Shown: positions 1 to 64,000 of the stretch, piece after piece
Position numbering within the stretch: position 1 is the stretch's first letter
Layout: each line of letters starts with the position of its first letter
Origin: Sulfurisphaera javensis
GTDB lineage: Archaea; Thermoproteota; Thermoprotei_A; Sulfolobales; Sulfolobaceae
DNA length: 64,000 bases
Assembly: GCF_041154675.1 (NCBI RefSeq)
Contig: NZ_AP031322.1
Span: 992,001 to 1,056,000 of the forward strand
Direction: 5' to 3'
Made by a program: the position numbers and the translations under genes
Notes under the pieces: model-generated
What the model saw: the letters and a program-made list of their open reading frames with translations, nothing else
Database searches by the model: none
What the model was told of the DNA's origin: nothing

Positions 1-1
1 A

Positions 2-1075
2 GGAAAGATTGATAGAGATTCAATATTTTTTGAACCGGTAAGTTACTATGAAAAAAGAGAAAATTTAAGAGTAATTTTGAATAAAGCAGTAGAAAGAATA
101 GATCCTAAAGAGAAAGTAGCAGAACTTAATGATGGTTCAGTAATTCATTTTGATAAAGCCTTAATAGCTACTGGTGGAAGGCCTAGAAGGTTAAACATAC
201 CTGGAGAAAACTTACAAGGAATCCATTACCTTAGAACATTAGATGACTGTGACAGTTTGAAGCAAGAAAAAGGAAAGGAAGCAGTTATAGTAGGAGGAGG
301 CTTTATTGGTATTGAGGTTGCCTCTAGTCTTACTATGTTAGGAGTAAAGACTACTGTAATAGAGGTTAAGCCTTATATTTGGAACACTTTCGTGGATGAG
401 AAGATATCAAGATTAATACAAAATTACTTCGAAAAACATGGCGTTAGTTTCGTACTTAATGAAGGAGTTAAAGAATTTCTAGGAGATAATAAAGTAAATA
501 AAGTCGTTACACAAGGAGGCAAAAGTTTAAACGCTGACTTTGTTTTAATTGCAGTTGGTATTCTACCTAATGTTGAAATTGCACAAAAAAGTGGTATTTC
601 AGTAGAAAATGGTATAATAGCAAATGAATATTTGGAAACTTCGGCGAAAGATATTTATGTCGCTGGTGATGTTGCTAACATTTATGATCCTTCAATTGGG
701 AAAAGAAGGAGAATAGAACATTGGAATAATGCAGATTATACTGGCAAACTTGCTGCAAAAAATATGCAAGGAAAAAAGGAAAAGTATAATTTCCTCTCAA
801 CAATTTGGTCTGACATATTTGATTTGCATATAGAATCTGGCGGTGAGACAACAGATTACGATGAATATATAATTAGGGGTAATTTCTCCATTGACAATCC
901 TAATTTTAATGTAATATACTTGAAAGGAGGAGTTATAAGAGGATATGTGGCTATAAACAGAAATTATGAGGAGCTTTCAGCTTTAAATAAATTAATCATG
1001 GCAAAGGCATACGTTAATAATAAGAAGAAAGAGTTAGAAGACGAAAGTTATGATTTAAGCAAATTAAGTTTATAA
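2..1075 (+). CDS. FAD/NAD(P)H-dependent reductase (ferredoxin-reductase type), 5' end outside window
   Basis: The open frame runs in from the left edge (codons are readable from base 2), so the N-terminal FAD-binding segment is missing; an internal Met at 77 is not a convincing start. What remains has the middle NAD(P)H-binding Rossmann motif [13 protein letters not shown], an ATGGRPRRL strand, and the FAD-contacting YVAGDVA near the end of the dinucleotide fold. These are hallmarks of pyridine nucleotide-disulphide oxidoreductases. The tail, with a WSDIFDL segment, resembles the C-terminal domain of ferredoxin/rubredoxin reductases rather than a disulphide reductase dimerisation domain. The electron acceptor is not identifiable. 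The molybdenum hydroxylase genes follow 22 bases downstream, which suggests but does not prove a redox link. Confidence 0.85.
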
Positions 1076-1077
1076 AG
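1069..1077 (+). promoter_or_regulatory. TATA box for the molybdenum hydroxylase genes
   Basis: The sequence TTTATAAAG is centred about 25 bases upstream of the ATG at 1098, at the end of the preceding gene. That spacing fits a leaderless archaeal transcript beginning at or next to the start codon. Inferred from spacing and sequence only. Confidence 0.5.
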
Positions 1078-1097
1078 AATCTTGCACTCTATTTTTT

Positions 1098-3383
1098 ATG
1101 TATATTGAAGGACTACGTGCAGTTAGTGGAGAAGGAGAGTACATAAATGATTTACCAGACTTACCAGGAACTTTGTACATGACTATTTATAGAAGTCCAA
1201 TAGCTCATGGGAAAATAAAGAAAGTTGATGTCTCTGATGTTTGGACTCATGGTGGACTTGCATTTGGACCAGAAGATTTACAGAAAGTTATTATTAATCC
1301 TTTTCCTAATACTATAGATGCTCCTATAAACTATTTCCCCTTTGCTAAAGATAAAGTAAGATTTGTGGGAGAACCATTAGCTGTAGTATTAGCTAAAGAT
1401 CCTTACAAAGCTATAGATCTATTAGACTACGTTAGTGTTGAGATAGATGAACTTCCACCAGTTATCTCAATAGATGACGCATTAAAAAACGAAATATTAG
1501 TGCATGAAGAGCTAAAAAGTAATGTTGCAATGCATAAAAATATGCGTTTTGGTGACACAGTTAAAGCTTTCTCTGAATCATCAGTTATAATAACTCATTC
1601 ATTTAAATTTGGTAGACACTCTGCTTTACCTCTTGAAACGTATGGACTATTAGTTAAATTTAGCGATGAACTTCAAGTTTGGGCAAATGTGCAAGGACCT
1701 ATGTTACAAGTCTACTTCTTAAGTAGAGCATTAAACATTCCATTAAATAAGATTAGACTTTTCTCTCCAAGGGATATCGGAGGAAGTTTTGGAAATAAAT
1801 ATTCTTTATACCCTTACATTACTTTAGCTGCAGCAGCATCTAAACTTTCTGGAAAACCAATAAGATGGAGTGAAAGTAGAACTGAGAGCTTTATTGGTAG
1901 TTCGGCTGGCGGTGAAAGAAAAGGGATGGTAGAAATTGCATCGACGAAAGATGGAATAATAAAAGGGATTAAATACACTTTTTATGAAGATGTAGGAGCA
2001 TATGTAAGACCTCCTGAGCCTGGAGTATTATTTAGAGTTCAAGGTAACTTAAACGGAGCTTATGATATTAGAGCAATTGAAGCTGAATATTACGTTGTTC
2101 TTACAAATAAATCTCCAACTGGATTAAATAGAGGTTATGGGGCACCACCATTTTATTTTGCATTAGAGACTGCAATAGACAAACTAGCTGATGAACTTGG
2201 AATTGATCCATTAGAGTTAAGACTAAAAAACTTGATTAAAACGTTTGATAAAGAAATTGATGGCCAGAGGTTTTATGAGACTGTTAGTGGTGGGCTTTAC
2301 CCAGAACAAGATTACGTGAGAGTAGTAAAGGCAATAGAAGATGAATACAATAAATGGAAAAATGTGAAAAGCGTAGGAGTCGGAATTGCTGTTATAGTTG
2401 AGCCTAGTGGTACTAATTTAGCTTATGTTGATTTAGCCTTAAACAAAATTAGAAATCCTCATTCAGCCTCTGGTGATTATGTTATTATAAGCCTAAATCC
2501 AGATGGTTCAATTAACGTTTTTGTAAATGGAACAAATGAAGGACTAGGACATGAAACTACAATAGCCGAATATATTTCTAAAGAACTAGGAATTGATGAA
2601 AGCTCAATTCACGTGGAAAATAGAGTAGATACTACACAACCATGGAATTTAGCTAGTGGAAGTTACTCTAGCAGATTTACTCCAATAGTTATGAATGCTG
2701 TTAAAATAGCTGTTGAAGAACTCAAAAATAGGTTATCTGAATTAGCTAAAAAATACTTAGAGACAGACAGCGTAATTTTTGAGAATGGTAAATTTTATGA
2801 CGAGAAAAGACAGAAAAGTGTAGATATAAAGAGATTAGTCTCAGCTTATCATTGGGATCCTAGTTCATTTAATTATGATAAAGCATTATCTGTGACCTCT
2901 TACTTTTACTCACCCCTATTAAAGCCACCCCAGGACAATAGAATAAACTCTTCTTTAGGTTATGCTATTCAAGCTCATTTAGCCATAGTTAAGAAAGATG
3001 AAGTAACAGGTGATTTTAAGATAATAAAATATTTGATAGTACATGATGCCGGAAAAATTCTAAACAAAAACTTATTAGAAGGCCAAATGTATGGAGGATT
3101 ATTACATGGTATTGCATTAACTTTTTATGAAGAGCTTAAGTATGATGAATTAGGAAATCCATTAGTTACACTCTTTGACTCTTACGAATCTCCAACTTTA
3201 TCAGAAGTAATAGACATGGAAGTTGAGTTAATTCACTTTGAAACACCAGCAAAGTACTTACCATTAGGAGCTTATGGAGGAGGAGAAGGACCTATAATGG
3301 GGGCACCAGCAGCTATTGCCAATGCTGTATCGAGATTATTAGGGAAAAGAATTAGTGAAGTGCCAATCAGGGTGATAGAATGA
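1098..3383 (+). CDS. Molybdopterin-binding subunit of an aldehyde/xanthine/CO-type dehydrogenase
   Basis: A 761-residue large subunit of the molybdenum hydroxylase family, cytoplasmic, expected to hydroxylate an aldehyde or N-heterocycle at a Mo-pterin cofactor. Family landmarks are the N-terminal GEGEYINDL segment, GGSFGNKYS (residues about 228-236), RGYGAPPF, and the C-terminal [11 protein letters not shown], which keeps the catalytic Glu. The N-terminus is about a dozen residues shorter than usual, consistent with a leaderless ATG start at 1098. Its stop overlaps the next gene by 4 bases (ATGA), indicating translational coupling with the fused electron-transfer subunit. In other Sulfolobales such enzymes act on glyceraldehyde; the substrate here cannot be read from sequence. 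Confidence 0.9.
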
Positions 3384-4690
3384 GTTTTGTTTTAGGCATA
3401 CCTAGAAATTTTAAGTACGTAAAGGTAAATTCGTTAGATGAAGCGTTAGAGATGCTTAAAGAAGGCGCAAAAATTCTTGCTGGCGGGCAAAGTCTTTTTC
3501 CACTTTTAAAACTCAGAATTTTGAGTGTTGATAATCTAGTTGATATAAATAACCTTGATTTAAGAGGAGTGAAGGAAAATGAAAAAGAAATAGAAATTTT
3601 CTCCTTAACAACACATAACGAAGTGGCATCAAAAGTTAAAATATTATCAAAAGTAGCATTTACTATTGCAGACTATCAAGTTAGAAATAAGGGAACAATT
3701 GGTGGATCATTAGCTCATGCAGACCCAGCAAGTAATTATTATCCAGCATTAATGGTCTTGGATGCTAAAGTGAAAGTGAAATCAAAGAGAGGAGAAAGAG
3801 TAATTGAAACAAAAGAACTGTTTAGATCTCCATATACTACTTCTCTAAAAGAAGATGAAATTATAACAAGCGTGATAATTCCAAAAAGTGAAAAAACAGT
3901 ATTTAGTTATGAAGTATATAAGAGAGGAGGCTCAGCATATCCAACAGTGATAGTAGCTGTAAGTTTGAAAAATAACAAATATAAAGTGAGTTTTGGAGGA
4001 ATTTCAGAAAAACCATTATTAATAGAGGGCAAAGTAGAAGATAAACCTAAAGAACATGTGATAGAACAACTGAGAGAAATAAAGGCTATATCTGATATAC
4101 ATGCCGATAGTAATACTAGATTGAAATTAGCTGAAAGGTTATTTATTTCTGCGTTTAATAGAGCTCTTGAAGGAAAATCAGATGAAATAAATTTACAACC
4201 AATGGATATACAGTGGAAAAGCCAGCCATTAAAGGCGTATAATAAAGTAACCATAAAAATTAAAGTTAATGGAATTGAAATAGAAGATGAAGTAGAATCA
4301 AGAACATTACTTCTTGATTTCTTAAGAAAGAATGGATATAAAGAGGTTAAAAGAGGATGCGATGAGGGAAAATGTGGTGCTTGTACAGTTTTAGTTAATG
4401 GAAGATCTGTTAAATCTTGTTTAACGTTAGCTGTACAAACAGTTGGACAGGATGTAAGAACTGTAAAAGGATTAGAAGATATAAAACCTTTACAAGACTC
4501 ATTTGTACAAAATTATGCTATGCAATGTGGTTATTGTACCCATGGATTTCTCATGGTAACTTATGACTATTTAAAGAACGTAAAGAAAAAAGAAGATGAA
4601 TTGTTAAAATATAGCATAAAAAATATCTGCAGATGCACAGGGTATTTTAATATTATAAAGGCAATTAAGAACGCTTCCTTGAGTCAATAA
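3380..4690 (+). CDS. Fused FAD-binding and 2Fe-2S subunits of molybdenum hydroxylase
   Basis: A 436-residue protein joining two subunits that are normally separate genes in Sulfolobales CutABC-type enzymes. Residues about 1-270 form the medium FAD subunit ([13 protein letters not shown] flavin motif, then [14 protein letters not shown]). Residues about 288-436 form the small ferredoxin subunit. It has the plant-type cluster [15 protein letters not shown] plus a final Cys at SCLTL, and the second cluster CGYCTHGF and CRCTGYFN. All eight cluster cysteines are present. The linker around residues 270-288 is short. The ATGA overlap with the Mo subunit implies balanced synthesis. The 3' end overlaps the convergent crotonase gene by 26 bases. 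Confidence 0.92.
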
Positions 4691-5396
4691 ACTCTTTCAT
4701 TCTCCTTTTAGCTGACTCTGTCTGAGATAATAACGCTAATTCCATTATAGCCTTTTCAACTAGCTTTTTGTTCTTTTTAAGCCATCTTTTAATCGTTTTT
4801 ATAGAGTAGAAATCAAGCTGATCTATTAATGAAAGTACTCTATTAACTTCTTCATATAACTTATCATCTGGTACCACATAGTCAATTAATCCCAAAATTT
4901 TAGCTTCTTCAGCTGTTATTGCTTCTCCAGTAAGAATTAATCTATTTATTTTTCTTCCTAATGCAAAAGGACCTATTGATACGGCCATAGGAGGAATTAA
5001 ACCTAATTTAGCCTCTGGGATAGAAAACTTAGCTGAGTTAACAGCTACAGTTACATCACAGAATAATAATATTTCACAACCTCCGCCATAAGCTAATCCA
5101 TTTACTGCACATATTACAGGTTTTTCAGTCTCAATTAAAGCTTCTATAGCCGAATATAAAGTTAAGAAGAACTCTTTTGCTTTCTCGGCATTATCTAGCT
5201 CATACATGGCATAAATATCGTCGCCAGCAGAAAATGCCCTCCCAGTACCAGTAATTACAATAGCTTTTGTATTGTCTTCATTCGCCTTTTTTAAATACTT
5301 GGCTAAAGAGTCCCAGCTTTCCTTATCTAGTGCATTAAGCCTTTCTGGTCTATTAAAGATTATCCATGAAACACTATTTCTTTTTTCGTAAATCAT
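4665..5396 (-). CDS. Enoyl-CoA hydratase/isomerase (crotonase) family protein
   Basis: 243 residues, the usual crotonase length. The oxyanion-hole segment GRAFSAGDD and the second block AYGGGCEIL are present, as is [12 protein letters not shown]. Both acidic residues used by authentic hydratases (the Glu in GGGCE and the Glu in IPEAKLG) are kept, so hydratase activity is plausible. It acts on an acyl-CoA in the cytoplasm; the precise substrate is unknown. It converges on the Mo hydroxylase operon. The thiolase-like gene nearby at 6125 suggests a local interest in acyl-CoA chemistry. Confidence 0.85.
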
Positions 5397-5476
5397 AATA
5401 AGAGTATATTCTTTCTCTCAATTTAATTTTGCTTATTTAAAATCACATTAAAATAAAACTTAAGTGATATTAACTT

Positions 5477-6073
5477 ATGGAAACGTTAAAAGAAATATTT
5501 AATTTCGATTTTTCTATTTATTGGAAAGAAGCTGAGGAAATAAATAATAAAATTAAGAATATCTTAGGCTCTGAGTTTCCATATGCGTTAACTGAACGTA
5601 AAAGACTCATACTTTATTCAATAGTTAAACATATCAATCCCAAAACTGTTGTAGAAACTGGGGTTGGCCCGGGAGTTTCTACTACGATTATTTTGTCAGC
5701 TTTAGATAAAGGAATTCTCTACTCTATAGATGTTAGAGACATTCTTGAAAATAAAAAACCAACAGGTTTTCTAGTTCCTAACAATTTAAAGAATAAATGG
5801 AGATTATACATAGGAAAAAGCAAAGATGTATTACCTGTTCTTTTGAATCAATTAAAGGAAATTGATATTTTTCTTCATGATAGTGAACATACTTATGAAA
5901 ACGTTATGTTTGAATTAGACTTAGCTTGGAATTATTTGCGTAAAAATGGAGTATTACTCATAGATAATTTAGATTTTACTGAAGCTCCTTATCATTTTTC
6001 CAAAGAAAAAAGAGTAAAATTATATAAAATAGATAAGGAAGCAGGAGGATTAGGATTAGTACTAAAAAGTTAA
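5477..6073 (+). CDS. Class I SAM-dependent methyltransferase-like protein
   Basis: 198 residues. VVETGVGPGVSTTIILSAL (about residues 57-75) is a glycine-rich SAM-binding loop, followed by an acidic strand end (IDVRD) and FLHDSEHTYENVMFELDLAW, a block typical of the Methyltransf_24/cephalosporin-hydroxylase-like group. The later LLIDNLDF strand fits the same fold. The substrate is unknown. It stands alone on the plus strand between the divergent crotonase and the thiolase gene. Confidence 0.7.
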   Translation: METLKEIFNFDFSIYWKEAEEINNKIKNILGSEFPYALTERKRLILYSIVKHINPKTVVETGVGPGVSTTIILSALDKGILYSIDVRDILENKKPTGFLVPNNLKNKWRLYIGKSKDVLPVLLNQLKEIDIFLHDSEHTYENVMFELDLAWNYLRKNGVLLIDNLDFTEAPYHFSKEKRVKLYKIDKEAGGLGLVLKS

Positions 6074-6124
6074 TGCTTAAAACATAAGTGAATTTTTTAA
6101 ATAATTTTCCTAGAGTATAAAGTA

Positions 6125-7246
6125 ATGGTAGCAATTGTTGACATTGGAATCACAAGATTTGGAAAAAGAAAAGAGAATATATTCGAATTAGCAAAAGAAT
6201 CAACACAAAATCTTCTAAAATATAATATAGATTTTGTTATTATTTCAAATTCTTATTCTGGTGAATTTAATGAGATTTCTGGTATCAGTTCTTTGCTTAC
6301 TACTTATCTAAACATAGACAATATACCATCATTAAGAGTTGATAATACAAGTGGTAGTGGAGGTTCTGCATTACTAATAGCAAAGTCCTTGCTTGAAGCT
6401 AAAGAAGCTAACGTTGTTCTGGTATTAGGAATCGAAAAAATGTCAGATAAGAAAACAAAAGAAGTTACTAAGATAATATCTTCTTTATTGCCTCATGATG
6501 AACGTATAGCATCTTTACCTTCACTTGCATCATTATCGGCGTTAGAATATATGAAAAAATTTAATGCACCAAGAGAAAGTATTGCTCAAGTTGCCGTAAA
6601 AAATCATTATAATGGTTCACTAAATCCTTATGCACATATTCAAAAAAGAGTAACATTAGAAGAAGTTTTAAACTCTCCAATTATCTCTGAACCTCTTCGA
6701 CTTTATGAATATACACCTATAAGTGATGGGGCGGCTGCTGTTGTTATGGTAAGAAATGAGGATGCATTAAGTTATACTTCTAAACCTGTATATATTAAAG
6801 GAATAGGTACCAGTAATTATACGGCTTACATAAGCGAAAAAGAAGACTTTATAACATTACCAGCTGTTGTACATGCATCAAAGAAAGCCTTTAGAAAAGC
6901 TAAGGTCGATAAGATAGATTTTGCTGAGCTACATGATATGGCAACGATATTAGAAATTATTCAATCAGAAGATATAGGGCTATTTAAGAAAGGAGAAGGA
7001 TGGAAAGCTGTAATGGAAGGAATAACGTCTCTCCAAGGGGAAATTCCTATTAACCCAAGCGGCGGATTGAACTCTAAAGGACATCCAATAGGAGCTAGTG
7101 GGATAGCTCAAGCTGTTGAGGCATTTTTACAGATAAGAGGAGAAGCAGGAGAAAGACAAGTTAAGAATGCTAGAGTTGGTTTATCGTTAAGTATGGCTGG
7201 TTATGGAAATTCAGCAACTGTAATCATTTACGGTGACGAACCTTGA
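6125..7246 (+). CDS. Thiolase-superfamily protein lacking the nucleophilic cysteine
   Basis: 373 residues with the SCP2-type thiolase layout common in archaea. The catalytic His blocks are kept: FAELHDMAT and the NSKGHPIGASG motif near the C-terminus. At the place where active thiolases carry the acyl-accepting Cys (normally in an ACASGG-like motif) this protein reads DNTSGSGGS, so the nucleophile is Ser76. It is therefore either inactive as a thiolase or does different chemistry. The zinc-ribbon partner follows with a 1-base overlap, which is the standard thiolase/DUF35 pairing of archaea, so the complex is probably still formed. Confidence 0.85.
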   Translation: MVAIVDIGITRFGKRKENIFELAKESTQNLLKYNIDFVIISNSYSGEFNEISGISSLLTTYLNIDNIPSLRVDNTSGSGGSALLIAKSLLEAKEANVVLVLGIEKMSDKKTKEVTKIISSLLPHDERIASLPSLASLSALEYMKKFNAPRESIAQVAVKNHYNGSLNPYAHIQKRVTLEEVLNSPIISEPLRLYEYTPISDGAAAVVMVRNEDALSYTSKPVYIKGIGTSNYTAYISEKEDFITLPAVVHASKKAFRKAKVDKIDFAELHDMATILEIIQSEDIGLFKKGEGWKAVMEGITSLQGEIPINPSGGLNSKGHPIGASGIAQAVEAFLQIRGEAGERQVKNARVGLSLSMAGYGNSATVIIYGDEP

Positions 7247-7512
7247 TGAAGTGTATTAATTGCGGATATATAACTCACGAAAGGATAAAATGTCCTAAGT
7301 GTGGTGGTAATTTAATACAAATATTTGAATTAAAAGGAGAAATATTATATTCTTGGAAATTAAATGTGACACCGGAGGGACTAGAAGATAGTTATTATTT
7401 AAATTTAGTAAGAGTGGAGGACGGTAAAGTATTATGCAAATCAGAAGAAAAATTTAAAGAAAGAGATATCGTTATTGTTAAAAATCATGGCGAATGTGTT
7501 AAATATGCCTAG
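7246..7512 (+). CDS. Zinc-ribbon/OB-fold (DUF35-type) partner of thiolase
   Basis: 88 residues from the ATG at 7246, which overlaps the thiolase stop by one base; a TTG three bases earlier is in frame but less likely. The N-terminus has a four-Cys rubredoxin-like zinc ribbon (CINCGY, then CPKCGG). The rest is a small beta-rich domain fitting the OB fold of DUF35 proteins. In archaea these bridge thiolase and HMG-CoA synthase and bind CoA. Its 3' end overlaps the convergent gene by 14 bases. Confidence 0.75.
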   Translation: MKCINCGYITHERIKCPKCGGNLIQIFELKGEILYSWKLNVTPEGLEDSYYLNLVRVEDGKVLCKSEEKFKERDIVIVKNHGECVKYA

Positions 7513-7966
7513 TTATTCTCTCTTTTCTAATCATCTCATCAAATTCTTTCAGTGATTTTTCAATGGACTTCTTAATTGATGATACAATAGGTTTCTCTTT
7601 TTCTCCTTCATATTCTATTTGAACATCTAAATTTTCATTAATTTCAATCTTTCCACTTCCAGTAGGTTCACTACCCATATACATCATATCAATCTCTTTC
7701 TCTCTAGGCAATTTAATTATTCTAGGTTGGAAAAGCATAACATAAGAGATTTTTACTGGTGAAACAAATTTTCTTACCTTTGCTTCTGCTGGAAAAACCG
7801 AAAATATTGATGGAATTTCACCATAAACATAGAATACATTCTCTTCTTCTGAAGGAAATATAAATTTAAAAGGAGTAAGATTCTTAAAAAAGAATACGTG
7901 GTCTGATAGTATATTATATACTACATCTCTCTCATGAGAAGTTATAATCTTGATAGAGACTCTCAC
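7499..7966 (-). CDS. Small START/SRPBCC-like protein (resembles DUF3211)
   Basis: 155 residues with no membrane segment. The pattern of an N-terminal strand (VSIKIITSHERDVVYNIL), a beta-rich middle and a long C-terminal helix (VSSIKKSIEKSLKEFDEMIRK) fits the helix-grip fold. It matches my recollection of the Sulfolobales-restricted DUF3211 family. Function unknown. It is monocistronic and converges on the zinc-ribbon gene. Confidence 0.55.
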   Translation of the reverse strand: MRVSIKIITSHERDVVYNILSDHVFFFKNLTPFKFIFPSEEENVFYVYGEIPSIFSVFPAEAKVRKFVSPVKISYVMLFQPRIIKLPREKEIDMMYMGSEPTGSGKIEINENLDVQIEYEGEKEKPIVSSIKKSIEKSLKEFDEMIRKERITRHI

Positions 7967-8130
7967 AAATTATAACTAGTATAAGAATTTTTAAATCTTT
8001 CAATTATCTGTTTACTTACCTTATTATTGCTATTATATATTTTTCATCTTAAAACTGATCACTATTTATCAAAATATCATAAATGTATTAAAATGATTTA
8101 AAAGTATTATGAATAATGTTTACGATAATA

Positions 8131-8140
8131 CCTATATAAA
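8131..8140 (+). promoter_or_regulatory. TATA-like box upstream of the glutamate dehydrogenase-like gene
   Basis: CCTATATAAA ends 36 bases before the GTG at 8177, giving a predicted start near 8160 and a short leader. The 210-base divergent gap (7967-8176) otherwise shows only AT-rich sequence. Confidence 0.4.
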
Positions 8141-8176
8141 TGAAAAATTTTTAAGGTAGTTTAAAAATTAATTAGT

Positions 8177-9172
8177 GTGCTTGAAAGTAAGAAGTTTATG
8201 TTAGGTAAAGTTGATTCTACATTTTTCATTCCAGATAAAATAACATATTTTAAGTTAAAAAGAAAAAGTAAGATATATCAAGGCATAAGGGTACAATACT
8301 CCAGAATATTTGGCCCATATATTGGCGGTGTTATATTATCACAAGACTTAGATACTCTGATAGATTTAGCTATAGTTTCCTTTTTAAGAAATACACTTTT
8401 TAATTTACCGTTTGGTAGTGCTATAGGATATATTAACGCTCCTATTACAGAAGAAAAAATAGAACTGATAAACCAATATATTCAGTATGTTAGAAGTAAT
8501 TTAGGTATAGATATTTTACTACCCGACGAAGGAACAATGGATTTGGCTGATGTATTTTATGCAGAGTTAAGCAAACTCGATGAAAAATACTCAACAAACA
8601 TATTATTCTATGACAACTTATCTTATGCAATAGGAATAATCACATTAATAAAATTTGCATTAAAAGGAAATTTTAATGTAAAAATTGGAATTTTTGGAAA
8701 TAATCCTGCAAATAATGAACTTTTTAAGTTACTTGAAAGTCTTGGTTCTGAAGTTAATTATGCAAATTTAAGTTCTGAAACTGATGTTCTCGTTATAACT
8801 AGTGGAAAGAAAATAATTAACACATTTAACGAGAATATAATAAGGGCAAAAATATTAGTTGAAGGAAGCGATTTAGCTATAACTTATGATGCATATAATA
8901 GGTTAAAGAAGAGAGGCATAATTGTGATTCCAGATATACTTAGCAATGTAGGTAAAATATTAGGAGTATACCTTAATTGGGTCAATTTCAAAATAGGAAA
9001 AATAAAATTTAATGAAGATGAAGTTATAAGATTTATTTACGAGAGAATTAACAAAGTATTAAGAGACGTAATAGAAGAAAATAAAAAATACAATGATTTA
9101 AAAATGAGTTGTGTTTCTTTAGCTTTAACCAAGATAAGCAATACCTATAAGAGAACCTATGGGAACTTGTGA
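8177..9172 (+). CDS. Degenerate Glu/Leu dehydrogenase paralogue, probably non-catalytic
   Basis: 331 residues (active enzymes are about 420), GTG start. The fold is recognisable throughout: QGIRVQYS and FGPYIGG in the substrate domain, LLPDEGTMDLADVFYAEL, and the C-terminal VEGSDLAITYDAYNRL and IPDILSNVGKILGVYLNWV. The functional residues are not kept. The glycine/lysine-rich LPYGGGKGG-type motif reads LPFGSAIGY, and the nucleotide-binding GxGxxG is replaced by GIFGNNPANN. It therefore looks like a pseudoenzyme, perhaps a regulator or a partner of the true dehydrogenase. The 3' end overlaps the opposing gene by 48 bases. Confidence 0.7.
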   Translation: MLESKKFMLGKVDSTFFIPDKITYFKLKRKSKIYQGIRVQYSRIFGPYIGGVILSQDLDTLIDLAIVSFLRNTLFNLPFGSAIGYINAPITEEKIELINQYIQYVRSNLGIDILLPDEGTMDLADVFYAELSKLDEKYSTNILFYDNLSYAIGIITLIKFALKGNFNVKIGIFGNNPANNELFKLLESLGSEVNYANLSSETDVLVITSGKKIINTFNENIIRAKILVEGSDLAITYDAYNRLKKRGIIVIPDILSNVGKILGVYLNWVNFKIGKIKFNEDEVIRFIYERINKVLRDVIEENKKYNDLKMSCVSLALTKISNTYKRTYGNL

Positions 9173-9571
9173 TGTTGTACCTACATATATTACTTCTGTT
9201 ACAGTGTTACCTTGAATTAAAACTACGTTTTCATTAAAACCTTCAATAGAAGTATAAAGAGTTAAATTCCCAGAAAAGCCTAAGCTATTAACATAATCCC
9301 TTGCGTATGTTGAGGATTTAAATATCATCTTTATGTAAATTAACCAATCCGAATTACTATCCACAAATCTATAGTAATATTCTTTTTCCAGTCCTTGTAC
9401 ACCTTGATTAGTTACATAACTGCTATATAAGCTCCAATGCCCACCAAGATACTGAGAAGGATTAGGTGGCTGAATTACTTGAGGGGAAGATGATAAACTA
9501 AGTATTCCTAGCGAGAGAACAGCGATTATAACAACTGCAACACTAATAACATATATTAATCCTTTCTCCAT
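9125..9571 (-). CDS. Membrane-anchored extracytoplasmic protein, unknown function
   Basis: 148 residues with one N-terminal membrane segment (VISVAVVIIAVLSLGILSL) followed by a soluble outside domain rich in Ser, Tyr and Gln. No family recognised. It sits alone, with AT-rich promoter sequence upstream (a TATATATATTTATA run near 9620) and a 48-base tail-to-tail overlap with the dehydrogenase-like gene. Confidence 0.6.
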   Translation of the reverse strand: MEKGLIYVISVAVVIIAVLSLGILSLSSSPQVIQPPNPSQYLGGHWSLYSSYVTNQGVQGLEKEYYYRFVDSNSDWLIYIKMIFKSSTYARDYVNSLGFSGNLTLYTSIEGFNENVVLIQGNTVTEVIYVGTTSQVPIGSLIGIAYLG

Positions 9572-9763
9572 TTTTTCACCTTATTATATATAATATCGTA
9601 TATCCTCTTAATAAATTTTTATATATATATTTATATTAGTATGCAGATATGGTTAAATATGAATCTTTGTTTGTTATTGGATTTTAATTAGTTTAATCTT
9701 CTTTAACTCAGTTTAATTATTAATTATAATTATCAATATGTTAACGGAGACAACCAGTAATAT

Positions 9764-10294
9764 CTAATTTGTGAATATTTTAGCAAAAAATAATTTTAAT
9801 AGTATATAAACACCAAGAATATCCATTATAACAAAAACTATTGAACCAGCTGCTGGTAGTTCATATCTAGGATAAATTGAATAAGGAGAGGCATAAAGAG
9901 GATTAGCAATAATCCACATATATGATAAAAATGAATCTCCAATCATCCATAAGAAGAATAAAAAAATAATGTAATTTACAGAAAAATTTTTCATTGAACT
10001 TCCTACCAGCACACCAGATATAGTTAGAGAAATAACATCAATAATCCAAATTGGATAAAGTGAGGTTGCCAGATCAAAAAACCATGGTAAATGCCAAAAA
10101 ACTATAATAGGTAAGGCTAAGACGAGGTACACTTTAGGTAGACTATATGACGATTTATGTGCAATGAAAATTGATACTCCAAGTATTAGATAATGTAATA
10201 ACATTGGAATGGAAGGAGATAAAGATAAAAACTTAAAAGTAAATGGTATTACAAGAATTATATCAAGAAAAATTAGATAAAAAAATTTATTCAT
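9764..10294 (-). CDS. DUF1404-like integral membrane protein, downstream of soxM
   Basis: 176 residues from the ATG at 10294, one base after the soxM stop codon; a longer frame would overlap soxM and is rejected. Five or six membrane helices, with a conserved-looking FWHLPWFFDLA segment. A second copy of this family (41727-42284, FWHLPYYFSLA) sits at the end of the soxABC operon. The type matches my memory of Sulfolobus DUF1404. Its repeated place next to terminal oxidases suggests a role in oxidase assembly or heme/copper delivery; this is inference. Confidence 0.65.
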   Translation of the reverse strand: MNKFFYLIFLDIILVIPFTFKFLSLSPSIPMLLHYLILGVSIFIAHKSSYSLPKVYLVLALPIIVFWHLPWFFDLATSLYPIWIIDVISLTISGVLVGSSMKNFSVNYIIFLFFLWMIGDSFLSYMWIIANPLYASPYSIYPRYELPAAGSIVFVIMDILGVYILLKLFFAKIFTN

Positions 10295-10295
10295 T

Positions 10296-12743
10296 TCATA
10301 TCCCGAAGAATGATATTTGTCCGGGTACAAATGGATGATAGAAAGGTAACTGTAAGTATAACATAGTAAATACTATTACCCAAATACCATCTACAAAATG
10401 CCAGTAGTATGATGCAGCCGTTGAAGCTTCATAAGGAACTATTTTTCTAGCCCTTAATAACGTAAATGCCCATAATGTTAAGCCCATTATTACATGAAAA
10501 CCATGAAGCCATACTATAGTAAAGAAGAATGATGTTATAATATTTTCTTGTGGTGTAAAGTGAATTATATGAGTAAACTCATACATTTGGCCACTTAGGA
10601 ATGTTAAACCCATTAAGAAGGTTGCTAAACCTAAATACTTAAATCTTTTTAATTTACCCTTAAGCAAACTATCATAGGCAAAATGCGACGGAATTGAGCT
10701 AGAAAGTAATATTATTGTCATAGCTAGTGGTAACCCATACCAGTCGACATGGAACGATGCTAGGTAAGGCTGGGCTGCAGGAGTCCAATTTATTGTATAC
10801 AAATATCCGCCAATGAATCCTCCAAATAAGAAAATTTCAGCTATAATCAAATAAAGAACTATAGTTCTTGTCTGTAATGCTTTCTGTACTCCTTCAGGTG
10901 TGACTGTTAGAGTATTTGATGAACCAGAAAATGGAGAGCCAGCCATCTTTGTTAAATCAAATCCACCAGAAGGTCTTATTGAGGGCATTGAAGGATAAAG
11001 TTCTTTGAAGTAATCGTGGTAGGCCCAATATCCTCCAGCAGCTAAGAACGCTAAAATCATCGGTATTCCTACACTTAATAGTCCAAATCTTAATATGAAG
11101 AGAAATCCTAATCCGGGTAAGAACATCATAAGCCCTAGCATTGCAGGTAAAAATGTTCCATGTCTATGTTCTGGTATTGATCCATCTAATGCTCTACCAA
11201 AAGTTAATGGCAAAGCTACTGGCTTAATGTAAAAATCTGGTAAACCTATTGCTTCTGCTCCCCAAGGATCTAGACTTTCAACTCTTTTGCCTTTTATCCA
11301 ACTATATAGCAAATTCCCAAAAATCAATACTAAACCAATACCCATTATTACTCCTCCAACGTCTATGAATATCTGGAATGGATAATAAATCATGGAAGGA
11401 ACCCATGCATATCTTCTAGGCATGCCTAAAACTCCCTCAACGAACATACCAGTAGCTATAACAAAAGCTCCAACTATAGTCATTATTGCTCCACTTTTTG
11501 ATAACTCCATATCATACATCTTTCCAGTAAAGTATGGGAAATAGTAAAGTAAAGCAGCTAAAAATGCTACAATTATAGCAAAAACCATGTAATGGAAGTG
11601 ACCCACAACAGCATAAGTTCCATTTAAATCATAATCTAAGGGAATTAGAGGAAACAAGACACCAGTTATACCACCAACTAAAAATAATGCTATAAATCCT
11701 AGAACTAAGATAGAGTAACCAGTAACTTTAAGCTTACCTTGATAGAATGTTGCTGTCCAATTAACTACCTTTACACCAGATGGTATTGCGATTGCCATTG
11801 TAATCGATGCAGAAACTGCATCTGCCCAAAAATTAAATATCGAGGTGAACATATGATGCATCCATACTCCCATTGCACTTAGAAATGCAATTGCAAAAGA
11901 GGATAAAGCTAAAGCTTTGTAACCATATATTTGTCTTCCTACTGCTCTAGGCAAAACTTCACCAATTATTCCCATAGCTGGGAGCATAAGTATATATACT
12001 TCTGGGTGTCCAAAGAACCAAAAAACATTTTGCCAAAGAAGTGGATTTCCTCCTGCATTTGCATTAAAGAATTGAAAGCCCCAATCTCTCTCTAAAAATG
12101 CCATAGCTAAACCTGCTGTGAGTGGTGGTAAAGCTATCATTAATAAGATAGCTGTTGAGAAAAACGCCCAAACAAATAATGGCATCTTAAAATATGGTAC
12201 TTTCTTTAGCCTAGTAATTGTAAGTATAAAGTTTATGCCAGTTAATGTACTGGATATTCCAGCTATAATTAAACCAATTTCTATTAAATCCATTCCAATT
12301 CCAGAATTTACTTGTAAATCTACAGAAAGTGGAGCATACATGTACCAGCCTGCATTTACAACTCCTACTAATGGAGATATACCAGAAAGTATTACTGCCG
12401 GAACTAGAATCCAAAATGATAAAGCATTAATTTTAGGCCAATATAGGTCAGGAGCACCAATCATTCTTGGCACTAGATAATTTGCTAAACCAGCAGATAA
12501 TGGCATTACTACGAAGAATATCATAAATATTCCATGTAAAGTTAAAGCATCATAATATGTAGTTGCCCCTATATTATTAAAGGTTAGTTGCGTTCGCATT
12601 ATTATTGCTTCAGCACTCCCTATTATAAGGCTAATAATACCTAGTGTTATATACATTATACCAATATCTGAAGCATTAGTTGTAGTAAATGCAATTTTGA
12701 GAATCTCTTTTATTTTATGAGCTACACTACTCATAATTCTCAT
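10296..12743 (-). CDS. soxM: SoxM, fused heme-copper oxidase subunits I and III
   Basis: 815 residues. Residues about 1-560 are subunit I with every metal ligand: His70 and His384 (low-spin heme), His382 (oxygen-binding heme, VGHFHY), and the copper site His246 with cross-linking Tyr250 (GHPEVY) and His296-His297. Lys325 (SGVKVVNW) fits the proton channel. Residues about 625-815 are subunit III (LFGGFIGGYLY, WLHGFHVIMG). This I+III fusion is the diagnostic form of Sulfolobus SoxM, the oxidase core of the plasma-membrane SoxM supercomplex. Two in-frame ATGs (12743, 12734) are possible starts. It is transcribed away from soxE. Confidence 0.95.
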   Translation of the reverse strand: MRIMSSVAHKIKEILKIAFTTTNASDIGIMYITLGIISLIIGSAEAIIMRTQLTFNNIGATTYYDALTLHGIFMIFFVVMPLSAGLANYLVPRMIGAPDLYWPKINALSFWILVPAVILSGISPLVGVVNAGWYMYAPLSVDLQVNSGIGMDLIEIGLIIAGISSTLTGINFILTITRLKKVPYFKMPLFVWAFFSTAILLMIALPPLTAGLAMAFLERDWGFQFFNANAGGNPLLWQNVFWFFGHPEVYILMLPAMGIIGEVLPRAVGRQIYGYKALALSSFAIAFLSAMGVWMHHMFTSIFNFWADAVSASITMAIAIPSGVKVVNWTATFYQGKLKVTGYSILVLGFIALFLVGGITGVLFPLIPLDYDLNGTYAVVGHFHYMVFAIIVAFLAALLYYFPYFTGKMYDMELSKSGAIMTIVGAFVIATGMFVEGVLGMPRRYAWVPSMIYYPFQIFIDVGGVIMGIGLVLIFGNLLYSWIKGKRVESLDPWGAEAIGLPDFYIKPVALPLTFGRALDGSIPEHRHGTFLPAMLGLMMFLPGLGFLFILRFGLLSVGIPMILAFLAAGGYWAYHDYFKELYPSMPSIRPSGGFDLTKMAGSPFSGSSNTLTVTPEGVQKALQTRTIVLYLIIAEIFLFGGFIGGYLYTINWTPAAQPYLASFHVDWYGLPLAMTIILLSSSIPSHFAYDSLLKGKLKRFKYLGLATFLMGLTFLSGQMYEFTHIIHFTPQENIITSFFFTIVWLHGFHVIMGLTLWAFTLLRARKIVPYEASTAASYYWHFVDGIWVIVFTMLYLQLPFYHPFVPGQISFFGI

Positions 12744-13176
12744 GTTAATTATTTAGTTCTGGTATATTAAGTTTTTTATCAAAAACTTTGATAGTTTAAA
12801 ACTTTAATAATATTTTAATATTTAAGAGAAAAAATTTTATTAATCACAAAGCATTTAGTTTATACCGTTCAGAAGGTTAATATATATAATTAATTATGTT
12901 AATTAAAAATTGTATTTAAAAAGATTATATAAATGATTTCTTTCTAAAACGCAATAAAGAATACTCCATGAATATACTGAAAATTTAAGTTTGTTAATCA
13001 AAAATAAAAATCTGGTTGTGAATAAATCCCTACATAATTCAATTTATGCATCAAATTTTCTATAATACTTTTTAAAACTAATTTTTAATTTTACGTTGGA
13101 ACTCTCATTAACGCTACAATAACAAAAATGGAGTAAAAAAATAAAAGTTTGAAAAATACACTTTATTCTTGGGAGT
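12744..13176. other. 433-base divergent intergenic region between soxM and soxE
   Basis: Very AT-rich. It holds the promoters of both arms of the SoxM cluster: TATA-like runs lie near 12770-12800 for soxM and near 13135-13148 for soxE. No convincing coding frame or RNA gene is visible. The length leaves room for regulator sites between the two promoters. Confidence 0.5.
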
Positions 13177-13770
13177 ATGAAAAAAGGAGTATCCCCGACA
13201 TTTACTGCAATAGTAGCAATTGTAGTTGCCATAGTAGTTGTAGGCGCATCTGTATATACATACCAACAATTTTTAGCTTATTCAGCAAAAACATCAGCTG
13301 TAGTTTCAACAACTTCAACTACACCTAGACATACACTAAAATATGATCCAACAAATAAAACAGTCTTTATAACCTTAGTAACTCTAAGTAGTGGTCCTAC
13401 ATTTAACTTTAACGGCACAGATTTTGGTTCAATGGTTATTTATGTTCCTGCAGGATGGAATTTATATATTACATTTATAAATCAAGAAAGTTTACCACAT
13501 AATCTTAATTTAATTGCTAACGATACGGCAACCCCAAATTCACCAAATATTGCTTCAGATGGAAAAATTCTTTTAACTATTGGCGCCTCTTCTAGTGATT
13601 ATGAAACTACTGGTATAATGAGCGGACAGTCTGCAAGTGGTTTGTATACTGATATACAACCTGGAATATATTGGCTTGCTTGTGGAATAGCTGGTCATGC
13701 AGAATCTGGAATGTGGGTTGTCTTAGTTGCCTCTTCTAATGTTACTACACCATATGTTGTTATAAGTTAA
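13177..13770 (+). CDS. soxE: Sulfocyanin SoxE, membrane-anchored blue copper protein
   Basis: 197 residues. An N-terminal membrane anchor (about residues 9-28) and a Ser/Thr linker precede a cupredoxin domain facing outside. The type 1 copper ligands are visible: His108 (SLPHNL) and Cys169, His174 and Met179 in the loop WLACGIAGHAESGMW. Sulfocyanin passes electrons between the Rieske/cytochrome b part and the CuA subunit of the SoxM supercomplex. A GGGAG lies almost directly against the ATG, so the start may be read leaderless or from a short leader. An oligo-T terminator follows. Confidence 0.95.
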   Translation: MKKGVSPTFTAIVAIVVAIVVVGASVYTYQQFLAYSAKTSAVVSTTSTTPRHTLKYDPTNKTVFITLVTLSSGPTFNFNGTDFGSMVIYVPAGWNLYITFINQESLPHNLNLIANDTATPNSPNIASDGKILLTIGASSSDYETTGIMSGQSASGLYTDIQPGIYWLACGIAGHAESGMWVVLVASSNVTTPYVVIS

Positions 13771-13771
13771 A

Positions 13772-13790
13772 TCTTTTTTTATCTTTTTTT
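13772..13790 (+). terminator. Oligo-T terminator after soxE
   Basis: Two runs of seven T residues separated by a short break directly after the soxE stop, typical of archaeal intrinsic termination. It would make soxE more abundant than the downstream genes. Confidence 0.5.
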
Positions 13791-13829
13791 GCGTTAACTA
13801 TAAATATTAGACTATTAAATATTCTTTTG

Positions 13830-14270
13830 ATGGTTAAGTTATCTATAGAAGTAATTACCATGATAGGTGCAGCATTAATATTAGCTGTTCTAGGTGGAAT
13901 AGCATTTCATGATCTTATAATGATAGATACTGGGGGATATTTTCCACATAACGAGAAACCAGAAGTAATAAGAGTAATTGCTAAGCAATACGTCTGGGAA
14001 TTTATTTACCCTAATGGTACAGTAAGTTATGATAAAGTTGTTATACAGGCTGGAAAGCCATACATATTCAATTTAACCTCAGCAGATGTTATTCACGCAA
14101 TGTATATAGTTCAACTAGGATATAAATTAGAAGCAATCCCTGGATATTATTATCCATTGTACATAATTGTTAATAAGCCTGGAGTTTATAATATTTATTG
14201 CGCAGAATTTTGTGGCCCAGGGCATTATACTATGATTGGAGAGTTGATAGTTGTTAACGGAACTGGGTGA
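13830..14270 (+). CDS. soxH: SoxH, CuA-bearing oxidase subunit II
   Basis: 146 residues from the ATG at 13830 (a TTG at 13827 is less likely). One N-terminal membrane helix is followed by the cupredoxin domain with a complete CuA site: an upstream His (IHAMYIV) and CAEFCGPGHYTM with both Cys, Glu, His and Met. It accepts electrons from sulfocyanin and passes them to SoxM. The soxI-like gene follows after 4 bases. Confidence 0.92.
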   Translation: MVKLSIEVITMIGAALILAVLGGIAFHDLIMIDTGGYFPHNEKPEVIRVIAKQYVWEFIYPNGTVSYDKVVIQAGKPYIFNLTSADVIHAMYIVQLGYKLEAIPGYYYPLYIIVNKPGVYNIYCAEFCGPGHYTMIGELIVVNGTG

Positions 14271-14274
14271 GATA

Positions 14275-14724
14275 ATGAGTCAAAGGCTTAGTAAAAAGGA
14301 TTATGCTTTATGGATTATATCAATTCTAGCTATGTGTTTCATTTTTTTAGCTGTAGGAAATTTTGGAAATTTAACGGCATTAAGTTCGGCTTCACCTATT
14401 TCCCTAGCTGAGAAATCGTTATTCAGAATTACATATATTGCTGCTTCAGGAGTATTTGGAATTTTTATGGGAAGTTTAATTTTCCTTGCTTTAAGATTTA
14501 GGGAAAAGAGTGAGATAATAACACAAAGAAAAACTGATTATACAGCTATAGGTCTTGGAGTAGCAATAGTTACTGGAATTGCATTAGTCTGGTTTTCCTT
14601 ACCATATTTGTCACCGAATCTTCCCTTAGTTTTACAATTTAACACTGGAATACTATTATCTATGGCGATGTTTCTATTATTTGCCTTAACTATAGTACTA
14701 TATAAAGAATATTATAAAGAATAA
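14275..14724 (+). CDS. SoxI-like four-helix membrane subunit
   Basis: 149 residues from the ATG at 14275, 4 bases after soxH, with a GGTGA ribosome site inside the soxH end. Four membrane helices (near residues 12-34, 50-72, 85-107 and 115-137) and no metal-binding motif. Position right after soxH matches soxI of the SoxM supercomplex in other Sulfolobales. The identity is by context rather than by motif. Confidence 0.6.
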   Translation: MSQRLSKKDYALWIISILAMCFIFLAVGNFGNLTALSSASPISLAEKSLFRITYIAASGVFGIFMGSLIFLALRFREKSEIITQRKTDYTAIGLGVAIVTGIALVWFSLPYLSPNLPLVLQFNTGILLSMAMFLLFALTIVLYKEYYKE

Positions 14725-14790
14725 GTTAATTAAATTTTTTTCAATTATATTCTATCAAAATTTATAAGCTTAAAATTAGAAACTATAATT

Positions 14791-15510
14791 ATGAAAAAGG
14801 TATTTTTGGTACTTCCGATGATAGTATTGTTTTTATATTTTTCTCTTCTTCCTCCCGGGTTGTTTTCAAACATTATCACGCCCGTTATTTTTTGGACTAT
14901 TACTCTTCTTTTAATAGCATATTATCCACTTAAAGTAGCATTTTCCTACGTAATAACTAATTTCAGAAAAAAAGAGATTAAGATAACTACATTAGCCTAT
15001 TTTCCAGTTCATCTTTTTATATTTAGTTTAGCTATAGAGAAGTTATTAACTATTTTCTTTTCCCCTTCAGCTTTTTACTATGAACAAATAGGCTTAGCTT
15101 ATGCACCATTCTCCACTTACGGATTAGGATTTGTTTTCAATCTATTATTTAACCCCTCCATTGAAGTATTACTTCCACCATATTATTATCTCTCAATTAC
15201 TCCTTTTGCAATATTTGTAGCAATTACGATAACTTTTTTAGTATCTGCAAATATTGGTAAGATATTTGAATTTATAAAATCAAAGAAGCTAATTTCTGGA
15301 ATTATAGCAATTGGTCTAGTTGGTGGGACAACTTGCTGTCTCTCTTTACCTACCATTATAGCTTTTTATACACCTTTATCTTTCCTAGCTTACAGTGTAA
15401 TTGCTGGTGAAACATTGACAATTATTTACTTTGTTTTACCTTTAATAGTTATATTATCTCTTTATGATCTATTCAAGAGAACTCTTAAAGTTAAATGCAA
15501 TTGTAAATAG
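14791..15510 (+). CDS. Polytopic membrane protein within the SoxM cluster, unknown function
   Basis: 239 residues, about six membrane helices, with Cys pairs at GGTTCCLSLP and at the extreme C-terminus (KCNCK). The Cys pairs could bind a metal, for example copper during oxidase assembly, but this is speculation. It lies between the soxI-like and soxF genes and has its own AT-rich upstream region. Confidence 0.6.
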   Translation: MKKVFLVLPMIVLFLYFSLLPPGLFSNIITPVIFWTITLLLIAYYPLKVAFSYVITNFRKKEIKITTLAYFPVHLFIFSLAIEKLLTIFFSPSAFYYEQIGLAYAPFSTYGLGFVFNLLFNPSIEVLLPPYYYLSITPFAIFVAITITFLVSANIGKIFEFIKSKKLISGIIAIGLVGGTTCCLSLPTIIAFYTPLSFLAYSVIAGETLTIIYFVLPLIVILSLYDLFKRTLKVKCNCK

Positions 15511-15568
15511 ATTAAATATTTTAGCAAAACTTAAATAGTTTTTAGTATTAAATTTCTTTGTGGTAAAA

Positions 15569-16294
15569 ATGAAGAGACGCGATTTTATTAGGCTAGCTAT
15601 GATTGCAGGAGGAGCAGTAGCTGTATCTCCTTTATTTTCACCACTTTTTAATTACATGGGTTATTACTATAACGAATTGAGAATAATCTCTAAGAATTAT
15701 TTAGTTGTAAATAACTCGTCAGGACTTCTTGGTTTTCCAAAGTATAAAATAGCTAATATAAAGGATATACAGAATAGCAATTGTCCAGTTTATTTCTTCG
15801 CATATCCATTAACCAATGAGCCTTGTTTCTTAGTTGATTTCTCAAAACTTAATGGACAAACAGACGTGCAATTTAAAAATCCTTATTATGGTCAATTTAG
15901 GATAAATTCTAATTTTCCTAACATAAAGGGAGTTGGACCTAAAGGAGCTATTTGTGCTTTTTCAGCCATTTGTGTACATTTAGGTTGTCAGCTACCAGCC
16001 CAAGTATTAGTTAGTTCTCCAGATGTACCAGGGTTAAATCCATCAACTACAATTTTACATTGTCCATGTCACGGTTCGATGTATAAACTAGATGAAGGAG
16101 GGATAGTAGTTGGAGGACCAGCACCTAGACCATTACCAATAGTACTACTAGAATATGATAATACAACTGGTGATATTTATGCTATAGGTACGAACGCTCC
16201 CTATTTCTCTAAAACAAGACCTACCAGCAACTTGATATATGATCCAGACTACTCTTATCAAATTCCATCTAATCCAGCATGTACTACTGGGTGA
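15569..16294 (+). CDS. soxF: SoxF, Rieske iron-sulfur protein
   Basis: 241 residues from the ATG at 15569; a GTG nine bases earlier is in frame. The N-terminus KRRDFIRLAMIAGGAVAV is a twin-arginine-type export anchor. The Rieske cluster ligands are in CVHLGCQ and CPCHGS. The protein is the outside-facing 2Fe-2S partner of cytochrome b SoxG in the bc1-like part of the SoxM supercomplex. soxG follows after 4 bases. Confidence 0.95.
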   Translation: MKRRDFIRLAMIAGGAVAVSPLFSPLFNYMGYYYNELRIISKNYLVVNNSSGLLGFPKYKIANIKDIQNSNCPVYFFAYPLTNEPCFLVDFSKLNGQTDVQFKNPYYGQFRINSNFPNIKGVGPKGAICAFSAICVHLGCQLPAQVLVSSPDVPGLNPSTTILHCPCHGSMYKLDEGGIVVGGPAPRPLPIVLLEYDNTTGDIYAIGTNAPYFSKTRPTSNLIYDPDYSYQIPSNPACTTG

Positions 16295-16298
16295 AATC

Positions 16299-17822
16299 AT
16301 GGAGGAGGAGAGAGAAAGTTGGATAGATAAAGTTTTTCAATGGCTAGATGAAAGAATCGGAATTTATGGTCATACTATAGCTAAAGCACCAAAATATGCT
16401 TATAGGCTTGATTATTGGTTAGGTTCAATGGTTTTAGCTTCATTTACGTTAGCAGTAATTACTGGAGCTTTAGTGGCACTATATTATGTTCCTTCTGATC
16501 CTTACGCATCAACGGTTTATTTAATTTCACAAGTACCTTATGGTGCATTACTATTTAGTATACATACGTGGGCAGCTTATGCAATGATATTCTTACTTAT
16601 ATTACATATGACAAGAAACTTTATTGTAGGAGCTTATAGAAAACCAAGAGAGATAATGTGGATAGTAGGAGTTATCTTAGCTGGTTTAGCTTTAACTGAG
16701 GCATATTTAGGTTATTCTTTACCATATAATTTAATATCATGGACAGCAACAACAACTGGCTTAAACTTGTTTACTTACATGCCTTTTAATTTAGCGTCTT
16801 TAATTAAGCTTATGACTACTGTACCAACAAATTTACCTGGAATAGCAAGTGGAGTAGATCCATTAGTTGATAGGTTTTTCATTTTCCACTGGATTGTAGG
16901 AGGATTAATACTCTTATTCATAATGATCCACTTAGCCATATTTGAAAAACATGGAGGACCAACACCTCCACCTAGTAAAGAACCTGGACCAGAATTAGTT
17001 GAACATTACAAAGATAAATTAGAAAATGATCCGAATTGGAAATTGCAACCTTACACTAGGACATTTGGATTGATTTTAATGACTTTCTTCTTAGTTTTTG
17101 GAGCAGTTATATTGATAGCGTCTATAATACCTTACAATATAACAATTACTGGGAATGGGCTTAAATATACTATGCCAGAATATAATCCAGTATTAGCAGC
17201 ACAAACTCCACCTATTCCTGATTGGTATTTCTTATTTATATATTTCTTCTATAAATCGGTTCCTCCTCAATATGCCTCCTTAATATTTTTAGCATGGATA
17301 TTAGTAACACTATTGTTCCCCTTCATTGATCAGTATATATTTAGACATAAGGCAAGCCATCCCGTTATAAGACCAGCCGCAATTGCTTTAGGAACAGGGT
17401 TCATAATTTCGTTCATAGTAAACAGCATATGGGCATATAAAACTCCTGGAGTAGATATAGGACCTATAGGTGTTGAAGTTGATGGATTAATATTCTTAGC
17501 TAGCTTTATAGTACTCTATCCTTTGTTAAAATTCTACTTTGCTCCTAAATCGTTAAAAGAAAACTCCTCCTCATTTAATTTTAGAAAGACTATGATACTA
17601 CCAACTAAAACTCTTAATCAACAGCAACATAAATTATTATTGCGATCAAGCGAAGTTATATTTGCAGCTTTAGTTTCTTCGTTTGCTTATACAACAGCAC
17701 AATTAATAGCTTCATTACAGATAGCATATATTACAGCACAGTTTGGCGTAGGTTTTCTACTAGGTTTAGATCTATTAATACTATCTGGAATATTGTCTTT
17801 CATAGTTTTCGGAGGTAAATAA
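16299..17822 (+). CDS. soxG: SoxG, cytochrome b of the SoxM supercomplex
   Basis: 507 residues from the ATG at 16299, placed 4 bases after soxF with GGGTGA as ribosome site; an upstream frame extension inside soxF is rejected. Heme-ligand His residues occur in SIHTWAAYAM...LHMTRNF and FHWIVGG...MIHLAIF, and the quinone-site-like block PPIPDWYFLF is present, as in cytochrome b. Known Sulfolobus SoxG is an unusual a-type-heme cytochrome b homologue. The tail is a hydrophobic extension. Confidence 0.93.
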   Translation: MEEERESWIDKVFQWLDERIGIYGHTIAKAPKYAYRLDYWLGSMVLASFTLAVITGALVALYYVPSDPYASTVYLISQVPYGALLFSIHTWAAYAMIFLLILHMTRNFIVGAYRKPREIMWIVGVILAGLALTEAYLGYSLPYNLISWTATTTGLNLFTYMPFNLASLIKLMTTVPTNLPGIASGVDPLVDRFFIFHWIVGGLILLFIMIHLAIFEKHGGPTPPPSKEPGPELVEHYKDKLENDPNWKLQPYTRTFGLILMTFFLVFGAVILIASIIPYNITITGNGLKYTMPEYNPVLAAQTPPIPDWYFLFIYFFYKSVPPQYASLIFLAWILVTLLFPFIDQYIFRHKASHPVIRPAAIALGTGFIISFIVNSIWAYKTPGVDIGPIGVEVDGLIFLASFIVLYPLLKFYFAPKSLKENSSSFNFRKTMILPTKTLNQQQHKLLLRSSEVIFAALVSSFAYTTAQLIASLQIAYITAQFGVGFLLGLDLLILSGILSFIVFGGK

Positions 17823-17934
17823 TTCATATATTTAACTTTTTTAATGTTGAAATTCATATTGTTTTAAAATTATAGTACTACTTTTGTACTAGTTAAGCTA
17901 TTTTTAAAAACCTTTCTATGTTAATTTCGTAAAA

Positions 17935-18291
17935 TTAGATTAGCATTATTTGGTATCCATTATCGATAAATAATGAAAGATCTTTATGGTCATTTTCATC
18001 TCCAAAAAGTCTAATTCCTCTATTCAGTAGTTTATCTTTTATGTTTAAATGAGGAGGAGATGCGCAATAGCCACATGCACCATATACTATACCTTCCTTT
18101 AATGCTTCATTTAATAATGGCTTTATATATTCATTATCACTAACTAATATTTTCTCTCCTAATCCTTCAAAATATACTAGTACTTCATTTCCTTTTCTTT
18201 TTAAATTTATAGCATAATGTAACGCATGTGCGGCTTTTACTAATTCAGATTTTATATCTGGATCGGAAAATATTATAAATGCATATTTCAT
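17935..18291 (-). CDS. DsrE-family small sulfur-related protein
   Basis: 118 residues of DsrE/DsrF-like fold: an N-terminal strand FIIFSDPD, helix AAHALHYAINLKRKG, strand VLVYFEGLG, and CGYCASPP holding two Cys in the place where related proteins carry reactive Cys. Related proteins act as sulfur carriers. It is the last gene of a four-gene minus-strand run from malic enzyme. Confidence 0.65.
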   Translation of the reverse strand: MKYAFIIFSDPDIKSELVKAAHALHYAINLKRKGNEVLVYFEGLGEKILVSDNEYIKPLLNEALKEGIVYGACGYCASPPHLNIKDKLLNRGIRLFGDENDHKDLSLFIDNGYQIMLI

Positions 18292-18306
18292 GGAAAAAAG
18301 AGGAAG

Positions 18307-19053
18307 TTATTTCAAATAAAGTTTTGCTTGAAAATTTTGATCTTGACTCAACCAATTATTCACTTCATATTTTGATTTTATTGAAATTTTTCCAAATCTA
18401 GTTAATTTTACTATATCTTCTAAGTTATTTGCAAATCCTATTGATAATGAAGGATAATTAAATATAGTCTTTGAAGGTTTAATTGATGATAAAAATGAGT
18501 ATAATAGGAAATCAAGTTTTGTTATGTCTATCTTTGGTATAACACGAACTATACCATGAGAAAGTAAGAAATTCAAATGCCTTTTAATTGTTCTTATTTT
18601 ACGATTTAATTTATAGGCTATTTCGCTTTCATCAATTAGTGGGTTATCATTTAGTAATTTAATTATTTCGTAGTCTAGGAAAGATAAAGAATATTTCTCC
18701 TCAGGTATTTTTTCGTAAAAGATAGGGTCTATCATTTCAATCTCTTTCTCAACTTCATTCCCATAAATTTCAGATATTGAAAAACCTTCTATACATGTAA
18801 ACCTTATGCTCTCATTTTTAATGTTTTCTTTATTATGGATTAAGATAGCTCTCTTATAACCTAAAATCGTTGGATTAACATAGACATAATAACCTTCTAT
18901 ATAATGTTTTAACTTGTTTATTCTATATAATAACGTAGAAATATCAATGCTTATCCTTCTAGCTAATTCTCTCTTGCTTATTCTAGGATTCATAAAGATA
19001 TAGTAAAATATCAACTTATCTAATTTATCCACAAGTTCATGTTTATCATTCAT
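18307..19053 (-). CDS. Transcription regulator with two winged-helix domains (AsnC-like)
   Basis: 248 residues. The first HTH (about residues 10-55, ISKRELARRISIDISTLLYRI) is AsnC/Lrp-like. A second HTH follows at about 126-170 (LIDESEIAYKLNRKIRTIKRHL). No Lrp-type effector domain is obvious. It starts directly after the acetyltransferase stop with no gap. The target is unknown; the run with malic enzyme suggests a local metabolic regulator. Confidence 0.65.
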   Translation of the reverse strand: MNDKHELVDKLDKLIFYYIFMNPRISKRELARRISIDISTLLYRINKLKHYIEGYYVYVNPTILGYKRAILIHNKENIKNESIRFTCIEGFSISEIYGNEVEKEIEMIDPIFYEKIPEEKYSLSFLDYEIIKLLNDNPLIDESEIAYKLNRKIRTIKRHLNFLLSHGIVRVIPKIDITKLDFLLYSFLSSIKPSKTIFNYPSLSIGFANNLEDIVKLTRFGKISIKSKYEVNNWLSQDQNFQAKLYLK

Positions 19054-19515
19054 CTAATCAATTTTTCTTATGTACTCATTATGAAGCTCTCTAAAGCCTT
19101 TTTTAGTGTAAAAAGACGTTGCTATCATATTTTTTGCTGGAAATCTTGCCAATATAGTTTCTATTCCTCTTTCTTTTAACTCTTTTTCAATATAATTAAT
19201 TAAGCTTTCACCGATACCATTACGTCTATAAGCAGGATATACATAAATTTCTTGGATCATTCCGACTTTTTCTGGTATATAAAACTCTCTATTTGAAATA
19301 AATACTCTTGCGCCACCTACTACTTTACCATCTTCTTCAGCGACTATTAATAAAACATTATTATCATTAAACGATTTTTTAATAGATTCTTTCACTTTTT
19401 CTTCTAAGTCTTGTGATACTTCTAATAATGGATCAAATTCTGAGTTAAGCTGATACATTCTTGTAAACATATCAGTCAGTATTTCAAGATCTTTTTCAGA
19501 TGCTTTTCTTATCAT
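19054..19515 (-). CDS. GNAT-family N-acetyltransferase
   Basis: 153 residues. The acetyl-CoA pyrophosphate-binding motif is [18 protein letters not shown] (about residues 93-110). The N-terminal [16 protein letters not shown] is the usual first strand and helix. The substrate is not readable. It overlaps the malic enzyme stop by 4 bases. Confidence 0.85.
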
Positions 19516-20756
19516 AATACTAACCTCCTTGCTTTTCCAATTCTTTCTTTAGCTAATTCTAGAAACTCTTTATAAGATAACTTTAGTCTAGCATAACCTA
19601 ATTCTACGGCTTTAGTTGCTACTGCCGCTGCCATCCTGAAATAAACTTCTATTTCATCCATTCTTGGAATTATATAATCTTCCCTCAAACCTTTCTCTTC
19701 AGCATACTTAGCTAATTCTTCTGAAGCTGATATTATCATTTCATCAGTTATTTTTCTTGCTCTACAATCTAAAACTCCTCTAAATACTGCTGGAAAGATT
19801 AAGGAGTTATTTACCTGATTTGGAAAATCACTTCTACCAGTTGCTACAATTACAGCACCGGCCTCTTTAGCCTCACTAGGATAAATCTCTGGAATGGGAT
19901 TTGCTAAAGCAAATACTATAGGTTTGTTCATCATTCTAATAAGCCTTTTATCTATCTTAGCATAGGGTGAGGAAGCTGCAATTAGGATATCAGCGCCTTT
20001 AAAAGCCTCATCAACAATTGTAACTCTCTCCCCATTAGTTTGTATTGCTAACTCATATTTCCAAGGGTGTTTAAACATTAGAGAATCTATGTCTCTCCTT
20101 TCAGCATATAAAGGACCTTCTCTATCTATAATTATCATGTTTTTAGGATTAAAACCATATCTTATTAATAATCTTGCTGTTGCTATATTAGCTGCCCCAG
20201 CTCCCATTAAAATAATCTTTGAATTTTTATCTTTTCCAGTAAGTTTTAGAGCATTAATTAACCCAGCTAGAACAGCACCAGCAGTTCCTTGTTGATCATC
20301 ATGCCAGACCGGTATATTTAAGACTTTTTGTAGCTCTTCCAGAATAAAGAAACATTTAGGTGACTCAATATCTTCTAAGTTTATTCCTCCAAATGCGGGC
20401 TCAATAGCCTTAGCAACTTGAATAAATTCTTCCTTACTATATACTCTAATGGGTAATGGAAAGGCATCTACACCACCTAAATATTTGAATAATAATGCTT
20501 TTCCTTCCATAACTGGTAAAGAGGCTATAGGACCTACATTTCCTAAACCTAAAACTCTACTTCCATCAGTCAGAATAGCAATAGTATTCCATCTACTCGT
20601 TAGCTCAAAACTTTGATCTTCATCCTTTTGAATTTCTTTTACTAACTCTGCAACACCTGGAGTGTAAATTAAAGCAAAATCTTCATAAGAATTGATAGGA
20701 ACTTTTGGTAATATTTGTAATTTCCCTTGATATTTCTTTGCTAACGACACAGCCAT
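19512..20756 (-). CDS. NAD(P)-dependent malic enzyme
   Basis: 414 residues, the short prokaryotic type. Landmarks: YTPGVAELV near the N-terminus, [34 protein letters not shown] with the metal-binding Asp pair, and the Rossmann motif [13 protein letters not shown]. It decarboxylates malate to pyruvate, linking the citric acid cycle to gluconeogenesis. First gene of a minus-strand run with an acetyltransferase, a regulator and a DsrE protein. Confidence 0.92.
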
Positions 20757-20851
20757 ACTATATTTAATGTCTTTAAATTATAAAAATTTTTCGTAAATCT
20801 TGAAATGATCAAAATAAATATTATTCTTCTTACTTTTAGTTATTGGGGAAA

Positions 20852-20860
20852 AATTTATAG
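20852..20860 (+). promoter_or_regulatory. TATA box for the DUF929-like gene
   Basis: AATTTATAG is centred about 28 bases before the ATG at 20884, consistent with a leaderless or nearly leaderless transcript. Confidence 0.5.
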
Positions 20861-20883
20861 TTTGATCAGAATAGAAAAAAGCA

Positions 20884-21699
20884 ATGAACAAAAAAGTCCT
20901 TGGAACTGTTATAGCAGTAATAGTAATAATTGCTGCGTTTCTATCAGTATATTACATTATGAAACTGAGTAATACAAAGGCAAGTGTAAATAATACACAA
21001 TCACCAACTACTTCCTCCATTAATGAAATACCGGCTGGTAAATTTGTGAAAATAAGTAATATTGATTTAGCACCAAAAGGGCAAGTAATTGTGGTAGAAC
21101 AATCTTGGTATGGATGCCCCGTAGGAGCAGCAGCTTCATGGGCCATTTATAATGTTTTAAAGAATTATGGGAATATTACATATGAATTTCATTATTCTGA
21201 TCCTGATCATAAGCCAGCAAACATCCCAGGCCTAATATTCTTAAATTTCACCCCAACGTCTATAGTCAGATTTTATGTAGCTTATGTTTATAACGAATAT
21301 TTAAATGCCTCTTACAATGGAACACCAATACCTCAAAATGAATTAATTCCGATTGGAGAAAAAATATTAGAAGAGGAATATGCAAGTATGGGATTACCAC
21401 CTCAAGTTTCACAGTTCATAATTCAGTACGAGACTAATGTTACAGTAGAACAATATGGTAAGCCATCTGCACTATATGTACAACCACCACATCTTAACTT
21501 TGCAATACTAATATCTGGACCTAATGGAACATATATTGTTACTACTCCAATAGTTAACCCAGATATACTTTCTGGATACAGTCCTCAATATGTGTTTAAT
21601 AACTTAGACCAATTCCAACAAATAATAAACGCATCAAATATGATTCAGCAAGTTATACTTGAAGCAGCAGGACCTTTAGCTGGCGAGTGTCCAACGTAA
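20884..21699 (+). CDS. Membrane-anchored thioredoxin-fold-like protein (DUF929 type)
   Basis: 271 residues. N-terminal membrane anchor (about residues 5-27), then an outside domain. SWYGCPVGAAASW sits after a beta strand (GQVIVVEQ), like the active-site turn of thioredoxin-fold proteins, but with one Cys instead of CxxC. It fits my memory of the Sulfolobales DUF929 family. Function unknown; a role in handling extracytoplasmic thiols is only a guess. Confidence 0.6.
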   Translation: MNKKVLGTVIAVIVIIAAFLSVYYIMKLSNTKASVNNTQSPTTSSINEIPAGKFVKISNIDLAPKGQVIVVEQSWYGCPVGAAASWAIYNVLKNYGNITYEFHYSDPDHKPANIPGLIFLNFTPTSIVRFYVAYVYNEYLNASYNGTPIPQNELIPIGEKILEEEYASMGLPPQVSQFIIQYETNVTVEQYGKPSALYVQPPHLNFAILISGPNGTYIVTTPIVNPDILSGYSPQYVFNNLDQFQQIINASNMIQQVILEAAGPLAGECPT

Positions 21700-21736
21700 G
21701 TTAATTATTTTTTATTCCTACTTCATATTTTATAAT

Positions 21737-22198
21737 ATGAGTTCTGAAGATGAGTTAATTACGTATATTTTGAAAAATTATAAGAATATAGCAACAATAG
21801 GCTTTTCAAAAGATCCAACAAAACCAGCACATCAAGTTCCTAAATTTCTTATTACTAAAGGCTATAATGTGTATCCGGTAAATCCTTCCGCCGATGAGAT
21901 TTTAGGAAGAAAAAGTTACAAATCAATCTTAGATATTCCGGATAAAATTGATATAGTAGAAGTTTTTAGACCTTCTTCAGAAGTTCCAAAGATTGTAGAT
22001 GAGGTACTTGAAAGGGTAAAACAAAAAGGAGATGTAAAAGTTATCTGGTTACAAGAGGGTATAAGAAATGATGAGGCAGCAGAAAAGGCTAGAAAAGCTG
22101 GCTTAATTGTTATTCAAGATAGATGTATGTACAAAGAATATATGAAGAAAATAGCTGGAGATAAAAGTCCTCCTCCAGTATCACAAGTTGTAGAATAA
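21737..22198 (+). CDS. CoA-binding domain protein
   Basis: 153 residues. ATIGFSKDPTKPAHQVPKFL and VYPVNPSADEILGRKSY are the typical blocks of the YccU-type CoA-binding Rossmann family, ending with DRCMYKEY in place of the usual DRCIMIEH. Cytoplasmic, binds CoA or a related nucleotide; role unknown. Confidence 0.85.
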   Translation: MSSEDELITYILKNYKNIATIGFSKDPTKPAHQVPKFLITKGYNVYPVNPSADEILGRKSYKSILDIPDKIDIVEVFRPSSEVPKIVDEVLERVKQKGDVKVIWLQEGIRNDEAAEKARKAGLIVIQDRCMYKEYMKKIAGDKSPPPVSQVVE

Positions 22199-22229
22199 AG
22201 TTTTTATTCACTTTTACATTTCTTTAAGT

Positions 22230-23906
22230 ATGTATAATAAAAGGTATATGATTTTTCTCCTTATCTTACTTATGTTCTCTGTTATCTTATCTTTAAAAAC
22301 AAATTCTCTCTCCCTTTCTTCTAAAGAGCCATTTAACGCATCAATAATTTATACATCTCCTTCAGCTGTACTAAACAATTCTATATTTTATCTTTGTGCA
22401 ATAATTAACGGTACTGTTAGTTTAAATTTAGTTTCTCAATCAGCTACTTTTAATGTAACATCAGTTTCAACTTATTTATCTGGTCTAAATATTCCTATCC
22501 TTCAACTGGATGGTTTTGTAATATCTACACCAAAAGTTATTGGAAATAAGGTCTTTTTCATTTATTTACCTGGAGTAAAATCTATTAATCCTTCAAACCT
22601 TACAATTAAAAAATCGTATTTTGCTTACGCTTCATTTAATGGAAACTGGGGAAAAGTAATAAACTTATTAACTTACGGTGCTTCTGAAGATTTTGATGTC
22701 TATAATAATACAGTTTATCTTATTTGGAAGCCTTCATATTCCTCTAGCAATTCTTTTTTATTAATATTAAATTCTAATGGAATACTTCTTAACAATATTT
22801 CATTAAATATTATTAATGCTACTTCTATCAGCGTTTCTAACGGTTTAGGAGTTATAGGCAACTCATCAATATCTCAACTAACCTCGCTAGAGAATCTCTC
22901 TGTTTCTGGACTTGTTGGTGATTACTTTGTTATTAATTTAAGTAATGGTAAAGTACTTTACGAAATACCAGAATATAATGGATTAGAGCCATCATTAGTC
23001 AGTGTTTCAGATAATTTAGCATTAGTTACATACTCGTCAAGTTCAGCTTCTTATTTAGTATTATATAACTTATCTAATCAGAAAATATTATCCACAAGAG
23101 AGTATAATAGTGAGGCAATAGGTTATATAAATGATGGTTATATACTAGTAGAACAAATTGTTAAGTCAAACTTCGGAATAAATTCAATAATAACAGTTTA
23201 CAATGAAAATTGGAGTGTTATATATCAGAAATCGCAACAATCCTTGACTTCATATTTATTAGCTGATGGTTTGATAGTAAACTCTACCTCTGTAACTGCT
23301 ATTATTACTACTATAAACACAGAGCTATCATTCTCTCAAATAACTATAATATCATCCATTGAACTTATTAAAGTCTTAGAAGCACCAGAGCCCTTTACTA
23401 TTTCAGTATACGAATATCATTACCCCGGATATACTATACTTTATCTAATCTGGAATGAAAAAGTCCCTTCTACGTTTTATGTTTACTTTAACAACTCATT
23501 AAGATCGATACTTCACCAAAACTATGTAGAGTACAATATTACACAAAATGTAACTTATCTGGTAAAAATTGTCGCAATGAATGCTTTAGGGAATATAACA
23601 GAAAATATCATAATAAAAATTATTGTTTATCCTTACTTATCTAAAATCACTTCTACCACAACTACTTCTAGTAGTAGCACAACTTCAACTACTGAAACTA
23701 CTGTAAGTAATATAACGACACAACAAACAACTGAAAATTATTATACAACAACCGAGTCTAGTAATATATCTCACAATATTACTACTATAAGTCACTTATC
23801 TACTACCTCAGTGATAAATGTACCTCAAACAGAAATTGTTGCAATTATCTTGATAGTAATAGGAACAGTAATATTGATCTTACTTTCTGGTAGGAAATTA
23901 ATATAA
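22230..23906 (+). CDS. Large secreted, C-terminally anchored protein with Ser/Thr stalk
   Basis: 558 residues. N-terminal signal segment (about residues 5-24), a long beta-rich domain with many Asn-X-Ser/Thr glycosylation sites, a Ser/Thr-rich stalk (about 475-530) and a final membrane helix (about 535-553). This is a cell-surface architecture, as in S-layer-associated or substrate-binding surface proteins of Sulfolobales. The middle may be beta-propeller-like, judging from its repeated short strands. No specific function. Confidence 0.6.
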   Translation: MYNKRYMIFLLILLMFSVILSLKTNSLSLSSKEPFNASIIYTSPSAVLNNSIFYLCAIINGTVSLNLVSQSATFNVTSVSTYLSGLNIPILQLDGFVISTPKVIGNKVFFIYLPGVKSINPSNLTIKKSYFAYASFNGNWGKVINLLTYGASEDFDVYNNTVYLIWKPSYSSSNSFLLILNSNGILLNNISLNIINATSISVSNGLGVIGNSSISQLTSLENLSVSGLVGDYFVINLSNGKVLYEIPEYNGLEPSLVSVSDNLALVTYSSSSASYLVLYNLSNQKILSTREYNSEAIGYINDGYILVEQIVKSNFGINSIITVYNENWSVIYQKSQQSLTSYLLADGLIVNSTSVTAIITTINTELSFSQITIISSIELIKVLEAPEPFTISVYEYHYPGYTILYLIWNEKVPSTFYVYFNNSLRSILHQNYVEYNITQNVTYLVKIVAMNALGNITENIIIKIIVYPYLSKITSTTTTSSSSTTSTTETTVSNITTQQTTENYYTTTESSNISHNITTISHLSTTSVINVPQTEIVAIILIVIGTVILILLSGRKLI

Positions 23907-24602
23907 CTTAACTTCAAACTCTGCATTATCTGATTTTACTCTTATTTTCTCTCCCTTATTTATAGGTATAGGACCTACAATAGATCCAGTAGAAACATAG
24001 CCACTAACTTCTTTACCTATGCTTTTGATAAGCCATTTAAGCATCTCTAAATAATTTCCATAAATAAAGTTTGGTTTATCTTTTCCTTTTAACTCATCAT
24101 TAATATAAACTTCAACTGATTTAGGCTGTTCAGAAACTTTTTCACCTAAATATAGGAGACCAGCTACCATATCATCTGCCTTGAGTTGATTAAAATTCAA
24201 TTTATTTAACGGGGCATTAAATCTTGTCATAGGCATCTCAATTCCTAAATAAGTTTCCTTTATGCAATGAGGAATATTATCCTCTTTACAGTTATCTGCT
24301 AAAACAATAACCTCTATTTCAGCATAAGAATATCTAAATGGTAATTTGACCTCATTTCCTTTTTTTACAATCATATTATTCGTTAATATTCCATAATCTG
24401 GTCCATTTGCCTTAAATTTCTTTATAGTTTCTAATGTTACAAGGCTTATTTTATATCCTCCCAATCCTTCATCTTTAACAAGTTTTTGAGTAAAAAGATT
24501 AAATATCTGAGTAGCTTCCTCACTATTTACTTCAAAAGGTTCTATCTCTTTTTTATCTTTATATGCGTTATAAAGTAACTCAACTTTTTCTTCTATCTTC
24601 AT
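23898..24602 (-). CDS. FAH/2-keto-4-pentenoate hydratase-family protein
   Basis: 234 residues from the ATG at 24602; 12 upstream residues in frame are dropped because they run into the divergent promoter. GGYKISLVT, an SYAEIEVIVL segment with the acidic metal ligands, and STGSIVGPIPINKGEKIRV are typical of hydratases such as MhpD. It probably acts on a 2-oxo-alkenoate. A 53-base gap separates it from divergent xdhC. Confidence 0.75.
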   Translation of the reverse strand: MKIEEKVELLYNAYKDKKEIEPFEVNSEEATQIFNLFTQKLVKDEGLGGYKISLVTLETIKKFKANGPDYGILTNNMIVKKGNEVKLPFRYSYAEIEVIVLADNCKEDNIPHCIKETYLGIEMPMTRFNAPLNKLNFNQLKADDMVAGLLYLGEKVSEQPKSVEVYINDELKGKDKPNFIYGNYLEMLKWLIKSIGKEVSGYVSTGSIVGPIPINKGEKIRVKSDNAEFEVKLY

Positions 24603-24655
24603 CGTAAAACATGTTATAACTAAAAGATTTAAGTGCATTGTATAAGTTATATGTT

Positions 24656-25432
24656 ATGTCAATTTGTGAAATTTTTCCTCTTATTACAAAGTTAACAGCT
24701 GAAGGAAAAAAGGTTGTCATGGTAAACGAGGAAGGGAAAAGAAGTATCTTTGTAGAAGATAAACTTGTTTTAGGTTTTAAAGAACATGAAAGGTATGCAA
24801 AAGAAGCTTTAGAAAAAGGTAGGATTGAAGTTGAAATTAATGGAAAGAAAATAATTGCTGAAGTAATAGAGCCAAGACCATCATTAATTATTGTAGGTTC
24901 TGGAATAATTGCAAAAGCGTTAGCAAAATTATCTTTAGCAATGGGATATTTAGTTGCCGTAATAGGTGATAATGACATTAATGAAGAAGAATTTGCTGGA
25001 GTAAACTTTATTTCTAACTCTTTAACTTTACTTGATCAAATAATTACAGAAGATTCCTTTGTAATTATTGCTAATGAAGGAGGAAAACCTTACGATGTAA
25101 ATGCTGCTTATATAGCTTTGAAAAAAGCAAAATATGTCGGCTTTTTAGCTAGTCAGAAAAGAGCTGCATATACTATTGCACAGTTAATGAAGAAAGGAAT
25201 TGACATGGAAACATTAAAAACAAAATTTTACTCACCATTAGGATTAGACCTAAACGCTAAAACAGCAGAAGAAATTGCATTAAGTGCGTTAAGTGAGGTT
25301 GTAAAAATTTTAAGAGGGGGTAGTGGAAAACATATGAGAGAAATCAAAGATCCTTATATGTATTTAAATGATGCCCTAGAAGGAAAAATTGAGGAAAAAT
25401 GTAACTTTAAACCTCAAACATTATCCTCCTAA
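24656..25432 (+). CDS. XdhC/CoxI-family molybdenum hydroxylase maturation protein
   Basis: 258 residues from the ATG at 24656. The Rossmann motif is LIIVGSGIIAKALAKL; YVGFLASQKRAAY and YSPLGLDLNAKTAEEIALS follow, the latter being the family signature. XdhC proteins receive and sulfurate the Mo cofactor before insertion into xanthine/aldehyde/CO dehydrogenases. It is likely to serve enzymes such as that at 1098-4690. The end overlaps the opposing large gene by 12 bases. Confidence 0.8.
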   Translation: MSICEIFPLITKLTAEGKKVVMVNEEGKRSIFVEDKLVLGFKEHERYAKEALEKGRIEVEINGKKIIAEVIEPRPSLIIVGSGIIAKALAKLSLAMGYLVAVIGDNDINEEEFAGVNFISNSLTLLDQIITEDSFVIIANEGGKPYDVNAAYIALKKAKYVGFLASQKRAAYTIAQLMKKGIDMETLKTKFYSPLGLDLNAKTAEEIALSALSEVVKILRGGSGKHMREIKDPYMYLNDALEGKIEEKCNFKPQTLSS

Positions 25433-28312
25433 AAAATGCCAAAAACCAATATAAGGTATTAAAGATACGACAAACATTTTTCTATCATTTACATATTTAC
25501 TCAATATTTCTAGCATTGCTGAATAATAATTCTCTTTTGCATACTCCAATGCTTTATCTAACTCTTTTTTATCATTTTTCATTACAGCAGTTATTATACC
25601 AACTAGTGCCTTATCTATTCCTTCATCCTTATTTTTAATTTGATTTGCAATAAAGTCAAAGAATTTGTTCTTATCATTAGCTCCTAACAAAATTTCAGCA
25701 GATATATATATTAACAAATCTAAAGTTGTTCCACTGAATATCCTTGGTTTCTCTTCTATTCCTAATACCTTCTTTGAGATAGAAGACGCTACTAAAAGAG
25801 AACCTTTTACATCTTGCTCTTTAACATAATCAGTCAATTTCTCAAGTTCGATAATATCTTGCAAAACGGATTTGTATTCATATTTACCACCACTAACTAA
25901 AGATTTCATTAGCTTAATCTGATAGAATTTAAGTAGATCTATAGCTTCATTATTTTTTATTTTGCCTTCTTTCATTTTATTTCTTATTCTATTATACCAA
26001 TTAATTACTAGTTTTTCAGAAAGCTCAATAGTGGCTCTTACTGATTCCTCTCTAGGATGAGTTAGAAGCAACGTGTATCCTATTCCTGCATCTAATCTAT
26101 CTTTAAGTTCATCAATATAATCCATTATATCATTTGAGATTGGAAAGAAATCCTTTAAGTGTAGATCGTCAAGATTATATTTACTATTTTTGACCAATGC
26201 ATAGTTTTTTCTGAATTTATCATATATAAGAGCCAATTTAAGTAAATCATGATTAGTTAAAGAGTATATTCCTAAGAACCCATAAATCAAAACAGACCAG
26301 AGAGGATTAGTAAATTGAATAAGATCCAATGAACCATCTATGTAATTTACTAGTGATTTAGGAAACACTGAATATTCATTATCTATTTCGTTTATAATTT
26401 GCTTAACTTTATCTATATCTTCATTAGAATATTTTAGATAATTGAATAGAATTGCTGAAAGTTGATAAGAATAATTCTTTTTAATTACCTTGATATTATT
26501 AATTATATCATCAAGGACAAATCTTACCCATTCTACTTTGCCATTTTTAGATAAAGTTAATAAAATATCTAGTGCTGTAGAGGTACACTTATCTTCTGTA
26601 CTTTTCATTAATATACCCTTAATCTTAGCAAGTAATTCATATGGTTGAAGACTATTATTACTTAACTCTTTGCAATATTTCTCGATATTAATATTGTCTT
26701 TTAATCTTTCTATTATATAAGGTAAAAATATTCTCATAAAATTAAAATTATTATCGAAATATTCTTTTATTTTTGAGATTATTCTTGGTTTTTCTCCTTC
26801 AGTTATTGAAAGATAAGATAAGATGTTTAGAATACTATCTATCATAGTTTCATTATTAATTTCTTTTGAGATCTCTTCCGCTACATTTGCCAGTATTTTT
26901 TCTACGTTTATACTATCTAATGAATCAGTATAATAATCTTCAGACTTTGGAACTTTAAATGGAATATTACAGTTAGAAAACCATTTAAGTATTAAGTCAT
27001 TTTCATTAACATTTTTCCTACCACTATTTTTTAAAATAAGTGCAGAGATTCTTACAGGGATTGGTATGTTATATTTATCATATACTGCCAAAATTGGAGA
27101 ATACCATAAAATCTTATTCGGATCTGAATCAAAAATAACATTATATATATAATTCCAATAATCAGCATAGAAATTCTCTAGAGCTTCATTTAATGTTGAT
27201 TCGATATTATCAGTCTGATACATAATAATATAATGCATAGGAATAGAGGTTATTCTCTCATCTAATCTTAATGTTAAACCTTTATCTCTAGATAAAGAGT
27301 ATATATATCGTCTATCTACATAAATTTTAAAAGCATTAATACCTAAAGTTTTTGCTAAATCATTAGTTAATACATAAAGAACTTTACTTTTATTACTATT
27401 ATATATTTTTTCTAGACTAGTGTACTCATTATTAGTATTATGATAGTCAATAACAGAAATTTCGAGTTTATGATCTTTTGCTCTTTTCTTTATAAGTTCA
27501 GATATTGTACTTTTACCAGTTCTTAGGCTACCAATTATAGCCACATTGTTTCCTCTAAATAGTTCAGATATTGCAAGATTAACAATATCTACATATTCTA
27601 GGTAATCTATAATAGATAGTTCTTCGACTTCCGTAGAAGAGTAATTTAAATCGCTTATTTGTCTTTTACTTTCACCAGGTAATAATCCTAGAGAAGAATC
27701 TATTAAATAGTAAATGATTTCACGCCATATTGGTGAAAGCTTTTCCCAATCTTCTCTCAAATTATTACCTTTATAAACCTTTTTGAGTAGTTCCTCTGGA
27801 GATTTAGCTTCATTCTCATTTATGTATAATATTCTTCGAAATTTGTTAAATGTCTTTAATGCATCATCAATCTTATTCTCCTTAGCTAGTTTAACTCCTT
27901 CAACTAGCAACCCTGGAATATAAGTGTAATAACCATGTAATGTAAGGATAGAATAATCAAGAATCTTACTTACATCTTTATCCACTCTTTTTACTACATA
28001 ATTAATTGCCTTATACGCTGAAATTGTGAAAACATTACCACTTACTTTAAGATTCCCTTGACCTAATTTAGTCTTACCAAATAATAAGTCAATAACGTAA
28101 CTCCTTCCAATAACTTTATATGTTGATTTAGAGTTTAAGAAATCTCTCCAATTTTGAAGCTCTTCCACGCTATTGAATTCGTTAGGAATCTCAATGCAAT
28201 CTTTACAATATTTTTTAATTATTCCTTTACCTCCATACGGAAGAACTTTTATGATAACAACATCATTTTTAAGTAAAGCCCTTAGTTGTGAAAGAGACGT
28301 AATTTTTCTCAT
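25421..28312 (-). CDS. Orphan 963-residue P-loop ATPase-like protein
   Basis: A clear Walker A, GSLRTGKS at residues 261-268, follows a strand (NVAII), with IDYHN a short way on. The remaining two thirds is mostly helical, rich in Lys, Asn and Ile, with no recognised domain. The first about 240 residues have a CKDC pair (37-40). A STAND- or AAA-like signalling ATPase with helical repeats is possible. It is an isolated gene flanked by the repeat-bearing gap at 28.5 kb. Confidence 0.55.
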   Translation of the reverse strand: MRKITSLSQLRALLKNDVVIIKVLPYGGKGIIKKYCKDCIEIPNEFNSVEELQNWRDFLNSKSTYKVIGRSYVIDLLFGKTKLGQGNLKVSGNVFTISAYKAINYVVKRVDKDVSKILDYSILTLHGYYTYIPGLLVEGVKLAKENKIDDALKTFNKFRRILYINENEAKSPEELLKKVYKGNNLREDWEKLSPIWREIIYYLIDSSLGLLPGESKRQISDLNYSSTEVEELSIIDYLEYVDIVNLAISELFRGNNVAIIGSLRTGKSTISELIKKRAKDHKLEISVIDYHNTNNEYTSLEKIYNSNKSKVLYVLTNDLAKTLGINAFKIYVDRRYIYSLSRDKGLTLRLDERITSIPMHYIIMYQTDNIESTLNEALENFYADYWNYIYNVIFDSDPNKILWYSPILAVYDKYNIPIPVRISALILKNSGRKNVNENDLILKWFSNCNIPFKVPKSEDYYTDSLDSINVEKILANVAEEISKEINNETMIDSILNILSYLSITEGEKPRIISKIKEYFDNNFNFMRIFLPYIIERLKDNINIEKYCKELSNNSLQPYELLAKIKGILMKSTEDKCTSTALDILLTLSKNGKVEWVRFVLDDIINNIKVIKKNYSYQLSAILFNYLKYSNEDIDKVKQIINEIDNEYSVFPKSLVNYIDGSLDLIQFTNPLWSVLIYGFLGIYSLTNHDLLKLALIYDKFRKNYALVKNSKYNLDDLHLKDFFPISNDIMDYIDELKDRLDAGIGYTLLLTHPREESVRATIELSEKLVINWYNRIRNKMKEGKIKNNEAIDLLKFYQIKLMKSLVSGGKYEYKSVLQDIIELEKLTDYVKEQDVKGSLLVASSISKKVLGIEEKPRIFSGTTLDLLIYISAEILLGANDKNKFFDFIANQIKNKDEGIDKALVGIITAVMKNDKKELDKALEYAKENYYSAMLEILSKYVNDRKMFVVSLIPYIGFWHFLGG

Positions 28313-28497
28313 ATCTTGAGTATTTTGAAATATAAGGTATAAAACTATTAGCCAAAATAGACTGTTTATCGTTTCAATTAAAATTACGGATCAATTATAT
28401 TTTCATCTTAAAAATAAGCGATAAAGTTATTAAAATCCTAGCCGATTTTGCTATTATAATCATCAATATTACTATAAACTATTTACATCTTAGTTTT

Positions 28498-28672
28498 GCT
28501 GACTTCCTCTTAGCCCTGAAGGCTAGGGTTCCCCTTATCAATTCGGGTTTACATCTTTCATATGAGATGCAGTCGAGAGGCTCAGAGAACCCCTCTTCTC
28601 AGACTATATTTTTTATTTATTTTTGCGAGCATTCATCCCTGCCTAAAGGCTTTCTGCCCTCAACTTTGTTAG
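28498..28672 (+). repeat. 175-base structured repeat, copy 1
   Basis: Shares blocks with 43328-43500 in the same orientation and almost the same length (175 against 173). Shared blocks are GAAGG.TA.GGTTCCCC near the left end, CTCAGA.AACC in the middle, and GCCTAAAGGCTTTCTGCCC near the right end, then TTGTTAG. Stems visible in copy 1: AGCC/GGCT near 28512-28523, GAGAGG/CCTCTT near 28575-28596, and GCC/GGC at 28641-28650. It could be a solo end or miniature derivative of an IS200/IS605-type element, or a structured RNA such as an omega RNA remnant. The rest of this 465-base gap (28313-28777) shows only promoter-like AT-rich sequence. Confidence 0.7.
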
Positions 28673-28777
28673 ACCAGTCACTCTGGGAAGTTTAAACAAG
28701 TCTTTGGGGAAAGTAGTGTATTAGACTTCAATCATAAAATAAACCTAATTATTTAGGTTACTAACTTTTTATCAGTC

Positions 28778-29725
28778 ATGAAAAACAGAAAAATTATGGA
28801 TAAGATAGAAATAGAACCATGGGGAGTAAATGTTCCCTATATCTATTTAGCAACGATCATGTTCTTCTTAGGAGGATTATCCCTTGATATTTCTCCCTCA
28901 TATCATCCTTATTTTATGACAATAGGTGTTTATTCTCTATATTTTGGAATGTTACAAAGACTCTTTTTCCCAGCGAAGAAATATTTTATGACACACATAT
29001 TAGCCTTAATTTTCTTAGCAATACCTCTATCTCATTATTTTCAATTTCTAGCTTCAATTTTTCTAATAGTAATTGAAATTACTGCGCTAAGAGACGTTAA
29101 AAGTTATGGAAGTAAATTTCCAGTGAATATTCTAGTCTTATCTTCACCCTTTCTATCAGCGATCATGTGGTTTTTATTTCTTAATTATTGGAGCCTAGCC
29201 ATACCTATCTTAATTTACATATTAGGAGTAAATATTGGAGTATTTACAGCAACACTAGGAGCTAAACCCTTCTTTGGAATTTTACAATTGCCAGTCTTAA
29301 TAATGGGGCTTCTTTCAATGTTTTATCCCTTTTTAATACCAGTTACTTTAGTATTTTACTTTTTATTACTTTTCCGAAAAAGAATAAATTTCAAGGTAAA
29401 TCCTACTTCAATCTTAGTTATTATAATTTCACTTTTAACTACATTTTCAGCAATAGTTTTAGAAGATATGCTTCACGCATTTTACCTTGATGTAATGTTT
29501 CCTTTCTTCTTCTCATGCATAACATATTCAACCGCAAGATATAATCATCAAAAGGTAGCATATATATTGCCACTACTTTTACTCTCATATTATTTTAGAT
29601 TCATTAACCTTGAAGTTTCTGGAATTTTCCTTCCAGTGTCATATCTCTACTTTCTTTTCTTAATTAAAGATACTTTAGGAATAACTGGAATAAAAGTAGG
29701 AATGTCAGCAAAATATTTAAAATAA
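28778..29725 (+). CDS. Polytopic membrane protein, unknown function
   Basis: 315 residues with about ten predicted membrane helices and a basic, charged N-terminus (MKNRKIMDKIEIEPWG). No motif recognised, though the His-containing helices (YHPYFM, LEDMLHAFYLD) could hold heme or metal. It lies just downstream of the structured repeat and upstream of degraded toxin-antitoxin DNA. Confidence 0.6.
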   Translation: MKNRKIMDKIEIEPWGVNVPYIYLATIMFFLGGLSLDISPSYHPYFMTIGVYSLYFGMLQRLFFPAKKYFMTHILALIFLAIPLSHYFQFLASIFLIVIEITALRDVKSYGSKFPVNILVLSSPFLSAIMWFLFLNYWSLAIPILIYILGVNIGVFTATLGAKPFFGILQLPVLIMGLLSMFYPFLIPVTLVFYFLLLFRKRINFKVNPTSILVIIISLLTTFSAIVLEDMLHAFYLDVMFPFFFSCITYSTARYNHQKVAYILPLLLLSYYFRFINLEVSGIFLPVSYLYFLFLIKDTLGITGIKVGMSAKYLK

Positions 29726-29754
29726 TATACGAGAGATGGTATACTAAGAGCGAA

Positions 29755-29879
29755 GTGGTTTCAGTAAGAATAAAGAAAGAGGTAGTTAAAGAAATTGATT
29801 CCTTAGTTTCTGAGAGAGTTTTCTTCTCAAGAAATGAGGCTTAAACTATATCATGGGATTAAAGGAAATAGATAAGTGA
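29755..29879 (+). pseudogene. Remnant of a ribbon-helix-helix antitoxin (VapB/CopG type)
   Basis: From a GTG at 29755 the frame reads VSVRIKKEVVKEIDSLVSE then FFSRNEA and a stop. That is the N-terminal strand and helix of a ribbon-helix-helix antitoxin. The expected continuation reappears out of frame as GLKEIDK and a stop at 29877-29879. The middle is corrupted, so the gene is dead. Confidence 0.55.
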
Positions 29880-30055
29880 AAAGAGATAAATCAGAAAGTC
29901 AAAAGAAATGCAACTTCCTATATTTAATAAAACTTTCTTGCTGATAGGAGCAAGTATCGAAATACTTTGATACATCTATAATTAATCTATAATTATTCGG
30001 TCTATATTAAATGGTCATAGAAGAGAGAAGCAATAGAAGAATTTAAATCTGGGGA

Positions 30056-30202
30056 ATGACATCAACATTAGGATTAATTGGATTAGTGAGTTACTTATCT
30101 AGAAATATAAAAGATAATCCTTTACCATACGCAATAAAAATCCTTTCTACCTACAACAGATTTGTAAAGAGTTTAGTTTCATCAACGCTTACTCCTTATT
30201 GA
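30056..30202 (+). other. 48-codon open frame inside degraded toxin-antitoxin region
   Basis: An ATG frame with no recognised motif, starting after an AIEEFKSG-like out-of-frame string. It is probably part of the same decayed region rather than a gene. The complete stretch 29726-30433 has no intact gene. Confidence 0.25.
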
Positions 30203-30362
30203 TGTATACTATAACGCTACGAATATAACTAAAGAAGTTACATTACGAACATTAGAATTGCTTCATATTACTTATGCTTCAAGCCGATAAATTCCTAACT
30301 GCAGATATTAAAGCTAGGACATCTTGCTTAAGAGATAAGATAGATTCGAAAATAATAGATTA
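30203..30362 (+). pseudogene. Remnant of a PIN-domain toxin (VapC type)
   Basis: Frame fragments LIDVYYNATN...TLELLHITYAS and, after a frame change, ADKFLTADIKAR...DSKIID with a stop at 30360-30362. The order matches the C-terminal part of a PIN ribonuclease (the second acidic helix and the TAD strand). It follows the antitoxin remnant in the expected VapB-VapC order. Confidence 0.5.
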
Positions 30363-30433
30363 ACAATGTTAATTATCTTTTGGCTTAAACATTAGGAAAA
30401 ATATTTATTTACTTCCTTCAACAAGCTTTCCTT

Positions 30434-30679
30434 ATGAGAAAAGAAAGGATCACGTTAATGCAAATACTTGATCCTAAATATCGTTTCAATCTAACATTAT
30501 ACTTAGAAAAAGGGTTCATAAAATTCAACAATCTTACAGTTTCACAACTCTCCTCGTTGATATACCCTTATTTTAAAAAATATCGAGTGAAAGAAGCTGG
30601 AATTGAAGGAGATAGCGCAGTAGTAGTATTAGCTAAAGGTAACAAAAGAGTTTATTTAGAGATCGAAATTATTAACTAA
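30434..30679 (+). CDS. Small hypothetical protein upstream of trmO
   Basis: 81 residues, no membrane segment, ending in a beta-rich stretch (EGDSAVVVLAKGNKRVYLEIEI). Located 17 bases upstream of the TrmO gene and likely co-transcribed. No family recognised. Confidence 0.55.
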   Translation: MRKERITLMQILDPKYRFNLTLYLEKGFIKFNNLTVSQLSSLIYPYFKKYRVKEAGIEGDSAVVVLAKGNKRVYLEIEIIN

Positions 30680-30696
30680 TACTCTTATTTTAATTT

Positions 30697-31161
30697 ATGC
30701 TTAAGTACATAGGAATAGTTAAGGAAAATATTGAAGGAAAAGGTGTTATTGAAATTTATAAAGAGTTTGAAAATGGATTAATTAAAATAGAAGATTTTTC
30801 GCATTTAATCGTAATATCATGGTTAAATAAAGTAACTGAAGAGCAGAGAAATACTTTAATAGTGAAACCAAGAGGACTTCTTAAATATGGATTCAAGTTA
30901 GAAGAGCTTCCTGAAGTGGGAGTTTTCTGTACAGATTCTCCTCATAGACCAAATCCCATAGCTATTTCTATAGTTAAACTGATAAAAAGGGAGGGAAATA
31001 TTTTGTTTGTTGAAAATTTAGATTTATTCGAAGGTACTCCAATCTTAGATATTAAAGCGTTTACTCCAGCAAGGTGTCCAGAAGACGTAAAAGTACCAAA
31101 ATGGGTCGAAGAATTCGAAAAGAAACTAAAGGAAATTAGAGGAAATAAAGTACCTTTCTAA
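30697..31161 (+). CDS. TrmO-type tRNA t6A methyltransferase
   Basis: 154 residues of the TsaA/YaeB/TrmO beta-barrel family. TDSPHRPNPIAIS is the SAM-binding signature (usual form TRSPHRPNPIG), and ILDIKAFTPARC matches the second conserved block ILDIKPY. TrmO N6-methylates threonylcarbamoyl-adenosine 37 in certain tRNAs. Length is typical for archaea. Confidence 0.85.
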   Translation: MLKYIGIVKENIEGKGVIEIYKEFENGLIKIEDFSHLIVISWLNKVTEEQRNTLIVKPRGLLKYGFKLEELPEVGVFCTDSPHRPNPIAISIVKLIKREGNILFVENLDLFEGTPILDIKAFTPARCPEDVKVPKWVEEFEKKLKEIRGNKVPF

Positions 31162-31232
31162 TTATAAAGCAACATAATCTTTGATTTAAACAATGTATGT
31201 AGTAAGCTTACTAAAAGTGCATGTTAATTTTT

Positions 31233-31255
31233 CTTTTAAAGTTTTCTTTTAAAAG
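31233..31255. other. 8-bp inverted repeat after trmO
   Basis: CTTTTAAA and TTTAAAAG are separated by 7 bases. It may be a weak transcript-end hairpin. The 235-base gap 31162-31396 shows nothing else. Confidence 0.3.
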
Positions 31256-31396
31256 TAACACAATATACTGAGGAGCAGATTAAACAATGCTTAAAAAATT
31301 TACTTTAATAATACGCTAAGAGTTAAAAAGAATTCAACATAAAGAGATAGGAATTAGGCTAAAATAATTAAAATATTATGAAAGAGATTAAATCAT

Positions 31397-31678
31397 ATGG
31401 AAAACGTATTACCAGAATATGTGTATGATATTCAACACATACTTTCATTAATTAAATATAATACGAAATCAGATATAAAAGTAAATTATAACGATCCAGT
31501 TCAATTACAACAACTTTATGAATTCTTGGAAGATTTATTAAACATGATAGAATTCATGACTGCATACAATTTAATCAGACTAAAGGACAGTGAAGTGAGA
31601 GAATTAAAGGATAAAATAAGAAAAGATATGGAGTTAATCTCAGAAAGTATAGATAAACTTATGTACGAAAACGTTTAA
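31397..31678 (+). CDS. Small helical hypothetical protein
   Basis: 93 residues, acidic and predicted almost fully helical (QLQQLYEFLEDLLNMIEFM and EVRELKDKIRKDMELI). No motif. It precedes the radical SAM pair by 70 bases. Confidence 0.55.
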   Translation: MENVLPEYVYDIQHILSLIKYNTKSDIKVNYNDPVQLQQLYEFLEDLLNMIEFMTAYNLIRLKDSEVRELKDKIRKDMELISESIDKLMYENV

Positions 31679-31748
31679 CAAAGTTAATTATTTTTACACC
31701 TCATTATTTAGCTTATGAAATTTAAACTTTGTATCAAATTTATCATTA

Positions 31749-33898
<2,150 letters not shown>

Positions 33899-33919
33899 TT
33901 CGTTTTCAAACTATATATT

Positions 33920-34723
33920 ATGAAAATCTTCAAGTGGTTTTCAATTTCTGACTTAGCTTTAGGAACATGGAAAATGGGTGGAGGATTTTGGCAAGCAGAT
34001 TACTCTAATGATCAAAATGATATAAAAGCGATCAAAAGGGCAATAGAACTAGGAATTACCGCGATAGATACAGCAGAAATGTATGGAAATGGACACGCAG
34101 AAGAACTAGTAGGAAAAGCTATTAAAGACTTTAAGAGAGATGATCTTTTTATTATAACAAAAGTGTGGCCAAACCACGCTAGATATGAGGATACAATAAA
34201 ATCAGCAATAGCGAGTTCAAAAAGACTAGGGACTTATATTGATTTATATCTTCTTCATTGGCCTTCAGAAGTACCTATATGTGAAACAATAAAGGCATTT
34301 GAAGACCTAGTTGACAGAGGTATTATTAGATTTTTTGGATTAAGTAATTTTAAGTGGAAAGAAATTGAGAAAGCTAAAGAATGTTTAAGGAAATATGAAA
34401 TTGTTGCAGTTGAAAATCATTATAGTCTTTGGGATAGAAGTGATGAAGATACCTTAAATTATGCTAATAAAAATGGATTACTTTATCTCTCCTATACGCC
34501 AATAGAAAAAGGAAGAATAGCTAGTGACAAAATACTTGTAGAGATGGGAAAGAAATATAACAAAACACCTATTCAAATTGCCATAAATTGGTACATTCAA
34601 ATACCTAGCTTAGTACCAATAATTAAGTCAAGTAATGTTAAACATTTGGAAGAAAATATTGGAGCATTAGGTTGGAGTTTAACGAAGGAAGATTGGAATA
34701 AGATATCGGAAAGTTATAAATAA
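33920..34723 (+). CDS. Aldo-keto reductase
   Basis: 267 residues. The complete catalytic tetrad is visible: Asp and Tyr in DTAEMYGNGHAEE, Lys in ITKVWP and His in LLHWPS. An NAD(P)H-dependent carbonyl reductase of the short type; substrate unknown. It follows the radical SAM pair after 21 bases. Confidence 0.88.
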   Translation: MKIFKWFSISDLALGTWKMGGGFWQADYSNDQNDIKAIKRAIELGITAIDTAEMYGNGHAEELVGKAIKDFKRDDLFIITKVWPNHARYEDTIKSAIASSKRLGTYIDLYLLHWPSEVPICETIKAFEDLVDRGIIRFFGLSNFKWKEIEKAKECLRKYEIVAVENHYSLWDRSDEDTLNYANKNGLLYLSYTPIEKGRIASDKILVEMGKKYNKTPIQIAINWYIQIPSLVPIIKSSNVKHLEENIGALGWSLTKEDWNKISESYK

Positions 34724-34853
34724 AGACTATGAATAATTTGTTTATTCTATGTATTTTCGCACTTGAAGGAAGCAATTTAAATTATAATGATAAACATTAA
34801 ATAAAATAATTAAAATTATTACTTGATTAGCTGTTCCAACCTAATATAATTCG

Positions 34854-35417
34854 TCATTTTGGTAATGGCAAAAAAGACACAGCCAAAACCATAAGTATAA
34901 CTGTCAACGTTAGTATTGACATTCCTAAAACTGAATAAAACTTTAGTCTTAGCTGAGTTACTTTTATCTCATCAGCAACTTCTGGATTTACTGATTTATA
35001 TAATTTGAATAATCTCTCAAAGTTATGTGCTATAATTAATCCTATTGAAAATCCTATAATTCCTAAAATACCACCAATAAATATACAAAATCCCCAATCT
35101 GTAGATAAAATTATACTTTCTACTTCACTAATCCCACCCTCTCTATAATATTCTATCATATAAAATAAGAATTCTCCAGCACCAAAAACTATAGTAATCA
35201 TCCCTGTAGCCTCAATAAAGCTCATTAGTGGAGGAAAAATCTGGGTCATTAATTCATAGATAGAACCCTCTGAAAGTTTAGATAACCTTGGTCCAAAAAC
35301 ACCAAATATCATTACAGCACCAAAGTATATTAAAGAGAAGAAACCATGAACTACATTAAGTAAAAAAGAAATAGGTACTGCCAATAACTCTTCACCTAGA
35401 GAGAGTAAATTATACAA
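34854..35417 (-). CDS. Membrane protein, last gene of the soxL run
   Basis: 187 residues, four or five membrane helices, with an amphipathic loop (PEVADEIKVTQLRLKFYS). No motif recognised. The start overlaps the preceding gene's stop by 22 bases, suggesting co-translation with the other membrane proteins downstream of soxL. Confidence 0.55.
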   Translation of the reverse strand: MYNLLSLGEELLAVPISFLLNVVHGFFSLIYFGAVMIFGVFGPRLSKLSEGSIYELMTQIFPPLMSFIEATGMITIVFGAGEFLFYMIEYYREGGISEVESIILSTDWGFCIFIGGILGIIGFSIGLIIAHNFERLFKLYKSVNPEVADEIKVTQLRLKFYSVLGMSILTLTVILMVLAVSFLPLPK

Positions 35418-35791
35418 CCAGTTGAAGATATTATTGATATTAAAAGCGATAAAGCCATTATATATGAAAAAGCATAATTATAGGTAGCATAAAATGCTAA
35501 ACCACCCGCAGCTGCTAATCCAACAAATACTACTGTTATTAATGAAAGATAATACAAGTCTCTTCTATCACTAAGATAAGAAAGAGTAAAGAGTAATACT
35601 GCTCCTAAACCACTCAATATAGCTAAACTTAAGTGACTCGATAATAATGCAGCCATCCATGTTTGATTTATTGGAAATTGAGCGTTCAACATCGTTGCAG
35701 TACCTGCTATAAAAGTACCAATAAGTAAAATTGTTTCAACAACTGAGGAAATTAGTACAGGGGTATTTCGACTGGATACTGATTGCGTCAT
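35396..35791 (-). CDS. Four-helix membrane protein in the soxL run
   Basis: 131 residues from the ATG at 35791; a longer frame to 35851 is not favoured because it begins in the intergenic AT-rich DNA. Four membrane helices, few charged residues. No family recognised. Confidence 0.55.
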   Translation of the reverse strand: MTQSVSSRNTPVLISSVVETILLIGTFIAGTATMLNAQFPINQTWMAALLSSHLSLAILSGLGAVLLFTLSYLSDRRDLYYLSLITVVFVGLAAAGGLAFYATYNYAFSYIMALSLLISIISSTGCIIYSL

Positions 35792-35878
35792 AATTATCAA
35801 TTTATTATTTATGAAAAGGGAATAAATAAATATTTCGCTAAAATATTTCATTAAATAAAAATATATTAACTTTATTAT

Positions 35879-36298
35879 TTATTTTCTCATTGCATAAAAC
35901 ATGAGAGCTGAAGCAAAAACTACTGTAAAGACAAAACCGATACCCATACCTAAAGCATAATCTGGTATTACAAATCCACCAAAATAGAATAATCCTTCAA
36001 AAGCAGCTCCTAATACAGAAAGAATATTAAGAACAGCTAAAACTCTTAACACAGTATTATTAGCTCTAGTAGCTGAACCATACGTTGCAATAGCAAATAT
36101 TACTGCAAATGCAGCTGCATATATATGAGCTGTTATTGGACCACCCAATAACGGTAATTTAAATATTGCAATATCCATCCCAGCTATGTAAATGACAATA
36201 AGACTAGCCAATTCTGCTGCAGCCAATGCTGGAGTATACTGATTTTTAGAAAATTTTGATGCTAAAGAATTATATGTATCTAATAATGATTTCGCCAT
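35879..36298 (-). CDS. Four-helix membrane protein in the soxL run
   Basis: 139 residues from the ATG at 36298. Four helices with small-residue-rich faces (AAAELASLIVIYIAGMD, HIYAAAFAVIFAIA), which suggests tight packing in a complex. The single His lies in a helix (TAHIYAAA) and could ligate heme. Function unknown. Confidence 0.55.
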   Translation of the reverse strand: MAKSLLDTYNSLASKFSKNQYTPALAAAELASLIVIYIAGMDIAIFKLPLLGGPITAHIYAAAFAVIFAIATYGSATRANNTVLRVLAVLNILSVLGAAFEGLFYFGGFVIPDYALGMGIGFVFTVVFASALMFYAMRK

Positions 36299-36345
36299 GA
36301 TTAAAAATAGGTAAAAGAATTTAAAAAATTTTACTTCGAAAAACG

Positions 36346-36534
36346 TTAGTAGAAATCTTTGTAAAAAATCCAACCAAATGTTACGCCAGTTAGTATTATG
36401 TAAATTGCAGCCATAACAGCAGTAGCGTTCTCGACTCCTATTAATGAACTTAAAGCGTAATTCAATGGTAAAGATATTGCAATGAAGAAAAGCACAGTTA
36501 TGATTAAAAATAATAATCTAGGAGGTAATTTCAC
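36346..36534 (-). CDS. 62-residue two-helix membrane protein in the soxL run
   Basis: GTG start at 36534 inside a GTGA overlap with the preceding 46-codon gene, with AGGTGG five bases upstream as ribosome site. Two helices (LLFLIITVLFFIAI and AVMAAIYIILTGVTFGWIF). A longer frame to 36702 would read through the 46-codon gene in another phase and is rejected. Likely a small subunit of a respiratory complex. Confidence 0.6.
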   Translation of the reverse strand: MKLPPRLLFLIITVLFFIAISLPLNYALSSLIGVENATAVMAAIYIILTGVTFGWIFYKDFY

Positions 36535-36671
36535 AATAACCACCTTAATATCATTGGTAAAACGTCTTGGATCGGAGATGAATTCCAGAGTATAGTATAT
36601 ACAATAAATGCTATTAAGGCTGCTGTGGCTCCAAAGATAAGTAAAACCACAGCTAATCCTAATTTGTTCAT
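36531..36671 (-). CDS. 46-residue single-helix membrane protein directly after soxL
   Basis: ATG at 36671 overlaps the soxL stop as TAATG. The frame begins MNKLGLAVVLLIFGATAA, holds one membrane helix and ends ILRWLL. Size and position recall tiny oxidase subunits such as SoxD (about 39 residues in S. acidocaldarius), but no sequence match is claimed. Both flanking overlaps (TAATG and GTGA) argue that it is translated. Confidence 0.6.
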   Translation of the reverse strand: MNKLGLAVVLLIFGATAALIAFIVYTILWNSSPIQDVLPMILRWLL

Positions 36672-37651
36672 TATGAACCACCTTCAAAAGTATTTCCTTC
36701 ATTCTGCAAAGTAGTATAACAGTTTGTTACACCTTGTCCCTTCTTTAACAAGAACTTTGGACAACCAGTACTCTCATCATAGCCGTCTAAATATGCAACA
36801 CCTTCAAGATCTGAAGTATGGTCCATAATTGGTGGTGCATTAGGATTCATTCCTATTGCATAAAGGTAATCTGTTGAGGAATCCCAATATAATTCAACGT
36901 AAGGAAGAGGCCTAACTGTAGGTCCAGTTAACACAGCAGCACCATGCCAGGGATCATAAGTTGAGCCATGACAATCACAGTGAATAACACTTATAGCCTT
37001 AGCTTGCATGGCTGCTTGATATGCATCTGGCGGAATATAGTTTGGTGTACTTCCACCAACCTTAAAATACTGTGGAGGATAGAAATGAATTTCAGGTGGA
37101 ACACAGCCTAAATGTTGGCAAATTGCACTATAAGCTACAATGGAATTATAAGGACCTACACCCCCTGGAAAATGATAAGTTTTCCCAGTTTCTGGTATTA
37201 AAACTTCAGTAGGAGGAACAGCTACTGGGTTATTATTTTCATCACCCATGTTTAATAAGAAAGTTATATCTCCTAACATTGGGTATTCGAAAAGAAGTAT
37301 TTCTGGATCATTAACTGGTATTTTAGAAGCTTCTATTGGATTACCATTAGAGTCTACAATTATCATCCAAGGAAAACTCTTTAAATATATCTCTTGGGGA
37401 TTTAGAGAATTTATTAATGGTACAGCTGAGGCAACAGCAAAAACACCAATACCAATTAGTAATCCCTTTAAGAATGCCCTTCTTTCTGGATTTAAAGGAC
37501 CAACATTTTTCTCAGCATATTCATAAAGATATTCTCTTCCTTTTGTCATAAACTCTTTAGTGTCAAACCTTGTGTTTTTATTCCTCATTTTCCAAATAAG
37601 TTTCTTAGCAAATATAAAATCCTCTCTTTTTATAATCACTTTATCCTTCAT
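36671..37651 (-). CDS. soxL: SoxL-type Rieske iron-sulfur protein
   Basis: 326 residues from the ATG at 37651, 35 bases downstream of a TATA box; a longer frame (to 37708) would begin at the promoter. A cytoplasmic N-terminal extension, then RRAFLKGLLIGIGVFAVA as a twin-arginine-like anchor, then the Rieske ligands in CQHLGCVPPE and CDCHGSTYDP. The loop between the two ligand pairs is long, as in archaeal SoxL. It is divergent to soxABC, as in S. acidocaldarius, and probably pairs with cytochrome b SoxC. Confidence 0.9.
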   Translation of the reverse strand: MKDKVIIKREDFIFAKKLIWKMRNKNTRFDTKEFMTKGREYLYEYAEKNVGPLNPERRAFLKGLLIGIGVFAVASAVPLINSLNPQEIYLKSFPWMIIVDSNGNPIEASKIPVNDPEILLFEYPMLGDITFLLNMGDENNNPVAVPPTEVLIPETGKTYHFPGGVGPYNSIVAYSAICQHLGCVPPEIHFYPPQYFKVGGSTPNYIPPDAYQAAMQAKAISVIHCDCHGSTYDPWHGAAVLTGPTVRPLPYVELYWDSSTDYLYAIGMNPNAPPIMDHTSDLEGVAYLDGYDESTGCPKFLLKKGQGVTNCYTTLQNEGNTFEGGS

Positions 37652-37680
37652 GCTCTCTACGTGTTTTGAGTTATTTTTGC

Positions 37681-37690
37681 ATATATAAAA
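37681..37690 (-). promoter_or_regulatory. TATA box for soxL
   Basis: Minus strand reads GTTTTTATAT, centred 35 bases from the soxL ATG at 37651. Confidence 0.45.
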
Positions 37691-37876
37691 ACTTAACTCA
37701 TATATCATTTTTTCACTAAAATTAATTTATATATTAATTACAAATATAATTATATATTATTTATATTAAAAATCATTAAAATCTTTTACATTAAATAAAT
37801 TTTTTAGGTTTAGTTATGTATACTACGCTACTTTTTAATGAAAATATTGCAAACTTAATAGTTATTAAAAATAATG

Positions 37877-37884
37877 TTTTTAAA
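37877..37884 (+). promoter_or_regulatory. TATA box for soxABC
   Basis: TTTTTAAA is centred about 24 bases before the ATG at 37905, giving a leaderless or near-leaderless transcript. The 253-base gap holds both divergent promoters. Confidence 0.45.
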
Positions 37885-37904
37885 CTCTTTTATCTATTAT
37901 ATGC

Positions 37905-38432
37905 ATGAGAATAATGAGCTTCTTAGCTCACATTAAGGAACATGCAGAATTAGCATGGTTCATAGTAATGTTAACACTAGTAGCAATTTTCTCTGGTTGG
38001 AATATTTACGGAGTAACACACGGAACTAGCACAAGTTACAGATACGGATTGCCATTATTTTCTGGCTTACCAAAACAAGCACAACAAGCTGTAATCTATT
38101 TCAATTCTCATCCTCCCTCTGGGAAACCTTATGAAGTTATTAATGGCATATTAGTAGTTAACATGTCAATAACACAAACTACTGGTTACGTTCCAAACGT
38201 TATAGTAGCAAATACATCAGAGCCAATTGTAATAATTTTATACTCACCACAAGTGATTACTGGATTCTTTATGAGATTACCTAACGGTGTTGTTAACGTT
38301 AATGCTGTGCCCGGTACTCCTAGTTACATATACTTCGTCACTCCTTCTACTCCGGGTAACTATACATGGAGAGACCCGGAGTATTCAGCTTACAACTTCT
38401 CCTATTTCACCGGAACTTTAGAGGTGGTGTAA
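37905..38432 (+). CDS. soxA: SoxA, quinol-oxidase subunit II without CuA
   Basis: 175 residues. N-terminal helix (AWFIVMLTLVAIFSGW) and an outside cupredoxin-like domain. The region where CuA ligands lie in SoxH reads DPEYSAYNFSYFTGT with no Cys, and the whole protein has no Cys. So it cannot bind CuA, fitting a quinol-oxidising aa3-type SoxABCD complex. The soxB ATG follows the stop with no gap. Confidence 0.88.
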   Translation: MRIMSFLAHIKEHAELAWFIVMLTLVAIFSGWNIYGVTHGTSTSYRYGLPLFSGLPKQAQQAVIYFNSHPPSGKPYEVINGILVVNMSITQTTGYVPNVIVANTSEPIVIILYSPQVITGFFMRLPNGVVNVNAVPGTPSYIYFVTPSTPGNYTWRDPEYSAYNFSYFTGTLEVV

Positions 38433-40016
38433 ATGAGTTACGTTTGGACAATTTTAGATAAAATAACTATGGCAATAATAGATTTTGTTAATAAAGCTAA
38501 GAAAATAGTTAACCCAAAGGATACGTTATCCCTCTCTTGGTTATATTTCTTAGGCTCAGTAGCTTGGTTAATAATTCTTGGCACAGCTGCAATGAACCTA
38601 AGAACTTATTTAACTTACGACCAAAACTCTCCCGCAGTAGGTCCAATTTACTATACAATGCTCACTATTCACGGTTGGAGTGCAATGTTAGGACTAGTAC
38701 CCGATGCCGCAATTGCCATTATAATATTTTCAATATATAAATCTGGATTATCAGTAATACACAGAAAAGCCGTAACTGCTATGTTTTGGATTTCGAATCT
38801 TGCATTAGCATTTGCTTTATTTGGAGGCCCCGATACCGCCTGGTATATGTATCCTCCTCTTGCTATAGAAGATAACTCAGTATTCCAAGCATTTAGATTA
38901 TATCACGGTGCAATGATAGGGGCAGCTTATTTAGCCCTAGCATTAAATAGTGCATGTGGAGCAATTGCTACTCTAATACTCGTCATTGACGCTTATTTAA
39001 CAAAACCAAAGGATCAAAAAATCAACATATTTGCAGCTTATGGTGTAGCTTTCGCATTAGTTATTGCAATAACTTTACCAGCATTGACTGCTGCCGAATT
39101 ATGGTATGTAGCAGCTGTATGGTTCCCAACTATGGTAACTGTAAATCCACTTTTGTGGGTAATCCTATTCTGGTTCTATGGACATCCAGTAGTTTATTAT
39201 GTTCCATTCCCGCTATTTGGAGCATTATATTATTATATTCCAATTTATGCAAAAAGACCATTATTCAGTGAAAAATGGGCGAGATGGAATATTTTCTTAT
39301 TAGCAATAGGTTCAATGCTAATATGGGTTCATCATTTACAAACTTTCCCATTACCAGTTGACTTAAGAGCATGGATTACAGTCTCAACGCTCTTATTAGC
39401 TTCTGGTTCTGGGTTAACAGTCTTAAATTTGGGGCTAACTATATTGACATCAAAAGGTTATGATTATAAGGATCCATTAGGTTTAACATTCTTAATCGCA
39501 TTAATTGGTTTTATTATAGGGGGAGTTCAAGCATTACCATTACCTATAAATATCATAAATGGCGTAGTACACAACACTTATTACGTCGTTGGTCACTTCC
39601 ACTTAGTAATATGGACGCTAATATTAGTTGGATTTACTGGAGTCTTCCTTGATCTATTAAAAGCCTCTAATCCAAACTTAAACTTTAGTGAAAAAGCTAG
39701 AAAATTAATGGTTGCTGGATTAATAGTATGGGCTGTACCATTCATATCTGTTGGATATTTAATGAGCATAGCCGGTTATTTAGGACTTTTAAGAAGAGTG
39801 ATCGCTTACCCATCAATGTTTACTCCTTACATGGATGCAATGTCATTTTTAGCTGAAATTGGAATACCGGGTTTAGTAATAACTATAGCTACTGGAATAG
39901 GTGAATATTTGAGAACTTCTACTAAGGTATCAAGTTTAAGTTCACCTTTCTCTTTTTCTGGAACTATGGTTAAACAGTTAGGAGGTGATAAAAGTGGAAG
40001 AACCACAAAGAGTTAA
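38433..40016 (+). CDS. soxB: SoxB, B-type heme-copper oxidase subunit I
   Basis: 527 residues. Metal ligands: His80 (low-spin heme), His251 and Tyr255 (GHPVVYY), His300-His301 (WVHH) and VGHFHL for the two heme His residues. The Glu of GHPEVY is Val here, typical of B-family oxidases. About 12 helices. Start ATG directly follows the soxA stop with GAGGTGG as ribosome site. Confidence 0.95.
   Translation: MSYVWTILDKITMAIIDFVNKAKKIVNPKDTLSLSWLYFLGSVAWLIILGTAAMNLRTYLTYDQNSPAVGPIYYTMLTIHGWSAMLGLVPDAAIAIIIFSIYKSGLSVIHRKAVTAMFWISNLALAFALFGGPDTAWYMYPPLAIEDNSVFQAFRLYHGAMIGAAYLALALNSACGAIATLILVIDAYLTKPKDQKINIFAAYGVAFALVIAITLPALTAAELWYVAAVWFPTMVTVNPLLWVILFWFYGHPVVYYVPFPLFGALYYYIPIYAKRPLFSEKWARWNIFLLAIGSMLIWVHHLQTFPLPVDLRAWITVSTLLLASGSGLTVLNLGLTILTSKGYDYKDPLGLTFLIALIGFIIGGVQALPLPINIINGVVHNTYYVVGHFHLVIWTLILVGFTGVFLDLLKASNPNLNFSEKARKLMVAGLIVWAVPFISVGYLMSIAGYLGLLRRVIAYPSMFTPYMDAMSFLAEIGIPGLVITIATGIGEYLRTSTKVSSLSSPFSFSGTMVKQLGGDKSGRTTKS
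39981..39988 (+). promoter_or_regulatory. Strong ribosome binding site for soxC inside soxB
   Basis: GGAGGTGA, a full match to the archaeal anti-Shine-Dalgarno sequence, lies five bases before a GTG at 39994 within the end of soxB. It decides the soxC start over the earlier GTG at 39985. Confidence 0.7.
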
Positions 40017-41688
40017 AAAAGAAGAAGAGAAGAAAAACCAAGGCTTTTTCGATTCAATATTAGATAGAATAGGAATTAATGAGGCACCCTTATTTAGAAC
40101 TCCGGACTACATGTATAATGTTTCATACTGGTTAGGAGGGTTAGTAGCTGCAAGTTTTGCTTATACTGTAATAACTGGTTTAATCCTTTTACTCCTTTAT
40201 AACCCAGCAAATGCTTATGCACAAACGCAGACAATTATAAATGATATCCCGTATGGTGCAGTAATTCTATTTAGCCATCTTTATGGAGCTTACATAATGA
40301 TCATTTTAGTTTACATTCATATGTTTAGAAACTTCTTCAAAGGGGCTTATAAAAAGCCTAGAGAATTACAATGGGTAACTGGTGTATTATTGCTTGCTCT
40401 TACATTAGGAGCCTCTTTCTTCGGCTATAGCCTAGTTGGAGATGTGTTAGGTATTAACGCTGTTGATATAGGTTCTTCGTTACTTATTGGTACTGGTTTC
40501 CCCGGAGCAACTACAATAGTAGGTTGGTTATTTGGACCAGGTGTTGACGCAGTCCAATCAAGTAATCCAGCAGTTAGAGCTGAATTCTTTAGCAGAATTT
40601 TAGGATGGCATATAATCATGGTAGCATTAATTGGATTACTCTTTATGTTTCACTTAATGCTATCTGAAAGATACGGAATGACACCATCAGCAAAAGAAAA
40701 GCCAAAAGTCCCAGCTTATTATACAAAAGAAGAACAGCAAAAGTTTAACCCATGGTGGCCAAGAAACTTCGTTTACATGTTATCGCTTGTCCTAATGACT
40801 TGGGGAGTAATTCTAATTGTACCAGATGTATTAGCGAATTTAAACTCCATAGTAAGTTTACCTATAGTAATTAACCCCTTCCCAGCACCACAAGCATTTA
40901 CTACAGCAGCCAACAGTGTTCAGCCATATCCACCATGGTTCTTCTTATTCCTTTACAAATTTGTAGACTTTCTATTACCTAATGGAACACCAATATTACC
41001 TTCAATGGTAATTGCAATACTTATAATTGGTTTAGTAATTTTAATGTTAATTCCGTTCTTCGAAAATAGCCAGTGGATGTATATAAGTAATAGAAAATTC
41101 TGGACTTGGGTAATGAGTGTTTTAGCGTATTCCTTAGTAGCCTTATCAGTCTGGGGCTATCTAGAACCAGGAGTACCAGCACCAACTTCCCAACAATTAT
41201 TAATACTAGGCGTTCCAGCATTAATCTTAGCTATAATTATTGGAATATCTGACAAGTTGAAAAGAAGAAATAATAAGGAAATATCATCGATTCAAGTTCC
41301 TAGGATTACTCCAACCTCAATCCTTAGTACTTCAGTGATAACTTTACTATTCGCAGGAACTTTTGGTGACTTCTTACTAAGGCCAAGCCTACTAGGATTA
41401 TTTATACTATTCCCGCTTGGAGTATTAGTATACCATTTCGTAAGTAAAATGGTTAAAGCGTTTAATAGCAATGGTGCAACTAAGTCAAGTTATCCAATAA
41501 CAAAGAAAATGGCCTTCATAGCAATACCTACAATCTTTATAATTACAATTTTCCTTGCTGTATTATTCTTCAAATTACCAAGTGTTGGTGTACAAAGTAC
41601 CTATGCTGGAATTGATTTAGGTGTAATACTATTCTTGTGGGGTTATGCAATAAACCTTTACCATTACTTGTTTTATGTAAAAGATTAA
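39994..41688 (+). CDS. soxC: SoxC, cytochrome b of the SoxABC complex
   Basis: 564 residues from the GTG at 39994. Cytochrome b landmarks are paired His in helices (LFSHLYGAYIM...YIHMFRNF and GWHIIMV...MFHLMLS) and the QO-like PYPPWFFLFLYKF. The C-terminal part adds several helices. Within the complex it would hold a-type or b-type hemes and take quinol electrons with SoxL. It overlaps soxB by 23 bases. A T-rich stretch after the stop (41699-41712) may end the transcript, though the DUF1404-like gene follows. Confidence 0.93.
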   Translation: MEEPQRVKKEEEKKNQGFFDSILDRIGINEAPLFRTPDYMYNVSYWLGGLVAASFAYTVITGLILLLLYNPANAYAQTQTIINDIPYGAVILFSHLYGAYIMIILVYIHMFRNFFKGAYKKPRELQWVTGVLLLALTLGASFFGYSLVGDVLGINAVDIGSSLLIGTGFPGATTIVGWLFGPGVDAVQSSNPAVRAEFFSRILGWHIIMVALIGLLFMFHLMLSERYGMTPSAKEKPKVPAYYTKEEQQKFNPWWPRNFVYMLSLVLMTWGVILIVPDVLANLNSIVSLPIVINPFPAPQAFTTAANSVQPYPPWFFLFLYKFVDFLLPNGTPILPSMVIAILIIGLVILMLIPFFENSQWMYISNRKFWTWVMSVLAYSLVALSVWGYLEPGVPAPTSQQLLILGVPALILAIIIGISDKLKRRNNKEISSIQVPRITPTSILSTSVITLLFAGTFGDFLLRPSLLGLFILFPLGVLVYHFVSKMVKAFNSNGATKSSYPITKKMAFIAIPTIFIITIFLAVLFFKLPSVGVQSTYAGIDLGVILFLWGYAINLYHYLFYVKD

Positions 41689-41726
41689 AGAGAAAGATTT
41701 TTTATTTTTCTTTCCAATTTTATTTT

Positions 41727-42284
41727 ATGGAAATTGATAAGAAAGAATTAAAAGTTTCACATTTTTTATTACCCATTGGTATTCTAGTCTTATTCCTAAA
41801 TCCTTATGTTGAAGGACTAGAGAGCAATTATCAGTGGTTATTTATGCTTTCTCATTATGCCATGTTTATAGCTGGATTACTACTAATAAATGGTATAGTT
41901 AAAGGTAACTATTTACTTCTCATACCTTCAGCAATTATAGCTGTCTTTTGGCACTTACCATATTATTTTTCTTTAGCAGCTGCTTTTCCCATATATAGGA
42001 TATTATGTGAACTCTCACTTGTTTTATCTGGAATAATGGCTGGTATAGGTATTAGTAAGCTTTCCTTACTTTACCGTTTTGGATTAGTAATTATATGGAT
42101 GACAGCAGATACAGCTTACTCAATCATCTTTTTACTAGGAAATCCAGCTTATACTAACGTTGTTTATCCCTTCTCTCCTTATACTGTTTCTCAAGAAATT
42201 AATACAGCTATAGCAATGTGGATTATTATGTCAGTAATAATTGCTTATATTGCTGGAAAATTCTTACGTGAGTTACTTTTTTAA
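41727..42284 (+). CDS. DUF1404-like integral membrane protein, downstream of soxC
   Basis: 185 residues from the ATG at 41727; an in-frame extension into soxC is rejected. Six helices and the FWHLPYYFSLA segment shared with the protein at 9764-10294. It occupies the place of soxD in S. acidocaldarius. Recurrence beside a second, different oxidase supports a shared assembly or cofactor role. Confidence 0.65.
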   Translation: MEIDKKELKVSHFLLPIGILVLFLNPYVEGLESNYQWLFMLSHYAMFIAGLLLINGIVKGNYLLLIPSAIIAVFWHLPYYFSLAAAFPIYRILCELSLVLSGIMAGIGISKLSLLYRFGLVIIWMTADTAYSIIFLLGNPAYTNVVYPFSPYTVSQEINTAIAMWIIMSVIIAYIAGKFLRELLF

Positions 42285-42364
42285 TTATATTTAATTGGTT
42301 ATTTTAAGTGGGAATTACCTACTATTCATTATTTCAATAAATTACTTTTTAAGTGAAACTATAT

Positions 42365-42937
42365 TTATTTAATTAACGGTTCTATATAACGTGTAAGCAA
42401 ATAGTTTACCCCTTCAACTATAATTACACCAGTTAAAACGGGATGAAGAATAAAAAGAGGTGAAACTTTTTCTAATACTGCCAAGAAAGAAGCTAAAATT
42501 GATGGTGGATGTTCAATATTTATGAGAACTTCAATGATAAAAGAGACGAAAGCTGAGATCATAGCCATTAATAAACCTGTAAGAGAAAGTAAAACAAATA
42601 AAACTCCTATCACAGAGGATATAAGGTACGAAATCATGATCGGAAAACTACGATATTCTCTCCAATCTGGATCTGGGTATTTAGTGGCAGCAGTAGCTAA
42701 AAACGGTGGAAGAATATATTCAGTGTGAGTTAATACTGTTACTATGAAAAGAAGGGAAATTGAAATAATCAAATTAAGTATAGCGATAGTTTTCTTTTTT
42801 CTTGACGGGAACATACATCTTTCACACTCCGAATTTATGTAATAAAATTTCGAATTTTTCTTTTTATTCCTTATCCAATTATCATATAAAACTATAAGTA
42901 ATAAAGATAACCACATACGCAAAGTCTTACTTCTCAT
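42365..42937 (-). CDS. HPP-family integral membrane protein
   Basis: 190 residues from the ATG at 42937, which overlaps the upstream stop as ATGA; a later ATG at 42814 would give 149 residues. ILPPFLATAATKYPDPDWREYRS (positions read from the middle third) and HPPSILAS are the family blocks, and four helices follow. HPP proteins of plants transport nitrite; archaeal roles are unknown. Followed by no gene in the same direction. Confidence 0.65.
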   Translation of the reverse strand: MRSKTLRMWLSLLLIVLYDNWIRNKKKNSKFYYINSECERCMFPSRKKKTIAILNLIISISLLFIVTVLTHTEYILPPFLATAATKYPDPDWREYRSFPIMISYLISSVIGVLFVLLSLTGLLMAMISAFVSFIIEVLINIEHPPSILASFLAVLEKVSPLFILHPVLTGVIIVEGVNYLLTRYIEPLIK

Positions 42938-43338
42938 CTTACCTTCTTTGATTTCGTGAGAGTAAAATATGTAAAGTAACTTATTACTCCGTAAAATATA
43001 TGAGCCATTACATAGCTTAAAGTTATTTTTATTGGAAATATGAGCAGGTGAATGGGTAAGCTAAATAGTGATAATACAGCAGAACCAAGCAAAAGACCCA
43101 AAATAAATGCTGAAAGATAATTACAACTTCTTATCTTCACACTCTCTAGTATTTTTACGGCAACAAGAAATACTACCATTGACGCTATCAAATGGAGTAA
43201 AATTCCTAAGAAGATTGAACTTATGTGAAGAATATGAAAGGAGATTGTTGAAAATACGTCGAAGTCGTTAACAAAGAATACCAATTCAGCAATACCGCCT
43301 ATTAGACCAGATAAAACTGCTTTCATAACTGACTCCAT
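42934..43338 (-). CDS. Small membrane protein upstream of the HPP gene
   Basis: 134 residues from the ATG at 43338 (another ATG lies at 43326). Four helices with His residues in helix two (FHILHISSIFL, LLHLIAS). The frame stays open through the structured repeat upstream, but that part is low-quality coding and is excluded. Coupled by ATGA overlap to the HPP gene. Confidence 0.5.
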   Translation of the reverse strand: MESVMKAVLSGLIGGIAELVFFVNDFDVFSTISFHILHISSIFLGILLHLIASMVVFLVAVKILESVKIRSCNYLSAFILGLLLGSAVLSLFSLPIHLLIFPIKITLSYVMAHIFYGVISYFTYFTLTKSKKVR

Positions 43339-43500
43339 CTCCACCTTGAAGGATAAGGGTTCCCCCTCGTCTGAGGAACAGTTAAGAGACTCAGAAAACC
43401 TTTCCCGTCTTAACTTCAAACTACATTTTTCTTTATTTAACAGTACTATTTTTTTTCGTGTCATCCCCGCCTAAAGGCTTTCTGCCCATACTATTGTTAG
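43328..43500 (+). repeat. 173-base structured repeat, copy 2
   Basis: Same orientation and blocks as 28498-28672. The middle stem is GTTAAGA (43381-43387) pairing with TCTTAAC (43408-43414), where copy 1 has a different but again complementary pair. GCCTAAAGGC near 43469-43478 is identical in both. It overlaps the first four codons of the minus-strand gene and probably supplies its upstream region. Confidence 0.7.
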
Positions 43501-43562
43501 TATATTCTTCTCAAAATAGAAACTAATCGATAATTTATTAATTCGCTCACTAAGTTTATCTT

Positions 43563-44386
43563 GTGACTGAGGATATTATTAAGCAAATTATTAGTAATCA
43601 AGAGCTAATTGATGCCATCACTAAAAAGGTTTATGAAAAGTTAAAGGATGATGTTGTAATTCAAAGACTTGAGAAACTTGAACAACAAATGGTTGAGATA
43701 CTGAAGGTTATACAGAACACTAATGATAATCTAGTTTTAATTTGGGAGAAAATGGATTATCATGATACAGTATTAGGAAAACACTCAAACATACTTGATG
43801 AACATACTAAATTACTACAAGAGCAAACCAGAATTTTGAACGAGCAAACTAAAGTACTAGAAGATCACACCAAAATATTACTAGAGCAAACTAAATTACT
43901 ACAAGAGCAAACCAGAATCGTACTAGAACATACTGAGTTATTGAAGGAGCATAGTAAGAAGTTAGATAATATTACTGATGAGTTGAGGAAGATAAGAATT
44001 TCACTTGACTCCTTCACTTCTAGGGCGGGCCATTACGTAGAAAAGACTATAATGGAATTATATAAGGAAGCATTAAAGATTCATGGTATTGACCCATCAA
44101 ATGTGAAACATGGATATGTTGAAGATGTTGTTGGCATAGTGAGTAAGGGGAGAAAGTATGAGATTGACTTTTACGAGACTGATGATATAATCCATCTCTT
44201 TGAAGTAAAGAATTTATGTGATGAAGATGCTATTGAACAAATTGAAATTAGGATTAAGTTACTATCCTCACAACAAACAAGAACATTAAACCATACCTAG
44301 TTTGTAATTCAATCTTTGACCGTGTAAAAGATGAGGCTGAAAAAGAAGGTATTGTAGTTATTGCTGGAAATGTAATAGAAGACTAA
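43563..44386 (+). pseudogene. Coiled-coil/PD-(D/E)XK-like protein (DUF3782 type), frameshifted
   Basis: GTG start. Residues about 70-145 are regular heptads (EQTRILNEQTKVLEDHT type) encoded by DNA repeats, including a 29-base exact repeat at 43806 and 43890. The C-terminal domain (YEIDFYETDDIIHLFEVKN) has the D...ExK pattern of restriction-like nucleases. The first frame stops at 44298-44300. In another frame, from about 44280, the expected ending continues as KPYLVCNSIFDRVKDEAE to a stop at 44384-44386. One small indel near 44270-44285 explains this. Confidence 0.7.
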
Positions 44387-44390
44387 CTTG

Positions 44391-46712
44391 TCACAACATT
44401 CTTCTTTTCACTTTACGTGATATTATCGAGTATTTGTATTCTAATAAAAGAAGAACAACAGCTATTACATTTATAATTAACACGGGAGTTAAATCATAAT
44501 TTGGTGGTGGATAAACCTTTCCTATGATTATATTATATCCAATACTTGGAATAACATCACCCTCAACTGGATAAACAGTTACTGTAACATTTTTAGGATG
44601 TAATATTACGTTCTTTATAAAGAGAGAATAAGGAATAAGCTCAAGAGAAACTAAATAAGTTATACGAGAGTCTGGGTGAATAAGCTTAAGCTTACCCGTG
44701 GTATATATTTTGCCTAAATAAGTAGTAATGACTTCCATACTCACATTTTGAGTATTAACAGTAAGTGATGCAGTCCCGTTAGAAATCTCAATAACTCCAC
44801 CTTTTGGATAAGCTACATAAGTTAAGACCACAGCATAACAACCTGGTGAAGTTGAAATATATTCACTTGCTGGAGAACCAACTTGAATTAGTGAAATACC
44901 GGGGAATGAAGAAAGGATTGCTTGAGCTCCAGAGTTTACATATATAGTACAACTAAAATTAGTTGGATATGGCAAACGCTGAGCTGGAATTTTTACAGAG
45001 TAGTTGTGAAAAACATCAGCCTTTAAATATATTTCCCCACCACAAATAACACCAGCAAGATATTGTGGAGGAACATAAATGTATGGCGGAACTACAGCCA
45101 CATCTTCGTTTAAATCAGTAACTGGACCAACTAAAATGTAAACGCCTTGAGAAGTAAAATTTGCCCTATAATCAAGGTTCTTAAAGATGTAAATACCGGA
45201 AAAGTTTGCAACTAATTTAAGATCTTTTTGTGCAAGGAAATAAGAAATGTTCTTATTTGCCACCACGTACTCTACACCGTAATACTGAAGGATTTCCCCT
45301 AGAGAAGTAGTATTATAAAATGGAAGAAAGACTGCGTTAGGAATACCGGCAAAACCTTCAGCAGAATACCACTTACCGTTGTAATATATTGGACCACCAT
45401 AGACTGCAACCTTAGCACCATGTAAGTATTCAGCAACTTCTACTAGGTTTTTAGGAATAGGAGTTGGAACATAATTACCGTAGTAATTACCAGTAGCATA
45501 AGAAGGATAAGAAAAGACTAGTTGAGCAATAATTACTAGGATTACAAACATAATACCAATGAGGCGAGGGATTTCTCTTCTTGTGAGAATTATCTGATCC
45601 CCTATGAAGGCAAATGTTAAAAACAATGGGGCTGGTATCATTTCACTTAAATAAGTTGGAAGAATTATCCACATGTAAGGGAAGAAAGGAGTTTGCTTTA
45701 ACCAATCGTTCAGATAGTAAATGAAGTTAAGTGTGAAAGTATGATTAAAAATTGTAATAGAAGATGAGAGGAAAATAACAAGGAAAATGTAAAGGGAAAA
45801 GTAAAAGATAACGTCAGTCTTTATAACCCTCTCAGCATAAAATACTACGCCTAAAATTACGAAAACTGGTAAAAAGAAAGAGAAGAGGTAAGAAAAGAAA
45901 TAATTACCAGCGTAAAAGTTAACTAAAGGTACGAAAAGACCTATTCCTCTTAAATTATCTGCAAACGAAAAGGTATTATAGTTCAACCAAAGTTGTACAA
46001 CTGAAATAGAATTACCTATTGACGTATAAACGTGTTGTTGAACAAACAAAGCATAAAAAGTTCTTATGTTTTCCACTACGTATAAGGGTAGAGAAAAGAA
46101 AGCAAGCTTAATGTAACGGAAATTTCTTCTTACTAGTTGGTAAATAACGTAAAGGAAAAGTGTTAAGAAAGAGAAAACAAAACCTCTAGGATCAGTAGTA
46201 GTTAAGGTTAAAAGAAAAGAAAGAAGAATTGCTCCCTTCAACGTAGATAGTTTGCTTACGTAACTTAAACCAACTAAAAGAATAGGGTATAAAGCAACAA
46301 AAGTAACATAATTACTCCAATATGTAAAGTACATAAAAGTAGGAGAAACCACATAAAGAAACGCTGTTAGAAAGGCTATTATATCCTTATACTTACTATT
46401 AAGAATATATCTGGTAGCAAAAAACGCTGAAAGATATCCTAGAAAAATTGGATAAGCATAATTTAATTTATCATATATTTGAGGAAATAACTGAAAAATA
46501 GAAATAGGAAAATCTGGGTTATCCATTAGAAAAAGTATATTTATTTCTCCGCTAGAGACTAGAGGAGATATATAACCAAGTAATGAAGGGTAAGAATCTC
46601 TGACAAAAATTAATCCCGAAGAAAGAAGAGTTTGCCTAAGTATAAATAATGTAGAAAGAAGAGCTAGTAAAAATGAAGTTATGTAAATAAAAAATGCTCG
46701 TTTATACATCAC
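44391..46712 (-). CDS. Large polytopic membrane protein with extracytoplasmic domain
   Basis: 773 residues. About a dozen helices fill residues 1-415, a large outside domain follows (about 420-745) and one last helix precedes a basic tail (KRRML). The layout resembles GT-C glycosyltransferase-like or YfhO-like proteins, but no DxD-type motif is convincing. It follows the pilin gene on the same strand after 49 bases and may act on that surface protein. Confidence 0.6.
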   Translation of the reverse strand: MMYKRAFFIYITSFLLALLSTLFILRQTLLSSGLIFVRDSYPSLLGYISPLVSSGEINILFLMDNPDFPISIFQLFPQIYDKLNYAYPIFLGYLSAFFATRYILNSKYKDIIAFLTAFLYVVSPTFMYFTYWSNYVTFVALYPILLVGLSYVSKLSTLKGAILLSFLLTLTTTDPRGFVFSFLTLFLYVIYQLVRRNFRYIKLAFFSLPLYVVENIRTFYALFVQQHVYTSIGNSISVVQLWLNYNTFSFADNLRGIGLFVPLVNFYAGNYFFSYLFSFFLPVFVILGVVFYAERVIKTDVIFYFSLYIFLVIFLSSSITIFNHTFTLNFIYYLNDWLKQTPFFPYMWIILPTYLSEMIPAPLFLTFAFIGDQIILTRREIPRLIGIMFVILVIIAQLVFSYPSYATGNYYGNYVPTPIPKNLVEVAEYLHGAKVAVYGGPIYYNGKWYSAEGFAGIPNAVFLPFYNTTSLGEILQYYGVEYVVANKNISYFLAQKDLKLVANFSGIYIFKNLDYRANFTSQGVYILVGPVTDLNEDVAVVPPYIYVPPQYLAGVICGGEIYLKADVFHNYSVKIPAQRLPYPTNFSCTIYVNSGAQAILSSFPGISLIQVGSPASEYISTSPGCYAVVLTYVAYPKGGVIEISNGTASLTVNTQNVSMEVITTYLGKIYTTGKLKLIHPDSRITYLVSLELIPYSLFIKNVILHPKNVTVTVYPVEGDVIPSIGYNIIIGKVYPPPNYDLTPVLIINVIAVVLLLLEYKYSIISRKVKRRML

Positions 46713-46761
46713 TTATCACAAATAGATAAAAAGAAAAAATAACTTAAAAACTAGTTCATTA

Positions 46762-47199
46762 TTACTGGTATACTACAGATACAGATACTGATTGTCCGTC
46801 ACTTAATCCTAAGCTTATTGTGTAAGTAGAACCTGGTTCTAGAGTTTGTGATACGTCATTACTAGCTATTGATATAGTTATTGTATTTGCTCCAGCAGAT
46901 AAACTAGCACCTACTGAGGCTGGTGATGTTTGTACTCCAGATATCAGAGCATTCTCAACAACTACATTTCCAGTTGAATGTAAAGTTATTACAGCTACGT
47001 AGTTACCATTGCTATAAATCATTGTTCCTGTTCCTACTTGTGTTACTGTTGGCGTGCCACCAAATGCACCGAATAGACCGAAAGCAAATCTTACAACTAC
47101 TAAAGCTATTATTACTGATGCAATTACTAATATTAATGCTGTTACAGCACCACTAAGACCTTTCTTGTTTTTCCTTGCCTTTGTGAGGGCCTTAATCAT
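46762..47199 (-). CDS. Type IV pilin-like protein (class III signal peptide)
   Basis: 145 residues. The basic leader ends KNKKG with predicted cleavage before LSGAVTALILVIASVI, the hydrophobic assembly helix. That is the archaeal PibD/FlaK-type signal. The head is beta-rich with many Ser/Thr/Val, as in pilins. The leader resembles that of Aap pilins of Sulfolobus; not an archaellin, whose helix differs. Confidence 0.8.
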   Translation of the reverse strand: MIKALTKARKNKKGLSGAVTALILVIASVIIALVVVRFAFGLFGAFGGTPTVTQVGTGTMIYSNGNYVAVITLHSTGNVVVENALISGVQTSPASVGASLSAGANTITISIASNDVSQTLEPGSTYTISLGLSDGQSVSVSVVYQ

Positions 47200-47230
47200 T
47201 TTTTCTCAATTAAATCATTTGCTAAATGTC

Positions 47231-47240
47231 TATATAAATT
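47231..47240 (-). promoter_or_regulatory. TATA box for the pilin gene
   Basis: Plus strand TATATAAATT (minus AATTTATATA) is centred about 37 bases before the pilin ATG, giving a leader of about ten bases. Confidence 0.5.
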
Positions 47241-47419
47241 TTTCTATCGTAACTGTTTAAGAGAAAAACTAATAAATCAATTAAGAAAGTGATGAGAGTA
47301 CAAATAAAAATAATGACTATATATGAAAGATAGGGAACTTAATTATATTAGATAATTTCCATTCTGCAACTTTGAAATTAATATATAAACTTAAATAGAC
47401 TACTACATAAAAAAATATT

Positions 47420-48124
47420 ATGAAAAGTAGTAGATTGGTTTTTCTCTTTATATTATTACTTCCTTTCTTATCAGTTACTTTAATTACTCATTCTGAATTT
47501 TCCGTTGGTACATTTTTTGCATACAATCAAACGGTTATTATGCTTTTACCTAATGGTACAACAACTACTCTACATGAGGTAATTTTACAAAAAGTTGATA
47601 AAATATTCTCTAACGGTACAATGGAGATTAATGTTACTGTTTATAATGTTGCAGAAAAATATTATTTACCTCCAACTATTTCGTTAAACAATATTTCCTT
47701 TCCTATAAATTTTTACTATATTCCACCTTCACTTTTAGGTGAACAATGTATTCATAGAGGTGGTGCTCCATTACGTTTTATTAACTACTCTAACGGTATT
47801 TATTTATATAATGATAATTATACACTTGAGGGGGTTAAAATTGTGTTTAATATGTGGGTTAATAAAGATGGTATTGCGGTAAAAGTACAAACGTTACAAA
47901 TTGGAGTAAATAAAGTTTTAGTAAGTAATGCTACTGCAATACTCTGGAAAACAAACTACTATAATACTTCAGTTACTCCTCCAACATTTAAAGGCTATAC
48001 TGAAGCAAAAGTTGTTACAATGAATATTAATGATCTTCCGATTGTAACGGCAGAGAAACTAATGAAGTATATTATTATTACTGGAGTATTAGCTATTGTT
48101 CTTATACTTCTTTTTAGAAAATAA
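47420..48124 (+). CDS. Secreted C-terminally anchored glycoprotein, paralogue of the opposite gene
   Basis: 234 residues. Signal segment at the start, numerous N-X-S/T sites, final helix (IIITGVLAIVLILLF). It shares with 48089-48766 the patterns FSNGTMEINVTVYN / FPNGTVKYEFYLIN and LQIGVNKVLVSNAT / LQYGINGLVSNNT. A TATA box (47381-47389) lies 34 bases upstream of the ATG. Function unknown. Confidence 0.65.
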   Translation: MKSSRLVFLFILLLPFLSVTLITHSEFSVGTFFAYNQTVIMLLPNGTTTTLHEVILQKVDKIFSNGTMEINVTVYNVAEKYYLPPTISLNNISFPINFYYIPPSLLGEQCIHRGGAPLRFINYSNGIYLYNDNYTLEGVKIVFNMWVNKDGIAVKVQTLQIGVNKVLVSNATAILWKTNYYNTSVTPPTFKGYTEAKVVTMNINDLPIVTAEKLMKYIIITGVLAIVLILLFRK

Positions 48125-48766
48125 TTTATAAACTGAAATTAGAACTACTCCTACTACAAGAAAAGAGAGAATATAATTCTGTATTGTTCCGTTAATGCTA
48201 GTGACTGTTATTGGGGATGTAACTCTCGTTAACCCAGATGGAAAGTAAATTTTCGCATTGGGACTTATTAAGTTACTAGAATATAGAACGAACGTATTAT
48301 TGCTAACTAAACCGTTTATTCCATATTGCAAAAACACTATCTTATAAGGTACTCCACTTTCGTTAACGTAATAATATGTTATTACTGTAACTAGTTGAGC
48401 TGGATGTTGGGTATTTTCGTAAACATAATATCCGTCTTGTTCACCTATAAGGGTAAAAGTAAGATTTCCTCTTTGCACCACCTTTTCTCCTACTTGAGGG
48501 AAAAAGTAAAGAGAAGTTGGAGAGCTTAAATTATTGTAAACGATTAAGGGTCCAGCATACTGAGAGTAGTTAAGATTAATGAGATAGAACTCGTACTTCA
48601 CTGTACCATTAGGAAAAATGTTAGTAACGTTTTCGATCAATAGTCCGTATATTGTTTTTCCGTCAGATGCAAAATATGAAATTGTTTTGTACTCTATAAA
48701 AAACGGGTGATGGGGAAGAACAAGAATTAATAAAAGAAGAAACGGAAGCATAATCTCACTCATCAT
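48089..48766 (-). CDS. Secreted C-terminally anchored glycoprotein, paralogue of the opposite gene
   Basis: 225 residues. Signal segment, N-glycosylation sites, a final helix (ILSFLVVGVVLISVY) and a basic tail. It faces its paralogue tail to tail with a 36-base overlap. Function unknown; both probably sit on the cell surface. Confidence 0.65.
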   Translation of the reverse strand: MMSEIMLPFLLLLILVLPHHPFFIEYKTISYFASDGKTIYGLLIENVTNIFPNGTVKYEFYLINLNYSQYAGPLIVYNNLSSPTSLYFFPQVGEKVVQRGNLTFTLIGEQDGYYVYENTQHPAQLVTVITYYYVNESGVPYKIVFLQYGINGLVSNNTFVLYSSNLISPNAKIYFPSGLTRVTSPITVTSINGTIQNYILSFLVVGVVLISVYKLFSKKKYKNNS

Positions 48767-49270
48767 AAAAACATTTCATCACTTCTTTTTCCTCAGACCT
48801 GGCCACTCTAATCATCAATAAAAACTCGTATAAATAGCTATTAAATCTTCTTTTTGAAATTTCACCGTTTAATACAGTTTCCTTAAAGCTGAAATTTAAT
48901 TCTTCAGTTCATTTTTAGACCTTACCTTATATGGATGATAAATTCTCAAGTGAAATTCAAGATGTATACTTACCTTGGAGTTTTTGCACAAAGAATATGG
49001 AGGATCGTGACTTCAATGAAATCCAAGAATTGAATATAAGAAGAGATCCAAATATTCTTCCTTGAGTTAGTATGCAAATTGTATAACTAACTGAAGCTTA
49101 GCTTCTAAACAATGTTAAAAGTGTGAGAATCTTTTTCAGTGAACCTTAACGATCTTTATTCTATTTCTTATAGAATTACATAATTAAACGACTATGTTAC
49201 TATAGTTCATTTTCATAATATGCATAGTCTTTTTACTTCAGTACAGTTTAAAACTTATTCATTCCTTTCT
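48767..49270. other. 504-base intergenic region
   Basis: No strong gene. It includes a weak C/D-box-like pattern on the minus strand (48793-48818; see findings) and a 44-codon plus-strand frame (48931-49065) with no recognised motif. GAAGCTTAGCTTC at about 49092 is a short inverted repeat. Confidence 0.4.
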
Positions 49271-51154
49271 TTATTTATATTCTTTCCACTTGTAATCTTC
49301 TGTAATTATTCCGATCTGTTTCAATGCTTCTACTCTGGGATCATCTTTATATATACTTTTTCCATAATTTTCATTGACAAATTCTCTTAGCTCTATCTGA
49401 TATCTTTTACAGAAATTAAACTCTCCTAGTTTTAGTAAATTAGAAACAACACAAAGTTCTTCTAAACTTTTTATCCCCTTTTGAATAATTATTTTAGCTT
49501 TATCCTTATCAATACCTAACTTAACTAAAGTGACCCCAAACTTTGGTAAGCCATATTTTACGCTTTCGTAAAATTCTAAAGCTTCTTTGGCTTTCTTATG
49601 TCCTAATGCTTTTAATACTCTATATAAGGCAAAGGATATCCATCTGGCATTAGAAATTACCTCTTCTATGTCTTTTGCCGATAATTTCAAGCATAGGGTA
49701 GATATATCTTCACCGTTTATCCATCTCTTAAGTAATTCTTTTCCTTCCTCACAGCCCCTAAGTGATTGAGCAACTTCTGGAGATGATACTAAAACATCTA
49801 GGAAATCAAAGTCATCAGTGTTAACTGGAAATCCCTTTAACGCCATAACGTCAATATAACTTAACGAAACAGCTTTGCCCAGAGGTGTTAATATAATATT
49901 CCCATTATTTTCAAAAGTTATTAAACCTAGAGAATGCAAATAGTCTATTGATGGTTTTACTTCTTTCCCTTTGAAGTGCAAACTTCCTTCTTTTATCGTA
50001 TTTTCTATCTCTTCCTCTTTTGCCTTATTTAACCAGCTTATCACTCCTAGGGTTAAGTTTTCTAAAGTGTATTCAATTCCTCCTATTTCCTCTTTTACCT
50101 CACTCTTATAATATTTCTTAACAACTTTGTCCATTTCCTTAATAGTGTCAGTTATTACTATTGCCATTCCCTCTTTATCAAAACCTGGTCTTCCAGCTCT
50201 TCCAGCTATTTGTTTAAATTCTGCTGGAGTTAATTCTCTCCATCCTTTAAACTCTCCCTTTTCGTTCGAGTCTGGTAGTGTTATATCATAAAATACTGTT
50301 GCATAAACTGGTAAGTTAACTCCTTGTCCTAAGGCTGTTGTCGATACTAAAACTTTAATTTCACCTTTTATGAATTGTTCTACTGTCTTATCCCTAATTT
50401 CAAATGGTAAACCTGAATGATAAGGAAGAGCTGGTATGGAGAATTTTCTTAAAGTTTCTGCTAAAGTTTCGGCTGAATTTCTACTCCTCACGAAAACTAA
50501 GGCGTTTTTATTTAAGGCAAGTATGTAATTAAGTACACCTAAAAGTAGGTCAAGTTTTACGTTTTTTAAACCTCTTTTTTCAATTGAAATTATTCTATTA
50601 TCATCATAACATCTTATTAAAAAAGGGAAGGCAACGCATTCATGTAAAGGAACTTTTCTCTTTTCTATTTTAATTAGCTCAGCATTCAACCACTTTCTAT
50701 AATTTTCTAAATCTCCTATAGTCGCACTTAAGCCTATAATTGGTACTGAATTATGTTTTGCCCACAAAACTATGTCTTCTATTGGTAATCCTCTATCACT
50801 TTCTACGTTATGTATTTCATCAATTATAACTAAGCTGATTTCTTTTAACCATGGATAATTGTGTCTTATTGCACTATCAAATTTTTCATAAGTAGTTAAT
50901 AAGGCATCAGAGTTAAAGTACCTTAGATCGTCCTCATAAACGTCAGAATCAATGTATTTCGCATTTCTTTTTATTGCTTTATAGACTTCTCTAGATAGAG
51001 CTTTAAGGGGAGAAACGTAAACTACTATCCTTTCTTCCTCATTAAGCAAATACTTAGCTATATGAGTTTTACCAGAACCAGTTGGAGCAGAAATTAAATA
51101 ACTATTACCGTGATTATAAGAGTTCTTGAAAAGGGTAAATAAGTCAGATGACAT
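49271..51154 (-). CDS. Ski2-like superfamily 2 helicase
   Basis: 627 residues. Motif I APTGSGKT (23-30), motif II DEIH, motif III LSATIGD, and motifs IV-VI including HSGLPFEIR, STTALGQGVNLP and QIAGRAGRPGF. The C-terminal third holds the winged-helix and ratchet-type helical part with a helix-hairpin-like end (LVKLGIDKDKAKIIIQKG). It resembles Hel308 but is shorter and begins almost at motif I with no Q motif. Probably a DNA-repair or RNA helicase. Confidence 0.88.
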   Translation of the reverse strand: MSSDLFTLFKNSYNHGNSYLISAPTGSGKTHIAKYLLNEEERIVVYVSPLKALSREVYKAIKRNAKYIDSDVYEDDLRYFNSDALLTTYEKFDSAIRHNYPWLKEISLVIIDEIHNVESDRGLPIEDIVLWAKHNSVPIIGLSATIGDLENYRKWLNAELIKIEKRKVPLHECVAFPFLIRCYDDNRIISIEKRGLKNVKLDLLLGVLNYILALNKNALVFVRSRNSAETLAETLRKFSIPALPYHSGLPFEIRDKTVEQFIKGEIKVLVSTTALGQGVNLPVYATVFYDITLPDSNEKGEFKGWRELTPAEFKQIAGRAGRPGFDKEGMAIVITDTIKEMDKVVKKYYKSEVKEEIGGIEYTLENLTLGVISWLNKAKEEEIENTIKEGSLHFKGKEVKPSIDYLHSLGLITFENNGNIILTPLGKAVSLSYIDVMALKGFPVNTDDFDFLDVLVSSPEVAQSLRGCEEGKELLKRWINGEDISTLCLKLSAKDIEEVISNARWISFALYRVLKALGHKKAKEALEFYESVKYGLPKFGVTLVKLGIDKDKAKIIIQKGIKSLEELCVVSNLLKLGEFNFCKRYQIELREFVNENYGKSIYKDDPRVEALKQIGIITEDYKWKEYK

Positions 51155-51163
51155 AAAAAGAAG

Positions 51164-51283
51164 TCACTTGGTTGACTTATATTGCTTATGTTTGAATGAA
51201 AGTGATATACCTAAGGAAACAAAGACAAAGGCTAATATAATCTCGGTAATTTCTAAAGCTATAAGTATAGTTCCTTGATCCAT
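51164..51283 (-). CDS. 39-residue membrane peptide upstream of the helicase
   Basis: ATG at 51283. One hydrophobic helix (IILAFVFVSLGISLSF) flanked by MDQG and a basic tail. Ends nine bases before the helicase start. It could be a real small protein or chance; the helix with basic tail and clean start favour a protein. Confidence 0.4.
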   Translation of the reverse strand: MDQGTILIALEITEIILAFVFVSLGISLSFKHKQYKSTK

Positions 51284-51423
51284 AATTTTAGTATCACTTT
51301 TGAATTGTTTTTATCCCTTTTTGCTCATGAATTAAATGGTAAAATTATCTTTCTCTTAAAAAAGATTTTCCCTTACTTATCTCAGTTTAGAAGTGTTGAG
51401 GAGTCAGACGAAAAGAAAAGAGG

Positions 51424-51496
51424 TAGCCGGGCAGGGATTCGAACCCTGGTCCGAGGGGCCAGAGCCCTCGATCCTTGACCGCTAGACGACCCGGCT
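51424..51496 (-). tRNA. tRNA-Gln (anticodon CTG)
   Basis: Cloverleaf drawn by eye on the minus strand: acceptor AGCCGGG/CCCGGCT with discriminator A, D stem with two wobble pairs, anticodon stem GAGGG/CCCTC, loop CTCTGGC giving anticodon CTG after T33, T stem CAGGG/CCCTG with TTCGAAT. 73 bases, no intron, CCA not encoded. A T-rich run follows on the minus strand (51407-51422). Confidence 0.92.
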
Positions 51497-51916
51497 AATT
51501 CTATATATTATGTCATATGTTTTAAATCTTACGGAATTTAAGCATCATTAAATTTCATTTATTTTGTATCCATTATCTATCCGTGAACTTCCTCGAATAT
51601 CTAATCATACTTCTCTATCTCCTTCACTAACAATAAGGGAAAAATATCTTTAGTTAATTTCAATGTTACCCAGAAATTTATCTAAAGTGAAGTTTTTAAT
51701 TATAGTCTATGCTAAGAATATTAATTTTCACGTTTTAGGGACATTTTCAATGACACTCAGAGAAGATTTACACGTTATTCATTTCAAAAAGTCTTTGTTA
51801 TCTCAGACAAATCAAACCCATTTATTTTAACAATATAAAATTCTAGAAATAACTTATATATTAGTGATGACTCTTATAATGATTAGGTAAATTAGTAAGA
51901 TGCCTTATTTAATTTT
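51497..51916. other. 420-base intergenic region between tRNA-Gln and the DsrE gene
   Basis: It carries the tRNA TATA box at one end and a TATATATTA run near 51855 at the other, which may serve the DsrE-family gene with a leader of some 40 bases. No further gene is visible. Confidence 0.4.
51521..51527 (-). promoter_or_regulatory. TATA box for tRNA-Gln
   Basis: Minus strand TTTAAA is centred about 27 bases before the first tRNA base (51496). Confidence 0.5.
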
Positions 51917-52249
51917 ATGCCATTAAATGTTATTGTTCAAATCAAGGATGAAGATAAAGTTATGCAAGGTTTAAGGTCAGTAATTAACCTATATAATGAT
52001 TTAAAAGATGCTGTTATAGAGGTGGTTTTCCATCAATCAGCAATTAAAGCATTACTTAAGGATAGTAACTTTAGGGAAATAATAGAGGATTTAATGAGTA
52101 AGGGTATTATAATAGTTGGTTGTGAAAATAGTATTAAAGCCCAGAAGATAAAGGAGGATTCGTTAATATCGGGTATTAGGATTGTTACTTCTGGTGTTGG
52201 TGAAATAGTAAGGAAACAAAGTGAGGGATGGATTTATCTTGTGGTGTGA
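51917..52249 (+). CDS. DsrE-family protein
   Basis: 110 residues with the DsrE fold: VIVQIKDE, a helix, VIEVVFHQSAIKALL, and GIIIVGCENS with the Cys at the place of sulfur transfer in related proteins. The solute-binding-like gene follows after 39 bases. It is distinct from the DsrE gene at 17935. Confidence 0.7.
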   Translation: MPLNVIVQIKDEDKVMQGLRSVINLYNDLKDAVIEVVFHQSAIKALLKDSNFREIIEDLMSKGIIIVGCENSIKAQKIKEDSLISGIRIVTSGVGEIVRKQSEGWIYLVV

Positions 52250-52288
52250 AGAGAAGAGTTTATGAATTTCTTTATTTATTTTTAATTT

Positions 52289-53014
52289 ATGGATCTTACT
52301 CTTTCGAATTTTGATATATTACTTGACTTCTGGGGAAGTACTGATGGATTAAAGATGTCTTTTTCTGGTAATCAATGGTTTGTTTTGCCTGATATTCTTT
52401 CTTTTCTAGATAAGAAAGGGATAAAAGCATATATTGAAACTATTCCTCCTGGACTTGTTAGGAGAAGGGCTGAAGGAGAGAAAATTAAAGTTGGTAACTT
52501 AGAAATATCATTTAAACCGGAAATAGTTTCTTTACCTACATCTTTATTGCAAGGTCTTAAGATCAAAAAGAGTAAGGAATATGTTGAAAATACTATGGTT
52601 ATTGTTTATAAAGAGGGATTAAAAGTAAAGGATTGGTGCGATTTAAATAATCTTTCTCGTGTTGCTATTCCTAACCCAGAGACTGAAGGTATTGGGCAAA
52701 TCTTCAAAGAGATTTACACTGAGGTTTGTGGAAATTATGAGAATTTAGCAAGTAAAGTTTACTTTACTAAGGTTCACCATAGGGAAATTCCTTATATGCT
52801 TTCTTCTGGTTCTATTAATGCTGGTGTTGTTTGGAAAACTGAAGCCTTATATTGGAAATTTAATTATATTGAACCAGAAAAGAATAAGGTTGGTAAGCTT
52901 GCATTTGCTTTGTTAGAAAATGCTAGTGAACAAGCTGAAATTGTTTTTAATTTGCTCTTTTCTGATGAGGTTAAATCTATTTACGAAAAATATGGTTTTA
53001 AATGGGTAGGCTAA
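52289..53014 (+). CDS. Periplasmic-binding-like protein without signal peptide (DUF3834 type)
   Basis: 241 residues resembling ModA-type solute-binding proteins (IPNPETEGIGQIFKEIY, SGSINAGVVWKTEA, and the ending LLFSDEVKSIYEKYGF). It has no export signal, so it is probably a cytoplasmic sensor or binding protein. This fits my memory of the Sulfolobales DUF3834 family. Ligand unknown; molybdate or another oxyanion is a guess. Confidence 0.6.
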   Translation: MDLTLSNFDILLDFWGSTDGLKMSFSGNQWFVLPDILSFLDKKGIKAYIETIPPGLVRRRAEGEKIKVGNLEISFKPEIVSLPTSLLQGLKIKKSKEYVENTMVIVYKEGLKVKDWCDLNNLSRVAIPNPETEGIGQIFKEIYTEVCGNYENLASKVYFTKVHHREIPYMLSSGSINAGVVWKTEALYWKFNYIEPEKNKVGKLAFALLENASEQAEIVFNLLFSDEVKSIYEKYGFKWVG

Positions 53015-53102
53015 AAATTGAAATTCTTACGAACTAGATTAATTGTGACAATCTCTTTTTATCAACTAATGTTTTTTAGCAGTTTAAGCATAAACTGTCA
53101 AA

Positions 53103-54164
53103 CTAAAATTGATAAAGTTCTTCAGCATTTTTATAAAAGAATCTCTCCTCAATTTCTTTTAAATCTTTCTCGTCTATAAGGTCTCTCCTTATAAATTCTG
53201 ATTTGAGTTCCTCAAAACTTTCCTTAGCTAACTTTGCCCCTAACCATGCTATTTCTGGTACGTTAAACGCATCTGAACCATATAACACTTTATTAGCTGG
53301 GGAAACTTCAAAAATCTCCTTCATTACGTTAAATGTTGATAAAGGAGCAAAAGGATTGAATTGTGAAATATCTAAATAAACTGATGGAAATATATAGCTC
53401 ATCCAAGCTGATTCTCTATGGTAAGGATAACCAGCGTGAACGAAGACTATTTTCCCTTCGTATTTTCTTACTATATCAGTTAAATATGAAGGACGAGAGA
53501 GTTCAAATTTTATATCCCTATCTCCTGCACCAGTGTGAATTTGAACTGGGACTTTTAACTCTTTAGCAATTTGAAGTGTTTTACATACTAGATAATCTCT
53601 AAAGGCCTTAGCTTTTTTACCAAACCAGTCCCTTTCTTTACTATAAAAGTCTTCAAAGGCTTTACTTTCATTACAAGAAATTTTTAAACCAGTACGATAA
53701 GCTATTATTGTCTTAAAACCTACGTAGCCCTCTTTAACTTTACCTCTCAAAGTCTCTTCAAAGTACTCTATCGCTTTATCAAATGATTTCTTAAACAGAT
53801 CGTCATTTATAATTTTTTCAATTCTAAAAAGAAGTTTATATTTAACTGGTATTTCCATTTCTTTTTTGCCAAAGCCTTCATCAATTATAATCCCTTCTAT
53901 TCCAGCATCTTTAAAAAGGAATTTAACGTAATTTACTGGATCATCTTTTATCATTCTGTTTCTCTCTTCTATGAAATTCTCCCCCAAAAGCTTCTTTATT
54001 CTGTGTTTTAATGCTAGAAAAAACGGCTTCAAAAGATTCATTGTAACTACATCTGCATTTATCTCACCTTCAAGCCAACTTTCTGCAGTTGCTAAGGCTA
54101 ACTCTTTTTCACTCATTGGTTTAGCTGAAAACCAATGAGCATGATCATCAATTATTTTAAACAT
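53103..54164 (-). CDS. Amidohydrolase family protein (FluG N-terminal-like)
   Basis: 353 residues. The metal ligands of the TIM barrel are visible: DDHAHW at the start, QIHTGAGDRD, FVHAGYPYH and YGSDAF. It overlaps the glutamine synthetase-like gene upstream by 8 bases. The pair mirrors the two halves of fungal FluG, where amidohydrolase and synthetase are fused. Confidence 0.82.
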   Translation of the reverse strand: MFKIIDDHAHWFSAKPMSEKELALATAESWLEGEINADVVTMNLLKPFFLALKHRIKKLLGENFIEERNRMIKDDPVNYVKFLFKDAGIEGIIIDEGFGKKEMEIPVKYKLLFRIEKIINDDLFKKSFDKAIEYFEETLRGKVKEGYVGFKTIIAYRTGLKISCNESKAFEDFYSKERDWFGKKAKAFRDYLVCKTLQIAKELKVPVQIHTGAGDRDIKFELSRPSYLTDIVRKYEGKIVFVHAGYPYHRESAWMSYIFPSVYLDISQFNPFAPLSTFNVMKEIFEVSPANKVLYGSDAFNVPEIAWLGAKLAKESFEELKSEFIRRDLIDEKDLKEIEERFFYKNAEELYQF

Positions 54165-55437
54165 ATCTATACACTTCGTACTCCCAATCTGTTACCAAAC
54201 TTTCATATTCTTCAACTTCAGCCATTTTAACTTTTATAAACTCCTCTACAATGTCTTTCCCAATTCTTTCTACTAGTCTAGTATCCTTCTTTAACTCTTG
54301 TAGTGCTTCCCTTAGATTCCTAGGTATGTCCTCTATGTCCTTCCTATAGTATGCGTTTTCATTTACTGGAGTTGGCGGTTTTAATCCTCTTTCGATTCCA
54401 TCCATTCCAGCTTCAATAAATGCGGAAAGAAGTAAGTAGGGATTTGTTGTAGGATCTGGCACTCTGTACTCAATTCTTCTATCTTGCATACTCATACCAG
54501 GATAAGGAGTTGGTATTCTCAACATTGCACTTTTGTTATTATATCCATAAGTTATCTTTGTGGGTGCCCAAGATCCTGGAACTAACCTTTTATAAGAATT
54601 AATTGTTGGTGCAGAAATTGCAGCTAATGCTTTAGCATGTTCAATTATGCCAGCAATGAAATTGTAAGCTAAGTCGCTTAAACCGTATTTATCATTGCTG
54701 TTGAAAAACAAGTTCTTATCTCCTTTCCATATGCTAAAGTTTAAATGTAATCCAGAACCAGCCATTTTATTGAAGGGTTTTGGCATAAAGTTTGCTTCTA
54801 CTCCATATTTGCTTGCTACTTGTCTAGCTATTTCTTTAAATATTACAACTTCATCCGCACTTCTCATAGCTTCTTTATGTAAAATATCAAACTCATATTG
54901 TCCCGGACCATACTCTTTGATAACTCTAAGTGGTATTATCCCTACGCTTTTTGCTGTTTTAGCTATTTCTGGAATTATTTGGTTTGTATAATAAGCTCTA
55001 GAATCAAAACATCGTGCGTCGTCATAGGGTTTTTTGTCTTTAACTAAGTAGAACTCGATTTCAAATGAGGATTTGGACTCATATTCATTATATTTATCAA
55101 GTTTACTCTTAAGTAAACTTCTAGGGTCAAAAGTCCATGGAGAATCTCCTTTATATAAATAACATAATACCATAGCTGAAGGAGGAAAGATTGAGAGTGA
55201 AGATAAGTCTGGTTTTAAAAATACATCCTCATCTTGTGGTCCAAAACTACCATATGGAGAAATGTAATCCATTGGCGTAAAGCTCATCATTGCCATTGTT
55301 AGCCCAATTCCAGTTTTCACTAGACTATCAACTTCATCTACATATGCACCTTTAGATCTTATAAGTCCATCAAGACCAACCCATGTAAAACGTAAAATGT
55401 CCACGTTATTTTTCCTTAGTAATTCACTTACGCTCAT
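54157..55437 (-). CDS. Glutamine synthetase-like ligase (FluG C-terminal-like)
   Basis: 426 residues. Conserved blocks: FEIEFYL and YGPGQYEFD (metal-binding Glu residues), GSGLHLNFSIW with the catalytic-site His, NSYKRLVPGSWAP, and RRIEYRVPDPTTNPYLL. It is probably not the main assimilatory GlnA but a gamma-glutamyl ligase for an amine. A TATA-like box (minus strand, 55461-55468) lies 27 bases upstream, making the transcript leaderless. Confidence 0.85.
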   Translation of the reverse strand: MSVSELLRKNNVDILRFTWVGLDGLIRSKGAYVDEVDSLVKTGIGLTMAMMSFTPMDYISPYGSFGPQDEDVFLKPDLSSLSIFPPSAMVLCYLYKGDSPWTFDPRSLLKSKLDKYNEYESKSSFEIEFYLVKDKKPYDDARCFDSRAYYTNQIIPEIAKTAKSVGIIPLRVIKEYGPGQYEFDILHKEAMRSADEVVIFKEIARQVASKYGVEANFMPKPFNKMAGSGLHLNFSIWKGDKNLFFNSNDKYGLSDLAYNFIAGIIEHAKALAAISAPTINSYKRLVPGSWAPTKITYGYNNKSAMLRIPTPYPGMSMQDRRIEYRVPDPTTNPYLLLSAFIEAGMDGIERGLKPPTPVNENAYYRKDIEDIPRNLREALQELKKDTRLVERIGKDIVEEFIKVKMAEVEEYESLVTDWEYEVYRYV

Positions 55438-55465
55438 ATTTTTAATAAATGAAAAGGAAATTTAT

Positions 55466-55523
55466 AAGCAGTGATGAGGAAAGATTCTCTGAATGATGAG
55501 GAGGGTCTTGAGCGCTGATCTTA
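55466..55523 (+). ncRNA. C/D-box sRNA candidate (2'-O-methylation guide)
   Basis: Boxes in order: C GTGATGA (55471-55477), D' CTGA (55489-55492), C' ATGATGA (55493-55499), D CTGA (55515-55518). Guides are 11 bases (55478-55488) and 15 bases (55500-55514). A TATA-like TTTTTAATAAAT around 55439-55450 fits a start near 55467. The D'/C' spacer is essentially zero, which is shorter than usual; RNA targets were not identified. Confidence 0.6.
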
Positions 55524-55548
55524 ATATTCTCTTATCGCTTTGTTTCAT

Positions 55549-56184
55549 TCAGTTTATCCAGTAGCCACAAATTCCTCTTAATGGAGAGAAAATTACATCA
55601 AAATACCTTATAATTATTGGTGTCTGTGCCTTTACTATTTTATATAATCCTTGTCTATCTTTCTTGTCTGTAATAGGAACTACGATTACCCCTTTATCTT
55701 TCATTTGTAAATAAATTGGAAAAGGGAATGTTGGTGATGCTGCCCAAATTATTGCTTTATCATATGGTTGTGCTTTGTCATAGCCTATACTTCCGTCCCC
55801 AAAAATTAAATTTACATTATACTCTTTTAAATTGGTTTTTGCAATGTTAAACATTTCTTCATCATACTCTAACGTATAAACGTTCTTATCCCCAACTATT
55901 TCAGCAATTAAGGCTGTATAATAACCAGTACCAGTACCTACTTCAAGTACTTTTTCATCTCTTTTTAAATCAAGTATATCTAGCATTTTTAAGCCAAGGC
56001 TTAGTGCTGTTGTGGTATAATTTTTAGTTATTTGTAATGGTTCATCAATGTGCTTTAATGAATAAGCTTTATCTCTAATTTTTTCAGGGAGAAATTTTCT
56101 TCTATCTACTTTTATGAAGGCGTTAATTAGCTCTTGGCTCATTATAAATGTTTTCACATAGTATATTATTTCTTCATCAACCAT
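55549..56184 (-). CDS. pcm: Protein-L-isoaspartate O-methyltransferase
   Basis: 211 residues. The family motif [15 protein letters not shown] replaces the usual [27 protein letters not shown] is the SAM motif I and [10 protein letters not shown] the acidic loop. It repairs isoaspartyl damage, useful at high temperature. It overlaps the HerA-like gene by 8 bases at its start. Some divergence at the substrate motif is noted. Confidence 0.82.
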
Positions 56185-57910
56185 GCTTCAAGTTCTCCTT
56201 AAGTTCAATTAGGTTGTTTTCAGCTTTAAATATAACTGGTATATCCTCCTTTAATGCAGCCTTAAAACTAACAATCATCCATTGTCCTACATCAAACTCC
56301 AATGTTTTATCTACTAAAGAGTCTGAAATTCCAAAAGTCTCAGCTATTAATTGTCTATCATAAGGCCTAGGTAAAGTACTAATGAAATATGTGTGAAGTT
56401 GTTGTAAAACGTTTGTATTTAAATATGCTAATCTTTGGGTACTAATTAATCCGTGCAAATAGTATTTTCTTCCATGTCTAAGTAATTTTTCTACTGCATT
56501 TGATGATGCTTCACTATTATCTTTTTGCCTAGTATCAAATGGAATAAACTCTTGAGCTTCATCAAGGACAAAGAGTATAGTTGGAGTTGATGAATAAGAT
56601 CTTTTTCTTCTCATGAAGATTTGTTCAATTAAAAGAGATACTATGAGCCTTGCATCATCCATGTTAGGAGATTCTATTATGAAAAGTCTTGGGGATTCTT
56701 GAGAGCTATCTAAAGCCTCTATTGCCAATGCCTCTATGTCATATTCTTCAGTAGTCACAGGCTCTTGATTAACATAACTCTTTATTGCTGAAATGAATGT
56801 GAAAATAGCAGAGTTTTCCCTCAAGTTAGCTTCTCTAGCCTTTGTCTCGATCTCAGATAGTAAATCGTTAATATTGTCATCTACAATATCATCTTTAGTT
56901 AACTTTCTTTCTCTCATTAATTTATCAAGTTGTTGAAGTAACATGAGGAAGAAGGGCTTTTGTGCTGTTGCAACGTATTTATCATCAACTTGGTTTCTTA
57001 TCATATCTATTAATTGCCCATAAGTTAAGTAAAGAGTTCCTTGAGGAGGAATGTATAACTTTCTTAACTTATCTTGTGTATAAAGTTTCTCAAAGGCTTT
57101 TCTTATTTCCTCTCTGTAGTCATTAAGTTCTTCTGGTATTACATGAGTCCTTATTAGCCTTCTTCCAGCGTCAATATCATTGTTTGGTAATCTATCTAAA
57201 GTTATTAGTCTAGAGTTAAGTTTCAGAAGCTGATCTAATAAAAGGATTGCGTATTCCATTGATACATCTACAATTATCACCTTTAACTCCGGAATTGTCT
57301 GTAATGCTTTTCTAACTAATAAAGCAGTAAGATTTGATTTTCCAGAACCAGTATAAGCAAATACTCCTATATGATATTTTATAGCTTTTCTTAGGCTTAT
57401 CTTTAAATCAACGTTCTCATTAACTACTTTTCCAATATTTACTCCATCTTCATAAAAGATGAACTTTTCAAATGCATCTGGAGAAAACAATTTTGCTTTA
57501 GAGCCTAACAAGGGTGGAATATAACCCTTTGAAAACTTTATTTCGCCATCTTGTATTTCTAATATGTAACCAACTGGTGAAGCATAAACTTCTATCCAAG
57601 ATTCACTTGAGTTCCAACTTTCTTCAACCCTTCTCATTATTTCATCTCTCAACTCTTTCGGTACATTCCCATCTAAGTTAATCATTGCATAATGTAAAGG
57701 AAGATAATCGACTACCTCGAGTAGTAAATACTTATTTTGTTTTACAGTTTCAACAGCTAGCAATTTTCCCGGGTCAATCATAATATCCCTAGAGAAAGGG
57801 AATTCAATTATGAAGGTTCTAAATGAAATTGAACCTCTTCCGTCAGCTGTAGGCCTAGTAAACACTTTTATTTCTCTTAATCTTCCTTCAGTATCAAGGA
57901 ATAACTGCAT
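56177..57910 (-). CDS. HerA-like hexameric ATPase
   Basis: 577 residues. An N-terminal beta-barrel-like domain is followed by Walker [10 protein letters not shown] (185-193), a Walker [12 protein letters not shown] and an arginine-finger-like GRKYYLHG...TQRLAYL block, as in HerA/FtsK translocases. It sits directly after a NurA-like gene with a 1-base gap. In the canonical archaeal arrangement HerA-NurA works with Mre11-Rad50; no mre11 or rad50 is in this window, so this may be a second pair. Confidence 0.85.
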
Positions 57911-57911
57911 T

Positions 57912-58610
57912 TTATTTCCTCCTATTCTTTTCTATTATACCCCTAAATTGCCTATATTTCTGAGGAAACTTAGATATAATAAAATCTAATGTTTTTATGT
58001 ATTTATCTCTATAATATTTGGCAACTTTATCAGCTAAGAATAATGGATAATTATAACCTAATGCTTCTGGTATTGGTTCTTTGCCTAGAGTGAACAAGAC
58101 ACTAAGTATTTCATCCCAATTTTTATTTAATGTGGTTTCAATTAAGAAGACCCATGAAAAAGGAAAAAGCTTGAAGTATGCTCCCCTAATTTTACCTTTA
58201 GTATAAACTGGGACTAACCAAGGTGTTTCATAGTCCATTTCTATTCTTTCTGAAGGATCTTTTATTATTGCAATTACGTTCTCTCTTTCATATTCGTCCA
58301 TACTGATTTTTCTATCTAAAAACAAAATTTCTGAACTAGATTTATCAGCTTGCTCATATTCCATCTTTCTCATTTCTTCCTCTGGTTTGCAGTCTTCACA
58401 AATTTTTTCTTCATAACTTATTTTAGAAATTAAAATCTTATTACTAACTACTTCACCGTCTACTTTACTTACTACAATATAAGCCACATTCCCATGAGTG
58501 TATTGAACTTCATGAAAACTTCCATCTATTGCTGAAAATGTGAAATTCCATTCACCATATTTACCTTTGATCAAATTAATAATTGTGGTAAAAACTCCAT
58601 TAGAGCTCAT
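57912..58610 (-). CDS. NurA-like nuclease
   Basis: 232 residues. The FSAIDGSF start matches the first acidic NurA motif, and the closing [17 protein letters not shown] matches the last conserved block. In between are LDRKIS and an [10 protein letters not shown] Cys pair not usual in NurA. The remaining acidic metal ligands cannot be assigned with confidence. Tight coupling with the HerA-like gene supports the assignment. Confidence 0.65.
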
Positions 58611-59505
58611 TACAGATAGTCTCCTACCTACAATTAAGGTATTGATAGCTAAAAAACTTAGAGAATTAGGAATGAGCCAAAACAGAATTGCAAGTTTACT
58701 CGGTGTTACTCAGCCAGCTGTAAAGCAATACCTTGATGAAAATGACAAGGAACAATATGAGAAACTAAAGGAAATGGGATTACAAGAAGAAGAAATAAAT
58801 AATATAATAGAAGATTTAGTAGAATTATTGAACAATGGGGATGTTAAAAGTGCTATGTATTACATTACTGATGTTGGATTAAAATATTTATCAGAATTAA
58901 GATTCTGTAAATTCCATAAAGAGAAAGATAAGTATATTCCTTCTGATTGCGATATTTGTAGATATATTTATAGACAAAATGAAGAGGAGAGAATGGAAAT
59001 TGCATTAAGTATGTTACAAAATGAATTAATTACTCCATTAATCCCAGAGGTTTTAAGTAACATAGCTTTTGCAAGAAAGAATCCTAAAGGAATAAACGAT
59101 ATTTTGGCCGTTGAAGGAAGAATTACTAAAGTTAAAGGATTACCAACTCCTGTATCTAATCCTTCCTGGGGAGCAAGCAAGCATTTAGCTACTATTTTAT
59201 TGAAGGTTGTTCATAAAGATGCAAGTATAAGGTCTGTTATGAATATAAAATATGATGAGAAAATTGATAAGGCTTTAAAACTTTTAGGCTTTAAAACTGC
59301 TTATGTAGGTCCTAGCGATGATAATGATGATGAAAGTATTTCAAATTTAATTTTTTCAGCATTTAGTGAGGGAATTGATTGCATAGTTCACTTAGGAGGA
59401 AAGGGATTGGAACCAATAACTTATATATTTGGTAAGGATCCAGTTGAAGTAGTAAAAAAGGTTATAGAAATTGGTAAAAAATACAGAGAGTTAACCGAAA
59501 ATTAA
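58585..59505 (+). CDS. ThiR-type regulator: HTH plus ThiN domain
   Basis: 306 residues from the GTG at 58585. N-terminal HTH (LGMSQNRIASLLGVTQPAVKQYL), a cysteine cluster (CKFH...CDIC) and a C-terminal ThiN domain (ALLIPEV-like LIPEVLSNIAFA, GASKHLATILL, GIDCIVHLGGKGLEPITYIFG). In archaea such proteins sense thiamine phosphate and control thiamine genes. The 5' end overlaps the divergent NurA-like gene by 26 bases, so the start could be later. Confidence 0.8.
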   Translation: MVKTPLELITDSLLPTIKVLIAKKLRELGMSQNRIASLLGVTQPAVKQYLDENDKEQYEKLKEMGLQEEEINNIIEDLVELLNNGDVKSAMYYITDVGLKYLSELRFCKFHKEKDKYIPSDCDICRYIYRQNEEERMEIALSMLQNELITPLIPEVLSNIAFARKNPKGINDILAVEGRITKVKGLPTPVSNPSWGASKHLATILLKVVHKDASIRSVMNIKYDEKIDKALKLLGFKTAYVGPSDDNDDESISNLIFSAFSEGIDCIVHLGGKGLEPITYIFGKDPVEVVKKVIEIGKKYRELTEN

Positions 59506-59571
59506 TTAGGAGTAAGTAATACTAAATCTGTTTTACAAATTATTTAATTACCTCCTTTTCGATTTATTCTT

Positions 59572-59736
59572 ATGTCTCGACTTCAAGAGGTAATAAAGAG
59601 ACTTGAAGAAGTAGAAAAAATTATTAAAGATGCAAAAATAAATGAAGAGGATAAGGAGTACATAGAAAAAATTCTTTTAAAGAATATGAACATTGAAGCA
59701 GAAATATATACAAAGTATTTAAAGAGTAATAAATAA
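59572..59736 (+). CDS. 54-residue charged helical protein
   Basis: ATG at 59572, frame MSRLQEVIKRLEEVEK to LKSNK, amphipathic and probably coiled coil. It lies between ThiR and the hypothetical gene at 59747, with only ten bases to the latter. Codon use matches neighbouring genes, supporting a real small gene. Confidence 0.5.
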   Translation: MSRLQEVIKRLEEVEKIIKDAKINEEDKEYIEKILLKNMNIEAEIYTKYLKSNK

Positions 59737-59746
59737 TAATATTTTT

Positions 59747-60346
59747 GTGAGATATGAAGCATTCATTGATATACTGAGTGGAGATAAAAGATTTTTAAGT
59801 AGTAGTGGAGATGTTGTTGGAATAACTGAAGAACTAAGAAAATTAATAGAACAAAACGGTATTAATCTAATCACATTTTCTGATTTTATAGTTGAATACT
59901 TGAAAGAAAACCAATCTCTTTTAACTATTCATGTTACTGGAAAGCCTTTTTCAATATTATGTCCAAACATTGGTGTATTTCTTCAAATATGGATAACTGA
60001 TGCCGAAAAATCAACTCAACATTTCTTAGCTATTGTAAACTACTCCGGCAATGTACAAATTTCCATTTCTAAACCAGAACTTTTTGACAGAGTGATATTT
60101 GATATTATGAAAAAGAGCATAGAATATTTAGACTGTTTAAGGGTAGAAATGCCTTTCCTTTATAGATTTATAATTTTTGAGTTATTTAATTCGTTTAGAA
60201 AGCTTTCAAAGATAAAATTTGAAGGGATAGTTGATAAAAATATTGTTTTAGCTGATTATAAAGATAGAGGCCTAATTTGGGAAATAGACTCTACTACTAT
60301 TGATTATACAAACTCAATTTCGAAAAAAATTTTATCTCCATATTAA
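59747..60346 (+). CDS. Hypothetical soluble protein upstream of the protease operon
   Basis: 199 residues, GTG start. No recognised motif and no membrane segment; mixed alpha/beta composition. The downstream protease frame overlaps or follows within about 20 bases, so it is likely in the same operon. Confidence 0.55.
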   Translation: MRYEAFIDILSGDKRFLSSSGDVVGITEELRKLIEQNGINLITFSDFIVEYLKENQSLLTIHVTGKPFSILCPNIGVFLQIWITDAEKSTQHFLAIVNYSGNVQISISKPELFDRVIFDIMKKSIEYLDCLRVEMPFLYRFIIFELFNSFRKLSKIKFEGIVDKNIVLADYKDRGLIWEIDSTTIDYTNSISKKILSPY

Positions 60347-60365
60347 CTATTTAAATAGTGAGAAT

Positions 60366-60998
60366 TTGAGTTACATTGACTATTTAGAGTGGAGATTTCG
60401 AAATTTAAATGAAGGCTTATCCTTTCTTTTGGCAATACTCTCTTTATCAGTTGCCTTTATAGGACCTATTTACATTTCGGTTAACCCAATAATAGGAGTT
60501 TTAATACCAATTATAACAGCAACAACAGCAATAGTTCCACATGAAATAGCACATAGACAATCAGCAAGAAATTACGGTTGCGCATCTAGGTTCATTCTTA
60601 GCTTCAAAGGTTTTATAGTAACTCTTTTAATAAATTTAATAAGCGGTATTACTGGATTTGGCTTTCTTGTATTTGTAGCAGGTTATACTGGAATATTTTG
60701 CAGATTTGGTGGCATGTCAAAAGAAGTTGAAGGAAAGACTGCCTTTGCTGGGCCAGCTACTAATTTAGTTCTAGCTATTCTTGCCCTTCTTATAATTTCC
60801 TTTGTTCCCTTGCCTAACCTTTTTCTTAAATATTTGTTCGCTGAAATTTTCGAATTTAATAGTTATGTAGCTTTCTTTAATCTTATACCAATACCACCAT
60901 TAGATGGACAAAAGGTATTAAGATGGAATCCAGCAGTTTGGGGATTAGCATTGGTATTCTCACTTATATTAACCTTTATACCTTATTATATAATATGA
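60366..60998 (+). CDS. Site-2-type intramembrane metalloprotease (M50)
   Basis: 210 residues from a TTG at 60366; a longer TTG frame to 60300 overlaps the previous gene. Zinc motif HEIAH in helix two and the second ligand motif NLIPIPPLDGQ near the C-terminus. About five helices. It would cut membrane proteins within the bilayer. The rhomboid gene overlaps its stop as ATGA. Confidence 0.85.
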   Translation: MSYIDYLEWRFRNLNEGLSFLLAILSLSVAFIGPIYISVNPIIGVLIPIITATTAIVPHEIAHRQSARNYGCASRFILSFKGFIVTLLINLISGITGFGFLVFVAGYTGIFCRFGGMSKEVEGKTAFAGPATNLVLAILALLIISFVPLPNLFLKYLFAEIFEFNSYVAFFNLIPIPPLDGQKVLRWNPAVWGLALVFSLILTFIPYYII

Positions 60999-61552
60999 AA
61001 TCTACTGTAGTTTTAATAATTTCAATAACCATTGGTTATATTATTGGGCAAATATTATCACTTCAGAGCTCTTTTTTGCTTTACTACCTCATTCAGATTA
61101 ATTATCTGATACTAAAATATGGATTTTACTGGCAATTACTCACTTCTATTTTTATAACTCCTAGCTTCTTTGATTGGGCATTTAATGCTATTGCCCTATA
61201 CTTTATTTATTGGCTCTACAAAAGCCAAGCTGGAAAATTAGAATATTTAGTATTTCTTCTTTCTGGTATAGTTGGGAATCTTTTCTCTTTATTTCTTTAC
61301 TCACCTTTAACGGCCTCAGCAGGAGCTTCTGGAGGAATATTTGGATTATTTGCTTATTATGCTGTAAGCGATTATCTTAAAGATAAGCAAGTAAACAAGA
61401 TAGCCATAATTCTCTTATTAGCTGTTTTCATTATGAGTGATACTCTTCCATTTTTTGATGTAGATATATGGGCACATACTGGTGGTATATTGACTGGGGT
61501 ATTACTTTCGTTATTGCTTTTTAAAATATATGAGACAAGAAGAACAGTGTGA
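60995..61552 (+). CDS. Rhomboid-family intramembrane serine protease
   Basis: 185 residues from the ATG at 60995. Catalytic Ser in ASAGASGGIFGLF (GASG) and catalytic His in WAHTGGILTG; six helices. Translated from an ATGA overlap with the M50 protease and overlapping (GTGA) the following small membrane protein. Confidence 0.88.
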   Translation: MKSTVVLIISITIGYIIGQILSLQSSFLLYYLIQINYLILKYGFYWQLLTSIFITPSFFDWAFNAIALYFIYWLYKSQAGKLEYLVFLLSGIVGNLFSLFLYSPLTASAGASGGIFGLFAYYAVSDYLKDKQVNKIAIILLLAVFIMSDTLPFFDVDIWAHTGGILTGVLLSLLLFKIYETRRTV

Positions 61553-61710
61553 ACATAGTAGAGGAAGTCCTTCTAATAATTGGTCTATTAATGTTCCCTT
61601 ACGGAGTTTATGAAATATGGAAAGGAAGCGGAGATAGACAAACTAAGTTAATAATTATTGGAATTTCAGTAGTACTTTATTTAGTGGAGACTATTTTAGC
61701 ATTGAGATAA
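61549..61710 (+). CDS. 53-residue two-helix membrane protein
   Basis: GTG start in a GTGA overlap with the rhomboid stop. Helix one VLLIIGLLMFPYGVYEIW, a short charged loop (KGSGDRQTK), helix two LIIIGISVVLYLVETIL. Coupling to two intramembrane proteases suggests a regulator, adaptor or substrate. Too small for recognition. Confidence 0.55.
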   Translation: MNIVEEVLLIIGLLMFPYGVYEIWKGSGDRQTKLIIIGISVVLYLVETILALR

Positions 61711-61721
61711 ATATTTTACAA

Positions 61722-62288
61722 GTGATAATAATTATTACTGGAACTCCAGGAACAGGTAAAAGCACGATAGTGGACTTACTCTCTAAAACATTAGGCTATG
61801 AAAAACTTCATGTTTCTTCCTTTTTAATTCAAAACAAAGTTTTTTCCGAATATGATGAATTACATCAAAGTTACATTATTGATGAAGAAAAGGCTATACA
61901 ACTTCTAGATGAATATATAAAAGCTAGAAATATTGTTATCGAAACAATTTATCCTTCTTTAATTTCTCATGCAGATAAAGTAATAGTTTTAAGAAAAGAC
62001 CCTAGGCTCCTTTATGAAGAATTAAGAAAAAGAGGATGGAATGAGTTAAAGGTTGCTGAAAACGTCATGGCAGAAATTTTAGGTGTAATAAGTAGCGAGG
62101 CTAAAGAATATTTTACAAAAGTTTGCGAAATTAACGTAACTAACCGAAAGCCTGAAGAAGTAGTAGAGCGCGTTTTAAAAGAGCAATGTGAAGAGATCGA
62201 TTGGTTATCTATAGAGGAGATAGGTGATTTATTAATCTCATTAGATAAGATTATTAGCTCTTATGAAGATAGTATAAGTGATGAGTAG
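61722..62288 (+). CDS. Adenylate kinase 6 (Fap7)-like NTPase
   Basis: 188 residues, GTG start. Walker A GTPGTGKST near the N-terminus, the pattern of AK6 proteins (VIVLRKDPRLLYEELRKRGW). Archaeal/eukaryal AK6 aids small-subunit ribosome maturation. It overlaps the ApbC-like gene by 8 bases. Confidence 0.85.
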   Translation: MIIIITGTPGTGKSTIVDLLSKTLGYEKLHVSSFLIQNKVFSEYDELHQSYIIDEEKAIQLLDEYIKARNIVIETIYPSLISHADKVIVLRKDPRLLYEELRKRGWNELKVAENVMAEILGVISSEAKEYFTKVCEINVTNRKPEEVVERVLKEQCEEIDWLSIEEIGDLLISLDKIISSYEDSISDE

Positions 62289-63177
62289 TAATAATCCATT
62301 CAGAATATCATCACCACAACCATCCTCAAGGCAACCGAGAGATTTAAGAAAAGTTAATCAACAAATTCAAGCTGCAGATTTAAAAATACAAATGAAAATG
62401 AAAATGGTAAAATATAAAATAGCTGTTTTGAGCGGAAAAGGAGGAGTAGGCAAGTCTTTTGTATCCTCAAATCTGGCTATGGCCTTAGCAGCTGCAGGAA
62501 GAAGTGTTGGAATTGTTGACGTGGATTTTCATGGTCCATCAGTACCAAAAATGCTTGGAGTTAGAGGACAATATTTGACTGCAGATGATAAAGGAGGAAT
62601 TAACCCAGTAGTTGGTCCTTTTGGGATTAAAGTTGTTTCAATTGATTTTCTCTTACCAAGAGATGATACTCCAGTTGTATGGAGAGGGGCAATAAAGCAT
62701 ACAGCTATTAAACAGTTTTTAGGTGACGTTAATTGGGGAGAATTAGATTATTTAGTTATTGATATGCCACCAGGTACTGGAGATGAAGCTTTGTCTGTAG
62801 CACAACTAGTTCCCAATTTAACTGGAATGGTTATTGTAACTATACCTTCTGAAGTTTCTACTCTCGCCGTTAAGAAATCTATTAATTTCGCGAAAACAAT
62901 AAATGCTAAAATCTTAGGTGTGATAGAAAATATGAGTTACTTCATTTGCCCTTCTGATGGTAAACCATATTACATTTTTGGTGAAGGAAAAGGAAAGCAA
63001 ATGGCTGAAGAAATGGGAGTACCATTATTAGGCCAAATACCCTTAGATCCTATTGTCGCTCAGGCTAATGATTTAGGTGAACCATTCTTCTTAAAATATC
63101 CAGATAATCCGGCCTCAAAAGAATTTATGAAAATTGCTGATCAAATTATTCATATTATTGAGAACTCTAACCAATAG
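62281..63177 (+). CDS. Mrp/ApbC/NBP35-family Fe-S carrier ATPase
   Basis: 298 residues from the ATG at 62281. Deviant Walker A SGKGGVGKS, then DVDFHGPSVPKMLG, IDMPPGTGDEAL and the ENMSYFICPSDGKPYYIFG block. In most family members that block holds a CxxC that binds the bridging cluster; here only the first Cys is present. The role would be Fe-S cluster delivery. Confidence 0.88.
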   Translation: MSSNNPFRISSPQPSSRQPRDLRKVNQQIQAADLKIQMKMKMVKYKIAVLSGKGGVGKSFVSSNLAMALAAAGRSVGIVDVDFHGPSVPKMLGVRGQYLTADDKGGINPVVGPFGIKVVSIDFLLPRDDTPVVWRGAIKHTAIKQFLGDVNWGELDYLVIDMPPGTGDEALSVAQLVPNLTGMVIVTIPSEVSTLAVKKSINFAKTINAKILGVIENMSYFICPSDGKPYYIFGEGKGKQMAEEMGVPLLGQIPLDPIVAQANDLGEPFFLKYPDNPASKEFMKIADQIIHIIENSNQ

Positions 63178-63385
63178 CAATAGAAAATAAAAACTTCTTC
63201 TTTTCATAATCTGGCTCTTTCTTTACTTTTCCTTCCCTCACTAAATCAGCTAATGCTTCCCTAAATTCTACCATATCGAACTCTAATCCTTTTTCTAATA
63301 GTATGTCTCTTATTTCAGTAGATGTTTTAGGACCTTCTTTACTTAATAAATCTATAATAACTTTTTTTAATTCATCCTTATTCAT
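63167..63385 (-). CDS. Small winged-helix protein
   Basis: 72 residues; KTSTEIRDILLEKGLEFD and REALADLVREGKVKKE make a winged-helix. Its end overlaps the ApbC-like gene by 11 bases. A DNA-binding regulator of unknown target. Confidence 0.6.
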   Translation of the reverse strand: MNKDELKKVIIDLLSKEGPKTSTEIRDILLEKGLEFDMVEFREALADLVREGKVKKEPDYEKKKFLFSIAIG

Positions 63386-63492
63386 GTTTAGTATAATACA
63401 ATACGAATAAAGTATAAAAAAGTTATTAGTCAGAATAGTAGTTAAATTTAAAAAATAGTTTATTTAATATTAAAGATGATAGGTGGTATAAA

Positions 63493-63843
63493 ATGAGTAT
63501 TGAAATTACTGAAAAAAGCGTAATTTTCAAAAGGTTCCTTGCTGTTGCTTATGGGCTTTCTGAGGCCGAAATTGAAGCTTTTCTGAAAATAATGGAGAGT
63601 AAAGAAGGAAAGAATGTTGATACAATTTCTAGTGAATTAGGAATTAGCAAAAGTAGAGCGAGTTTAATTCTTAAAAAACTTTCAGATGCGGGACTAATTG
63701 AAAAAGAGAAAAGTGGTAATAATAAAGGAGGAAGACCAAAGTTCATGTATTATGTTAACAGAGATGAAATAAGAGCCAAATTAGAGAAAAAAGCTAATGA
63801 ATTATGTAATGAATTAAAACAGCTTATATCCTCTCTGAGCTAA
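63493..63843 (+). CDS. Winged-helix transcription regulator
   Basis: 116 residues. An AGGTGGT ribosome site sits five bases before the ATG. HTH VDTISSELGISKSRASLILKKL and wing GNNKGGRPKFMYYV, then a C-terminal dimerising helix. It resembles TrmB/Lrs14-type archaeal regulators. The 3' end overlaps the opposing gene by 30 bases. Confidence 0.7.
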   Translation: MSIEITEKSVIFKRFLAVAYGLSEAEIEAFLKIMESKEGKNVDTISSELGISKSRASLILKKLSDAGLIEKEKSGNNKGGRPKFMYYVNRDEIRAKLEKKANELCNELKQLISSLS

Positions 63844-64000
63844 ATACTTCTTTAAAAATGGAGTTTCTTCTATTTTCTCCTTAGTTAAATATTCAAGGTA
63901 AATTCCTTTAGGTTTTTCTCTTGATCTTTTTGTATATATAACTTTAGTCGGAGTAGTTATTATATCAACTGGTACATCATAAGGCTCAGCAGGAATAAAA
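63814..64000 (-). CDS. 5-formyltetrahydrofolate cyclo-ligase, C-terminal end only
   Basis: 61 codons are readable from the right edge to the stop at 63814-63816. IPAEPYDVPVDIITTPTKVI and KPKGIYLEYL match the C-terminus of 5-formyltetrahydrofolate cyclo-ligases. The start is outside the window. Confidence 0.78.
   Translation of the reverse strand, partial: FIPAEPYDVPVDIITTPTKVIYTKRSREKPKGIYLEYLTKEKIEETPFLKKYLAQRGYKLF

Follow-up and report, generated by a model that had tools for sequence, protein, structure and literature searches.

Identity of the two repeats

What are the two repeats of about 170 bp that lie in a 64,000-nt stretch of the Sulfurisphaera javensis genome, and how did they get there? 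In this study we analyzed that stretch as a whole (the window, positions 992001-1056000 of a single contig of 2,569,661 bp). The initial annotation had described the repeats as related, and a whole-length local alignment agrees: it scored 48.5, against a maximum of 18 in 1000 dinucleotide shuffles. After refinement of the ends copy 1 covers 28499-28667 (169 bp) and copy 2 covers 43329-43495 (167 bp). Both lie on the minus strand, each adjoins a TAAC tetranucleotide, and their G+C contents of 43% and 41% exceed that of the window (31%). Read on the minus strand, the layout is a target TTAC (TAAC at the window copies), a left-end hairpin, an omega-RNA scaffold and a right end terminating in GTCAG. 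We consider it very probable that both repeats are internally deleted, non-autonomous elements of the IS200/IS605 type (PATE/MITE class) that derive from tnpB-bearing parents, have kept the left end (LE), the right end (RE) and the omega-RNA scaffold, were mobilized in trans and are by now fossils.

The ends of copy 1 follow from a genome-wide family with the consensus TTAC/...GTCAG/ (slashes mark the joints) and from the empty-site joint of a full-length relative. Its target- or TAM-like TAAC (28668-28671, consensus TTAC in the left flanks of 12 local elements and 15 elements of relatives) stands directly 5' of the left end, where an inverted repeat GCC-TTTA-GGC (GGGCAGAAAGCCTTTAGGCAGGGATGAATGCTC, 28627-28659) is of the kind common to left ends upstream of tnpB genes. 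The 3' scaffold of an omega-RNA (28499-28603) was recognized with 84.2 bits (E 3.4e-26) by a covariance model whose training set was restricted to tnpB-linked elements from other species. It comprises stem A (GAGGGGTTC-TCT-GAGCCTCTC, 28575-28595), which is intact according to the scaffold model, covariation and folding; a stem B region (28531-28570, CCCCTC...GAGGGG in the family), in which the scaffold model places two broken pairs out of six; and the right-end hairpin CCCTAGCCTTCAGGGCTAAGAGG (28506-28528), backed by covariation and the scaffold model. If an omega-RNA were transcribed, the 20 nt 3' of the element (28479-28498, minus strand) would be its guide according to the known omega-RNA layout (PMC10640517).

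Copy 2, delimited by the family alignment and the scaffold model, has the same parts in a more worn state. The left-flank comparison gives its target-like TAAC at 43496-43499, and alignment with family left ends gives the left end (GGGCAGAAAGCCTTTAGGCGGGGATGACAC) at 43458-43487. The scaffold (43329-43412) reaches 37.5 bits (E 1.5e-10) in the hold-out model and bears a 22-nt deletion in the stem B loop. In a stem comparison of the local copies, stem A (43384-43404) has one broken pair and several wobbles, and stem B (43363-43378) reads TTCCTC-AGAC-GAGGGG; the right-end hairpin region (CCTTATCCTTCAAGGTGGAGATGG) falls at 43335-43358 in the scaffold model. Two bp behind the right end is the ATG of a 130-aa open reading frame on the minus strand (42934-43326), the host gene, for which we found no Pfam match at E 0.01. 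An ATG within copy 2, at 43464, opens a frame that runs through the element and continues in frame into this gene (43464-42934, minus strand, 176 aa). The fusion may supply a new N-terminus or be fortuitous. The statement that the repeats encode no protein holds for copy 1; copy 2 has this open frame. At curated Rfam thresholds the whole window gave a single match, a tRNA.

Family members and insertion sites in S. javensis

The copies are not merely a pair. A DNA search of the genome with copy 1 returned 27 matches, the weakest of them at chance level, and a covariance-model search, as had been proposed, returned 11. About six elements are tnpB-less and about 170 bp long (the window copies and those at 157.5, 923, 1251 and 2363 kb), and shorter LE/RE fusions of roughly 45-60 bp lie at 299, 913 and 1136 kb. 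On the minus strand the copies run from a TTAC-like target through the left end (consensus GTGGGCAGAAAGCCTTTAGGCGGGGATGAATGCCCACA), a variable middle and GGGAGGGGTTCTCTGAGCCTCTCGACTGCCCCTCA..GATGTAA..CGAATCGATGAGGGGAACC to the right-end hairpin and GAAGTCAG. Longer copies carry tnpB between the same two ends (LE-tnpB-omegaRNA-RE), locally at 183, 858 and 948 kb and many times in relatives. In these parents the scaffold overlaps the stop codon and covers the last ~20-30 codons of tnpB. A search for tnpB at the other copies, another of the proposed checks, was therefore rewarded, and the suspected miniature IS200/IS605 end turned out to be a minus-strand element with both ends present and tnpB deleted. 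The omega-RNA-like transcript that had been suggested also fits, as the copies appear by sequence to retain the scaffold of a tnpB-bearing element of this type on the minus strand.

The exact ends come from the 183-kb element, a 1,279-bp tnpB-bearing relative nested in a tnpB of the IS607 type, of which a second, uninterrupted copy is found at 741 kb. When the joined flanks were aligned to this copy, the best joint was TTAC/AAAAATTAGGG...GAAGTCAG/TAAAC; any shift scores lower, and not a single target base is duplicated. TTAC precedes eight of the 12 local left ends, the others being TAAC (both copies in the window and the one at 2363 kb) and TATC (157 kb); it also precedes most of the 15 elements from relatives. 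Hairpins are subterminal at both ends, and there are no terminal inverted repeats. In each of the three congeners the genes that flank copy 1 are also neighbors, with an intergenic region that is ~370 bp shorter and has no such element; congener orthologues of the 130-aa gene behind copy 2 lack it too. A clean-ended empty allele was not found for either copy among the three congeners, whose flanks are too diverged.

Some family members carry features of their own. The first ~35 codons of the family tnpB form a long imperfect palindrome (GGCTCCAGAGC..GAGGAGGAAATC...GATTTCCTCCTCGGCTCTGGAGCC; L010 about 600-720, L020 about 2740-2850), and a copy at 22.7 kb consists of only the left end and this tnpB-start palindrome, within an MFS-type gene. 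The tnpB remnants at 858,121-858,221 and 948,825-948,925 have the same right end and the same flank (TAGCAACACCAACTCCCCAA), a pattern that a segmental duplication or gene conversion would leave. Between ~157.6 and 158.5 kb, flanked by two damaged element copies, there are several short TGATGA...CTGA units with long G+C-rich terminal stems and TTTAAATAC boxes in front; together they resemble clustered C/D-box sRNA genes.

Conservation of the RNA scaffold

The initial annotation had seen a compensated stem, GAGAGG/CCTCTT in one copy and GTTAAGA/TCTTAAC in the other, and had read it as a sign of selection on structure. These stems fall in non-homologous alignment columns, and the compensation as described was not confirmed. 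Folding of the single copies showed no extra stability over shuffles either, as RNA (z -1.5 for copy 1, +0.6 for copy 2) or as DNA (-0.85 and 0). As an argument for an omega-RNA or IS200/IS605 reading the two-copy comparison is weak, and it is the family-wide evidence that carries this reading. The hold-out covariance model, built from 14 tnpB-linked scaffolds of other genomes, found exactly two matches in the 64-kb window at E up to 10, namely the two scaffolds described above, and it scored the tnpB-bearing parents at 183 and 948 kb with 123 and 103 bits.

At the level of the family, covariation of the stems is strong. In a set of 29 scaffolds, seven of them from the S. javensis genome, 92.9% of the cells in the three stems are paired. 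Two-sided changes occur at 12 of 19 pairs (5.5 in shuffles) and in 41 cells (11.8 in shuffles), and pairing falls to 55-62% when the partner is slid by one column; the shuffled controls leave relatedness in place, and the slid controls keep it too. Stem B alone occurs as CCCCTC/GAGGGG, CTGGGC/GCCCGG and TCCAGC/GCTGGA. A hand tally of one-sided stem changes in the six local copies without tnpB, with copy 2 realigned by hand, gave 12 that kept the pair and 16 that broke it. Hence there is no sign of selection on the stems of the local copies, which look like products of neutral decay.

The same tally bears on the possibility that the copies have been domesticated, as regulatory RNAs or leader elements, and are maintained for their position before membrane-protein genes. 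Both copies do lie near the starts of probable membrane-protein genes, and copy 2 with its in-frame open frame stops just short of an ATG. However, changes that break pairs are about as frequent as those that keep them, other copies sit in unrelated settings such as the inside of an MFS-type gene or of an IS607-type tnpB, and no congener has an element at the site of copy 1. We therefore regard a regulatory or leader function as very unlikely.

Probable mobilization and decay

S. javensis seems to lack working enzymes for this family. All the genes for a matching TnpB that we found in the genome are shifted, stopped or deleted: the 183-kb copy has a frame shift near its start, the 948-kb copy a TAA, the 858-kb copy an internal deletion and the 158.7-kb copy many lesions. 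A search of database contigs with the TnpB protein found relatives at 53-60% only. A TnpB-like protein of 277 aa at ~620 kb (620,336-620,509, minus strand; L012:1474-2307) is open and has the zinc/RuvC end PF07282 (63 bits); it is distant from the family of the window elements. The gene adjoins a histone-deacetylase-like gene, and its product is possibly a domesticated TnpB. We detected no Y1 TnpA in the S. javensis genome, whereas one is present in each of the three congeners and in ten further relatives. Because no TnpA is detectable and no TnpB of the family is intact, the S. javensis copies are probably fossils that were once mobilized in trans.

Which enzyme could have moved them? A link to Y1 elements within the same genome was considered and dropped, as none are present there. 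In relatives, the Y1-bearing elements end in GCCCTTTAGGGCGGGGAGGAGGTCAG with a nearly identical right-end hairpin, and their left-end hairpin, AAGCCTCGCC..GGCGGGG, is similar too. Owing to this similarity of the ends, it is likely that a TnpA of this kind mobilized the copies in trans. The left flank of these Y1 elements is TGAC and not TTAC, and hence their TnpA is a presumed rather than an observed mover of the TTAC elements. In the history that we propose, the subterminal hairpins, in single-stranded DNA, would have been recognized by a Y1 (HUH) TnpA from another IS200/IS605 element. After excision this enzyme would have inserted the mini-element 3' of TTAC, leaving the target unduplicated. 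The minus-strand omega-RNA would carry ~20 nt past GTCAG as a guide, and together with a TnpB supplied in trans it could cut the vacated TTAC site, which would favor re-copying of the element. The length of the guide and the use of TnpB by these elements are what we infer by analogy with characterized TnpBs.

It might be asked whether the copies are active now, with the omega-RNA transcribed and used by a TnpB in trans to protect the site of the element. Copy 1, with stem A preserved and a scaffold score of 84 bits, would be suited to this, and the 277-aa protein is open. However, that protein is far from the family, the family's own TnpB genes are all damaged where found, no tnpA was found in the genome and copy 2 has lost much of its scaffold, which leaves present activity highly improbable. 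A chance resemblance, or an origin as inverted-repeat MITEs from some unrelated DDE transposon, to which the small size and the hairpins at both ends might point, has next to no probability and is ruled out by the hold-out covariance search and the empty-site joint, given also a similarity far above shuffles, ends that are the same in kind as those of tnpB-bearing elements, the lack of terminal inverted repeats and the absence of target duplication at the tested joint.

Comparison with known systems

As fossils of a known transposon class the copies by themselves are ordinary. What the comparison yields for a TnpB family of the Sulfolobaceae is a set of exact ends, a target and an omega-RNA model with covarying stems. 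Guide-RNA-bearing PATEs have reportedly been noted in work on Geobacillus TnpB in 2023. Protein-less derivatives of IS605-type elements are known as PATEs from Haloquadratum walsbyi, for example the core-deleted ISHwa23 (PMC3119063). Like the S. javensis elements they carry subterminal palindromes, are bounded by a target oligonucleotide that is not duplicated and have lost tnpB by internal deletion, and they include very short forms (52 bp in Haloquadratum, roughly 45-60 bp in S. javensis). They differ in that the core retained in S. javensis is an omega-RNA scaffold with measured covariation, and in the phylum of the host; the PATE paper (PMC3119063) is older than omega-RNA biology. In Sulfolobus islandicus REY15A, a member of the same host family, SisTnpB1 and solo-tnpB elements likewise have the omega-RNA at the 3' end of tnpB, the guide beyond the right end and a TAM equal to the left-end motif (PMC10640517). 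Those elements keep tnpB and use the TAMs TTTAA/TTTAT (PMC10640517); the S. javensis family has the motif TTAC, and the window copies lack tnpB. The sotRNAs/omega-RNAs of haloarchaeal IS200/IS605 elements (RF02656, RF02657), sense transcripts that span the tnpB 3' end (PMC12558985), are similar in this position, but the lone match was to sot0042, from one relative, and at 20 bits it is not significant.

HgcC as a probable relative of the scaffold

HgcC (RF00062) has been an orphan RNA of hyperthermophiles for two decades. Our comparison suggests that it corresponds to the omega-RNA/right end of IS200/IS605-type elements such as these, and we think this is likely. RF00062 matches tnpB-linked scaffolds, and most of its matches overlap the 3' end of a tnpB. 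The relatives' tnpB-linked scaffolds scored 26-42 bits against RF00062 (maximum 41.6, E down to 1.6e-6), with a gathering threshold of 50. In S. javensis copy 1 reached 13.7 bits, copy 2 gave nothing and the best match in the genome had 25.9 bits, all below 50. Among 398 genomes of the phylum, 67 had a match at E 1e-4 and one exceeded the threshold. TnpB beside the matches was judged by tblastn, a strict zinc-motif scan being too narrow. At 19 of 30 loci the strand of the match also carries a TnpB coding sequence, in most cases immediately upstream or extending into the match; at one locus (L184) it lies on the downstream side. Four loci (L161, L165, L169 and L187) have only about the last 24-31 TnpB residues left, as in the window copies. 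HgcC shares with the family the right-end hairpin, the GGAGGAGGTCAG end and the 5' stem, although family scores stay below the gathering score of 50. In the transcriptome of T. kodakarensis, HgcC1-3 lie inside 'transposase' genes and HgcC4-5 outside (PMC4247193). A literature search of openly readable papers found none tying HgcC to TnpB; such a paper may still exist.

Protein-less elements in Sulfodiicoccus

Although the copies in S. javensis look decayed, it might be possible that protein-less elements of the family are guide-RNA-only transposons, whose omega-RNAs (HgcC among them) redirect a TnpB encoded elsewhere to their own vacated sites; the S. javensis copies would then be decayed remnants. 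We offer this as a tentative idea, with doubt outweighing belief. The family is wide-spread: matches of the scaffold model R1, whose training included members of several of the searched genomes, occur in 29 of 31 Sulfolobaceae genomes, with 58 in one of them (G007) and 107 in Sulfodiicoccus acidiphilus HS-1 (G010). If the idea were true, up to about a hundred loci would provide about a hundred natural TnpB guides per Sulfodiicoccus acidiphilus cell. As a cultured host this strain allows a direct test of TnpB use in trans.

We inspected 20 Sulfodiicoccus loci, a non-random choice of mostly 128-130-nt scaffolds, of which 19 are tnpB-less, with about 320 bp from TTAC to GTCAG, and one is tnpB-linked. 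The 19 tnpB-less elements have a TATA-like TATTTATACTT and unique right flanks. One-sided stem changes among them kept the pair 47 times and broke it 20 times, a count that leans to pairing as the structure was predicted. Their ~110-nt insert occurs in 25 of the 31 family genomes, some matches spanning the scaffold part only. The view that it is a purely structured RNA domain was weakened by a small reading frame inside (SSIEGLMGLWEEQ...), for which we found no Pfam or NCBIfam match. This small conserved frame occurs in tnpB-less elements of Sulfolobaceae and in a distant archaeon, and distant relatives have it open too. It has a TAA stop in about half of the 19 sampled Sulfodiicoccus copies, and its differences are mildly skewed by codon position.

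Follow-up and report, generated by a model that had tools for sequence, protein, structure and literature searches.

C/D-box sRNAs for position 34 of tRNA-Leu(CAA) and tRNA-Leu(UAA) have been described in Pyrococcus (reviewed in PMC7994747), and the methylation of C34 predicted for tRNA-Leu(CAA) went undetected in the tRNA set analysed by direct mapping in P. furiosus (Wolff et al., as given in PMC7668247). Pyrobaculum is reported to possess tRNA-targeting C/D sRNAs with one orphan guide (Lui 2018, via PMC7994747). In eukaryotes, C34 of tRNA-Leu(CAA) undergoes an intron-dependent methylation of the Trm4 type (PMC4090602). According to the review, most archaeal C/D sRNA genes overlap the ends of ORFs and only about 20% show a TATA-like motif within 50 nt of their upstream side (PMC7994747), and an sRNA with a promoter of its own therefore belongs to a minority, but a known one. 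No demonstration of tRNA-Leu C34 methylation in the order Sulfolobales was found in the literature searched.

The candidate sRNA of Sulfurisphaera javensis described here resembles the Pyrococcus sRNAs in class and target, being a C/D-box guide with position 34 of tRNA-Leu(CAA) as its predicted target; it differs from them in belonging to a different order, in which guides of the Leu(UAA) type are much rarer than those of the Leu(CAA) type (22 against 144 of 197 genomes). It shares with the Trm4 system the nucleotide, the isoacceptor and a nearby intron, but the Trm4-type enzymes are stand-alone proteins that work without an RNA guide. The top covariance-model matches, sR3 (RF01133; the best, 29.9 bits, E 6.8e-06) and snoPyro_CD (RF00095; 25.2 bits), cover the same strand and extent, but their scores fall below the 41 and 45 bits needed and their guides differ, so that the sRNA is not a member of either family. 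Since tRNA-Leu wobble guides are already known from Pyrococcus, the present RNA would be an additional member of an established kind. What it adds is a predicted tRNA wobble guide that is nearly constant across an order, whether the intron of the target tRNA is present or not.

Methods

The window, which is the whole stretch of 64,000 nucleotides analysed (G000:C1:992001-1056000), comes from a 2.57-Mb single-contig genome, which resembles those of Sulfolobales in its gene content and its many tRNA introns. Possible targets of the D guide were sought in SSU and LSU rRNA and among all 46 tRNAs identified in this genome; a C/D target was taken to require a run of nine or more Watson-Crick pairs with rRNA or tRNA across the D+5 position, as stated in PMC4644070. 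Genomic contexts of sRNA homologues were surveyed at 60 loci with mechanically called ORFs of at least 80 aa, clipped at the locus ends; at three loci (L003-L005) the longest ORF begins upstream of the aligned ATG.

Anatomy of the candidate sRNA

Searched over the two strands of the window, an expression describing the four boxes matched once, at the sRNA locus, with no match in 60 simulated first-order Markov windows, which confirms the C, D', C' and D boxes claimed in the original prediction. The boxes follow one another in the order C, D', C', D with guides within 8-16 nt (Table 1). The D'-C' linker has zero length, which is unusual.

Rfam searches at E<=10 matched many archaeal C/D families to the exact extent and strand of the sRNA, none of them at its gathering score. 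At the gathering threshold, the search of the window reported tRNA only and did not report the sRNA; the sole tRNA in the window is tRNA-Gln(CTG) (51422-51496, minus strand). The same-strand Rfam matches, the conservation in the genus and the order-wide patterns of guide and C box, described below, strongly support the reading of the locus as a C/D-box sRNA. It is probably a functional RNA gene that lies under the cut-off of every Rfam family and has a specific predicted target.

Table 1. Features of the sRNA locus and of the adjoining glutamine synthetase (GS)-like gene, with positions in the window and columns constant in the four-locus genus alignment
Feature	Position	Strand	Remarks
Candidate C/D-box sRNA	55471-55518	+	boxes read by eye and by script
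C box GTGATGA	55471-55477	+	6/7 columns constant
D' guide GGAAAGATTCT, probable orphan	55478-55488	+	3/11 columns constant
D' box CTGA	55489-55492	+	4/4 columns constant
C' box ATGATGA, abutting D'	55493-55499	+	5/9 columns constant (55493-55501)
D guide core GGGTCTTGAG	55503-55512	+	10 contiguous Watson-Crick pairs; 10/11 columns constant (55504-55514)
D box CTGA	55515-55518	+	4/4 columns constant
GS-like gene (Gln-synt_C)	54157-55437	-	ORF; Pfam PF00120, E 4.7e-105
Putative TATA element of the GS-like gene TTATAAAT	55460-55467	-	at the sRNA 5' end; 9/11 columns constant (55459-55469)
Putative TATA element of the sRNA TTTTTAATAAA	55439-55449	+	adjoins the GS start codon; 11/11 columns constant (55438-55448)

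Conservation in the genus and across the order

In all four genomes of the genus this arrangement recurs ahead of the same GS-like gene, the product of which is 87-88% identical in the other three. Constant columns are concentrated in the boxes, the D guide and both TATA elements; the D' guide and the DNA downstream of the sRNA drift (5 of 44 downstream columns are constant), and the spacer between the two TATA elements keeps 4 of its 10 columns. Such a pattern would be expected of a functional sRNA locus in which one of the guides and both promoters work. The C' box is clear in two of the congeners (G029 and G030) and degenerate in the third (G028). Conservation of the boxes in relatives, on which the original prediction had been made to depend, is thus found in the genus alignment for both the boxes and the D guide, and it extends to the order-wide patterns.

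A BLAST search of the family with a 64-base query gave few convincing matches because little besides the D guide is conserved. The weak matches include two further four-box sequences of C/D type, the guides of which are unrelated (L043 and L053, in G001 and G029), and a plasmid search returned only short matches at the level of chance. The guide together with its D box, GGTCTTGAGNNCTGA, was searched for as a pattern and occurs in 144 of the 197 order genomes (reversed-pattern control, 2 of 197) and in 30 of the 31 family genomes. With a C box required upstream (TGATGAN{18,45}GGTCTTGAGNNCTGA), 112 of the 197 genomes still match, against none for the control, and the S. javensis genome contains one copy. 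Two guides altered at a single base occur far less often: GGTCTTAAG, a form that would suit tRNA-Leu(UAA), was found in 22 of 197 genomes (control, 6) and GATCTTGAG, which would perfectly fit the spliced exon, in 12 (control, 8). The sRNA thus appears, from these pattern searches, to be the version that the genus has of an order-wide tRNA-Leu wobble guide of a kind already known.

The only family genome without the exact guide and D box (G016) has its tRNA-Leu(CAA). At least four order genomes (G185:C15, G065, G092 and G182) carry two copies of the guide and D box, which in G185 lie about 860 bases apart on the same contig; such pairs may represent gene duplication or redundant assembly.

Predicted target of the D guide

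The target had been left open by the original prediction, which had proposed that both guides be matched to rRNA and tRNA. In this matching, the D guide fits tRNA-Leu(CAA) at its anticodon loop, and C34 of this tRNA is now proposed as the target; the D' guide is without a good one. On the precursor of tRNA-Leu(CAA), the D guide forms 10 contiguous Watson-Crick pairs with C32-G37 and the first four bases of the intron (ACCC), above the nine required of a C/D target, and the D+5 nucleotide, 55510, faces and pairs with the wobble C34. The pairing with the mature form extends over positions 32-41, with 10 pairs including one G:U and a Watson-Crick run of 7. Across the 46 tRNAs, LSU and SSU, the second-longest run made wholly of Watson-Crick pairs is 7. 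Taken alone, this complementarity is modest evidence, because 7 of 300 shuffled guides also reach 10 Watson-Crick pairs. The boxes, the conservation, the complementarity and the register on C34 are all directly visible in the sequences, and the D guide most likely directs 2'-O-methylation of the wobble C34 of tRNA-Leu(CAA).

When G:U pairs are allowed, runs of 10-14 also form with tRNA-Ser(CGA), tRNA-Leu(UAG), tRNA-Leu(UAA) and LSU site 1042, and therefore tRNA-Leu(CAA) is not the sole possible target and side targets are possible. It could accordingly be proposed that the same sRNA acts mainly, through G:U pairs, on another class II tRNA, at C34 of tRNA-Ser(CGA) or U34 of tRNA-Leu(UAG), with tRNA-Leu(CAA) as a secondary target. 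Mature tRNA-Ser(CGA) pairs with the D guide over 11-12 nt, G:U included, and s2Um34 of tRNA-Leu(UAG) has been reported in S. acidocaldarius (in PMC7668247). Guide position 2, which faces tRNA position 31, is C in all four members of the genus; it suits G31 of tRNA-Ser(CGA), tRNA-Leu(UAG) and tRNA-Leu(CAG) and is a mismatch to A31 of tRNA-Leu(CAA), which tells against perfect pairing with the latter within the genus. However, the same position is T in 104 of the 112 order homologues and pairs with A31 of the S. javensis tRNA-Leu(CAA), guide bases 6-7 (TT) match the AA of its anticodon exactly but pair by wobble in the other candidate tRNAs, and a long run of Watson-Crick pairs alone is formed with tRNA-Leu(CAA) only. 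A main target other than tRNA-Leu(CAA) is hence considered rather unlikely. In four genomes of other genera (G008, G010, G021 and G022), the guide ends in TC and forms 12 contiguous Watson-Crick pairs with the S. javensis pre-tRNA.

The run on the precursor reaches into the intron, and guide positions 10-11 (GG) could pair with an intron starting with ACC. A strict pattern that matched 61 of the 197 genomes and passed over many tRNA genes gave 67 rows for tRNA-Leu(CAA); after seven non-tRNA rows (G012, G015 and G113) were dropped, 60 genomes were left, 43 with an intron in this tRNA and 17 without. The intron begins with ACC in only 18 of the 43 cases, and 16 of the 17 genomes with an intronless tRNA-Leu(CAA) keep the same guide, as counted by hand among the matches listed. 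A guide tuned to the intron is therefore rejected: the guide is kept where the intron is absent and so neither tracks nor depends on it. Guide G10 can wobble with U39.

The evidence from boxes, conservation and pairing makes it highly likely that the locus encodes a TATA-driven C/D-box sRNA guiding C34 methylation of tRNA-Leu(CAA), with an orphan D' guide and with any promoter interference as a by-product. An sRNA of about 55 nt would be transcribed from the plus strand under its own TATA promoter and, as in other members of its family, would assemble with L7Ae, Nop5 and fibrillarin. Once its D guide had paired with tRNA-Leu(CAA) in the anticodon loop, fibrillarin would 2'-O-methylate C34 by the D+5 rule. 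The guide may also accept a G:U pair for tRNA-Leu(UAA) and may weakly reach other Leu and Ser isoacceptors. The sRNA promoter would be interleaved head-to-head with that of the GS-like gene, any interference between them being regarded as a local by-product until shown otherwise.

The putative interleaved promoters

The centre of the TATA element TTATAAAT lies about 26 nt upstream of the start codon (ATG) of the GS-like gene, and the transcript of this gene would, given such spacing, be leaderless. The original prediction had recognised this element, which does exist, but had placed it at 55461-55468, one nucleotide away from its correct position (Table 1). The element TTTTTAATAAA is centred 24-28 nt before the inferred 5' end and C box of the sRNA, in agreement with the TATA spacing of 24-30 bp given for S. 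acidocaldarius ncRNAs (PMC12817955). The two elements face each other, each at the inferred start of the other gene, and are kept in all four genus genomes with a drifting spacer; this anatomy is as originally described, and it is plausible that both elements function as promoters. No description of promoters interleaved head-to-head was found in the literature searched.

It was also considered whether the interleaving constitutes a functional switch, in which TBP/TFB bound at one gene would block the other and couple wobble methylation to the GS-like enzyme. The mutual position of the two elements and their retention throughout the genus are in its favour, but each TATA element is required by its own gene and their conservation does not demand coupling. 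Furthermore, the guide and D box are found upstream of just 4 of the 22 GS-like orthologues examined, all four in Sulfurisphaera, a survey that does not extend to the nine genomes of the family whose GS paralogues are all of lower identity and that includes one locus with only 657 bases upstream (L014) and one partial match (L023); a fifth orthologue has the guide 9-mer upstream but without the D box. A conserved pairing of the GS-like gene and the sRNA beyond the genus is rejected on this survey. In other genera, the homologues among the 60 loci overlap the 3' ends of co-directional ORFs, adjoin other genes or stand alone; in a few of them, too, a divergent ORF lies no more than 80 nt away. 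The association of the sRNA with the GS-like gene is, as judged from its distribution, not ancestral, because it is limited to these 4 of 22 orthologues and the sRNA has other contexts in other genera. A regulatory link between the two, such as the competition for polymerase or TBP put forward in the original prediction, is possible as far as their anatomy goes, but a functional switch is considered unlikely. A fuller version, in which the only copy of the guide in the genus and the GS-like promoter would be mutually exclusive and form a two-way switch between leucine decoding at UUG and nitrogen or amine metabolism, appears very unlikely.

For the preferred reading of an sRNA with a promoter of its own, the simplest history would be that the sRNA came to sit behind a pre-existing GS promoter in the genus, because sRNA-less GS-like orthologues of other genera (L017-L020) keep a similar element, AAATT(T)ATAA(G/A), at about the same upstream distance. 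The overlap of promoters at the level of a genus offers a small natural test of whether mutually occluding archaeal promoters matter.

The GS-like protein falls under all the NCBIfam GS equivalog cut-offs. Its gene overlaps the next one, which encodes an Amidohydro_2 protein, by 8 bases in an operon (53103-55437, minus strand), a layout that resembles that of two-domain amidohydrolase-GS proteins. Such two-domain proteins are FluG-like.

The D' guide

The D' guide was rejected as an rRNA or tRNA guide; its longest Watson-Crick run is 7 (in SSU) and it is not conserved in the congeners. It is probably an orphan in the genus. This lack of conservation, the sub-threshold Rfam scores and the zero D'-C' linker could be taken to mean that the box motifs are a chance occurrence or a decayed, unexpressed remnant, a view hardly tenable against the 0 of 60 simulated windows, the genus-wide conservation of boxes and D guide, and the guide and D box in 144 of 197 genomes.

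As compared with the Pyrobaculum tRNA sRNAs, the order homologues outside Sulfurisphaera often keep a CTCGG core in the D' guide, just after the C box (64 of 112); this core is absent in Sulfurisphaera. In the GCTCGGG form of the relatives, 7 nt of the D' guide are complementary to the D-arm in both tRNA-Leu and tRNA-Ser, a 7-mer match only, hinting that the ancestral RNA may have touched two parts of one tRNA.
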